Origin: a virus
Strand: one strand, 5' to 3'
Virus record (IMG/VR): IMGVR_UViG_3300020469_000110
Location: 1 to 37,384 of that record
DNA: 37,384 nt
The notes beneath the pieces were generated by a model. The model was not told the origin of the DNA. It was given only the letters and a program-made list of their open reading frames with translations, and did not search any database. The position numbers and the translations under genes were made by a program. This document shows, piece after piece, positions 1 through 37,384 of this stretch (position 1 is its first letter; each line of letters begins with the position of its first letter).

Positions 1-324
1 ATGATTACAGCAAACAGATTCTGGTCACAGATATTTGGTGTTGCTTTTTCAAACAAAAGATTCTTACACTTCCTTATGTTGTTCGTACCTGTGATGGGTA
101 TGTGGACATCATCAATTGGTATTGTAGGTCTTGCACTTAACTTAAGAGCATACGATTTTGTATCTCAAGAGATAAGAGCAGCAGAAGATCCAGAGTTCGA
201 GACTTTCTATACAAAGAACATTCTTTTAAATGAAGGTATGCGTGCTTGGATGTCATCTGTTGACCAACCACACGAGAACTTTGTGTTCCCAGAAGAAGTA
301 TTACCACGTGGTAACGCTTTATAA
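1..324 (+). CDS. psbD: Photosystem II D2 protein, C-terminal part
   Basis: This is the last 107 residues of D2, the photosystem II reaction-centre subunit that pairs with D1 in the thylakoid membrane. The text from [19 protein letters not shown] through the last transmembrane stretch ([14 protein letters not shown]) to the end [10 protein letters not shown] is the standard D2 C-terminus. The window starts inside the gene, so the Met at base 1 is an internal residue and nothing shows that the gene itself is broken. Cyanophages carry psbA and psbD to keep photosystem II repaired during infection. The stop TAA lies inside a TATAAATA motif at 320-327, and a UUCG terminator follows at 372-396. Identity is very secure. 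Confidence 0.97.
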
Positions 325-327
325 ATA
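320..327 (+). promoter_or_regulatory. Late-promoter-like motif TATAAATA at psbD stop
   Basis: A perfect T4 late promoter octamer spans the psbD stop codon (TAA at 322-324). Transcription from it would start about 6-8 nt downstream and soon meet the terminator at 372-396, so it may make a short RNA or be non-functional. Motif seen; function inferred. Confidence 0.35.
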
Positions 328-356
328 GAGACGAGACATCGTTCGTGCGGTCTCTA
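326..356 (+). repeat. Inverted repeat TAGAGAC/GTCTCTA after psbD
   Basis: TAGAGAC (326-332) and GTCTCTA (350-356) form a perfect 7-bp stem around a 17-nt loop, just before the psbD terminator. It may protect the psbD mRNA 3' end or form part of a small RNA. Confidence 0.5.
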
Positions 357-371
357 CAAATCGGAACTTGC

Positions 372-396
372 AAGAACCCTTCGGGGTTCTTTTTTT
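372..396 (+). terminator. Rho-independent terminator after psbD
   Basis: AAGAACCC and GGGTTCTT form an 8-bp stem closed by a C(UUCG)G tetraloop, followed by a run of T up to 396. This is a textbook intrinsic terminator and ends the photosynthesis transcript. Confidence 0.92.
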
Positions 397-415
397 ATGT
401 CAAGATCCCCTAACA

Positions 416-422
416 ATAAATA
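416..422 (+). promoter_or_regulatory. Late-promoter-like motif ATAAATA
   Basis: ATAAATA ends 22 nt before the ATG at 445, the same spacing as at other late-type genes in this window. It lies just after the psbD terminator, so it would give the next gene its own transcript. Confidence 0.55.
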
Positions 423-444
423 ATGTTACAGGAGGTTAAGACAA

Positions 445-618
445 ATGTTTGAGTTATTAGGACGAGGGCAAGCACCAGAATGGGACGAAGAGAAACACGA
501 TATAGATGAGGTCTTTGCCTTTCTGTGTTACCGTGGAGTAAACTATGCCAAGTGGGTATTTGTAGGAGATATCTTTGAACAAAATTGGAAGATGAGAAAT
601 CCAAGACAAGAAGGTTAA
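445..618 (+). CDS. Small conserved-type cyanophage protein, 57 aa, unknown
   Basis: A 57-residue ORF starts MFELLGRGQAPEWDEEKHD and ends RNPRQEG. A strong ribosome binding site GGAGGT at 431-436 sits 8 nt before the ATG, and a late-promoter-like motif lies at 416-422, so this is very likely expressed. The protein is acidic at first and aromatic in the middle (FAFLCYRGVNYAKWVFVGD), which could be a short amphipathic or membrane-associated helix. No catalytic motif is visible and I do not recognise the family. Its position downstream of psbD suggests a small accessory protein of the photosynthesis gene region. Confidence 0.75.
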   Translation: MFELLGRGQAPEWDEEKHDIDEVFAFLCYRGVNYAKWVFVGDIFEQNWKMRNPRQEG

Positions 619-646
619 AAGTAGTTAAAGATACAGTTAAGGTGTA

Positions 647-668
647 CTAGATAAGAAGGTTTATCTAG
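647..668 (+). repeat. Hairpin CTAGATAA-gaaggt-TTATCTAG before small gene
   Basis: A perfect 8-bp inverted repeat (647-654 and 661-668) leaves a 6-nt loop GAAGGT, which is Shine-Dalgarno-like. The stem ends 7 nt before the ATG at 676. It may control translation of that gene, which has no other ribosome binding site. Confidence 0.55.
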
Positions 669-675
669 AAAAACT

Positions 676-837
676 ATGAAAGCGGTATTTGACGTAATAA
701 CTAACCCTCTGACGATCTGTAACCTAATCATAGTAGGGTCTCTCGTTATGATCGAGACATTTCACATAGGATATCACAATAGGGGGTTGACACAGTGTGA
801 TGGGTCTGTTATTATACAAGAGTTGGACGCAACATAG
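676..837 (+). CDS. Small membrane protein, 53 aa, unknown
   Basis: The ORF begins MKAVFDVITNPLTICNLIIV and ends QELDAT. Residues about 12-27 (LTICNLIIVGSLVMIE) form one likely transmembrane helix. The rest is a short soluble tail with one Cys. An in-frame TAA at 652-654 rules out a longer N-terminus, so ATG 676 is the only reasonable start. The only SD-like sequence is GAAGGT in the loop of the hairpin at 647-668. The stop is followed by the structured leader of gcvP. I do not recognise it; being a real gene is plausible but less certain than its neighbour. Confidence 0.5.
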   Translation: MKAVFDVITNPLTICNLIIVGSLVMIETFHIGYHNRGLTQCDGSVIIQELDAT

Positions 838-852
838 GGAGTGACTGAATAA

Positions 853-960
853 ACTTACTGGCAAACGCTAGTTAAGGTGATGAGACACAGGTGGTGCTGC
901 TGCGAAAGCAGAATCGATTTACCAATCGGGTCTCAGGCAAGAAGGTTTTTACTCTGTAGT
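853..960 (+). ncRNA. Putative glycine riboswitch aptamer upstream of gcvP
   Basis: The 221-nt gap before gcvP is folded RNA. GAGAC (882-886) pairs with GTCTC (930-934). Inside are a small CAC/GTG hairpin (886-888 with 894-896), CTGC-GAAA-GCAG (900-911) and CGATT-TACC-AATCG (915-928). Directly after GTCTC comes AGGCAAGAAGG (935-945). This order (GAGAx stem, hairpin, CGAA..GCA.AA segment, hairpin, CTC-AGGCAA-AAGG) matches the layout of glycine riboswitch aptamers, whose conserved 3' signature is CUCAGGCAAAAGGAC, with one inserted G here. A further hairpin at 853-878 (stem CTGGC/GCTAG) precedes it and may be part of P1 or a degenerate first aptamer. The downstream gene degrades glycine, as expected for this class. 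The match was judged by eye. Confidence 0.6.
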
Positions 961-974
961 AATGCCCCTTCTTT

Positions 975-1009
975 GTTGGTACACAGGATTCCAACCTCCC
1001 CCCTTTTTT
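975..1009 (+). promoter_or_regulatory. Possible expression-platform hairpin GTTGG/CCAAC
   Basis: GTTGG (975-979) pairs with CCAAC (991-995), followed by a C-run and six T (1004-1009). It sits between the aptamer-like fold and the terminator at 1016-1041. Just before it, CCTTCTT (967-973) is exactly complementary to AAGAAGG (939-945) of the aptamer core. It therefore looks like a switching region. Confidence 0.4.
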
Positions 1010-1015
1010 CTATAT

Positions 1016-1041
1016 AAAGAGACCGCCAAGGTCTCTTTTTT
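1016..1041 (+). terminator. Intrinsic terminator or attenuator just before gcvP
   Basis: AAAGAGACC (1016-1024) and GGTCTCTTT (1030-1038) form a 9-bp stem with loop GCCAA, followed by T up to 1042. It ends 17 nt before the gcvP ATG, so it can act as an attenuator controlled by the leader. Its left arm GAGACC could instead pair with GGTCTC (929-934) of the aptamer. Confidence 0.85.
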
Positions 1042-1043
1042 TA

Positions 1044-1052
1044 TGCTATAAT
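1044..1052 (+). promoter_or_regulatory. Extended -10 element TGCTATAAT before gcvP
   Basis: TGC followed by a perfect TATAAT is an extended -10 sigma-70 element. It lies 6 nt before the gcvP ATG and has no evident -35, since the terminator stem occupies that place. If used, the transcript would be almost leaderless and would bypass the upstream leader. Confidence 0.4.
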
Positions 1053-1058
1053 TACTCT

Positions 1059-3782
1059 ATGTCAGATTTTATTCGTCGTCACATCGGTGCATCAGATGCA
1101 CAAATAAAAAAGATGTTGACAGATTTGAGTTTAGAAACGTTAGATGATTTAGTTAATGAAGTTGTACCAGAAAGTATCCTTTCTACATCCTTAGATGAGT
1201 TACCTCTAGGATGTAATGAGGACGCAGCATTAAAACAACTGAAAGAAATCTTTAGTCATAATGTAATTAAGAAAAGTTTTATTGGTCAAGGATATTATGG
1301 TACGATTACACCACCAGTAATACAGAGAAATGTATTTGAGAATCCGATGTGGTATACATCTTACACACCATACCAAGCAGAGATATCTCAAGGAAGATTA
1401 GAAGCATTATTTAATTATCAAACATTAATAACAGAACTAACTGGATTACCTATTGCTAACGCATCTTTATTAGATGAAGGAACAGCAGCAGCAGAAGCAA
1501 TGATTCTTGCTTACAATAGTACTAAGGATAGGAAAGTTATCTTAGTTGATAAAGATGTATTCCCACAGACAAGACAAGTATTACAGACTCGTGGAGCAGC
1601 ATTAGGTATAGAGGTAAGAGATATAGATTACTATAAACCAATGCCTCTATCAGATTATGAAGAAGCATTTGCAGTGATATTACAGTTACCTAATAATGAT
1701 GGTGCTATAAAAGATAGTGCTGCTGTTTCTCTATCTGCTGATGTTTATAAGTGTATGAAGATTGCTATCGTAGATCCTCTAGCACAGGTGTTGATGAAAC
1801 CTGTAGGTGAAATGGGATTTGATATTGCAGTTGGTAGTATGCAGAGGTTCGGAGTCCCTATGGGATTTGGAGGACCTCACGCAGCATTCTTTGCTTGTAG
1901 TGATAAATTTAAAAGAAAAATACCTGGTAGAATTGTTGGACAATCTGTTGACGTAGAAGGTAACAAGTGTTATAGATTAGCATTGCAAACTAGAGAACAA
2001 CATATCAGAAGAGACAAAGCAACAAGTAACATCTGTACAGCACAAGCATTGCTTGCTAATATGGCAGGATTCTATGCTGCATATCACGGAGCAGAAGGAC
2101 TTACTGCTATAGCATATAGAATCGTAAGACTTAGAGAGACATTGTGTAGAGCATTATCTTGGTCGGGTGTGATAGTAGATCAAAGAGAAGCATTCGACAC
2201 AGTTAAATTTAAACATAGAGCACCTGTCAAAGATTATAATGTTAGGTATGAAGATGATTGGTGTTTCATATCTCTAGATGAAGAAACAACTATCGAAGAC
2301 TTAGATAATATTGTCAACAGTCAGAATGATTTCAAAGCACAGAGTCAAACTATACGTCAGGTATGGAAGACAACTGAAGACTATGAATGGATGGCAGTAA
2401 GACTGAGAAAGAAACCTTTCTTACAGCAAGAAGTGTTCAATACTTATCATAGTGAAACAGATATGATGAGATACATTCACGAGTTAGGTTCAAAAGATTT
2501 CTCATTAGTAAATGGTATGATCCCATTGGGTAGTTGTACTATGAAATTAAATGCAGCATCAGAACTTATGCCTGTCTCTTGGGATGCTATGAATTTACAT
2601 CCTATGGTTCCTGAGAGTCAAGCAATGGGATATGAATTTATCGCAAAGGATTTAGAGAACTGGTTGTCAGACATCACAGGGTTCGATGCTGTATCTCTTG
2701 AACCTAATGCAGGATCACAGGGAGAATATGCAGGACTATTAGCGATCTTAGAGTATCATAGGTTCCAAGAAAATCCTCAAAGGAAAGTTTGTTTGATACC
2801 CTCTAGTGCACACGGAACTAATGGTGCATCAGCAGTGATGGCAGGAATGAAAGTCATTACTATTAAATGTGATGACGATGGTAACATTGATCTTAAAGAC
2901 TTAGAGAAGCAAGCAATAATGAATTGCGATGAACTTGCTGCTGCTATGATTACTTACCCATCAACTCACGGTGTGTTTGAAGAATCTATAAAAGATATTT
3001 GTAAGATCGTTCACGATAATGGTGGTCAGGTATATCTTGATGGTGCAAATCTAAATGCACAGGTTGGTCTTGCTAAACCTTGTGAGTATGGTGCTGATGT
3101 ATGTCATATGAATCTACATAAAACATTCTGTATCCCTCACGGTGGTGGAGGACCTGGGGTAGGACCTATTGGAGTTGCCAGACATCTAACACCCTTTATG
3201 CGTCAACGTGTCTCTGCTGTACCACAAGGTAGTGCTTCTATTTTACCTATCAGTTGGATGTATATTCGTATGATGGGACGTGAAGGTCTTAGAAAAGCAA
3301 CCAAAGTTGCATTACTTACTTCTAATTGGTTGGCATACAAATTAGAACAGGACTATCAGGTCTTATATAAAGGAAAGAATGGTAGAGTTGCACACGAATG
3401 TATCATAGACTGTCGTAGTCTTCCAGTAACTGCTGAAGATATTGCAAAGAGACTGATGGACTATGGTTTCCACGCACCAACCTTATCGTGGCCAGTGTTA
3501 GGAACTATGATGGTAGAACCTACTGAATCAGAATCATTAAAAGAACTACAAAGATTTGTTGATGCTATGAGTTTAATTCATAGAGAGATCTATACCATCC
3601 CAGAAGTGTTAAAGAATGCACCTCATACTGCACAAGTTATAGGTAGGATAGATTGGGATAGACCTTATAGTAGAGAGACAGCAGTATTTCCTATGAACAA
3701 TGGTGACAATAAGTTTTGGCCAAGAGTATCCAGAATCGATAACGTATATGGTGACAGGAATTTAGTCTGTGCTTGCTCGTGA
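1059..3782 (+). CDS. gcvP: Glycine dehydrogenase (decarboxylating), P-protein
   Basis: GcvP is the PLP enzyme of the glycine cleavage system. It decarboxylates glycine and passes the aminomethyl group to lipoyl-H-protein. T-protein then yields 5,10-methylene-THF and ammonia. The N-terminus FIRRHIGASDAQIKKML is the family signature, and the C-terminal half carries the PLP-lysine region NLHKTFCIPHGGGGPG with K688. At 907 residues it is a full two-lobed P-protein, slightly shorter than the usual 950-980, and it has no internal stops. No Shine-Dalgarno is visible before the ATG. A terminator and an extended -10 lie immediately upstream, and a riboswitch-like leader before those. No H, T or L protein is in the window, so it presumably works with host partners. 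It may feed methylene-THF to the ThyX encoded at 10870. Identity is secure; the role in infection is inferred. Confidence 0.97.
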   Translation: MSDFIRRHIGASDAQIKKMLTDLSLETLDDLVNEVVPESILSTSLDELPLGCNEDAALKQLKEIFSHNVIKKSFIGQGYYGTITPPVIQRNVFENPMWYTSYTPYQAEISQGRLEALFNYQTLITELTGLPIANASLLDEGTAAAEAMILAYNSTKDRKVILVDKDVFPQTRQVLQTRGAALGIEVRDIDYYKPMPLSDYEEAFAVILQLPNNDGAIKDSAAVSLSADVYKCMKIAIVDPLAQVLMKPVGEMGFDIAVGSMQRFGVPMGFGGPHAAFFACSDKFKRKIPGRIVGQSVDVEGNKCYRLALQTREQHIRRDKATSNICTAQALLANMAGFYAAYHGAEGLTAIAYRIVRLRETLCRALSWSGVIVDQREAFDTVKFKHRAPVKDYNVRYEDDWCFISLDEETTIEDLDNIVNSQNDFKAQSQTIRQVWKTTEDYEWMAVRLRKKPFLQQEVFNTYHSETDMMRYIHELGSKDFSLVNGMIPLGSCTMKLNAASELMPVSWDAMNLHPMVPESQAMGYEFIAKDLENWLSDITGFDAVSLEPNAGSQGEYAGLLAILEYHRFQENPQRKVCLIPSSAHGTNGASAVMAGMKVITIKCDDDGNIDLKDLEKQAIMNCDELAAAMITYPSTHGVFEESIKDICKIVHDNGGQVYLDGANLNAQVGLAKPCEYGADVCHMNLHKTFCIPHGGGGPGVGPIGVARHLTPFMRQRVSAVPQGSASILPISWMYIRMMGREGLRKATKVALLTSNWLAYKLEQDYQVLYKGKNGRVAHECIIDCRSLPVTAEDIAKRLMDYGFHAPTLSWPVLGTMMVEPTESESLKELQRFVDAMSLIHREIYTIPEVLKNAPHTAQVIGRIDWDRPYSRETAVFPMNNGDNKFWPRVSRIDNVYGDRNLVCACS

Positions 3783-4402
3783 GTTTAGATACATACTTAT
3801 ATGATCCAGTTGATTGTATGGAAGCGAAGGTCACTGACTTTACAGTCACACCTGTCACAATTCAACACGTCAGAGAGTTTGTAGAGAAGTGGCATTATTC
3901 TGGTAATATAAATGGACTCAGAATATCATACGTGTTTGGTTTGTACTACAAACACAAATTAATAGGTGCTATGTTGTACGGTTCTCTGGGTATGGCAAAC
4001 ACTTGGAAAAGGTATGGCGAATCTGAGTCTGATGTGATAGAATTGCGAAGACTCTGTTGCATAGATGATACTCCTAAGTGTACCGAAAGTTACTTCATTG
4101 GTAAGACACTCAGGTGGTTGAAGAAGAACACAGAACATAAGATAATAGTTTCTTATGCTGATGCACATTACAATCACACAGGAATTATCTATCGTGCAAC
4201 TAACTTTAAGTATGAGGGTCTAACTGCAAAGGGTAGAGTGATTGACTACAACGGTAGAATGTATCACGACAAATGTATTCGTACAAAATACAAAGGTAAA
4301 CTAAAACCATTTGCACAGAGAGTTAAAGACGCTCTTGAAACAGGAGAGGCAAAATATATAACAACACCTGGTAAACACATTTTCACATTCAAACTAAGAT
4401 GA
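3779..4402 (+). CDS. Mom-like DNA adenine modification protein (GNAT fold)
   Basis: The sequence resembles the phage Mu Mom family. Its core reads VIELRRLCCIDDTPKCTES, then VSYADAHYNHTGIIYRATNF, the two blocks I associate with Mom proteins. Mom acts on phage DNA, converting adenine to N6-(carbamoylmethyl)adenine and blocking host restriction. The GTG start at 3779 overlaps the gcvP stop by 4 nt (GTGA), the style used throughout this genome. ATG 3818 (core starting MEAKVTDFTVTP) is a good alternative, and TTG 3773 a weak one. None has a Shine-Dalgarno. A lysine-rich C-terminal tail would suit DNA binding. The next gene overlaps by 4 nt, so the three genes look co-translated. The family call is fairly secure; the exact base made is unknown. 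Confidence 0.78.
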   Translation: MSLDTYLYDPVDCMEAKVTDFTVTPVTIQHVREFVEKWHYSGNINGLRISYVFGLYYKHKLIGAMLYGSLGMANTWKRYGESESDVIELRRLCCIDDTPKCTESYFIGKTLRWLKKNTEHKIIVSYADAHYNHTGIIYRATNFKYEGLTAKGRVIDYNGRMYHDKCIRTKYKGKLKPFAQRVKDALETGEAKYITTPGKHIFTFKLR

Positions 4403-4686
4403 TTTCATTTTTACTTTACACCTCAAGTTTTTTTAACTTTACTTTCTTTATCTTTGCAGTTGGTTTTGTGATTGCATTCGGTCTAGAACAGATCCTCAAG
4501 GTAAGACCTTTATCTTTCGACTCAACAATGAATGAGAGAAATATGTATATCGTGCAGAACAATAGGAAATATTGTTGGAGACAAGCTTGGGTAGCAAATC
4601 TAATGTGGTTCTTATGTAACGTAGTATTATATTTTTTAACAAGAAATATAGCAGAAACTCAAAGTATATACTTCAATGGTCTCTAA
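4399..4686 (+). CDS. Small two-helix membrane protein, unknown
   Basis: This 95-residue protein starts at an ATGA overlap with the mom-like gene. Two hydrophobic segments are clear: residues about 2-28 (LLYTSSFFNFTFFIFAVGF and on) and about 64-82 (WVANLMWFLCNVVLYFL). A polar, basic loop with one Cys lies between them. I do not recognise a family. Tight coupling to gcvP and the mom-like gene makes it the third member of that cassette. The stop TAA is embedded in a late-promoter motif CTAAATA, marking the end of the cassette. Confidence 0.65.
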   Translation: MISFLLYTSSFFNFTFFIFAVGFVIAFGLEQILKVRPLSFDSTMNERNMYIVQNNRKYCWRQAWVANLMWFLCNVVLYFLTRNIAETQSIYFNGL

Positions 4687-4701
4687 ATAAAGCAGGAGAC
4701 C
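4678..4701 (+). repeat. Inverted repeat GGTCTC/GAGACC around late promoter
   Basis: GGTCTC (4678-4683) and GAGACC (4696-4701) could form a 6-bp stem whose loop holds the late-promoter motif. The right arm covers the AGGAG ribosome binding site (4694-4698) of the next gene. It may damp read-through translation from upstream transcripts. Confidence 0.4.
4683..4689 (+). promoter_or_regulatory. Late promoter motif CTAAATA
   Basis: CTAAATA contains the TAA stop of the upstream gene and ends 22 nt before ATG 4712. The spacing matches other late genes in the window. Confidence 0.6.
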
Positions 4702-4711
4702 TGTGTTCTAA

Positions 4712-7700
4712 ATGGGCAATAATGCTTGGTTTGAACAGAATTGTGACCCAGATGACAACCCTAATGAGGTAGAACAGGTAGCATCTGGAGGTGGTGATGT
4801 CAATAGAGACCCCGCAGGGAATCCATCACCCAACACAATTAACGCTGTTCTAGAAAATTTAATCGGTCATTGTTATGGTGAGCAATCAATAGCAACACCG
4901 AACTTTGGTGCTGATTTAGATGCAGATGATGCTAATGAGTTTTTCTTAGACTGGGAAGGTATATTAGATGTATTGGATGGGTATGGTGCAGACATACCAT
5001 CGATGGGTAAAGTTAAAGTTGTCTTTGATGATCAGGATGATCCTACTGGGGCTAGAGTTTGTTACAACGCTTATGGTGAAGAGATAGTATGCCCAGATAA
5101 CAGGGATGTAGATATAGAAAATTGTATTAAGAATTTTTTAGACTGCCAGTTAAAACCATTTGCAGGAGGTGCTTGGAAACCTCCACAAGCAGACTGTGAG
5201 AATTTCTTTGCTACTGGTATGTTTGGTACGTCAAATAAGATATGTGTAAGGAACTGTGTTCCAGAAAGGATGGCAATATATCAACACACTATAGGTACAT
5301 TAACAGCTACTGCTACATTCAGTGATAAGAATACAATTACAGTAAGTGGAACTGGTACGTGTCTTGTGACACTAGAACATTACTGGAAGGATCAACAATA
5401 TGTTGCTGGTACTGCTGTAGATACAATATCTGTAGGTTCTTTTAGTTCTACTAGAACTGGTACAAGAGGTAAAAATACACAGACAATAGAACTTGCAGTT
5501 GGAACTCACAACATATCTTACTCAGGTCTACACCCTACAGGAGGATATAACATTGAGGTGAATAATCAGTACGGTAGCAATAAGACTATTGTATTCAGAG
5601 ATGGTCACGATACAGATGTCAATGCAAGATTTTCAATATTATCTAGCGGTACACCAACCAATCATACGTACCAGGTTGAGAGTGCAACACCACCAGGTTA
5701 CATAACTGGTGGCATACATTTCTATGGTTTACCTAATGGTGAAGCACGTGGTGCTGTTGCTGTTTATAAAGCATACTCTTCTATTAATACGGACACGATG
5801 TTGACAACTGACCCAGCTGGTGAGGCAGCAAATATGAATGCGATGGGTTTTGGACAGGCAGATATATTATTCTATGGATTCCTTGATGCTTCAGATATGA
5901 TATCAACATTGGCTGAAGGAGAACAGTCTGCTCCTCTCTACAGATACTACAGTCAATCTTCTCAAGATCACATATACACCCTTACTCCTATTGGTGGCAC
6001 ACCTATACTTGCTAACATAGATCTAGGTTATTATGATTTACTTGATGAAGCAGAGACATATTTAAATATTGACTTTGAATTTAGAAGAGGTGGAGCAGGG
6101 TATGATAACACTCTTGGTTGGTATGTAACTGATGCTAATGATAATCCAGTACACGGTAGAGTTATAGTTGAGAACGCAACTGATGCTAGTGGTAAACTTA
6201 CATATAAAATTCCTGCTGCTGAATTGAATCAATACATCCCTTGTAAGTTAGGATTTTTTATGATACCTGACGGAGATAACAGAGGAACTTCCAAGGGCGA
6301 TGCAGTTACTTTTAGTACCCTTAATGATGGGTGGAGAATAAATCAGAGTACATCAGCAGAACAAAACTATACTTTCTTTTCAGAGAGAAGATTAAATTCT
6401 GGTGATAAAGCAATGACTAGATGGCCAGATAGATGTTGGCAATATTGGGAAGACTTATTGAATGGTGACAATGATTACGATGATATGAAGATGTCATATC
6501 GTGTACAGTATGGTGACTCTGAGTATTTGTATGAAGGTATTCAGTGCTTTGTTTATAAAGAGAATGCAACTCCAGAGTATCAGACTATTACTACAGTAAA
6601 AGATTGTGAGAACCAAGTCTTTGATAAGATGATAACGAATATGTCTATGACTCGTACCGAATGTGGTAGGATTGATGAAGAATATGGTTGTGCTGAATGT
6701 CTTGGTACTATATCTGCAAAAGAAAATAATGTACAGACACTAACTGCATTAAAATCAGCAACCTTAACACTAAGATCACACGGTGGTATGACAGGTGGAT
6801 GGGGTGACTGCACAGAATTTACTTGGTCACTTGATAAGAATGGAACTCAATTAATACAAAAACGTACACCTATACAAGCTTGGGGTAGAATTGGTGAAGT
6901 AATCTATTCATTCAGTGTTGTAAGAGGAGATAGAATAACATTTAACTTAGAGACTATCAACTCAGGGCATTTTAATGGTAGAGTCCTACCTAATATGGCA
7001 ATAAGAGATGAAGGTAGTGGAGAATATCAAGGCATCTGGGAAATTACATTAAACACACAGGCAGCTCCCTATAGAAACCAACATCCATCACAAAATGATG
7101 GTAACTTAGTAACACACGAACCAACAGAATTTTGTGGTCTACCTTATACTATTCAATTATTCAATTGGAAAACAGATGAGACTAAATCAAATTACACAAC
7201 AGTTCTTTCTAATAAGGTTGTGCAATCTAATACATTACAAATACGTGGTGATGATGTAGCAAAACTAAATGTCATTGGTAAGAATGGTGATCTAATTACA
7301 CGTAGACAGACTGGTGATACAGGATACATTACTACCACTGGTGATAATGGTATGGTTGTAAAATTAAAATGGACAGTTCACGATGCAACTGCTGGTGAAA
7401 CTGATTGGGAATTAGAATCAGTCATTGACTATGGTAGAGGTGGGTTCTTTGTCAACGATGAGTTCAACCTATTCATAGGACAACAAGAGACAACCAAATC
7501 ATTATATTATCCTCCTGTATACCTAGGTGTAAAAGTAACTGGTATCAATGATATTGAATGCCCATCTGGAGGAAGTACAGCAGGAGTCATTCAAGATATT
7601 GCTATGGAAGCAACATACTCAAGAGCAGAATCAACTCCAAGACAATTAGAAATTAAGATGGTGGACAACAGAGTCCTCCAGAGTAATGAGTTTGTCCTTA

Positions 7701-8254
7701 ATATGAGTGACATCTTCACATCATTCTTTAGGTATGATTCAGGTGAAGCACAATCATTCCACGAATATTATTTACAGCAATCCATAGCGGGTAATGATGT
7801 GGCATTCTATACAGATTACTATCCAAAATCTGATAATGGTAGAGGACTTGGATTTAGATTGAAGATAAGAGTATCCAGACAAGACTATTATGTTGCAACA
7901 GATACATATAAGTTTGAAAATTATGGTTGGTTTGGTAATGTAAGTATCTCTCAGGTATTCTCATATGGAAAAGGATATGAAGCATCACAACAAATACAGG
8001 TACAATGGCCACCAAATCAATTACAATATACAAATGGTAACGAACCAGCATCACCGTTCTTCCCAAAACAAATTAACTTACCAAAGAAAGTTTTAGTTCG
8101 TGATGCTACAAGTGGTAGATTTAAGAGGAATGCACGCTATGCCATTTATCAATTGATGCACGACAAATCAAGTCAGTTGTGGTATAGTAATCAAAATAGC
8201 TTCGCACCACATCAAATGAAGTGGTTCGACCTTATCATACAGGAGACTGATTAA
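4712..8254 (+). CDS. Large putative virion or fibre protein, DUF4114-like domain
   Basis: This is a 1180-residue protein without a signal peptide. Residues about 5-190 are acidic and Cys-containing. About 190-310 is Ser/Thr/Gly-rich and beta-sandwich-like. At about 345-430 there are two copies of a short aromatic repeat seen in DUF5648-type modules (AVYKAYSSINTDTMLTTDPA and PLYRYYSQSSQDHIYTLTP). At about 450-600 the blocks LGWYVTDANDNP, LGFFMIPDGDNRG and NGDNDYDDMKMSYRV fit a DUF4114-like, calcium-binding-type fold. The C-terminal half is beta-rich with no recognised family. A late-promoter motif lies at 4683-4689, and AGGAG at 4694-4698 is 13 nt from the ATG. A surface or adsorption role is inferred from size, composition and late expression. 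Domain calls are by eye. Confidence 0.7.
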   Translation: MGNNAWFEQNCDPDDNPNEVEQVASGGGDVNRDPAGNPSPNTINAVLENLIGHCYGEQSIATPNFGADLDADDANEFFLDWEGILDVLDGYGADIPSMGKVKVVFDDQDDPTGARVCYNAYGEEIVCPDNRDVDIENCIKNFLDCQLKPFAGGAWKPPQADCENFFATGMFGTSNKICVRNCVPERMAIYQHTIGTLTATATFSDKNTITVSGTGTCLVTLEHYWKDQQYVAGTAVDTISVGSFSSTRTGTRGKNTQTIELAVGTHNISYSGLHPTGGYNIEVNNQYGSNKTIVFRDGHDTDVNARFSILSSGTPTNHTYQVESATPPGYITGGIHFYGLPNGEARGAVAVYKAYSSINTDTMLTTDPAGEAANMNAMGFGQADILFYGFLDASDMISTLAEGEQSAPLYRYYSQSSQDHIYTLTPIGGTPILANIDLGYYDLLDEAETYLNIDFEFRRGGAGYDNTLGWYVTDANDNPVHGRVIVENATDASGKLTYKIPAAELNQYIPCKLGFFMIPDGDNRGTSKGDAVTFSTLNDGWRINQSTSAEQNYTFFSERRLNSGDKAMTRWPDRCWQYWEDLLNGDNDYDDMKMSYRVQYGDSEYLYEGIQCFVYKENATPEYQTITTVKDCENQVFDKMITNMSMTRTECGRIDEEYGCAECLGTISAKENNVQTLTALKSATLTLRSHGGMTGGWGDCTEFTWSLDKNGTQLIQKRTPIQAWGRIGEVIYSFSVVRGDRITFNLETINSGHFNGRVLPNMAIRDEGSGEYQGIWEITLNTQAAPYRNQHPSQNDGNLVTHEPTEFCGLPYTIQLFNWKTDETKSNYTTVLSNKVVQSNTLQIRGDDVAKLNVIGKNGDLITRRQTGDTGYITTTGDNGMVVKLKWTVHDATAGETDWELESVIDYGRGGFFVNDEFNLFIGQQETTKSLYYPPVYLGVKVTGINDIECPSGGSTAGVIQDIAMEATYSRAESTPRQLEIKMVDNRVLQSNEFVLNMSDIFTSFFRYDSGEAQSFHEYYLQQSIAGNDVAFYTDYYPKSDNGRGLGFRLKIRVSRQDYYVATDTYKFENYGWFGNVSISQVFSYGKGYEASQQIQVQWPPNQLQYTNGNEPASPFFPKQINLPKKVLVRDATSGRFKRNARYAIYQLMHDKSSQLWYSNQNSFAPHQMKWFDLIIQETD

Positions 8255-8526
8255 TGACAGATTTTTGGGATCGTAAACTCTTAAAGACACAACAGGAACT
8301 GAAGGCAATTCAGTCTGGTTTGAAGAGAGCGAAGGGAGATCGTAAAGAAATGGCAAAGCAATTAAAGAAAACCAAGAGGTATTTCAGATCTTCTTTAGCA
8401 GAGGTTGCAAGATTGGACAATTCAATATATAATGTTAAGGAACAAACACACGATGCCGATGCAGGAAAACTTGGACAAGAAACAGAGAGGATTGACTCTA
8501 CTGATAGAGAGTCTACACAAAGCTGA
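8254..8526 (+). CDS. Small coiled-coil protein, unknown
   Basis: This 90-residue, Lys/Glu-rich protein shows heptad-like helix over residues 5-55 (KLLKTQQELKAIQSGLKRAK and on). Its ATG shares one base with the stop of the large structural gene, and AGGAG at 8241-8245 lies 8 nt upstream, a good start. It may be a partner or chaperone of that protein. Its last 74 nt are overlapped by another gene in a different frame. Confidence 0.65.
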   Translation: MTDFWDRKLLKTQQELKAIQSGLKRAKGDRKEMAKQLKKTKRYFRSSLAEVARLDNSIYNVKEQTHDADAGKLGQETERIDSTDRESTQS

Positions 8527-8638
8527 TCCCAAGTTAAGATCTTGTGCTTACAATCAAGACTGCTTTAATGAATTAATGTTCTATAGAGATGAGATGATTG
8601 ATCACGCTCATAAACTCTTAAGGGAACTGGATAGTTGA
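8453..8638 (+). CDS. Small helical protein, 61 aa, unknown
   Basis: The ORF overlaps the end of the coiled-coil gene by 74 nt in another frame. ATG 8453 is chosen because AAGGA lies 11 nt upstream; upstream TTG and ATG codons would lengthen it to 77 residues. The conserved-looking core is ESLHKADPKLRSCAYNQDC then FYRDEMIDHAHKLLRELD, which is helical with two Cys. It could be part of the same assembly unit as the two preceding genes. Function unknown. Confidence 0.55.
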   Translation: MPMQENLDKKQRGLTLLIESLHKADPKLRSCAYNQDCFNELMFYRDEMIDHAHKLLRELDS

Positions 8639-8670
8639 GCAATCATAGATACCAAAACGCAAGCAATAAG

Positions 8671-8838
8671 ATGGTCATATTTAAGTGTATGGCGAGAGAT
8701 TTTTGGATGGAAAAGGTTGTAATGCCATTTGAAACTATAGTATTTGATGCACCAACAGATGCTGACGTAGAAATCTATAGTTTAGATCAATCTCTCTGGA
8801 GACACTACAGAATTAATGAACTTGACAATATCTCGTAG
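8671..8838 (+). CDS. Small conserved-type cyanophage protein, unknown
   Basis: This 55-residue protein starts MVIFKCMARDFWMEKVVMPF. I chose ATG 8671 because the globular core begins there. A TTG at 8635 overlapping the preceding stop (TTGA), with AGGGA 9 nt upstream, is a credible longer start giving 67 residues. The block RDFWMEKVVMPFETIVFDAP looks like a compact beta-rich domain that I associate with small cyanophage proteins, without a known function. The -35 TTGACA of the next promoter lies inside its 3' end. Confidence 0.6.
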   Translation: MVIFKCMARDFWMEKVVMPFETIVFDAPTDADVEIYSLDQSLWRHYRINELDNIS

Positions 8839-8849
8839 TGTAGTATACT
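8822..8849 (+). promoter_or_regulatory. Sigma-70-type promoter TTGACA-16-TATACT
   Basis: A perfect -35 TTGACA (8822-8827), a 16-nt spacer and TATACT (8844-8849) make a strong host-type promoter inside and after the 3' end of the upstream gene. Expected start near 8856. It overlaps the late-type CTAAATA at 8848-8854. Confidence 0.65.
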
Positions 8850-8854
8850 AAATA
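8848..8854 (+). promoter_or_regulatory. Late-promoter motif CTAAATA overlapping sigma-70 -10
   Basis: CTAAATA shares two bases with the TATACT -10 element. The pair may let both the host sigma factor and the phage late machinery start at nearly the same place. Confidence 0.45.
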
Positions 8855-8883
8855 GCAATACAAAGGACTCGAAAGATCGTAAC

Positions 8884-8940
8884 CCTGCGTAGATTTAAAG
8901 ACACCCAAGTCGGGGTCGTCTCACATCCGCAGGATTTTTT
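8884..8940 (+). terminator. Structured leader with terminator-like hairpin and T-run
   Basis: CCTGCG (8884-8889) pairs with CGCAGG (8928-8933), enclosing an inner stem AGAC/GTCT with CCC/GGG (8899-8921), followed by six T (8935-8940). It lies within the 5' leader of the exported protein gene at 8963, so it looks like an attenuator rather than an end-of-operon terminator. GTCTC (8918-8922) could alternatively pair with GAGAC (8946-8950), which would break the hairpin. Confidence 0.55.
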
Positions 8941-8962
8941 CTTGCGAGACACAAAAACAAAA

Positions 8963-9319
8963 ATGATCAAATCAACAATCGCTGCCGTAGCAGCATCTCC
9001 ATTCCTCTTCGCTGGTGCAGCCTTTGCTGGTCCATACGTTAATTTGGAAGCAACAGGTTCATATCCTGACGGAGCATATACATCTGGTGGACTCGAAGCA
9101 GTCGTTGGATACGAAGGAACAACTGAAGGTGGAATTGGATTCTATGTATCTGGTGGTCCAACAGTGACTCACACAGAAACATCTGACGAGTTCGGTGATG
9201 TAGAATTCATTGGATACCTTGGTGGTTCTTATGATAAGTTCTATGGAGAACTATCTGGAGTAACTAACAACGATGACGTTGACTGGGGTGCTAAAGCAGG
9301 AGTTAAGTTCGTTTTCTAA
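8963..9319 (+). CDS. Small exported beta-barrel-like protein
   Basis: This 118-residue protein has a clear Sec signal peptide (MIKSTIAAVAAS to GAAFA, cleavage after about residue 22). The mature part is Gly/Tyr/Thr-rich with alternating strands (GGLEAVVGYEG, GIGFYVSGGP, KAGVKFVF) and ends in an aromatic Phe, as outer-membrane barrels do. I chose ATG 8963, since the signal peptide starts there; a TTG at 8942 would add an unlikely charged extension. It is preceded by a promoter and structured leader and followed by a terminator, so it is a single-gene unit. It probably acts in the host periplasm or outer membrane. Function unknown. Confidence 0.75.
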   Translation: MIKSTIAAVAASPFLFAGAAFAGPYVNLEATGSYPDGAYTSGGLEAVVGYEGTTEGGIGFYVSGGPTVTHTETSDEFGDVEFIGYLGGSYDKFYGELSGVTNNDDVDWGAKAGVKFVF

Positions 9320-9335
9320 GTAAAACTTGAACAAT

Positions 9336-9342
9336 CTAAATA
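9336..9342 (+). promoter_or_regulatory. CTAAATA motif before terminator
   Basis: CTAAATA lies 3 nt before a terminator stem and 46 nt before the glutaredoxin ATG. This is an odd position for a promoter and may be coincidental. Confidence 0.25.
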
Positions 9343-9345
9343 TCT

Positions 9346-9374
9346 GGGTGGAGGAGAAATCTCCACCCTTTTTA
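9346..9374 (+). terminator. Rho-independent terminator
   Basis: GGGTGGAG (9346-9353) and CTCCACCC (9361-9368) form a perfect 8-bp stem with a 7-nt loop, followed by TTTTTATT. It ends the exported-protein transcript. Confidence 0.92.
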
Positions 9375-9388
9375 TTGGTTTAATACCT

Positions 9389-9637
9389 ATGGCATCACCT
9401 AAAGCAACAACAATTTACACAAAAAATGGTTGTCCTTTTTGTACCAAAATAAAAGCAGTTTGGAATGAAAAAGGATGGGCATACAACGAGTACAAACTCG
9501 ATGAGAACTTCACAAGAGACCAGTTCTGGGGAGAGTTTGGAAACAGAGCAACGTTTCCACAACTTGTAATTGATGGAGAAAAAACTGGAGGTTGTAATGA
9601 AACCATTCAATTATTCAGAACTAGGGGAATATTATAA
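9389..9637 (+). CDS. grx: Glutaredoxin
   Basis: This 82-residue glutaredoxin has the dithiol active site CPFC (C15, C18) after the first strand (TTIYTKNG), a cis-Pro segment ATFPQLVIDG and the GSH-binding-type GG in EKTGGCNET. It reduces disulfides with glutathione and probably supplies electrons to ribonucleotide reductase during phage DNA synthesis, as T4 NrdC does. It follows a terminator, so it needs its own promoter, and none is obvious. No Shine-Dalgarno is seen before ATG 9389. Confidence 0.95.
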   Translation: MASPKATTIYTKNGCPFCTKIKAVWNEKGWAYNEYKLDENFTRDQFWGEFGNRATFPQLVIDGEKTGGCNETIQLFRTRGIL

Positions 9638-9645
9638 ACAACCTA

Positions 9646-9651
9646 TATAAT
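9646..9651 (+). promoter_or_regulatory. Possible -10 element TATAAT
   Basis: TATAAT sits 23 nt before ATG 9675 with no matching -35. It may start the operon of small genes leading to thyX and phoH. Weak evidence. Confidence 0.3.
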
Positions 9652-9674
9652 GTAACTAAAATAGGAGAGAAAGT

Positions 9675-9914
9675 ATGCAGGACATACTGAACATTTTGTA
9701 CACTTACTCACTATTCGGAGCGTTCCTCCTTGGTTGTGTGGTTGCCTTTACTTTCAAAGGATACCTAGATGAGTACATCGAAAACGCAGCATACGCTAAA
9801 CAACTGGTTCATCCTGAGATGTTAGATGACGATGGTAGAATAGATCTTGAAACAGAACTATTGTACTTGCGAACTGATAACATTGATGTTACACTAGATG
9901 AGGATGAAGACTAA
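9675..9914 (+). CDS. Small single-pass membrane protein, unknown
   Basis: This 79-residue protein has one transmembrane segment near the N-terminus (about residues 9-28, YTYSLFGAFLLGCVVAFTF) and an acidic C-terminal tail ending DVTLDEDED. AGGAGA at 9663-9668 lies 6 nt before the ATG, a strong start. It stands first in a co-directional run through DUF1825. I do not know its function; it is likely an inner-membrane protein with a cytoplasmic acidic tail. Confidence 0.75.
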   Translation: MQDILNILYTYSLFGAFLLGCVVAFTFKGYLDEYIENAAYAKQLVHPEMLDDDGRIDLETELLYLRTDNIDVTLDEDED

Positions 9915-9929
9915 ATTTCATTAATTATT

Positions 9930-10370
9930 ATGGCAATGAAACTTTTAATCTCTGAGGTTCTTCAGAAAGCACACAATGCTAAGACGAAAGCAGAGAAGAT
10001 TAAAATACTAAAAGAGAATAATAGTCAAGCACTAAGGTCATTATTCATATGGAATTATGATGACAGTGTTATTTCTATTGTTCCAGAAGGTGAGGTACCT
10101 TACACACCTAACGAAGCACCTATCGGTACTGAACACACACGTCTTGAATTAGAAGCACGTAAACTATTCTACTTTGTACAAGGTGGTGCTGATAATATCT
10201 CTAGAATGCAGAGAGAGAATATGTTTATTCAGATGCTAGAAGGTCTGTACAAAGACGAAGCAGAAGTTCTTTGTGCTGTTAAAGATAAAGCATTGAATAA
10301 AAAGTATCGTATTACTAAAGCAACAGTTCAAGAAGCATTCCCAGAAATTAACTGGGGTGCTAGATCATAA
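9930..10370 (+). CDS. Conserved-type phage protein (DUF6433-like), unknown
   Basis: This 146-residue soluble, mostly helical protein starts MAMKLLISEVLQKAHNAKTK (the second Met is also possible) and ends PEINWGARS. The block ELEARKLFYFVQGG then MQRENMFIQMLEGLYKDEA is reminiscent of the DUF6433 proteins of T4-like marine phages. No enzyme motif is seen. It is followed directly by the next ATG with no gap, suggesting co-translation. The family name is from memory and tentative. Confidence 0.7.
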   Translation: MAMKLLISEVLQKAHNAKTKAEKIKILKENNSQALRSLFIWNYDDSVISIVPEGEVPYTPNEAPIGTEHTRLELEARKLFYFVQGGADNISRMQRENMFIQMLEGLYKDEAEVLCAVKDKALNKKYRITKATVQEAFPEINWGARS

Positions 10371-10655
10371 ATGATAATTTTAAAAGAAGATTGCCCTAAA
10401 GAAGAGGGTAATGACAGAACGTTACCTTATTCTGCATACGTTGTAGAGTATAAGGACAAAGATGGAGGACTACACTACGACATTAGTTTGTCTGATAGTG
10501 CAGTAGAACTCTTTGATCATTACTATGATAAATTTAAAAAAGATTTTATAAGATTCTTTCAATCAGAAGGGAGGGCGAATCCAAAACTATGGAAAAATCC
10601 AGCAGACAAACCCAAAGAAGGGGAGCAGAGAAAGAGAAGACGAAGACAAGGGTGA
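10371..10655 (+). CDS. Small basic-tailed protein, unknown
   Basis: This 94-residue ORF abuts the preceding stop. The body (YSAYVVEYKDKDGGLHYDIS) is beta-like, then comes a helix FDHYYDKFKKDFIRFF. The C-terminal 25 residues are Lys/Arg-rich, ending RKRRRRQG, suggesting nucleic-acid binding. Not recognised. Position among replication and nucleotide genes fits a DNA-related accessory role, which is inference only. Confidence 0.65.
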   Translation: MIILKEDCPKEEGNDRTLPYSAYVVEYKDKDGGLHYDISLSDSAVELFDHYYDKFKKDFIRFFQSEGRANPKLWKNPADKPKEGEQRKRRRRQG

Positions 10656-10657
10656 TA

Positions 10658-10873
10658 ATGGATAATCCCATATATAATTTTAAGGACAAGAAACCTAAAG
10701 ATGTAGTTACCGAAGAACAAGTAGGTAAGTTCATCGGGATTTATATATTAGGTCCTTTAGTCGTTATGTTATGTTGGAACTTTGTTATGCCTTACATTTT
10801 CGGACTGAAAGCGATCAACTATCTGCACGCAGCAGCACTCCTTATTATTTCTAGATTCATTACACTTAAATGA
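10658..10873 (+). CDS. Small two-helix membrane protein, unknown
   Basis: This 71-residue protein starts MDNPIYNFKDKKPKDVVTEE, then two hydrophobic segments, about residues 25-46 (IGIYILGPLVVMLCWNFVM) and about 53-67 (LHAAALLIISRF). ATG 10658 is preferred over ATG 10589, which would overlap the previous gene by 67 nt and add a highly charged tail. It ends in an ATGA overlap with thyX. Function unknown. Confidence 0.65.
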   Translation: MDNPIYNFKDKKPKDVVTEEQVGKFIGIYILGPLVVMLCWNFVMPYIFGLKAINYLHAAALLIISRFITLK

Positions 10874-11574
10874 AAGTTTGTCTACAATCCGTCACTCCTG
10901 ACGCTGAAAAAACTATTGGTTACATTGCTAGAGTATCTAATCCTAACAACCAAGACAACCCAAAGGTTGAAAAGTTATTAGAGTATTGTATCAAGCACGG
11001 TCACTGGTCTATCTTTGAGCAAGCACATATGACTCTACAGATAGATACTAATAGAGGTATCGCTGCACAGATACTAAGACATAGATCATTTACTTTCCAA
11101 GAATTTAGTCAGAGATATGCTGACACAAATTTGTTAGCAACTAATATTCCTGTACCAGAATTGAGGAGACAGGATTCAAAGAACAGACAGAATAGTATCG
11201 ATGATATCCCCGAAGAACAAACAGAAGTTTTACAAAGACAAATTGAAAAGTATTTCGCTGAAGGAATTGATTTATATAATGAACTACTCCGTGAGGGGAT
11301 TGCGAAGGAGTGTGCGAGATTTGTTCTTCCTCTAGCAACTCCAACTAAAATTTATATGACTGGTAGTGCAAGATCTTGGATACATTATATTAATTTACGT
11401 ACTGCTAATGGTACACAGAAAGAACATATGGATATAGCAAAACTGTGTAGAGATCATTTTATATGTAATTTCCCATCCACATCTAAAGCATTGGGGTGGT
11501 GCCCAGAAGTAGAAGACTGTGATTGCAATGACGATTACTGGAATGACTTACAACCTTGTTTACGAATAGACTAA
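10870..11574 (+). CDS. thyX: FAD-dependent thymidylate synthase
   Basis: ThyX makes dTMP from dUMP using 5,10-methylene-THF and NADPH with FAD. The signature R70-H71-R72-SFTFQEFSQRY is the RHR(x)7S motif, with the catalytic Ser in FSQRY. A later block FVLPLATPTKIYMTGSARSW and INLRTANGTQKEHM gives the dUMP and FAD contacts typical of the family. Its 234 residues are normal length. Its start overlaps the previous stop (ATGA). Its folate substrate is what the glycine cleavage system produces, which links it to the gcvP in this window. The short acidic, Cys-containing tail (EDCDCNDDYW) is unusual. Confidence 0.97.
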   Translation: MKVCLQSVTPDAEKTIGYIARVSNPNNQDNPKVEKLLEYCIKHGHWSIFEQAHMTLQIDTNRGIAAQILRHRSFTFQEFSQRYADTNLLATNIPVPELRRQDSKNRQNSIDDIPEEQTEVLQRQIEKYFAEGIDLYNELLREGIAKECARFVLPLATPTKIYMTGSARSWIHYINLRTANGTQKEHMDIAKLCRDHFICNFPSTSKALGWCPEVEDCDCNDDYWNDLQPCLRID

Positions 11575-11578
11575 CCTC

Positions 11579-11601
11579 TGCTATACTAACTCTACTATAC
11601 T
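11579..11601 (+). promoter_or_regulatory. Promoter-like repeat CTATACTAA twice
   Basis: TGCTATACT (11579-11587, extended -10) has a weak -35 TTTACG 17 nt upstream, and a second TATACT lies at 11596-11601. The 9-mer CTATACTAA occurs twice. It precedes ATG 11608 and may drive the phoH region. Confidence 0.45.
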
Positions 11602-11607
11602 AAACCA

Positions 11608-11838
11608 ATGCCATCATACGATTTTAAAAACAAAAAAACAGGAGAGATCATAGAACTTAGAATGTCTATGAACGACCTTGATAAATATAAGGAAGACAAT
11701 CCTGATATGGAGAGGTATTTTGGTAATCAAGCACCAGCAACGATGTATGGTAAACCAAAACAAACTCAGGCATTCAAAGAAGTAATGTCTAAGATTCAAG
11801 CAGATCACCCAAGAGCAAATCTCTCTAACTATACATAA
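11608..11838 (+). CDS. Small conserved-type protein before phoH, unknown
   Basis: This 76-residue protein starts MPSYDFKNKKTGEIIELRMS. The N-terminal strand pattern recalls FmdB-type zinc ribbons, but no Cys are present, so any ribbon is degenerate. The middle MNDLDKYKEDNPDMERYF is helical. The stop overlaps the phoH ATG by one base, so the two are co-translated. Function unknown. Confidence 0.65.
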   Translation: MPSYDFKNKKTGEIIELRMSMNDLDKYKEDNPDMERYFGNQAPATMYGKPKQTQAFKEVMSKIQADHPRANLSNYT

Positions 11839-12590
11839 TGCCACAACGTAAACGCAAGACCCCAGTTCCATCGGGGATGAGTGCGAAGCAGATGAAGAGA
11901 CGGAAACCTATTAGTATCGATCATTTAAAAACGATTGAACCACTAACAACCAACCAAGAACTTGTGTTTAAATCATATGCTAAAGGACAGCATTTGGTTT
12001 TACACGGTGCTGCTGGTACAGGTAAAACTTTTATCAGTTTATACTTAGCATTGCAGCAAGTTCTTGATGAAGGTAATCCATATGACAAAGTTTATATGGT
12101 ACGTTCTCTAGTGCCTACAAGAGAGATTGGTTTCTTACCAGGTGATCACGAAGACAAGTCAAACCTATATCAAATTCCATATAAGAATATGGTCAGGTAT
12201 ATGTTTGAAATGCCTACAGATAATGACTTTGAAATGTTATATGATAACTTGAAGACTCAAGAAACTATTTCATTTTGGTCTACAAGTTTTATAAGAGGTA
12301 CAACCTTTGACAATGCTGTTATAATTGTAGATGAGTTCAGTAACTTGAATTTCCACGAATTAGATTCCATCATCACTAGAGTTGGAACTAATTGTAGAAT
12401 TATTTTCTCAGGAGACGTTGCACAATCTGATCTGTTAAAACAGAATGAAAGAACAGGTATCTTAGATTTTATGCAAATCCTACAAGCACTACAGTCTTTT
12501 GACATTGTTGAGTTTGGTCTCGATGATATCGTTAGATCAGGTCTTGTAAAAGAGTATTTAATTTCCAAAATAAACTTAGGATTTGGTTAA
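11838..12590 (+). CDS. phoH: PhoH-like ATPase
   Basis: This 250-residue single-domain P-loop ATPase of the PhoH family has Walker A GAAGTGKT at about residue 57 and Walker B AVIIVDEF around residue 163. Further conserved blocks are VYMVRSLVPTREIGFLPGD and RIIFSGDVAQSDL. The basic N-terminus (MPQRKRKTPVPSG) may bind nucleic acid. PhoH genes are common in marine phages; they belong to a phosphate-stress regulon in bacteria, but their phage role is unresolved. It is one-base coupled on both sides, with a RecB-type nuclease following, which fits an RNA or DNA processing role. Confidence 0.95.
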   Translation: MPQRKRKTPVPSGMSAKQMKRRKPISIDHLKTIEPLTTNQELVFKSYAKGQHLVLHGAAGTGKTFISLYLALQQVLDEGNPYDKVYMVRSLVPTREIGFLPGDHEDKSNLYQIPYKNMVRYMFEMPTDNDFEMLYDNLKTQETISFWSTSFIRGTTFDNAVIIVDEFSNLNFHELDSIITRVGTNCRIIFSGDVAQSDLLKQNERTGILDFMQILQALQSFDIVEFGLDDIVRSGLVKEYLISKINLGFG

Positions 12591-13255
12591 TGTTTAATAT
12601 GGTGGGACCTCCTGTCCCTTTGACTGAAATGAAAGCAGTTACTAAGGAAAAACACCGTCTTTATGAGGTTGGTGAAGGTAAATGGTACCCATCTGTTACT
12701 ACAGTTACAGGTCACAAGAAAGTTAAAGACATCCTCCGTTGGAGGAAGAGAGTAGGTGAAGCAGAAGCTAATAAGATATCAGGTAGAGCAACAGCACGTG
12801 GCAATAAATTTCATTCTATGGTAGAATGTTATTTGAAGAACGAAGAAGTAAAATACGATGAGAAATCTCCACTAGCATATTTTATGTTTAAAACCGCTAA
12901 AGAGACCTTAAATCGTATTAATAACATTCATCTTCTAGAGTCACCCCTCTACTCTGATCATCTTATGATGGCAGGACGAGTTGATTGTATAGCAGAGTTT
13001 GATAACACTCTATCAGTCATCGACTTTAAAACATCTACTAAAGTTAAGAAGGAAGCGTGGATTGAAAACTATTTTGTACAAGAAACCGCATATGCAGTAA
13101 TGTATTACGAAAGATGTGGTGTTAAGGTAGATAAGATAGTTACTTTAATTGCAGTAGAAGATGGTTCTATGCAAGTCATTATTAAAGATGATCTTGATCA
13201 TTATTATCAACTATTAAAAACATACGTATCCGATTACTTCAAAACAATTAAATGA
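12590..13255 (+). CDS. RecB/PD-(D/E)XK family exonuclease
   Basis: This 221-residue nuclease has core residues D132 (AGRVDCIAEF) and D145-F-K147 (VIDFKTST), giving the D-x12-D-x-K signature, and Q164..Y168 (QETAY), the QxxxY motif of RecB-like and MGME1-like nucleases. An upstream H in RGNKFHSMVE is the fourth typical active-site residue. It probably acts as a DNA exonuclease in replication or recombination or in host DNA breakdown. It shares one base with the phoH stop and overlaps gp33 by ATGA. Confidence 0.85.
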   Translation: MFNMVGPPVPLTEMKAVTKEKHRLYEVGEGKWYPSVTTVTGHKKVKDILRWRKRVGEAEANKISGRATARGNKFHSMVECYLKNEEVKYDEKSPLAYFMFKTAKETLNRINNIHLLESPLYSDHLMMAGRVDCIAEFDNTLSVIDFKTSTKVKKEAWIENYFVQETAYAVMYYERCGVKVDKIVTLIAVEDGSMQVIIKDDLDHYYQLLKTYVSDYFKTIK

Positions 13256-13497
13256 AAGAATACAAAGACAAATTTATGACACAAGCAAAATTCTCAGGTA
13301 TGGTTGAGGAGATTGTAAAAAATAGCGATGGACTTACGAACTATATCGATGCTGTCATTGTTGTCTGTGAAGACTTGGACATTGAGGTTGATACTGTTAA
13401 TAAACTCATCTCAAAACCTCTGAAGGACAAAATTAAGTTTAATGCCCAAGAACTAAATTATGTTAAACGTACAAGTAGAGGAGTTCTCCCAATATGA
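13252..13497 (+). CDS. 33: Late transcription coactivator gp33-like
   Basis: This 81-residue protein resembles T4-type gp33 of cyanophages. The core YIDAVIVVCEDLDIEVD, then LKDKIKFNAQELNYVK, fits the helical domain that binds the RNA polymerase beta flap. With gp55 and the gp45 clamp, gp33 activates late promoters; the many CTAAATA sites here would be its targets. ATGA overlaps on both sides show tight coupling. gp55 and gp45 are not in the window. The call rests on the motif and context. Confidence 0.7.
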   Translation: MKEYKDKFMTQAKFSGMVEEIVKNSDGLTNYIDAVIVVCEDLDIEVDTVNKLISKPLKDKIKFNAQELNYVKRTSRGVLPI

Positions 13498-13832
13498 CCG
13501 ACCCATTCTATAAATCTCCCATCATAGGGCAAGAGATAAAAGAAATGGAACAACTTTATATGGATCTCGCAAGATTATCCATAGATTATCCTAAGATGGA
13601 TGATAACGGTAAATTAGATCATATTAATAGTACTATGACACTAATTGCCAAACAGAAAGTATTCTATGCTCGTCTCTGTTTATTATCTTCTGAAGATAAA
13701 GAAGCAGCAGAAATCAAGCATCATATAGATGAGATGTCTAAAATCTATGGCAATGGAAAGACTCTCCACGACTTACTTTCTTCAATGGAAGATAAGTTAA
13801 GAATGTTTAAAAAACAGCTTGACAAAGCCTAA
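13494..13832 (+). CDS. DUF1825 family protein
   Basis: This 112-residue helical protein matches DUF1825, a family of cyanobacteria and their phages. FYKSPIIGQEIKEMEQLY at the start, DYPKMDDNGKLDHI, KQKVFYARLCLLS and the C-terminal helix SSMEDKLRMFKKQLD follow the family pattern. The function is unknown. It overlaps gp33 by ATGA, so a role near late transcription is possible but unproven. Its stop TAA is part of the late motif CTAAATA before gp32. Confidence 0.8.
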   Translation: MTDPFYKSPIIGQEIKEMEQLYMDLARLSIDYPKMDDNGKLDHINSTMTLIAKQKVFYARLCLLSSEDKEAAEIKHHIDEMSKIYGNGKTLHDLLSSMEDKLRMFKKQLDKA

Positions 13833-13835
13833 ATA
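13829..13835 (+). promoter_or_regulatory. Late promoter motif CTAAATA before gp32
   Basis: It contains the DUF1825 stop TAA and ends 52 nt before the gp32 ATG, a longer leader than at most late genes here. Confidence 0.55.
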
Positions 13836-13840
13836 ATACG

Positions 13841-13857
13841 TTACCCTATATGGGTAG
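13841..13857 (+). promoter_or_regulatory. gp32 leader hairpin TACCC-TATAT-GGGTA
   Basis: A 5-6 bp stem with a 5-nt loop sits at the expected 5' end of the late gp32 transcript. An unstructured AU-rich stretch up to the ATG at 13888 follows. T4 gp32 represses its own translation through a 5' structure and an AU-rich leader, so this may be an analogous operator. Confidence 0.4.
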
Positions 13858-13887
13858 TACAGTTAAAATACTATTCAATACATACAA

Positions 13888-14799
13888 ATGTCATTCGCAA
13901 ATTTAAAGAAAAAGTCTGGTAAATTTTCCAATCTAACAAAAGAGATTGAGAAGATGAGCAGTGGAGGAAAGAAGGTTGATGAACGCTTCTGGAAACCACA
14001 GGTAGATAAGTCAGGTAACGGTTTTGCTGTTATTAGATTCCTACCAGAACCAGAAGGATGTGAACTCCCTTGGTCACAAGTATGGAGTCACGCTTTCCAA
14101 GGAACTGGAGGTTGGTATATTGAAAACTCTCTTACAACAATAGGTAAGAAAGATCCAGTGTCAGCACTCAACAGTTCTTTATGGAACACAGGTCTTGAGT
14201 CAGATAAAGACACTGCACGTAGACAGAAGAGGAAACTCTCCTACTACAGTAACATCTATGTTGTAAAGGATCCATTGAACCCTGATAATGAGGGTAAAGT
14301 ATTTCTATACAAATATGGGAAGAGAATCTTTGACAAGATTATGGCAAAGATGCAACCCAATGAGAACGATTACGATCCAGAACCCGCTTTCAATCCTTTT
14401 GATTTATGGCAAGGTGCTGACTTCAAATTGAAGATCAAACAAGTTGCAGGATTCTGGAACTATGATGATTCAGCATTCACAACTCCTGCCACTCTTGGAA
14501 GTTTTGATGATGCAAAACTTGAAGAGATCTTCAATGCAGCACACGACATAAGTGCGTTTACTGCACCAGATCAGTTCAAATCATATGATGAGTTACAAGA
14601 ACGTTTAAATTCTGTTCTTAAGTCTGCTCCTCGTATTGATGTTGATACTGTTGATGAAGAGATCGCTCCATCCACTATCTCTGCTGCTGCTCCAAGCACA
14701 GTTGAATGGACAGAGGATGTTGGTAGTGCCAGTTCAGAAAGTGTCCCTAAAGAGGACGAAGCACTGTCTTACTTTGCTAAACTAGCAAATGAAGACTAA
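13888..14799 (+). CDS. 32: Single-stranded DNA-binding protein gp32
   Basis: This 303-residue SSB is homologous to T4 gp32. The basic N-terminus (FANLKKKSGKFSNLTKEIEK) serves cooperativity. The OB core includes FAVIRFLPEP, LSYYSNIYVVKDPLNPDNEG and KVFLYKYGKRIFDKIMAKM. An acidic C-terminal tail ends in SYFAKLANED. In T4 the zinc site uses one His and three Cys; the matching segment here (WYIENSLTTIGKKDPVSALN) has none of those Cys, so this gp32 appears zinc-free. It coats ssDNA during replication, repair and recombination. It is regulated by the late motif and possibly by the leader hairpin. Confidence 0.95.
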   Translation: MSFANLKKKSGKFSNLTKEIEKMSSGGKKVDERFWKPQVDKSGNGFAVIRFLPEPEGCELPWSQVWSHAFQGTGGWYIENSLTTIGKKDPVSALNSSLWNTGLESDKDTARRQKRKLSYYSNIYVVKDPLNPDNEGKVFLYKYGKRIFDKIMAKMQPNENDYDPEPAFNPFDLWQGADFKLKIKQVAGFWNYDDSAFTTPATLGSFDDAKLEEIFNAAHDISAFTAPDQFKSYDELQERLNSVLKSAPRIDVDTVDEEIAPSTISAAAPSTVEWTEDVGSASSESVPKEDEALSYFAKLANED

Positions 14800-14811
14800 A
14801 GGAAACACCTA

Positions 14812-15102
14812 ATGATTAAACTATTTGCCCTCGCTGTTGTCGCATTAACTGCTGCTCCTGCGGGGGCACATAGCGTTAGGACTTCCGATGGTTTCGAGGT
14901 GGAACCGTCTCATTGTGTCCGAGACGGTTTCACTGGTAAACTTAATTGTTGGTATTCTCCAGTTCCGACACGACGCTATGAATCTGGATATTACTATCAC
15001 AACAATCATCATTACCATAGAAAACCACTCTTCAGACCCAATGAACATAACGAACACGGTGTTCCTTGCTACTTTTACAAATCTGACAACTGGTGCTTCT
15101 AA
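14812..15102 (+). CDS. Small secreted Cys/His-rich protein, unknown
   Basis: This 96-residue protein has a Sec signal peptide (MIKLFALAVVALTAAPAGA, cleavage near residue 19). The mature part has two Cys pairs (CVRDGFTGKLNC and PCYFYKSDNWC), likely disulfides, and a Tyr/His-rich middle (YYYHNNHHYHRKP) that could bind metal. AAAGGAA just upstream of ATG 14812 is a good ribosome binding site. It probably acts in the host periplasm. Not recognised. Its TAATG overlap couples it to the next gene. Confidence 0.7.
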   Translation: MIKLFALAVVALTAAPAGAHSVRTSDGFEVEPSHCVRDGFTGKLNCWYSPVPTRRYESGYYYHNNHHYHRKPLFRPNEHNEHGVPCYFYKSDNWCF

Positions 15103-15362
15103 TGAAAATTATTCACGAAAGATTCCCATATCGTTTTACTGAAAACGGTTTACTTGAAACAAATGGGCAACCTGACTATCGTATTCAAAAATGGAACGAA
15201 ATAACAGACAGGTATAGAGATATGTTTTATCTCGACAGTGCAATACAACTTGATATGGCACTAGAAGATAGAGAATATGTCAAATGGTTAGATCCCGATC
15301 CAGAGGTTGCATCATATAGAAAGACTAAAGGAGATTCAGTTTCGTACCAACCCGCTATCTAA
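15102..15362 (+). CDS. Small protein, 86 aa, unknown
   Basis: It starts MKIIHERFPYRFTENGLLET; ATG 15102 shares a base with the preceding stop (TAATG), and a GTG at 15093 is a less likely start. The sequence is polar and aromatic with a helix around WNEITDRYRDMFYLDSAIQL. No motif is recognised. Its stop TAA is embedded in CTAAATA. Confidence 0.65.
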   Translation: MKIIHERFPYRFTENGLLETNGQPDYRIQKWNEITDRYRDMFYLDSAIQLDMALEDREYVKWLDPDPEVASYRKTKGDSVSYQPAI

Positions 15363-15365
15363 ATA
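15359..15365 (+). promoter_or_regulatory. Late promoter motif CTAAATA
   Basis: It contains the upstream stop TAA and ends 21 nt before ATG 15387. Confidence 0.6.
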
Positions 15366-15386
15366 GATCATAGTTCGGTTTACCGT

Positions 15387-15635
15387 ATGATCTTACAAGA
15401 CGGAAATGATTCACTTAAATTAGAGTGTGCTCTTAGAGAGTTAGGTTTTGTACAAATCAATTGCCGAGTCGTAGCACACGCAGGAATATTTTTCGTTCAA
15501 CCAATAGGAATCCCAGATGAACTCGAAGGAGATCTTCTGGGATTTTCTGTGCATATACCGTATGTAAACGACAAACGCAGGGTTAGATTATTCAATACTG
15601 CTAAGAAAGCTTTGGACTTCTCACTAGGTCTTTAA
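15387..15635 (+). CDS. Small protein, 82 aa, unknown
   Basis: It starts MILQDGNDSLKLECALRELG and ends TAKKALDFSLGL. It is a compact alpha/beta pattern with two Cys. A late-promoter motif precedes it. It converges with gp53, and the two coding regions overlap by 4 nt at their stops (15632-15635), with no terminator between them, so the transcripts probably run into each other. Function unknown. Confidence 0.65.
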   Translation: MILQDGNDSLKLECALRELGFVQINCRVVAHAGIFFVQPIGIPDELEGDLLGFSVHIPYVNDKRRVRLFNTAKKALDFSLGL

Positions 15636-16585
15636 TACCCTCCACCGTAGCTACCACCAGATGAACCACTACTAGAACTAGATGAACTGCTGGAGGAAGA
15701 TGATGAAGACGAACTACTACTTGACGAGGAAGAGGACTCTGTTGATTCGTTTGCTGCTGGTGCAGTGTACGAACTCTCGCTTCCTGTGGTAGAGGTTGTT
15801 GACGTTGAGGTTGTTGACGTTGTGCTTGCACTTGTACTTGCTCCTGATGTTCCTGTTGATATTAATGCTGTACTTGAACCACCACCTCTCGCAGATCCAG
15901 TTGATGCTGTTGACTGAGATGGTTTTCTATAAGTACTTATACCTATGAATTCTTCTGCAATAGTAGTTTCAGTCTTTTTATTACCATCATCATCAACTTC
16001 AGCGTGTGGTAGATAACTAGCAAGTTTCTTAAATTCATTAATAAAGTCAGTTACATACTCAGATCTTAACAAATAGATATTTCTTTTCTCTTCATTCTTT
16101 TTTTCTTCTCTTTCATAAAAAGTGACTGCTCTCCTACATTGTGACTTTGGTATCACAGTTCCATCTGTTTTAACATAGTTGAAGTTTTCATTTACAACTT
16201 CTCCTGCTGGAAATACAATATCCTGACCAACTTTAATTTCTAATGATTCATAATGAATGATTTGATCGGGATCTCCCCATCTTTCCTGTATATAATTGTA
16301 TAGATCAACACGATTAAGTGGCCAGTCTTCATATACATTGATTATGTTGTTAACAAGCAATACAATCCAATCTAAACCAGAGTCACCATATACTCGTGAT
16401 GCAACTTGATCAGGTCTTTCACCAGTTCCTATTTCATATTGAGTAAAACCTAATAAACCACCCTGTAGATCATCTTTTATTTTAATACGACGAAATATAT
16501 TAACAGTTAACTCATATGGATGAACTCCATTCTGAATTGTTCTGTTACGTACGTAAACTTTAGGTAAATATCTGAAATAACTCAT
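15632..16585 (-). CDS. 53: Baseplate wedge protein gp53 with poly-serine tail
   Basis: The first 220 residues match T4-type gp53, a baseplate wedge subunit. The evidence is FRRIKIKDDLQGGLLGFTQY, RPDQVASRVYGDSGLDWIVL and WPLNRVDLYNYIQERWGD, then LRSEYVTDFINEFKKLASYL. The last roughly 90 residues are low complexity: a Ser/Thr/Ala/Gly region, then 23 serines in a row, then GSSGGSYGGGY. The serine run uses all six serine codons, so it is not a simple DNA repeat. T4 gp53 has no such tail. The start overlaps the gp48 stop by ATGA, so gp48 and gp53 form a minus-strand operon. The core call is secure; the role of the tail is unknown. Confidence 0.9.
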   Translation of the reverse strand: MSYFRYLPKVYVRNRTIQNGVHPYELTVNIFRRIKIKDDLQGGLLGFTQYEIGTGERPDQVASRVYGDSGLDWIVLLVNNIINVYEDWPLNRVDLYNYIQERWGDPDQIIHYESLEIKVGQDIVFPAGEVVNENFNYVKTDGTVIPKSQCRRAVTFYEREEKKNEEKRNIYLLRSEYVTDFINEFKKLASYLPHAEVDDDGNKKTETTIAEEFIGISTYRKPSQSTASTGSARGGGSSTALISTGTSGASTSASTTSTTSTSTTSTTGSESSYTAPAANESTESSSSSSSSSSSSSSSSSSSSSSSGSSGGSYGGGY

Positions 16586-17616
16586 TCAACCATTCCTCTT
16601 GTAATAAATGATGTTTCTTTGAAACTTAATTGTAAACCCATAGCAGCAGGTCCATAATCCTCAGTATTTTCAACACCAAGACTTTTTAATGAATTGTATT
16701 GACCATCAGGTGTAACATCAACGTCCATTTGTGTTAAAACACATTTTGTAGGAAATTTAACTATCTCTGTTAATGCTCTTGGTGATAGTTCTTGTAGTTT
16801 TACAGTGTCACCTTCTAAATTATCTGCTCGTATTCTAACAAGTGACAATTTCATAATATCAGGTATTGATAACCATCTAGCACCACCAATAGTTCCAGAT
16901 TGTGAATTAATTGCATTATCTAAGAATTGATTTCCATCACCATCAAGTGTTCTAAATGCGTCATTGTCACCATCAGCAGAAGGAAGCATTGCTTGCCTTA
17001 ACATATTAATAATCTCTCTACACTCTTTTGCCTCTTGTATATTACGAGGTGCCATTTTAAAATTAAAGAGGTGTTCTCTATAGTTAACACCTTTAAAAGT
17101 TACTTCTGCATATGGGTTGAATATTTTCTTAGTAGCAATAGCAGTCAAATCACCACCAGTTACACCTCCATCTATTCCCAATGCACTGTTAACTGCACCA
17201 AGTGCTGATGCAGCAGTGTTCATAACAAATTCTGGTTTAGCTGTTCCTGCTGTTTGTTGTAGAATTTTAGCAGCATTCTCACCATCATTTAATCCTTGCA
17301 TCGCTCCTGCACCTGTAGCACCAAGTGACACTTCATTATATTGTGCTTGATAATTCTCTTTTATTCCTGCTGGTAGATATAAATAAATAGTAGCCTTAAT
17401 GGATTTGTTATCAAGTCCTTTAAATGGTTCCTTGAATCCACCCCCTCCCTGAGACCAGTTGTATGGATTTGCACCTGAAGTTCCTTGAGTATTGTATATC
17501 TGAATTTTCAGATAGTCCATTACTTTAGTTTCTACAGTATCTCCACCGTCAATGAACTTATCAGATGAAGGAACTTGACGAGGTACTTGTCTTGGATATA
17601 CTAACGGTGCTGTCAT
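16582..17616 (-). CDS. 48: Baseplate tail-tube cap protein gp48
   Basis: This 344-residue protein matches T4-type gp48, which caps the baseplate and starts the tail tube. The pattern YLKIQIYNTQG, ATIYLYLPAGIKENYQAQYN, then FKGVNYREHLFNFKMAPRN and FPTKCVLTQMDVDVTPDGQY is that of the gp48/gp54 tube-like fold. The middle (about 100-160) is Gly/Ala-rich. Its start codon is one base from that of gp4 on the other strand. A minus-strand late-promoter motif TATAAATA lies within gp4 at 17692-17699. AGG is seen 7-9 nt before the start on the minus strand. Confidence 0.88.
   Translation of the reverse strand: MTAPLVYPRQVPRQVPSSDKFIDGGDTVETKVMDYLKIQIYNTQGTSGANPYNWSQGGGGFKEPFKGLDNKSIKATIYLYLPAGIKENYQAQYNEVSLGATGAGAMQGLNDGENAAKILQQTAGTAKPEFVMNTAASALGAVNSALGIDGGVTGGDLTAIATKKIFNPYAEVTFKGVNYREHLFNFKMAPRNIQEAKECREIINMLRQAMLPSADGDNDAFRTLDGDGNQFLDNAINSQSGTIGGARWLSIPDIMKLSLVRIRADNLEGDTVKLQELSPRALTEIVKFPTKCVLTQMDVDVTPDGQYNSLKSLGVENTEDYGPAAMGLQLSFKETSFITRGMVE
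17378..17385 (+). promoter_or_regulatory. Plus-strand TATAAATA inside gp48 gene
   Basis: A perfect late octamer on the plus strand, within the oppositely oriented gp48 gene, 232 nt before gp4. A second ATAAATA overlaps it (17383-17389). It could drive the gp4 operon. Confidence 0.4.
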
Positions 17617-17617
17617 T

Positions 17618-18061
17618 ATGACCTATAAAACTTATTCTGGAAGATTCAAACCAAGATATCCTGGCAAGTACAAAGGGGATCCTACAAATATTATTTATAG
17701 AAGTTTGTGGGAGAGAAAGTTTATGGGGTGGTGTGACCTAAATGAAAACGTTATAGAGTGGGGCAGTGAAGAGATTATCATTCCTTATAGAAGTCCTATC
17801 GATGGTAGGTTTCATCGTTACTTTCCTGATTTTTATGTCAAGTCTCGCACCAAAAGTGGAGGACTCGCCAAAAGAATTATCGAAATTAAACCATTTGCAC
17901 AGACTCAGGCACCAGCAACTCAAAAACGAAAAACTCAACGTTTTTTAAAAGAAGTTGCTACATATGGTATAAATCAAGCAAAATGGAAAGCAGCAACAGA
18001 GTATTGCAAGGATCGTAGAATGCAGTTTGTCATATTAACAGAGCACGAATTAAGAGTATGA
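17618..18061 (+). CDS. 4: Head completion protein gp4 (nuclease-like)
   Basis: This 147-residue protein matches T4 gp4 (also called gp50), which finishes filled heads before tail joining. YSGRFKPRYPGKYKGDPTNI, then YRSLWERKFMGW, HRYFPDFYV and RIIEIKPFAQT are family blocks. W31-E32, D71, and E89-I-K91 give a PD-(D/E)XK-type nuclease arrangement, suggesting DNA-end trimming. The C-terminus (YGINQAKWKAATEYCKDR) also fits. The gene diverges from gp48 with one base between the starts, so its promoter must lie inside gp48. No Shine-Dalgarno is seen. Confidence 0.92.
   Translation: MTYKTYSGRFKPRYPGKYKGDPTNIIYRSLWERKFMGWCDLNENVIEWGSEEIIIPYRSPIDGRFHRYFPDFYVKSRTKSGGLAKRIIEIKPFAQTQAPATQKRKTQRFLKEVATYGINQAKWKAATEYCKDRRMQFVILTEHELRV
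17692..17699 (-). promoter_or_regulatory. Minus-strand TATAAATA inside gp4 gene
   Basis: It reads TATAAATA on the minus strand, 75 nt before the gp48 start. It is the only late-type motif I see for the gp48-gp53 operon. Confidence 0.45.
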
Positions 18062-18534
18062 GTGTTTTCACAGACATACAAACTAAATCACTAGGGAAAT
18101 CACAATCATCAAATTGGTGGAGAACACAACTCTTTCAATCATTGTTTGATATGGGTTTAGGTTCTGATGGTGTAACGCCTGGTACAGCATTGACTTTTAA
18201 ATATGATCCAGAGGATGATAATAAAGAACTTATGAAATTTTGGGATAAATATCCTATGGTTTACATATATGGTGAAGATGATGAATACTTCTGGGGTGCC
18301 AATGTTCATTATATGAGACCAGAACTTCGTAAATATGGATTTACTCCAGCAGCACCACCTAAAACTATACATAAATACTTAAGACGTAATGTGCGAAGTA
18401 GTATGTTAGTCGTCCCAGATTCGGAATGGGATGATATTGGTCAGATACCATCCGAACAATTTCACATCACAACATTTGGTCGAGACACACCAGTTCCAAC
18501 AAGTGTTTTACTTAAAAAAGGAGAGCTAGTTTGA
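18058..18534 (+). CDS. Conserved-type T4-like phage protein, unknown
   Basis: This 158-residue protein has ATGA overlap with gp4. Blocks such as KFWDKYPMVYIYGEDDEYFW, GANVHYMRPELRKYG and VRSSMLVVPDSEWDDIGQIP look like a compact mixed domain shared by marine T4-like phages, which I cannot name. It ends with AAGGAGAG, which serves as ribosome binding site for the next gene. By position between gp4 and the gp54-like gene, a head-tail or baseplate assembly role is likely but unproven. Confidence 0.7.
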   Translation: MSVFTDIQTKSLGKSQSSNWWRTQLFQSLFDMGLGSDGVTPGTALTFKYDPEDDNKELMKFWDKYPMVYIYGEDDEYFWGANVHYMRPELRKYGFTPAAPPKTIHKYLRRNVRSSMLVVPDSEWDDIGQIPSEQFHITTFGRDTPVPTSVLLKKGELV

Positions 18535-19244
18535 GAGTTCCTAATTCGTTTACCCAGTTTCAAGATGTAGTCAATACAGGTGCGTATGAACCGACCCTTG
18601 GCAATCTTTATGGTGCTTGGATAGGATTTCCTCTAGTTTTTGCAGCAATGCCAGGATGGACTCAAGCACAATCACAAGAAATATACAAAGCGGTTAACTA
18701 TTTTGCAGATAATGTTACTATACCTTCTCGTGGAGTCACCACAGGAGATATCAAGAATTTTGGTGTTCAGCGTACATATGCAACTGGACAGATTCCTAAC
18801 GAACTTACTATCTCATTCATAACAACTAAAAATCAATGGCATAGAAACTTTTTTGAGAAGTGGATGCAAGCAATGGCACCTGACTCAGAGAATAGAGTTG
18901 GTTTTTATGATGACTATGTTGCAGATGTGTTTATAGAAAAATGGGAAAGAGGATCTAATGTCGTAGCTCAGAAAGTCGTTAATGCTAAAAAGTATGAAAC
19001 AAGAATGAATAGATCAATAGGTATTTTCCATTTCGTTGGAGCATATCCGACGAATTTAGGTCAATTAACGTTTAGCAATGAGCAAAACGGTTTAGTTAAG
19101 ATGGATGTAGTCTTTAAATTTGAAAGATATAGGTTCTCTACTAAGATAAAAAAACCTAATGAATGGACAAATGATACTGTCTTAACTGAAGATGTTTTGG
19201 ATAATTTTGAAGATATCAAATTATCATCTCACTTTGGTGTCTAA
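18531..19244 (+). CDS. 54: Baseplate-tail tube initiator gp54-like
   Basis: This 237-residue protein has a tube-like fold pattern. NVTIPSRGVTTGDIK, then GQIPNELTISFITTKNQWHR, NFFEKWMQAMAP and MDVVFKFERYRF parallel T4 gp54 and tail tube subunits (MPENRL, then ISFRMDSEA, then FDVTFAYR). The TTG start at 18531 overlaps the previous stop (TTGA) and has a strong ribosome binding site AAGGAGAG at 18518-18525. gp54 joins gp48 to start tube polymerisation. The gene could alternatively encode a different tube-like baseplate protein. The stop TAA lies in CTAAATA. Confidence 0.65.
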   Translation: MRVPNSFTQFQDVVNTGAYEPTLGNLYGAWIGFPLVFAAMPGWTQAQSQEIYKAVNYFADNVTIPSRGVTTGDIKNFGVQRTYATGQIPNELTISFITTKNQWHRNFFEKWMQAMAPDSENRVGFYDDYVADVFIEKWERGSNVVAQKVVNAKKYETRMNRSIGIFHFVGAYPTNLGQLTFSNEQNGLVKMDVVFKFERYRFSTKIKKPNEWTNDTVLTEDVLDNFEDIKLSSHFGV

Positions 19245-19247
19245 ATA
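19241..19247 (+). promoter_or_regulatory. Late promoter motif CTAAATA before gp26
   Basis: It includes the upstream stop TAA and ends 28 nt before the gp26 ATG. Confidence 0.6.
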
Positions 19248-19275
19248 ATGATATTGAGTTGTACTACCCTTAAAT

Positions 19276-19980
19276 ATGCCTTTACCAAAACTGAGCATTC
19301 CAGATTATGAATGCAATCTGCCAAGAGGTCAGAAAGTCACCTATCGACCATTTTTAGTTAGAGAAGAGAAATTGCTTTATATGGCAATGGAAACTCAAAA
19401 TAACAAAGAGATGATCAAGGCAGTTAAAGAGATTATCAAGAATTGTACAAATGTCAAGAATCTAAATGAACTTGCTACATTTGATATTGAATATCTATTC
19501 TTAAAAATTCGTGGTAAATCTGTAGGTGAAGTTAGTGAATTTAAACTAACTTGCCCTGATGATGAAAAAACACAAGTTGAAGTAGAAGTCAACTTAGATG
19601 AAGTTAAAGTTGAAATCCCAAAAGATCATAATAATGTTATTAAATTAACTGATGAGATTACCTTGACAATGAAATATCCATCTCTGGATAGTTTCGTGAA
19701 AAACAATCTATCAGATAATCCTGGTCTTGAAGATGTGTTCAAACTAGCAGCAGATTGTACTGACACTATTGCTGATGGTGATGAACTTCACGAAGCAAAG
19801 TCTTATAAAAAGGCAGAGTTAGTAGAGTTCTTTGAAAGTATGAACTCACAACAATTTACAGCAGTTCAAAAGTTCTTTGAAACTATGCCTAAATTGACTC
19901 ACGCTATTGAGGTCTTCAATCCAAAAACTGAAGTAACCAGTACCGTTACATTAGAGGGATTAGCAGCTTTTTTCGAGTAG
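19276..19980 (+). CDS. 26: Baseplate hub assembly protein gp26
   Basis: This 234-residue protein matches the T4 baseplate (gp26) family. MPLPKLSIPDYECNLPRGQK, then VTYRPFLVREEKLLYMAME, ATFDIEYLFLKIRGKSVGE and FKLTCPDDEK are characteristic. gp26 is a chaperone-type protein for hub and tape-measure assembly. The end reads GCT TTT TTC GAG TAG; T TTT TTC (19968-19974) is a canonical -1 slippery heptamer one codon before the stop. The -1 frame is open into the next ORF. This matches the widespread tail-assembly-chaperone frameshift of dsDNA phages. Confidence 0.88.
   Translation: MPLPKLSIPDYECNLPRGQKVTYRPFLVREEKLLYMAMETQNNKEMIKAVKEIIKNCTNVKNLNELATFDIEYLFLKIRGKSVGEVSEFKLTCPDDEKTQVEVEVNLDEVKVEIPKDHNNVIKLTDEITLTMKYPSLDSFVKNNLSDNPGLEDVFKLAADCTDTIADGDELHEAKSYKKAELVEFFESMNSQQFTAVQKFFETMPKLTHAIEVFNPKTEVTSTVTLEGLAAFFE
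19968..19974 (+). promoter_or_regulatory. Candidate -1 ribosomal frameshift site T TTT TTC
   Basis: The heptamer is in the X XXY YYZ register in the gp26 frame (GCT TTT TTC GAG TAG). After a -1 slip, reading continues CGA GTA GCC CTA TCT CAC GAT TCG into ATG 19998, giving a predicted 303-residue fusion. Confidence 0.65.
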
Positions 19981-19997
19981 CCCTATCTCACGATTCG

Positions 19998-20186
19998 ATG
20001 ATGAATATCTATGAGACTAACTTTGCTTTGATGCAACATCATAAGTACAGTCTCACAGAACTTGAGAATATGATTCCGTGGGAAAGAGATGTTTATGTGA
20101 ATTTGTTAATACGTTATCTTCGTGAAGAAGAAAGACGACAGAAACAACAAGACTTTCAAAATACACCTCCTGGACAACAACTCTGA
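19998..20186 (+). CDS. 51: Tail/hub assembly chaperone partner (gp51-like)
   Basis: This 62-residue ORF starts MMNIYETNFALMQHHKYSLT, then ELENMIPWERDVYVNLLIRY and an acidic/Arg tail. The block HKYSLTELENMIPWERDVY is like the T-type extension of phage tail assembly chaperones and the small gp51-like proteins of cyanophages. It lies 17 nt after gp26 in the -1 frame and just before the tape-measure genes. It may be made mostly as a gp26 fusion by frameshifting; an independent start at either ATG is also possible, though no ribosome binding site is visible. The gp51 name is by position and tentative. Confidence 0.7.
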   Translation: MMNIYETNFALMQHHKYSLTELENMIPWERDVYVNLLIRYLREEERRQKQQDFQNTPPGQQL

Positions 20187-22519
20187 TGGAAGGGGCAAGA
20201 CCGCTAAACATAAGAAAATTTATACCAGCTAAAGTAGGAAGTGCTACTAATCCTGTGCAAGGGTTGTCTTTTGCCATTAACAGGATGGGTTTTGTTGTGT
20301 CTGATATAGGAGATATTTTTGCTGATTTACATAATCAGAGGTTAGCATTTTGGAAAGAACAGAATAATGCTGCGAATTTACAGGCAGATAAAGCTACTGA
20401 AAATAGTTTAGAAGCAGATACACAGGATGCAGTAGAAAAAGAATCACAGAGAAGTGGAGTTGCTAAAAATGCAACTAAGTGGTTGAGTAAACTATTAGGA
20501 CCTTTTAAATGGATTGCTATGAAGGTGGGAACTTGGTTCCTACTAGATTTACTATCAAATCCTAAATTTAAAGGTATTCTTGACTTTAGTTTACCTATCA
20601 TAGGTAAATGGTTGGGTAGTGTTTATAAGATATTAAATACAGGTGTTAACTGGATATTAGAAGCATTTGGTGAAAAGAGTTTAGCAATGGGTGCACTTAA
20701 GATCATTGGAGGTCTTGGGGCATTTTTTGTTGCATCTAGAGTATTGCAACCTTGGAAATTAATAGGTGATTATCAGAGTTTAACTAAGTTCTATAAAAAC
20801 AGTGTAGGTAAAACTAAGTGGGCTAAAAAATTAAAGAGAGCTCAAAATATTAAAAAACTTAGAGCTCAGAAAGCTGCACGAGTCCAGAGATTCGGCAAGA
20901 TGAGAAACCAGATAAGAGCAAGAAATACACGTATGTTAAGACTTAAACGTCTTTCTAAAGTGAAAGCGGGTAGGTTTATGCAAGGTAAAGCAACTGCTGG
21001 ATTGAGTAAAGGATTACCATTTCTAGCGGGTGCCACTGCTACAATTACAAGATTGCAATCAGGAGACTCAGCTCAGAAAGCGATTGGTGGTGGTGTTGGT
21101 GCTGCTGTAGGTGGTGCAGCGTTGACTGCATTATTAACACCAATACTAGGTCCTTTCGGTCCTATTGTTGGTAATTTGTTAGGTGGATTTATAGGAGATA
21201 AGATTGGTGCATTTGTTGGTGATGCCATAACACCTATAATCAAACCTATAAAGAAATTCATAGGTGAGATTATGATTCCTTTATACAAGGCATATCTTGG
21301 ACCTTTAATTGATTCTGTTAGAGATATGTTAGATGCACTTGTTCCAGCATTGAAAACTGTATGGAATGTGTTAAAACCAGTAGCAGACGCAGCAGTTAAG
21401 AAAGTAAATGAGTTTTTAAATTCACCAGCTCTTAAGGCAACATTTGAGAAACTAATGTATATTATTAACCTAGGTCAGACTGTTATAGGAGGCACAGTTA
21501 ATGTCTTCCAAAGAACATTTGGAGATAAAGAAACTAAAGCAACTGCACAGTTAACTAATGAAAACGATGATGTAAAACGTTTACGTAAACAAGTTTCTGA
21601 TCTCAAGAAACAGAAAGATGATAAAGGTGGTAAAAAGAGAAGTATATGGACAGGAGTTGATGGTGTGGTAAGAACCAGTAATGGTGCACCAGGTATGAAT
21701 ATAATGAATGGTCACAGACATCCATTTGGTTCTACTATTGATGAGAAGATAGACCACTGGACAAATGTTCTCATTCCTTATGCTGAATCTAAAGCAAAAG
21801 ATGCAGAAGCATTAGTTAACAGTCTTGAAGATGGTGGAGGACCTCTAGAGAAGAACATAACTGTTTCCAATTCAAGGATTTTCCCATTACCTACAGGAAG
21901 ATGGGCAGCACAACCAGGTCAACGTTATGGTGCACCACGTAGTTATGGTGCACATACAGGTATTGACTTAACAGAGAAACCTCCATTTGGAGCAGATCCT
22001 GCTATTGATGTTGTTGCTCTAACTGGTGGTCAGGTATTGAAAGAAAAATATGATAACACTTTAAATTATATGGCAGGGTTAATGATAAGAAGTGCTGATG
22101 GATTTGATCACAGATATTTGCATATGTTACCATCAGTTGCAGTTGGTGATCATATCAAAGCAGGACAGAAGATAGGATCACTGGTTGATATGAGTAAAAT
22201 TGGTAGAGATATCAATGATACCCATTTACATTTTGATGTTTATAAGATGGGTACCAATGAGCACCTAGATCCTACTAAGGTATATCCTGGTCTATTTGGC
22301 ACACCTAATAAACCAATTGAGACATTACCACCCGATAAACTAAATAATACCAGTGCTGAAATGAAAAATAGATCCGAAGCACTCGCTGGTAACGAATTGA
22401 CAAGTGGTATTCAAACAATAGTTGTTATGCAACCTGTGGTTAAGTCTAAGAAAGAAGTACACGTTAAGCGTGAAAATACACCAATTCTTTATAAGTCGTC
22501 TTCAGTAGGTCTTACATAA
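20186..22519 (+). CDS. Tape-measure-like hub protein with M23 peptidase domain
   Basis: This 777-residue protein has an N-terminal helical part, long hydrophobic and basic helices (about 80-260), a Gly/Ala-rich transmembrane-like core (GGGVGAAVGGAALTALL, about 295-350) and coiled coil near 465. A C-terminal M23 (LytM) metallopeptidase follows, with zinc ligands H590 and D594 (GAHTGIDL) and H682 (HLHF, H680 and H682), plus H642 and H646 (DHRYLH). The M23 domain would cut peptidoglycan cross-links for DNA entry. Its start shares one base with the chaperone stop. By place it corresponds to T4 gp29. It is paralogous in layout to the next gene. Confidence 0.85.
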   Translation: MEGARPLNIRKFIPAKVGSATNPVQGLSFAINRMGFVVSDIGDIFADLHNQRLAFWKEQNNAANLQADKATENSLEADTQDAVEKESQRSGVAKNATKWLSKLLGPFKWIAMKVGTWFLLDLLSNPKFKGILDFSLPIIGKWLGSVYKILNTGVNWILEAFGEKSLAMGALKIIGGLGAFFVASRVLQPWKLIGDYQSLTKFYKNSVGKTKWAKKLKRAQNIKKLRAQKAARVQRFGKMRNQIRARNTRMLRLKRLSKVKAGRFMQGKATAGLSKGLPFLAGATATITRLQSGDSAQKAIGGGVGAAVGGAALTALLTPILGPFGPIVGNLLGGFIGDKIGAFVGDAITPIIKPIKKFIGEIMIPLYKAYLGPLIDSVRDMLDALVPALKTVWNVLKPVADAAVKKVNEFLNSPALKATFEKLMYIINLGQTVIGGTVNVFQRTFGDKETKATAQLTNENDDVKRLRKQVSDLKKQKDDKGGKKRSIWTGVDGVVRTSNGAPGMNIMNGHRHPFGSTIDEKIDHWTNVLIPYAESKAKDAEALVNSLEDGGGPLEKNITVSNSRIFPLPTGRWAAQPGQRYGAPRSYGAHTGIDLTEKPPFGADPAIDVVALTGGQVLKEKYDNTLNYMAGLMIRSADGFDHRYLHMLPSVAVGDHIKAGQKIGSLVDMSKIGRDINDTHLHFDVYKMGTNEHLDPTKVYPGLFGTPNKPIETLPPDKLNNTSAEMKNRSEALAGNELTSGIQTIVVMQPVVKSKKEVHVKRENTPILYKSSSVGLT

Positions 22520-24403
22520 ATGGCAGTCTCTAAGATTAGGTTTTATAAACACGTAAATCCACCAAAAGGTAGGATAAATGCGAAGAGCTTTACTGTAACT
22601 GTAAAAGCAGTAAACTCTTTAGGTATTACTCTTAATAGTATTGGTCTTGTTGTCAAATCTCTACGAGACGGTATGGTTGCAGAGATGGAAGATGCTAGAA
22701 AGGCAGCAGCATTAGCAAGAGATAAAGCAAGAGAGAATAGAATAGAAACAATATCAAGTAATGCACAAAAGATAGTTGGTAATATTGCTAAAGCTAGTAT
22801 TGGTTTCCTTGGTCATCTATGGAAACTATTCAAGAATCTTGTTCTGTTCAGTGCTTTACAATGGTTGAGTGATCCTAAGAATCTGCAAAATCTCCAAAGA
22901 ACGTTTGATCGTGTTGGTAAATTTTTTAAGTGGATGTTCACAACATTTACGAGACTTGTTGATTGGATAGGAAAATCGTGGGATCAAACCTTTGGTGAGA
23001 ATAGTAGTTGGTGGGATCGACTGAAAGGTGCTTCCAAGTTAATGACTGTTGCAGCAGCAGCATTGGTAGGATTAAGTTTCTTATCAAATCCAGTAGGAAC
23101 TATTAAAGCATTCTCATCAATGTTATCCCTTGTAGGTAAGGGTATAATGAATATGGGTAAGTTCTTAGGTGGTAATATTGTAGGACAGTTGGGTCTTGGT
23201 GCCATTGCTGGTGTTGCATCGTATCAAGATATAATGAATGACGAAGATATAGATGAAGAAGATAGAACATCAGCAGCAATAGGTGGAGGAACAGGAGCCG
23301 CAGTTGGAGCAACTGGTGGTGCTATGTTGGGTGCTTCAGTACTAGGACCTCTTGGTGGTGTTATTGGTGGTGCGTTAGGTGGTTTTCTTGGTAAAAATGT
23401 AGGTAAGTTCCTAGGACCTATAGCAAAAGATTTCTTTAATACTTTAAAGGAAGTCTTTGGTAAGATACAAACATTTGCTAAAAAGATATTTGATCCAGTA
23501 TTGAATGCGTTTAAGGATATGTTTGTGGCAATGGGACCTGTCATTGATAGCATTACAAAGTTTATAAAACCACACCTACCAGTATTGATGTCAATAACTG
23601 AGCAAATTGGTAAAGTTGTGATGGGACCTTTGATACTATTATTCAAAGGTATAACTGCATTACTTAAGTTAGTACCATCTACTGATGTTACACCAACAGG
23701 TGATGGTGAAAATGTAAAACAAATGTCAGCTGGTGGATGGATATCAGGTCCGATGAGTGGTTATCCTGTATCACTCAATGGAACACAGGTTGATTTTATA
23801 GGTCACGGTGTAGAGTATGTTGCAAAACGTTCATCTGGTGGATTTGTTATCCCGTTTGATACACCACATACCCGTATGAATCCTGGTTTGACTGCATCAC
23901 GTATGAGTCAAGCATCATCTATGGGATTCAAAGTACCACAGTTTAGTGATGGTGGACAGATAGCACCAACTATGGCAAGGACAGTTCATCTTGGAAATCT
24001 TCCTGAGCTCTCTACAGGTGGTATGTTCAAAGCAATGCAGAGTATTGTTGGACGTGTATCTGATGTAGTAGAACCTGTTATTATGTCACATCCAGTTATT
24101 AATGCAGTAGCACCTATATTCCAAGCAGTCAGCCCAGATCCTAAAGAAATTGGAAAACTATTACAAGCAGCATATGGTAAAGTAAGAACAGCAGCATCTA
24201 AAGCACAAGGTGTAAATATGCAAGATTCAATAAAAGTAGTAGTTGCAGACGCTTTGGCATTACCTGATAAAGCAACAGTTATTGATGATAGTCCTCCGTC
24301 AATGCCAGTAATACAGGATGCTCCACGTAATCCTGCCACTGATTACTTGTTCAGCCGATTTGGTCGAAGTGCTGAAGGATCTACACCATACAGTAGTTTA
24401 TAA
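22520..24403 (+). CDS. Second tape-measure-like protein, paralogue of previous
   Basis: This 627-residue protein has the same plan as its upstream neighbour. The N-terminal helix AVNSLGITLNSIGLVVKSL parallels INRMGFVVSDIGDIFADL. WIGKSWDQTFGENSSW parallels WILEAFGEKS. The hydrophobic GGGTGAAVGATGGAMLGAS and LGPLGGVIGGALGGFLG core parallels GGGVGAAVGG. It has no M23 domain; its C-terminal 220 residues carry Gly-rich segments such as MSAGGWISGPMSGYPVSLNG. It follows the upstream stop directly and overlaps the hub gene by TAATG. The pair probably arose by duplication and may act together in the hub or tube. Confidence 0.8.
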   Translation: MAVSKIRFYKHVNPPKGRINAKSFTVTVKAVNSLGITLNSIGLVVKSLRDGMVAEMEDARKAAALARDKARENRIETISSNAQKIVGNIAKASIGFLGHLWKLFKNLVLFSALQWLSDPKNLQNLQRTFDRVGKFFKWMFTTFTRLVDWIGKSWDQTFGENSSWWDRLKGASKLMTVAAAALVGLSFLSNPVGTIKAFSSMLSLVGKGIMNMGKFLGGNIVGQLGLGAIAGVASYQDIMNDEDIDEEDRTSAAIGGGTGAAVGATGGAMLGASVLGPLGGVIGGALGGFLGKNVGKFLGPIAKDFFNTLKEVFGKIQTFAKKIFDPVLNAFKDMFVAMGPVIDSITKFIKPHLPVLMSITEQIGKVVMGPLILLFKGITALLKLVPSTDVTPTGDGENVKQMSAGGWISGPMSGYPVSLNGTQVDFIGHGVEYVAKRSSGGFVIPFDTPHTRMNPGLTASRMSQASSMGFKVPQFSDGGQIAPTMARTVHLGNLPELSTGGMFKAMQSIVGRVSDVVEPVIMSHPVINAVAPIFQAVSPDPKEIGKLLQAAYGKVRTAASKAQGVNMQDSIKVVVADALALPDKATVIDDSPPSMPVIQDAPRNPATDYLFSRFGRSAEGSTPYSSL

Positions 24404-25785
24404 TGTCTGACGCACAACCCAAAGGATATAAATTAACCAAGTTTAACCTCATTATGGAAGATGATGGGGATAATACTACTATGACTGATGATATACAACC
24501 TAAGAAAGGAAGTGTAATAGATATTCGTAATATATGTTCTGGATGGAGATATTTTGAGGCAATAGATGTTCCTTCTCTTAGAATGGAATTTGCTATTTTT
24601 GATACACGAGATCTTATTAGTGGTCTTACTGGTAATGAACTTATTGAACTAGAAATAGAAAGTGATTCTGCACCTGGTAAACCACTTCTCATCAATCAAA
24701 GAATTTTCAAGATAGGTGCCGTTACTAAGTCTGAAAGAGCACAAGCATATGTTCTCTTTACTGTATCTCCAGAAATGTTGAACAATGAAACTAATAAGAT
24801 ATTTAAAGTATTCAGAGAGAATAGTGGAGCAGCACATATCAAAAAAATATTGAAAGAACATCTTATGTCAAGTGGTAAAAAATATTCATTTGAACCATCT
24901 AAAGGTAATTTTAATTTTATTTCACCTAGTTGGAGACCATTTGATGCTATAGCATATATCACAGACAAAATTGTAAGTGAAGAGACACAGACTGCTGGAT
25001 ATACTTTCTATGAAAATAAGCACGGTTTCTATCTTCATACAATAGATTGGCACTGCTCAGATAAGAATCCTACAAAAGCAAATCATCCAGTATATACATA
25101 CGAACAAGCAAACGTTGGTACTAGCACTGATAACACATATAAGATTGAGAGTATAAACTTTCCAGATAGAGCAAATCATCTTGAAAAGATGAGAACAGGT
25201 GCCTATAGTAATACTGTAATTGGTATAAAATTACCAGCACTAACATCAGGAAATTTACCATCATCTTCTACTGAAGAAGAAAGTAAAAGTACAGGATCTA
25301 TCAATCCTCCGTTACATATGGGTCTCAATTCTGTGTTTGGAATTGCTAAAGAAGCGGGTGCTATACTGAATGATCAATTCCCATATCCAAAGATAAAGCC
25401 TAAATACTTTGAGGACAGTAATCCTACACGCACTAAGATTCGTGCCTTACCAGGTATGAAAGATTCTAAGAATAATAAAGATTCTACAGGATCTGCTGGT
25501 AATATGGACTATGATACTGTTAGTGCTTCAGCATATAGTTACTCTCGTTGGCAACTATTAAACGCTATTACTCTTGACATTACCATACCAGGTAATGTAG
25601 GATTATATGTAGGAATGATTATTGAATGTTTAATTCCATCTTCTGCTAAAGAAGAGAATAGAACAATGCCAGATCCAATATACTCTGGTTTATATCTTAT
25701 TACAGGTTTGGAACATTCATATACACGTGAAGGAATAACAACCTTCCTACGACTATCCAAAGACTCAGTTCAAACACCTAATTAA
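24403..25785 (+). CDS. 27: Baseplate hub protein, gp27-like
   Basis: This 460-residue protein starts MSDAQPKGYKLTKFNLIMED. Early strands VPSLRMEFAIFDTRDLISGL and ELIELEIESDSAPGKPLLI, followed by KIFKVFRENSGAAHIKKIL and YENKHGFYLHTIDWHC, fit the tube-like plus adapter domains of phage hub proteins (T4 gp27, P2 gpD). The end NVGLYVGMIIECLIPS and LITGLEHSYTREGITTFLRL is typical of this fold. It would form the trimeric hub on which gp5 sits, which is encoded two genes downstream. A Ser/Lys-rich linker lies at about 285-300. Confidence 0.75.
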   Translation: MSDAQPKGYKLTKFNLIMEDDGDNTTMTDDIQPKKGSVIDIRNICSGWRYFEAIDVPSLRMEFAIFDTRDLISGLTGNELIELEIESDSAPGKPLLINQRIFKIGAVTKSERAQAYVLFTVSPEMLNNETNKIFKVFRENSGAAHIKKILKEHLMSSGKKYSFEPSKGNFNFISPSWRPFDAIAYITDKIVSEETQTAGYTFYENKHGFYLHTIDWHCSDKNPTKANHPVYTYEQANVGTSTDNTYKIESINFPDRANHLEKMRTGAYSNTVIGIKLPALTSGNLPSSSTEEESKSTGSINPPLHMGLNSVFGIAKEAGAILNDQFPYPKIKPKYFEDSNPTRTKIRALPGMKDSKNNKDSTGSAGNMDYDTVSASAYSYSRWQLLNAITLDITIPGNVGLYVGMIIECLIPSSAKEENRTMPDPIYSGLYLITGLEHSYTREGITTFLRLSKDSVQTPN

Positions 25786-25786
25786 T

Positions 25787-26014
25787 ATGGAATCAATAGA
25801 ACAGCACATCGAAAAAGACAAGAAGATCGTTGACGATCCTACCGTAAGTCCTGCTGCACGCAGACATTATAAAGAAGAACTTAAAGAACTTCAAGAATAT
25901 GCTGGACATCACGAAGAAGAGATTAAAGCAGGAGATCATCACGATCCAAACGCACTAGAACTATGGTGTGATCAGCATCCAGAGGAACCAGAATGTTTAG
26001 TTTATGATGACTAA
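25787..26014 (+). CDS. cp12: CP12 Calvin-cycle inhibitor protein
   Basis: This 75-residue, acidic and probably disordered protein has the CP12 C-terminal signature LELWCDQHPEEPECLVYDD, with C61 and C70 (C-x8-C) that form the disulfide binding GAPDH. The N-terminal Cys pair of plant and cyanobacterial CP12 is missing. The N-terminal part (ESIEQHIEKDKKIVDDPTVS) is helical. CP12 ties up phosphoribulokinase and GAPDH and slows carbon fixation, which would favour NADPH and pentose use for phage DNA. It lies inside the baseplate hub gene cluster, one base after the gp27-like stop, so it is likely expressed late. Its stop TAA is part of CTAAATA. Confidence 0.88.
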   Translation: MESIEQHIEKDKKIVDDPTVSPAARRHYKEELKELQEYAGHHEEEIKAGDHHDPNALELWCDQHPEEPECLVYDD

Positions 26015-26017
26015 ATA
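26011..26017 (+). promoter_or_regulatory. Late promoter motif CTAAATA
   Basis: It contains the cp12 stop TAA and ends 21 nt before ATG 26039. It would drive the oxygenase and gp5. Confidence 0.6.
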
Positions 26018-26038
26018 ATAATAACTTAGACTTATATT

Positions 26039-26602
26039 ATGAGTGCAGTACAATCCTTCATTGCTGGAGGACACATAGATGAGGACATCATTGATGGAGT
26101 TATGGAATTCTACAATGACTGTACTTACTTGGATAAAGTAAAAGGTGAGTATTCGGGCGGTGTAGATCCTATAATTAAAAACTCAACAGATATGGCGGTA
26201 CCCTCGTTCATAAAGGATCCACGTATCGTTAAATATCTTGATGCTATTCAAGGTGCTATCACACTATACATTGAGCAGTACCCTTGGGCATCTATGGCAG
26301 AATTAGAAGTAATAGAACCATTTAATATTCAACATTACAAACCTAATGAAGCATTCTCTCAACCTCATACTGAGAGAGTAGGATCAAATAAAACTACGTC
26401 TTTCAGACATCTGGTTTGGATGACATATCTAAACACAGTCGAAGAGGGTGGAGAAACTCAATGGGTACACCAAGACTTAGCAATGAAACCTGAGAAGGGG
26501 TTGACTTTGTTATGGCCGTGTGACTGGACTCACGTTCATCACGGAGTCCCTGCTCCTAAAGAGGATAAATATATAGTAACAGGTTGGATTTCTTATAGTT
26601 AA
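26039..26602 (+). CDS. 2OG-Fe(II) oxygenase (prolyl hydroxylase-like)
   Basis: This 187-residue protein has the double-stranded beta-helix pattern of 2-oxoglutarate/iron dioxygenases. Candidate iron ligands are H110 and E112 (PHTERVG) and H168 (HVHHGVPAP); K177 (KYIVTGWISYS) would bind the 2OG carboxylate. The first carboxylate is Glu rather than the usual Asp (HxE), a known but less common variant. FRHLVWMTYLNTVEEGGETQ is the family strand before the distal His. Such enzymes are frequent in T4-like cyanophages. It may hydroxylate a protein or nucleic acid; its place beside gp5 hints at a virion protein target, which is a guess. Confidence 0.88.
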   Translation: MSAVQSFIAGGHIDEDIIDGVMEFYNDCTYLDKVKGEYSGGVDPIIKNSTDMAVPSFIKDPRIVKYLDAIQGAITLYIEQYPWASMAELEVIEPFNIQHYKPNEAFSQPHTERVGSNKTTSFRHLVWMTYLNTVEEGGETQWVHQDLAMKPEKGLTLLWPCDWTHVHHGVPAPKEDKYIVTGWISYS

Positions 26603-26608
26603 TTAATC

Positions 26609-29083
26609 GTGGCACGTATTGATGTAATCGGAAAAACTGATGTAATGGGTAGAGACGGATTCACCTGGTGGGTGGGTGAAGTCGAATCCATTAAAGACCC
26701 CCAGAAGGTTGGTAGGGTCAAAGTTCGTATTGTCGGTTGGTACACAGGTCACGGAGAAGTAGCATATAAAGATGAAATCCCAACAGATGCACTACCGTGG
26801 TCATCTGTTTTACTACCTACAGACCAAGCGGGTATCAAGAATACTGGTACTACGACTCAGTTACAGGTAGGTGCTACGGTTCTTGGTTTCTTCCTTGATG
26901 GTGAAGAAGCACAGTTACCTGTTGTTATGGGGTCGATACACGGTATGAGAAACCTCAGTGACTCAAAGAGTCCTGATGGAGATCCAAGCACTGAAGAACA
27001 AATATCTTCAACTGTAATCGCTGATAGTAAAGAAGCATTAAAAGATGAGGAGATGAATCCTCAGTCTAAGTCAGTATCAGGAGAGACAGTTCACAGTGGT
27101 AATCAGTTCACCGTTATTGGTGGTGATACACCTGGTGATGAACAGGGTGGTGAAGAAAAATCACGTGGTGTTATTTCGCTTTTAGAGCAAATGTCACCAG
27201 GTCATTATGCTACCAACCCATTGAAAATACCAGCAGAATCATTTGGTATTGCTGATGGTGTTGGAGGTCCTACAGGAGAAGGGTTTGATAAAGACCTTGA
27301 TAGAATGCTTACCGAATTAGGTAATCTCAGTGGTTCACTAGCACAAGGTAAAGACGGTAATTTAGTCTCTCTCATTACAGGTAAAAAGGTTAAGAACGAC
27401 ATCATAGTAACGAGTTTAGCAAAGGTCAAACAGTTTGTTGCTAACGCTATCACTGGTGTAATGTCATCTTTGAAACAATTACTAGCACAACAAATCTCTG
27501 CATTGATAGGTGGTGTCACAAGTGCACTGTCTAGTATTGCTCCACTTGGTATCATTAGTAAATTGTTATCACTTGCAAGCAAGATAACATCACTGTTCTG
27601 TAACTTTGAAGCAAGTTATATTTTAGGTGCTATTAATAGTGCTATCAATAATATAGATTCATTTGCTGATTCAATCGCAAGTAATATAGTAGATAAAGTT
27701 GTTGGTGGTATTGCTGATAAAGTAAATGACACAGTAAATGGAATTATAGGAAAGATTCAAGGTGCTATTGGTAAAGTAGCAGGAGTAGCACAGAAGATAA
27801 GTGCTGCTATCGGAGTTGCTAAAAATATTGCAGGAGTAGCAAGAAAAGTTGTTGGTGCATTGAAATCACTCTTCGCATTTGATTTCTCTAAGATTAGTTG
27901 GGGTTCATTAATAAGCATCATCATTGGTATTATCACATCACTGTTTGGTAATAAAGATTGTGGACGAAGTTTATCACCACCGAAACAAAAGTTCTGGTTG
28001 CCCTTGTTTGGTACAAGTGAGTGTGCATCAGTTCCAGAATATTTACAACAAGAGATAGAAATAAACACAGGTACATATGGTACTGATGGTGGATATACTG
28101 GATCACAAACTAAAGGAGATTATTTCTCTAACTTGATGCAGGGTATTGATTCATATGCAACACAGGTAACAACATTCTTGAATGGTGCTGCTGTTATACA
28201 GGACAATACAAAAGGAAAAGAAAAAACTATTGTTACACACGCTGGTGGTCAGACTACTATCGCTACTGCATTGGGTGATCAGCATATTAATATGCCTGGT
28301 AATTCTACTGCAATCATTGGTGGTGACGAAGCAACAGCAGTTAAAGGTAATAAGGTTGTAACTATTGAGGGTGATTACACTCTTAAAGTTATGGGTAACT
28401 TCAACGTTGAAGTATTAGGAACCAGAACTGAACATATATCACAAGGTGTTGGAACTGATGAAAATGGTAAACCAAATCCACAACAACAAAAAGCATCAAC
28501 CACATATGCTTCAGACTATGATTTAGCAGTAGAAGGTGATATGAAGGCACAAACAGCAAATATGACAATAAGTGCTGTAAACAATCTAGACCTTAATGCT
28601 ACTGCAACAACAGTTAAGTCTGCATCATTAATGAATTCAATCTCTGGTGAGATTATTAACGAATGTCAGTGGAAAACAGAATTTATTGCTAATGCACATT
28701 TCAATCTAATTGCAACGTTGAATCCATTACCAGCAATTACTGGTAGAGTTTCTATTATAAAAGGACCTGATATCACTATTTGTGGGTCTGGTTTCGGTAC
28801 ATCACCAATGCCAGCAGCACATATTCGTATTGCAGAAACAGGTCCTGTTGGTGGTGGTATGTTAGATAGTGTATCTACAGCGACAGGTGGTGCTGGTGGT
28901 CACGTAACTTTAAATACTATTCCAGGAGGAGTTATTGCAGAACTCAATATGGGACCTGGTGGTTCTATTGTAAACCAAGTTCTTGTAGGACAGGCAAGAT
29001 ATAACGTTTTAACAGGAAAATTTGTTGCAGGATGTACAGGAGGACCTACTCAAATTGTAGGACTACCCATTTTCTTAAATTAG
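26609..29083 (+). CDS. 5: Baseplate hub/spike protein gp5, no lysozyme domain
   Basis: This 824-residue protein begins with the gp5 OB-fold (WWVGEVESIKDPQKVGRVKV, then LPWSSVLLPTDQAG and GATVLGFFLDGEEAQLPVVM). At about residues 230-450, roughly where T4 gp5 carries lysozyme, there is a long hydrophobic Ala/Gly/Ile-rich helical region with no lysozyme catalytic motif. From about 535 the text is a beta-helix-like repeat (TTIATALGDQHINMPGNSTA, VVTIEGDYTLKVMGNFNVEV), as in the gp5 spike needle. The start is GTG at 26609, 6 nt after the oxygenase stop. It forms the membrane-piercing spike under gp27; the M23 domain of the tape-measure-like protein may replace the missing lysozyme. Confidence 0.9.
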   Translation: MARIDVIGKTDVMGRDGFTWWVGEVESIKDPQKVGRVKVRIVGWYTGHGEVAYKDEIPTDALPWSSVLLPTDQAGIKNTGTTTQLQVGATVLGFFLDGEEAQLPVVMGSIHGMRNLSDSKSPDGDPSTEEQISSTVIADSKEALKDEEMNPQSKSVSGETVHSGNQFTVIGGDTPGDEQGGEEKSRGVISLLEQMSPGHYATNPLKIPAESFGIADGVGGPTGEGFDKDLDRMLTELGNLSGSLAQGKDGNLVSLITGKKVKNDIIVTSLAKVKQFVANAITGVMSSLKQLLAQQISALIGGVTSALSSIAPLGIISKLLSLASKITSLFCNFEASYILGAINSAINNIDSFADSIASNIVDKVVGGIADKVNDTVNGIIGKIQGAIGKVAGVAQKISAAIGVAKNIAGVARKVVGALKSLFAFDFSKISWGSLISIIIGIITSLFGNKDCGRSLSPPKQKFWLPLFGTSECASVPEYLQQEIEINTGTYGTDGGYTGSQTKGDYFSNLMQGIDSYATQVTTFLNGAAVIQDNTKGKEKTIVTHAGGQTTIATALGDQHINMPGNSTAIIGGDEATAVKGNKVVTIEGDYTLKVMGNFNVEVLGTRTEHISQGVGTDENGKPNPQQQKASTTYASDYDLAVEGDMKAQTANMTISAVNNLDLNATATTVKSASLMNSISGEIINECQWKTEFIANAHFNLIATLNPLPAITGRVSIIKGPDITICGSGFGTSPMPAAHIRIAETGPVGGGMLDSVSTATGGAGGHVTLNTIPGGVIAELNMGPGGSIVNQVLVGQARYNVLTGKFVAGCTGGPTQIVGLPIFLN

Positions 29084-29092
29084 TGTTATACT
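29084..29092 (+). promoter_or_regulatory. Extended -10 element TGTTATACT
   Basis: TGT precedes TATACT directly after the gp5 stop, 6 nt before ATG 29099. No -35 is seen. The arrangement is like that before gcvP. Confidence 0.4.
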
Positions 29093-29098
29093 TAGTAT

Positions 29099-29257
29099 AT
29101 GAAAAACAACTACCTCGTTAGACTTCGTAGACCTCGTGCTAGTTCACCATTAGAGTGGACAGTAGACAACGCTGCTGACAAAAACGAAGCAATTCAAATT
29201 GCTGAAAACTCAACAGGTTTTACAGCAATATCTTGTGTACCTTTAATGGGGAGATAG
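29099..29257 (+). CDS. Small basic protein, 52 aa, unknown
   Basis: This ORF starts MKNNYLVRLRRPRASSPLEW and ends CVPLMGR. The N-terminus is Arg-rich; the rest (TVDNAADKNEAIQIAENSTG) is a short helix. It is supported by an extended -10 element 6 nt upstream and by its fit between gp5 and the next gene: GGGGAG in its last codons is the ribosome binding site of ATG 29259. Not recognised. Confidence 0.65.
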   Translation: MKNNYLVRLRRPRASSPLEWTVDNAADKNEAIQIAENSTGFTAISCVPLMGR

Positions 29258-29258
29258 A

Positions 29259-29528
29259 ATGAAAGAACCAGAAGGCGGTGAGATTTTAAATTGTCTTAAC
29301 GCTGAATCCTTTATTTTTCTTATGGAAACTACATACAACATACACAATGAATGGTTAACCTATGTTTGGATCAACATCAGAACCCGCACGCTGTCCCTTC
29401 AGTCCGATGATGGGAATATTGAAAAGGTTAGGTTTAGTTGGGACGAAGACGGAGCAAAAGGATTTGCAGAGGTAGTATCAGTCATTAAAGAAATGATGCC
29501 CGAAGATATGAGGTGTTTCGTATTATGA
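29259..29528 (+). CDS. Small protein, 89 aa, unknown
   Basis: It starts MKEPEGGEILNCLNAESFIF and ends PEDMRCFVL. It is acidic and aromatic with strands around WLTYVWINIRTRTLSLQSDD. The ribosome binding site GGGGAG at 29248-29253 makes the start secure. It ends in an ATGA overlap with the next gene. Function unknown; it stands at the head of the run leading to the two cpeT genes. Confidence 0.65.
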   Translation: MKEPEGGEILNCLNAESFIFLMETTYNIHNEWLTYVWINIRTRTLSLQSDDGNIEKVRFSWDEDGAKGFAEVVSVIKEMMPEDMRCFVL

Positions 29529-29812
29529 ATAGATTAACATCACAAGAAGCAATAGAGAACATTGCTTTCACATTAAAATTAGCAGCAAGGGGTACACCCT
29601 TTGTTGTAGAAACTCCTGATGGTAACGTCCTCATCACACCTGTAGCAAATCAACAAGCAACAGAAGTTGATGAAGCATTACGAGAAAGAGAGAAAGCAGC
29701 AATGTACCATCAAGGAACACCACCTGTACCTGGTGTTGGTGGTTTACCAAGTCAAACTGATGTAGCAAACCTTGCAACTGATCTTACGAGGGATGCTTTT
29801 AATGACATATGA
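29525..29812 (+). CDS. Small protein, 95 aa, unknown
   Basis: It starts MNRLTSQEAIENIAFTLKLA at ATG 29525, overlapping the previous stop by ATGA; a GTG at 29513 would only add four residues. A helix is followed by a beta hairpin (FVVETPDGNVLITPV) and a Pro/Gly-rich linker (YHQGTPPVPGVGGLPS). It overlaps the first cpeT gene by ATGA. Not recognised. Confidence 0.65.
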   Translation: MNRLTSQEAIENIAFTLKLAARGTPFVVETPDGNVLITPVANQQATEVDEALREREKAAMYHQGTPPVPGVGGLPSQTDVANLATDLTRDAFNDI

Positions 29813-30243
29813 TAGACACAAAACATTTTTTAGAATGCTTGATTCATAAGTGGGATAACCTACATCAAGCACAATGTCAACCAAATCAATTTGCACACGT
29901 GCATTATGATTGGTTTGTAAACGATGATGGTGTTTTATCATCTAAACAGTGGTATCATTGGAACGGTGAGACATATAGAGAAAGAACTCATTGGTTATCA
30001 CAGCAGGAAGATAAACTTCAACTTTTAATTATTGAAAGTGATATTACATTAGAGTTCAGAGAATCTGAAGCGGGTGTATATGTTGGTAAGACAGAAGGGC
30101 AGATAGATTACAATGGTGTAAAGGTTGAGTCGGTAATTTCATTAGATTCAACTACATTTACTTCTATGGATAAAGGAACCGATGCTAATGGTAAAGTTCA
30201 GTGGGGTGTAGTACCTTCTCCATTTATTTTTAAGCATACATAA
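29809..30243 (+). CDS. cpeT: CpeT-like phycobiliprotein lyase, copy 1
   Basis: This 144-residue protein is of the CpeT/CpcT family, which attaches bilin chromophores to phycobiliproteins. Blocks HKWDNLHQAQCQPNQFAHVH, then SSKQWYHWNGETYRERTHWL and FTSMDKGTDANGKVQWG, and a final PFIFKHT, follow the family barrel. Cyanophage CpeT proteins are known to bind bilins. This copy diverges more from the family than copy 2, for example around the bilin-side strand QLLIIESDITLEF. It overlaps the previous gene by ATGA and lies 9 nt before copy 2. Confidence 0.8.
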   Translation: MIDTKHFLECLIHKWDNLHQAQCQPNQFAHVHYDWFVNDDGVLSSKQWYHWNGETYRERTHWLSQQEDKLQLLIIESDITLEFRESEAGVYVGKTEGQIDYNGVKVESVISLDSTTFTSMDKGTDANGKVQWGVVPSPFIFKHT

Positions 30244-30252
30244 TTCAGATCA

Positions 30253-30693
30253 ATGGATCAATTTTCCAATATGCTGGTACATCACTGGCATAATTTGAAG
30301 CAAGCACAATTAGCACCCGCTAGTTTTGCATATGTACATTACCTATGGTATTGGGAAGAAGGTGTTCTACATACAAAACAATGGTATGACTATCAAGGTC
30401 AGTCACAACCCTACAGAGCAAGAACACATAAACTAATAGAACAAGACACTTCTATCATCTTGGAGACATACAATGGTGATGAGAAGTCAGCAGACACTAT
30501 CTGGACACGTACAGGTGACGGTTGGGTAGGTCAAACCGAAAAGGGATGGATAAGCAAAGAGGGTGTTGAAATAGATACGCAAGCAAAACTTACAAATGAT
30601 GAGTTTATTACGTCAGATAAAGGACGTAAGAATGGACAATTGCTCTGGGGTTCTGAAAAAGGTCCTTTTAAGTTTACAAAATGTATAAGGTAA
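30253..30693 (+). CDS. cpeT: CpeT-like phycobiliprotein lyase, copy 2
   Basis: This 146-residue paralogue of the preceding gene shares W-NL-QAQ, FAYVHYLWYW, KQWYDYQGQSQPYRARTHKL, SDKGRKNGQLLWGSEKGPF and the ending FKFTK. The motifs Y-RARTH, DKGR and LWGS-KGPF-F are strong CpeT/CpcT signatures. It presumably binds or transfers phycoerythrobilin-type chromophores in the host antenna during infection. Tandem copies suggest duplication and possibly different bilins or target subunits. Its end overlaps the next gene by 13 nt. Confidence 0.88.
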   Translation: MDQFSNMLVHHWHNLKQAQLAPASFAYVHYLWYWEEGVLHTKQWYDYQGQSQPYRARTHKLIEQDTSIILETYNGDEKSADTIWTRTGDGWVGQTEKGWISKEGVEIDTQAKLTNDEFITSDKGRKNGQLLWGSEKGPFKFTKCIR

Positions 30694-30944
30694 CATCTGA
30701 CTATCACTTACTTCATAACGTAGGGTGTGTACAAATGTGGTTCATTAATGGACTACCATTTACTTTTGATGAGATAGATGATCCAGACATAGAACTTATA
30801 GAAGCGTGTCAGGAAGTTAAACGTTATACGTTAGAAGAACTTTTTCATACAAGTCAATATCTTATTATGGAAGAATGCCATCCACTCGTCTTTGAAATGA
30901 CTGATCTGTTGGAAGGTGTACACGAAGACGATATTCCATATTAA
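30681..30944 (+). CDS. Small acidic protein, 87 aa, unknown
   Basis: It starts MYKVTSDYHLLHNVGCVQMW within the last 13 nt of cpeT copy 2 and ends EDDIPY. It is strongly acidic with one aromatic strand (VQMWFINGLPFTFDE) and helices at EEACQEV-like and SQYLIMEECHPLVFEMTDLL segments. No known motif. Its overlap with cpeT suggests co-expression. Confidence 0.65.
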   Translation: MYKVTSDYHLLHNVGCVQMWFINGLPFTFDEIDDPDIELIEACQEVKRYTLEELFHTSQYLIMEECHPLVFEMTDLLEGVHEDDIPY

Positions 30945-30947
30945 GTA

Positions 30948-30956
30948 TGCTATGAT
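30948..30956 (+). promoter_or_regulatory. Extended -10-like element TGCTATGAT
   Basis: TGC followed by TATGAT, 26 nt before ATG 30983, with context TATGCTAT as before gcvP. An ATGATA/TATCAT inverted repeat (30952-30972 region) overlaps it and could be an operator. Confidence 0.35.
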
Positions 30957-30982
30957 ATATAAAACGTATCATTTGTTGCACT

Positions 30983-31198
30983 ATGAGAGAACAATTAATT
31001 AAAGCGTTACTAGCACACGCTAATGGTGATATGCAAAAACATATCGCTAATGTAGAGGTTTATTTAAATAATCCTGCTGGAATCGGAGAACATCCTAACG
31101 TTGTAGAAGCAATGGAAGGTGAGTTAGATATGATTGCAAAGTATCACGATCAGATCGAAGTCATCAAAAAATATTTTACCAAGAAAGAAGTGATATAA
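30983..31198 (+). CDS. Small helical protein, 71 aa, unknown
   Basis: It starts MREQLIKALLAHANGDMQKH and ends KKYFTKKEVI. It is nearly all helix, with a central Pro/Gly break (LNNPAGIGEHPNVVEAMEGE). This looks like a small conserved protein of T4-like cyanophages that precedes the fibre genes, but I cannot name it. Its stop TAA is inside TATAAATA. Confidence 0.7.
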   Translation: MREQLIKALLAHANGDMQKHIANVEVYLNNPAGIGEHPNVVEAMEGELDMIAKYHDQIEVIKKYFTKKEVI

Positions 31199-31201
31199 AT
31201 A
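31194..31201 (+). promoter_or_regulatory. Late promoter motif TATAAATA
   Basis: A perfect late octamer containing the upstream stop TAA, ending 27 nt before the GTG at 31229. It would drive the fibre/structural genes. Confidence 0.65.
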
Positions 31202-31228
31202 AAACTGTATTAAATAACGCTTGAGTAC

Positions 31229-32554
31229 GTGGGAACAAAAAGAATTTCACAATTAGATACTCTAGCAGATGCTGTATTGACAGGAGAAGCAATTCTTCCA
31301 GTCGTCATATCAGACCCACTGATTCCTAACAGGAAAGCGAAAATCAATCAGATTTTCAAAGGAGTTGGAGCAGGATCCCAGTCACAACCAGGATTATGTT
31401 TCGATTTAGATAGGGACACAGGTTTATATCAAGACGCATATAATGAGTTAGGTATTGCTTTCGGTACATCTAGTATGTACTATAAGAAGCAAAATAATGC
31501 TGACGGATCTGCTACGATACGAATGATTGCAGGAGATACAACATCTTCTAATGTAAACATAGATATGAGACCACAGGGATCTGGAAAGTTCCTTGTTAAT
31601 GGTCCTGCTGAATTTCAGGATGTCAGTTTCTTCTTAGCAGACGATCAGAACCCTGATAAAAAAGCAAAATTTGAGATATCTGGTGTATCTACTGGTGCTG
31701 GAATTCGATCCTTCGCACTGCCAAGTACAGGAAGTTTTACATCTACAACACTTGTAGGTAATGATACTTCACAGACGCTGAGTAATAAGACTATCATCAT
31801 ACAAGATGGTAACTTACAAATTGTCGGATCATCAAATGCTGGTAAAATAGCACTGTTTGAAACTGACTCGTGGGAAGCACCTGTTACGCATATCTATAGA
31901 TTGCCTGATTATGGTACTTCAGCAGGACAGTCAACTCTGATTGATACGATAACAGAACAGAATATAACAAATAAAAACTTAATTAACCCTTCAATATCTA
32001 ATATTGAATCGGGTGATCCAGAGAATCCTACACCAAAGGTCACTTTCCAATCTGGAGATGTTACTTCAAACCGTATTGTTACTTTCCCTGACCAGTCTCT
32101 GACTATAGCAGGAACAGAATCAACACAGGTATTTAAGAACAAAGAATATGCAGATCCTAGATTTGCAGATGGCACTGACGTTACCAAACGTATTCAGTTT
32201 GATATGTCTGAAATTAGTGCTACTACATTATTAAAATTTGCTTTCCCTGCAACCAACCTTAATGTTGAACTTAACGACACTAATAGAGTTGTAACAGAAA
32301 AAGCACAACAAGTCTTAGAGAATAAGTCTGCGGTTGGATTCCAGTTAATTGATGATACGAATGATCAGAACAAGATTAATTTCGCCCTAGATAATATAAC
32401 AGGAACTAAAACAATTAAGTTCCCAAACTCAAACGCAACTCTCTTATCAACTGATAACGTTGGAACATTAGCGATTAGTTTCGGTGGTTCCATCGCTGCT
32501 CCTGACTTTGGTGGCAGACTCAGATTACAAAATCATTTCGCAGGACTCTGGTAA
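31229..32554 (+). CDS. Putative virion structural or fibre protein, 441 aa
   Basis: It starts with GTG (protein GTKRISQLDTLADAVLTGEA). The N-terminal block SQLDTLADAVLTGEAILPVV is like the attachment domains of cyanophage fibre-type proteins. Repetitive beta strands follow (SQTLSNKTIIIQDGNL, then QNITNKNLINPSISNIES, then STQVFKNKEYADPRF, then QQVLENKSAVGFQLID), where an L-x-NK motif recurs about every 80-100 residues. This suggests a trimeric fibre shaft of repeated modules. A late promoter precedes it. Host-range function is inferred only. Confidence 0.75.
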   Translation: MGTKRISQLDTLADAVLTGEAILPVVISDPLIPNRKAKINQIFKGVGAGSQSQPGLCFDLDRDTGLYQDAYNELGIAFGTSSMYYKKQNNADGSATIRMIAGDTTSSNVNIDMRPQGSGKFLVNGPAEFQDVSFFLADDQNPDKKAKFEISGVSTGAGIRSFALPSTGSFTSTTLVGNDTSQTLSNKTIIIQDGNLQIVGSSNAGKIALFETDSWEAPVTHIYRLPDYGTSAGQSTLIDTITEQNITNKNLINPSISNIESGDPENPTPKVTFQSGDVTSNRIVTFPDQSLTIAGTESTQVFKNKEYADPRFADGTDVTKRIQFDMSEISATTLLKFAFPATNLNVELNDTNRVVTEKAQQVLENKSAVGFQLIDDTNDQNKINFALDNITGTKTIKFPNSNATLLSTDNVGTLAISFGGSIAAPDFGGRLRLQNHFAGLW

Positions 32555-32560
32555 AACAAA

Positions 32561-34474
32561 ATGACAGCAGGAAAACTAGCTGCTTTAGCCCCCGCAGCAA
32601 CTACAGCATCAGTCCTTTATTCTACAGACGTTGACACTACAGCAACTACAGTGTTATCAGTCGCAGATAGAGGTAACAGTGCCACATCATATCGTATTGG
32701 TCATAAAGACTATACGCAAGAATTAACAATGGATGCCAACACGTACAAGTTTGCACGTGGTAATCCAGTATCATCATATAAACTAGCGATTGCACCTGGT
32801 GTAAGTAGAGGAACAGTCACACCTGGTTTAGAAATTGCTAGTGCAGACTTAGCAAAAACTGCAAAATTATTTGACGCAGTTATATCTACTGCAACTATCA
32901 CAAACTACGTTAAGGTTTTAACAACTACATCAGTTCAAGCTAACGTTGCTGGTGCAGTTGGAACTTTCCAAGGTGGAGAGACTCTTACTGGTGGAACATC
33001 TTCTTTTACTGCAACATTTAGAGGTCTTGGTACTTCTGGTGTTACAATAGAAGCAGCAGACATCGGCACAGGTGTAACCAGTCTTAAGTTTTCTGATGGT
33101 GTCTCTGCTGCTAACGCATCATACTTTGTTTTATCAGAAGGAACTGCAAACCCTGAAGTCCTGCTCAGTGGTGCAGCAACTTTCTATTCTGGTGCGACAG
33201 GTGGAGCAAACGTTGCTGTGACAAGAGCACAATGGGGTACAAGTGCTGTTGCTCACAAACCAGGTCAGTTAGTAAGTTTATATACAGAAGCAACCACAAC
33301 AACAACTGTTAACGAGGGTGCAGCTTTTGCTGCTGGTGACACAACTTTATCAGTCACAGATGGCACAACTATTGTATCTGGACAATTAATTCGTATTGGT
33401 AACGAAGTAATGCAAGCAACGAACGTTGCTGGTAATGACGTTACAGTTACAAGAGGACAGTGGGGAACTACAGATGCACAACACGCTGATGGTTCAACAG
33501 TCACACCATTGACACAAGGACAACAGGTTCTAGTTCATTGGTTTGATGGTGCTGAAACATTAACAGGTGGTACAACAAACGCAACAGTGGATACACAATT
33601 TACTGCTACTGCTGGTGCAACATACATTACAGGTTTTGTATGGGGTACAGTCTCTGGAAGAGAACTTGATCCTACTGGTTTCTCAATGGATGTTGATCGT
33701 ACTTATCTCTTTGATCAGTCTGACTCAACTAACACTGGTTTACCATTAAGATTTTCTGATATACAGGAAGGTACAGGTGCAACACCTACTGCTGGTACTG
33801 AATATACAACAGGTGTTACTAAAACTGGTACTGCTGGAACGGATGGTACTATTCAAATAATTCCAACATCTACCACACCAAACCCTCTATATTATTATGT
33901 TGAAGGTACTGCATCTACAGCATCAGTTACTAACTACTCATCACAACTTAGTGTTGTTCAAGATCCATTATTCACAGAAATACTTCTCTATGATGTAAAA
34001 GGTACTTGGGTTACTGGAGATACATTCGTAATTGGTACTTCTACACTGACTGTTGGTGCAGTTACAGGTGGTAAGTATGGATATGTACAAAAATATGATA
34101 ACACTAAACTTTATGTAACATTAGGTGCTGGTTCTGCTGCATTTGCAGGGTCGGACACATTTGTTGATACACCAACTGCACAAGGAGCAGATAGAACAAC
34201 TGCAACAGTTTCTTCTGTTACAGGTGCAACCGATCTTCTTTCTGAGGATTATATTTACTATGATTATGCTATAGGTGCTAATGGTACTAATGAGCATAAA
34301 GGAGTTGTGATAGGTCCTAACTCACATTTAATTGTGTATGCTGGATCTGCTAACTTATCATTCCAAGTTAATGGTTTTGAAAATACAGTAAGTGATTATA
34401 ACGTTGTAGGATACAATCAAACTGACGCATCTGCTGCTGGTGGACAAGGTGGTGCTCAAAACCCTAACCCTTAA
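32561..34474 (+). CDS. Putative virion structural protein, 637 aa, with repeats
   Basis: This is a Thr/Gly/Ala-rich beta protein starting MTAGKLAALAPAATTASVLY. Two copies of a module are visible at about residues 216 and 292 (VTRAQWGTSAVAHKPGQLVS and VTRGQWGTTDAQHADGSTV), and GGETLTGGTS/GAETLTGGTT recurs at about 140 and 330. The C-terminal part (GVVIGPNSHLIVYAGSANLS) resembles a terminal domain of phage structural proteins. It starts 6 nt after the previous stop, so it is co-transcribed with the fibre gene. Probably surface-exposed on the virion; family not named. Confidence 0.75.
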   Translation: MTAGKLAALAPAATTASVLYSTDVDTTATTVLSVADRGNSATSYRIGHKDYTQELTMDANTYKFARGNPVSSYKLAIAPGVSRGTVTPGLEIASADLAKTAKLFDAVISTATITNYVKVLTTTSVQANVAGAVGTFQGGETLTGGTSSFTATFRGLGTSGVTIEAADIGTGVTSLKFSDGVSAANASYFVLSEGTANPEVLLSGAATFYSGATGGANVAVTRAQWGTSAVAHKPGQLVSLYTEATTTTTVNEGAAFAAGDTTLSVTDGTTIVSGQLIRIGNEVMQATNVAGNDVTVTRGQWGTTDAQHADGSTVTPLTQGQQVLVHWFDGAETLTGGTTNATVDTQFTATAGATYITGFVWGTVSGRELDPTGFSMDVDRTYLFDQSDSTNTGLPLRFSDIQEGTGATPTAGTEYTTGVTKTGTAGTDGTIQIIPTSTTPNPLYYYVEGTASTASVTNYSSQLSVVQDPLFTEILLYDVKGTWVTGDTFVIGTSTLTVGAVTGGKYGYVQKYDNTKLYVTLGAGSAAFAGSDTFVDTPTAQGADRTTATVSSVTGATDLLSEDYIYYDYAIGANGTNEHKGVVIGPNSHLIVYAGSANLSFQVNGFENTVSDYNVVGYNQTDASAAGGQGGAQNPNP

Positions 34475-34480
34475 CACCAT

Positions 34481-34487
34481 CTAAATA
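34481..34487 (+). promoter_or_regulatory. Late promoter motif CTAAATA
   Basis: It lies 6 nt after the previous stop and ends 21 nt before ATG 34509. Confidence 0.6.
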
Positions 34488-34508
34488 GACATAAGAGGAT
34501 ACTAGAGA

Positions 34509-37384
34509 ATGGCATTAACCCGTCTAAAGAATATTATTACATCAAGGACTGGACGTATTATATACGTCAACCCTGATGACTTTGACGCATCTGATGCTTA
34601 TGATAATCGAGGAAACTCGGCACTAAGACCATTTAAGACACTGCAACGAGCATTTCTTGAAGTGGCTAGGTTCTCTTATCGTGTTGGTCTTTCTAATGAC
34701 GAATTTGACGCATTTAGTATATACCTTTATCCATCAGAATACGTTTTAGATAACAGACCAGGTAGTACATTATATGGTGACATCACACCATTTGATGAGA
34801 ATACAAACTTTGATCTCACTTCACCTAACAATATCCTATACAAATTCAACTCTGTTAATGGTGGTATTATCTGCCCAAGGGGTGTTTCTGTTGTTGGATC
34901 TGACCTTAGAAGAACTAAGATCATACCAAAGTATGTACCATATCCAACACTACAAGCATCACTTGGTATCACATCTGCTAACGAACCTACTACGTCTGCA
35001 ATCTTCAGATTGACTGGTGGTTGTTATTTCTGGCAGATGTCATTCTTTGATGGAGATAACAACGGTGTTTACTATCGTCCTGACGTTGTAGATACAGTTG
35101 CACCAAACTTCTCTCACCATAAAATAACTTGCTTTGAATATGCAAATGGTGCTGACTTAGATCTTTATTACCAGAAGATCTCTAAGGCATACGCTACCAT
35201 CCCAGATTCTTCTGGAAGTATAGCACAAGACCAATTACAGGCAAGAGTTGAAGAAAACCGTATTGTAGGTCCAATTTCAGATGAATTTAGAGTATCCCAA
35301 ATCATACGTAATGGACAAACAGCGACTGCGTTTACTGTGGACATCCAGGATAATCCTGTTAACCACGGTTTCTCTGTGGGTGTTGCTGTTAATATCTCTG
35401 GTGTAACAGGTCCAACAGAGGCAGATTCCAATTTATATAACGGATCATTCCTCGTTACCTCTGCACAGGGAAACCAGTTTACGTATCAGATGAGTTCAGA
35501 ACCTAGTGGTAATGCCATAGGTTCTAACGTTTTAGTTAAAGTTGAGATCGACACTGTTGACTCAGCATCACCATATGTGTTCAACTGTTCACTCCGTTCT
35601 GTATGGGGAATCAACGGTATGCACGCAGATGGAGCACTTGCCACTGGTTTCAAATCAATGGTTGTGGCACAGTTTACTGGTATATCACTGCAAAAAGATG
35701 ACCGTGCTTTCGTTTTATATAACCCATCAACAGGTAACTATGAAGCACAAGCAGCAGGGTCAGGTGCACATATCAATGGACTATGTAAATATAGAAAAGG
35801 TTGGAGACACAGACATATCTTTGCATCAAACGACGCATTCATTCAGGTCGTTTCTGTTTTCGCTGTTGGATTTGGTGATCACTTCTTTAGTAAGAGTGGT
35901 GGTGACTTATCAATTACAAACTCTAACTCAAACTTTGGTAACACTTCACTTAGAAGTACAGGATTTAAGTCTGCATCATTTACGAAAGATAAAGCAGGAC
36001 AGATAACACATATAATTCCACCAAAAGATATTTCAGACGTAGCAGAAATATCAATCAACTGGGTTACTTTAGATATTAATAAGATACGTGCTGCTGCTGA
36101 TCCTACAAAACTATTCTTGTATGGATACACCAATCAAAATGCGAAACCACCATCAAAGATTCAAGGATATACTGTTGGAGCAAGAAGAGACTCACCCACA
36201 TTACCAGACAAAGTTAATGTATTATTGATTGCTTCTGGTGCTAATGCTCCTACAACTCACACAGCAAAGATAGATCCATCAGGACCTACAGTTACAGGTA
36301 CATCACCTGGTGATGATGAATCACCTTTGAAGTATGACACAAACCAATCAAACTGGTATCTACAAGTTGATAGTGCGAACAATGACATATATACAACTTT
36401 GATTGCGAACAGTCAATATCAAAACTTAGGATTCACACCGACCACATTCATCCGAAGGGTGCCCGATGCAAGAGACCTTAAAGATAGAATTTATAGATTT
36501 AGATATGTACTAGATAAGGATGCTTTCCCTATACCTAGAGAACCTATTACTGGTTTTGTTGTACAACCTAGATCATCAGAAACAAACTCACCAGCATACG
36601 ATAAAACATATTACATCTATGAAGTAGAAGTCTATCAACCATTTGAACGTGGTACAAAAGATGGTATCTATTATCTAACTATACTTAATGCTAGTGTAGC
36701 TCCATCTACATCTAACTTTGATGACTTTGCGTTCTCACAGTATGCAGTGGATGTTTATCCTACATTTGATAGAGATAATCCAGTTGCTGACCCTGCACCA
36801 GCAGTATCAGTCGCTGACAATGATGTTCTTGGTAAAGTTACAACAACTGACGGTGCATCACCTACACCTAATGAAGATACAAAACTATCAATTAGTAAAG
36901 AGACTGCACAGTTCTTCTTACTAGAACAAGAAAACAACCTAGGATATAATACTACATCTAATACTCTTAATAGTGTTGTTGTTACAGGAAGATTGGGTGA
37001 TGAAGAAGAAAGAAAAATAGCACTGAAGTTAAATGTAGATAACTCAGTTGCTCCTATATTATGTGAACTACGAAGATACTCCATTCTTAGAGCATCTGGT
37101 CATACGTTTGAATATCTTGGATTTGGACCTGGAAACTACTCAACAGCGTTCCCATCTACACAGGTAGAAGTTCTAAGTTCTGAACAGGTCAGACTGTCAC
37201 AGTCACTTAAAGAATCTGCGGGTGTTGCATACTACTCAGGTGTTAACTCTGATGGTGAACTATATGTTGGTAACCAGGTTATTAACCCGATTACTGGTCA
37301 GATCACCAACGAAGATATTGCACAGTTGAACGTTGTTGGTGAAGAAGGAACTACCATTCAAACATTCAGTGAAGTTGTTCTAAC
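34509..37384 (+). CDS. Large virion structural protein (VrlC-like), partial
   Basis: The frame from ATG 34509 stays open to the end of the window, at least 958 residues, so the 3' end is missing. It starts MALTRLKNIITSRTGRIIYV. DNRGNSALRPFKTLQRAFLE, then NGGIICPRGVSVVGSDLRRT, suggests a pectate-lyase-like or glycan-facing beta fold (like phage proteins with RPFKTLQRA motifs). CELRRYSILRASGHTFEYLG, then GPGNYSTAFPSTQ, is a block I associate with the large VrlC-type structural proteins of cyanomyoviruses. AGAGG lies upstream of the start, with CTAAATA before it. The name is tentative; the gene is secure. Confidence 0.85.
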   Translation, partial: MALTRLKNIITSRTGRIIYVNPDDFDASDAYDNRGNSALRPFKTLQRAFLEVARFSYRVGLSNDEFDAFSIYLYPSEYVLDNRPGSTLYGDITPFDENTNFDLTSPNNILYKFNSVNGGIICPRGVSVVGSDLRRTKIIPKYVPYPTLQASLGITSANEPTTSAIFRLTGGCYFWQMSFFDGDNNGVYYRPDVVDTVAPNFSHHKITCFEYANGADLDLYYQKISKAYATIPDSSGSIAQDQLQARVEENRIVGPISDEFRVSQIIRNGQTATAFTVDIQDNPVNHGFSVGVAVNISGVTGPTEADSNLYNGSFLVTSAQGNQFTYQMSSEPSGNAIGSNVLVKVEIDTVDSASPYVFNCSLRSVWGINGMHADGALATGFKSMVVAQFTGISLQKDDRAFVLYNPSTGNYEAQAAGSGAHINGLCKYRKGWRHRHIFASNDAFIQVVSVFAVGFGDHFFSKSGGDLSITNSNSNFGNTSLRSTGFKSASFTKDKAGQITHIIPPKDISDVAEISINWVTLDINKIRAAADPTKLFLYGYTNQNAKPPSKIQGYTVGARRDSPTLPDKVNVLLIASGANAPTTHTAKIDPSGPTVTGTSPGDDESPLKYDTNQSNWYLQVDSANNDIYTTLIANSQYQNLGFTPTTFIRRVPDARDLKDRIYRFRYVLDKDAFPIPREPITGFVVQPRSSETNSPAYDKTYYIYEVEVYQPFERGTKDGIYYLTILNASVAPSTSNFDDFAFSQYAVDVYPTFDRDNPVADPAPAVSVADNDVLGKVTTTDGASPTPNEDTKLSISKETAQFFLLEQENNLGYNTTSNTLNSVVVTGRLGDEEERKIALKLNVDNSVAPILCELRRYSILRASGHTFEYLGFGPGNYSTAFPSTQVEVLSSEQVRLSQSLKESAGVAYYSGVNSDGELYVGNQVINPITGQITNEDIAQLNVVGEEGTTIQTFSEVVL

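Follow-up and report, generated by a model that had tools for sequence, protein, structure and literature searches.

A cyanophage gp26 gene that very probably encodes two tail assembly chaperones through a programmed −1 ribosomal frameshift

Introduction

Is the short gp51-like reading frame that follows gp26 in a T4-like cyanophage a gene of its own, or is it the second half of a protein that begins in gp26? The question arises from a stretch of viral DNA of 37,384 nucleotides (IMG/VR record IMGVR_UViG_3300020469_000110; hereafter the window), for which an earlier note had proposed a −1 frameshift that joins the two frames. G-T frameshifting is regarded as widely conserved in long-tailed phages "except T4" (PMC5009743), and T4 gp26 and gp51 are described as hub assembly chaperones (PMC3004832). 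According to papers citing their work, Vladimirov, Gautam and Davidson (2022) called these two T4 proteins tail assembly chaperones (TACs; cited in PMC10885494 and PMC12846349), and noted that in some T4-like phages a short gene is paired instead with a long, fused one (cited in PMC10885494). The literature searched, in which Vladimirov et al (2022) is represented by these citing papers, yielded no direct account of gp26/gp51 frameshifting in cyanophages. The earlier remark that the phenomenon is not usually described for T4-type gp26/gp51 holds for T4 itself, which has no frameshift, but it needs qualification, as PMC12846349 credits Vladimirov et al (2022) with poly-T slippery signals in T4-like TAC-N genes.

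Results

The gp26 gene and its overlapping frame

The following features of the window define the locus.

19276..19980, + strand: gp26 ORF in the zero frame, short tail assembly chaperone (TAC-N) of 234 aa; PF12322, phrog_150; AlphaFold model resembling the TACs HK97 gp13 and YqbN
19968..19974, + strand: slippery heptamer T_TTT_TTC in X_XXY_YYZ register; conserved in relatives
19974..20186, + strand: −1 frame extension of 70 codons plus TGA, gp51-like C-terminal part of the predicted long form; open frame; phrog_634
19978..19980, + strand: zero-frame stop TAG, end of the short form; position kept 0–1 codon past the heptamer
19998..20000, + strand: ATG earlier assumed to open the gp51-like ORF but probably coding for a Met inside the extension; no Shine-Dalgarno sequence

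In profile searches, the gp26 body matched PF12322 (T4_baseplate, E 7e-69) and phrog_150 (E 8e-76), and the extension matched phrog_634, baseplate hub assembly catalyst (E 2e-25). The 3′ end of the gp26 ORF reads GGA TTA GCA GCT TTT TTC GAG TAG, which places the heptamer in the right register with a single codon (GAG) ahead of the stop, as the earlier note had it. The −1 frame is indeed open straight into ATG 19998, and it stays open until TGA 20184–20186; the codons after the slip would be CGA GTA GCC CTA TCT CAC GAT TCG ATG ATG, the ninth of which is ATG 19998. We obtained the same lengths for the predicted frameshift product as had been proposed, namely 233 + 70 = 303 aa. Tryptic peptides predicted from the window sequence are TEVTSTVTLEGLAAFFR across the junction of the long form and TEVTSTVTLEGLAAFFE at the C-terminus of the short form.

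Conservation of the slip site and its phase

Conservation of the heptamer in other T4-like cyanophages had been named as a check on the proposal. In all 271 scored loci with a frameshift-type gp26, TTTTTTN has one and the same codon phase and is followed by the stop after 0–1 codon; the figure describes this type of gp26, because the loci were collected by similarity to frameshift-type gp26 proteins, and it leaves out T2 (T4 type, separate genes) and the IMG/VR locus L177 (in-frame fusion of both pieces). T2 was reached by the same locus search, and it and other T4-type gp26 genes carry no slip site. Among 126 distinct relatives drawn from the 271 loci at <90% amino acid identity, the spacing from heptamer to stop is one codon in 123 and zero in three, and the heptamer is TTTTTTC in 117, TTTTTTT in seven, and TTTTTTG in two. 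The 79 IMG/VR relatives that reach the stop (71–97% identity) have an identical site, including G-N-N-TAG after the heptamer. Carriers of the site belong to Kyanoviridae, Pootjesviridae (Atu_ph04, RHph_N34), Menderavirus, and some Straboviridae, and further include Ochrobactrum phage OC, Xanthomonas X1, Schizotequatrovirus VH7D, Vibrio D480, Angelvirus AsFcp_2, and Citrobacter Ci1.

The excluded locus L177 (2200–2395; on a 236-kb IMG/VR contig) is the one exception among 272 loci outside the T4-type phages. Its gp26 and gp51-like parts form a single frame, in which the slip site has become TCT TTT TGG and the length is about 2 nt shorter; this locus represents either a natural fusion or an assembly error.

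The heptamer could in principle just follow from a GLxxFF protein motif conserved at the gp26 C-terminus, and G228, F232, and F233 are in fact invariant in 36 aligned gp26 proteins. The choice of codons led us to reject this explanation, to which we assign a negligible probability. Two consecutive phenylalanines are written TTT TTC in 117 of 126 cases at the slip site versus 5 of 129 elsewhere in the same genes, and in-register NNTTTTTTN occurs elsewhere in gp26 bodies only seven times in 28,906 codon positions; such codon and heptamer counts take no account of relatedness, but they differ widely and come from a diverse set. The codon that holds the first T of the heptamer varies between Ser, Asn, Ala, Asp, and Thr, yet its wobble base is fixed as T: in the gap-free alignment of 95 relatives this base shows zero diversity, compared with 0.49 and 0.67 at positions 1 and 2 of the same codon. 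T2, with its separate genes, writes EFF as GAG TTC TTT and has no heptamer. On these sequence comparisons, the conservation of the slip site is not due to chance, and selection acts on its bases rather than on the protein. Heptamers of this class occur in register eight more times in plus-strand open stretches of the window, none of them within 15 codons of a stop; therefore, the heptamer alone is weak evidence, and it is position and conservation that make the case.

The same run of six T, present in every relative of the frameshift type, might instead shift the frame through slippage of RNA polymerase. For transcriptional slippage in bacteria, six T make a short run, and a polymerase would be indifferent to codon phase, yet the X_XXY_YYZ phase is found in all 271 loci; it is chiefly this fixed phase that speaks against the explanation, which we consider extremely unlikely. 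The seventh base is mostly kept as C, and elements of the ribosomal type (Shine-Dalgarno-like sequences and hairpins, see below) accompany the site.

Coding in the −1 frame

The extension is 56–70 codons long and open in all 122 distinct relatives in which it is complete, and 95 relatives could be aligned without gaps from the slip point. Diversity at the three codon positions of the −1 frame is 0.28/0.18/0.49 in these 95 sequences, so that the third position is the most variable, and for the first eight extension codons it is 0.47/0.26/0.56. Within the first nine extension codons, R, L/M, H, and L are conserved, with RxxLxH near the slip point. Codon-position diversity and residue conservation thus argue that the −1 frame is coding from the slip point onward.

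These data bear on the simplest alternative, in which the gp51-like ORF would be a normal gene of its own, translated from ATG 19998 through reinitiation or coupling once gp26 has terminated, with no need for a frameshift. The ATG lies 17 nt past the gp26 stop, and short ORFs of this kind are annotated as gp51 in several GenBank records. An ATG is absent from the first 13 extension codons in 65 of the 126 distinct relatives, and none of the 126 has one with a ribosome site 5–12 nt upstream, for which reason an independent start was rejected; in the window, the nearby Shine-Dalgarno-like GAGGG is 39 nt from ATG 19998, too distant to serve it as a ribosome site. Against a separate gene are also the conserved amino acids, which start at the slip point, and the T4 counterpart, which has a whole gp26-like body (see below), and the piece is left unannotated in several records. 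We therefore regard a separate gene as very unlikely. The earlier description of a gp51-like ORF joined to gp26 needs correction: the piece is probably no gene in its own right and instead supplies the C-terminus of the long form.

In five GenBank records (L082, L088, L092, L097, and L278), the gp51-like part is unannotated, either for want of its own start codon or by oversight.

Candidate stimulatory elements

A Shine-Dalgarno-like element precedes the heptamer.

19954..19958, + strand: GAGGG, Shine-Dalgarno-like candidate stimulator, 9 nt ahead of the heptamer; GAG/GGG codon choice enriched in 126 relatives

Many relatives carry a Shine-Dalgarno-like element (GAG GGN) about 9 nt upstream of the heptamer, and the strict GAGGG motif is missing in many. 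At the element, Glu is encoded by GAG in 57 of 76 cases versus 30% elsewhere, and Gly by GGG in 36 of 125 versus 6% elsewhere. Pairing with the anti-Shine-Dalgarno sequence in the 126 relatives beats that of synonymous shuffles with a z of about −11, where relatives are non-independent samples and z-scores and probability products overstate significance.

Downstream of the heptamer, the RNA is stable in a sample of 45 relatives (mean z −2.4 over 50 nt). RNAalifold gave no consensus hairpin over all relatives, and the stability of the sample is due to at least two unlike hairpins, found in two cyanophage groups. The hairpin GUAUGGCUC/GAGUCAUAC shows clear compensatory changes (31 cells versus 12 in shuffles, with 0 of 500 as high) and the hairpin CACUCUUCCA/UGGAAGGGUA weaker covariation, in groups that were picked by pairing, a choice that favours covariation. 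The clade of the window has neither of the two; we found no strong hairpin there in the 50 nt past the heptamer (mean z +0.5), and the structure signal over 90 nt is weak (z −1.25). Window positions 19968–20030 and the loci L001–L080 thus keep the slip site without the strong hairpin of other cyanophages.

The −1 frameshift of Escherichia coli dnaX uses an A AAA AAG heptamer with a Shine-Dalgarno-like element about 10 nt upstream and a hairpin. The phage loci resemble it in the upstream element and, in some relatives, the downstream hairpin; they differ in the heptamer, and dnaX is a cellular gene whose long form is the unshifted one. No precedent was found in the literature searched for the Shine-Dalgarno-like element, for either hairpin, or for a survey of this breadth, which is not proof of novelty.

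Fold and gene neighbourhood

The AlphaFold model of gp26, computed from an alignment of the window and IMG/VR rows, has a mean pLDDT of 87.6. Its best matches among solved structures are the YqbN-like 3fgx (Z 7.7), the HK97 TAC 2ob9 (Z 7.2), and YqbN 3klu (Z 6.8), followed by the PICI-like ORF19 5ir0 (Z 5.7) and an unrelated toxin-immunity complex (4.7). Only 2ob9 bears the TAC name; 3fgx and YqbN we take to be TAC homologues. The fold match is moderate (Z 7–8) and covers residues 1–93 only, and these scores suggest that the N-terminal part of gp26 has a TAC-like fold. By sequence, gp26 matched no solved structure, and an NCBIfam search gave no match above the cut-off.

The gp26/gp51-like locus sits between genes for a tail tube and a tape-measure-like protein.

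18531..19244, + strand: tail tube protein, upstream; phrog_45 tail tube, E 4e-34
20186..22519, + strand: tape-measure-like protein with M23 peptidase domain, downstream; phrog_167 tail length tape measure, E 2e-11; PF01551, E 4e-11

The M23 peptidase domain occupies residues 590–690 of the tape-measure-like protein. Farther upstream, window positions 17618–18061 encode a protein with a TnsA-like endonuclease fold, whose gene is annotated in relatives as T4-like gp4 head completion protein.

Proposed mechanism and comparison with known systems

Site, phase, coding, stimulators, chaperone-like fold, and gene position together support the −1 frameshift of the lambda G/GT type upstream of the tape measure that the earlier note had suggested, and this is by far the best explanation of the locus. 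We are thus highly confident that a programmed −1 ribosomal frameshift yields two TACs from one gene. Most ribosomes would end at TAG 19978 and release the 234-aa gp26 as the short, G-like form. A minority would slip on T_TTT_TTC, possibly aided by the GAGGG 9 nt upstream, and translate 70 more codons to give the 303-aa, GT-like long form, equivalent to T4 gp51. Judging from lambda, coating of the tape measure protein would fall to the body common to both forms, and the additional C-terminal part of the long form would bring in subunits of the tail tube or the baseplate hub.

The window site belongs to the known lambda G/GT kind: as in the gpG/gpGT frameshift (PMC5009743), the gene lies just 5′ of the tape measure, the −1 slip falls near the 3′ end, and the two products share an N-terminal part with a TAC-like fold. 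In contrast to lambda, the family in the window is PF12322 (T4 gp26), it shows no sequence match to a solved TAC structure, and the gene is longer. A second similar case is the TAC locus of Vandenendeviridae and Andersonviridae (phage Adele, PMC12846349), in which TAC-N likewise carries a poly-T slip signal close to its 3′ end and is followed by a frame misannotated as a separate gene; there, the motif is GTTTTT and the phage families are different.

Cyanophage "gp51" ORFs, often annotated with arbitrary starts or not at all, most likely encode the latter half of a frameshifted chaperone, which gives a rule for annotating hundreds of marine phage genomes.

Relation to T4 gp26 and gp51

The T4 counterparts are linked to the same pattern. 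Over its full length, T2 gp51 (249 aa) matches the profile of the gp26 family (phrog_150, E 7e-88), with PF12322 spanning residues 1–201, and its final segment hits the extension family phrog_634; therefore, gp51 consists of a gp26-like body plus an extension and is the counterpart of the 303-aa long form, just as in the window the body matches the gp26 family (PF12322) and the extension the gp51 family (phrog_634). The T4 hub assembly chaperones (PMC3004832) are thus homologous to the two forms, gp26 to the short one and gp51, over its entire length, to the long one, which links them to the G/GT pair; T4-type phages differ in that each form has its own gene and the heptamer is absent. Such gene pairs, in divergent orientation and with no heptamer, are found in T2, Acinetobacter Navy1, Krischvirus G5211, Aeromonas 31, Serratia 92A1, and Morganella MP1. 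Matches to gp26 occur at 855 places in 855 phage records, one per record, with a query that would miss a very diverged gp51; the 37-kb window record, a genome fragment, contains one.

In an unrooted tree, the frameshift and separate-gene sequences fall on opposite sides of one branch (98/96), so a single switch suffices. Its direction is probably from frameshift to two genes, because frameshifting occurs in other Straboviridae and in distant families. We favour, with some reserve, a scenario in which the frameshift is the general state across the T4 superfamily and one lineage that includes T4 moved to separate gp26 and gp51 genes, while the cyanophage clades keep the slip site and the Shine-Dalgarno-like element but differ in the stimulator that follows (either of two dissimilar hairpins, or nothing of the kind in the clade of the window). 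The frameshift would then be near universal among the distant relatives of T4 and lost in T4 itself, and this natural switch between frameshifting and separate genes would make the need for a short:long ratio testable.

In Klebsiella phage phi1_146015 (L276:1501–2794), gp51 and gp26 lie in tandem on one strand with a 14-nt overlap, in contrast to the divergent T2-type arrangement; this tandem pair is perhaps an intermediate of duplication.
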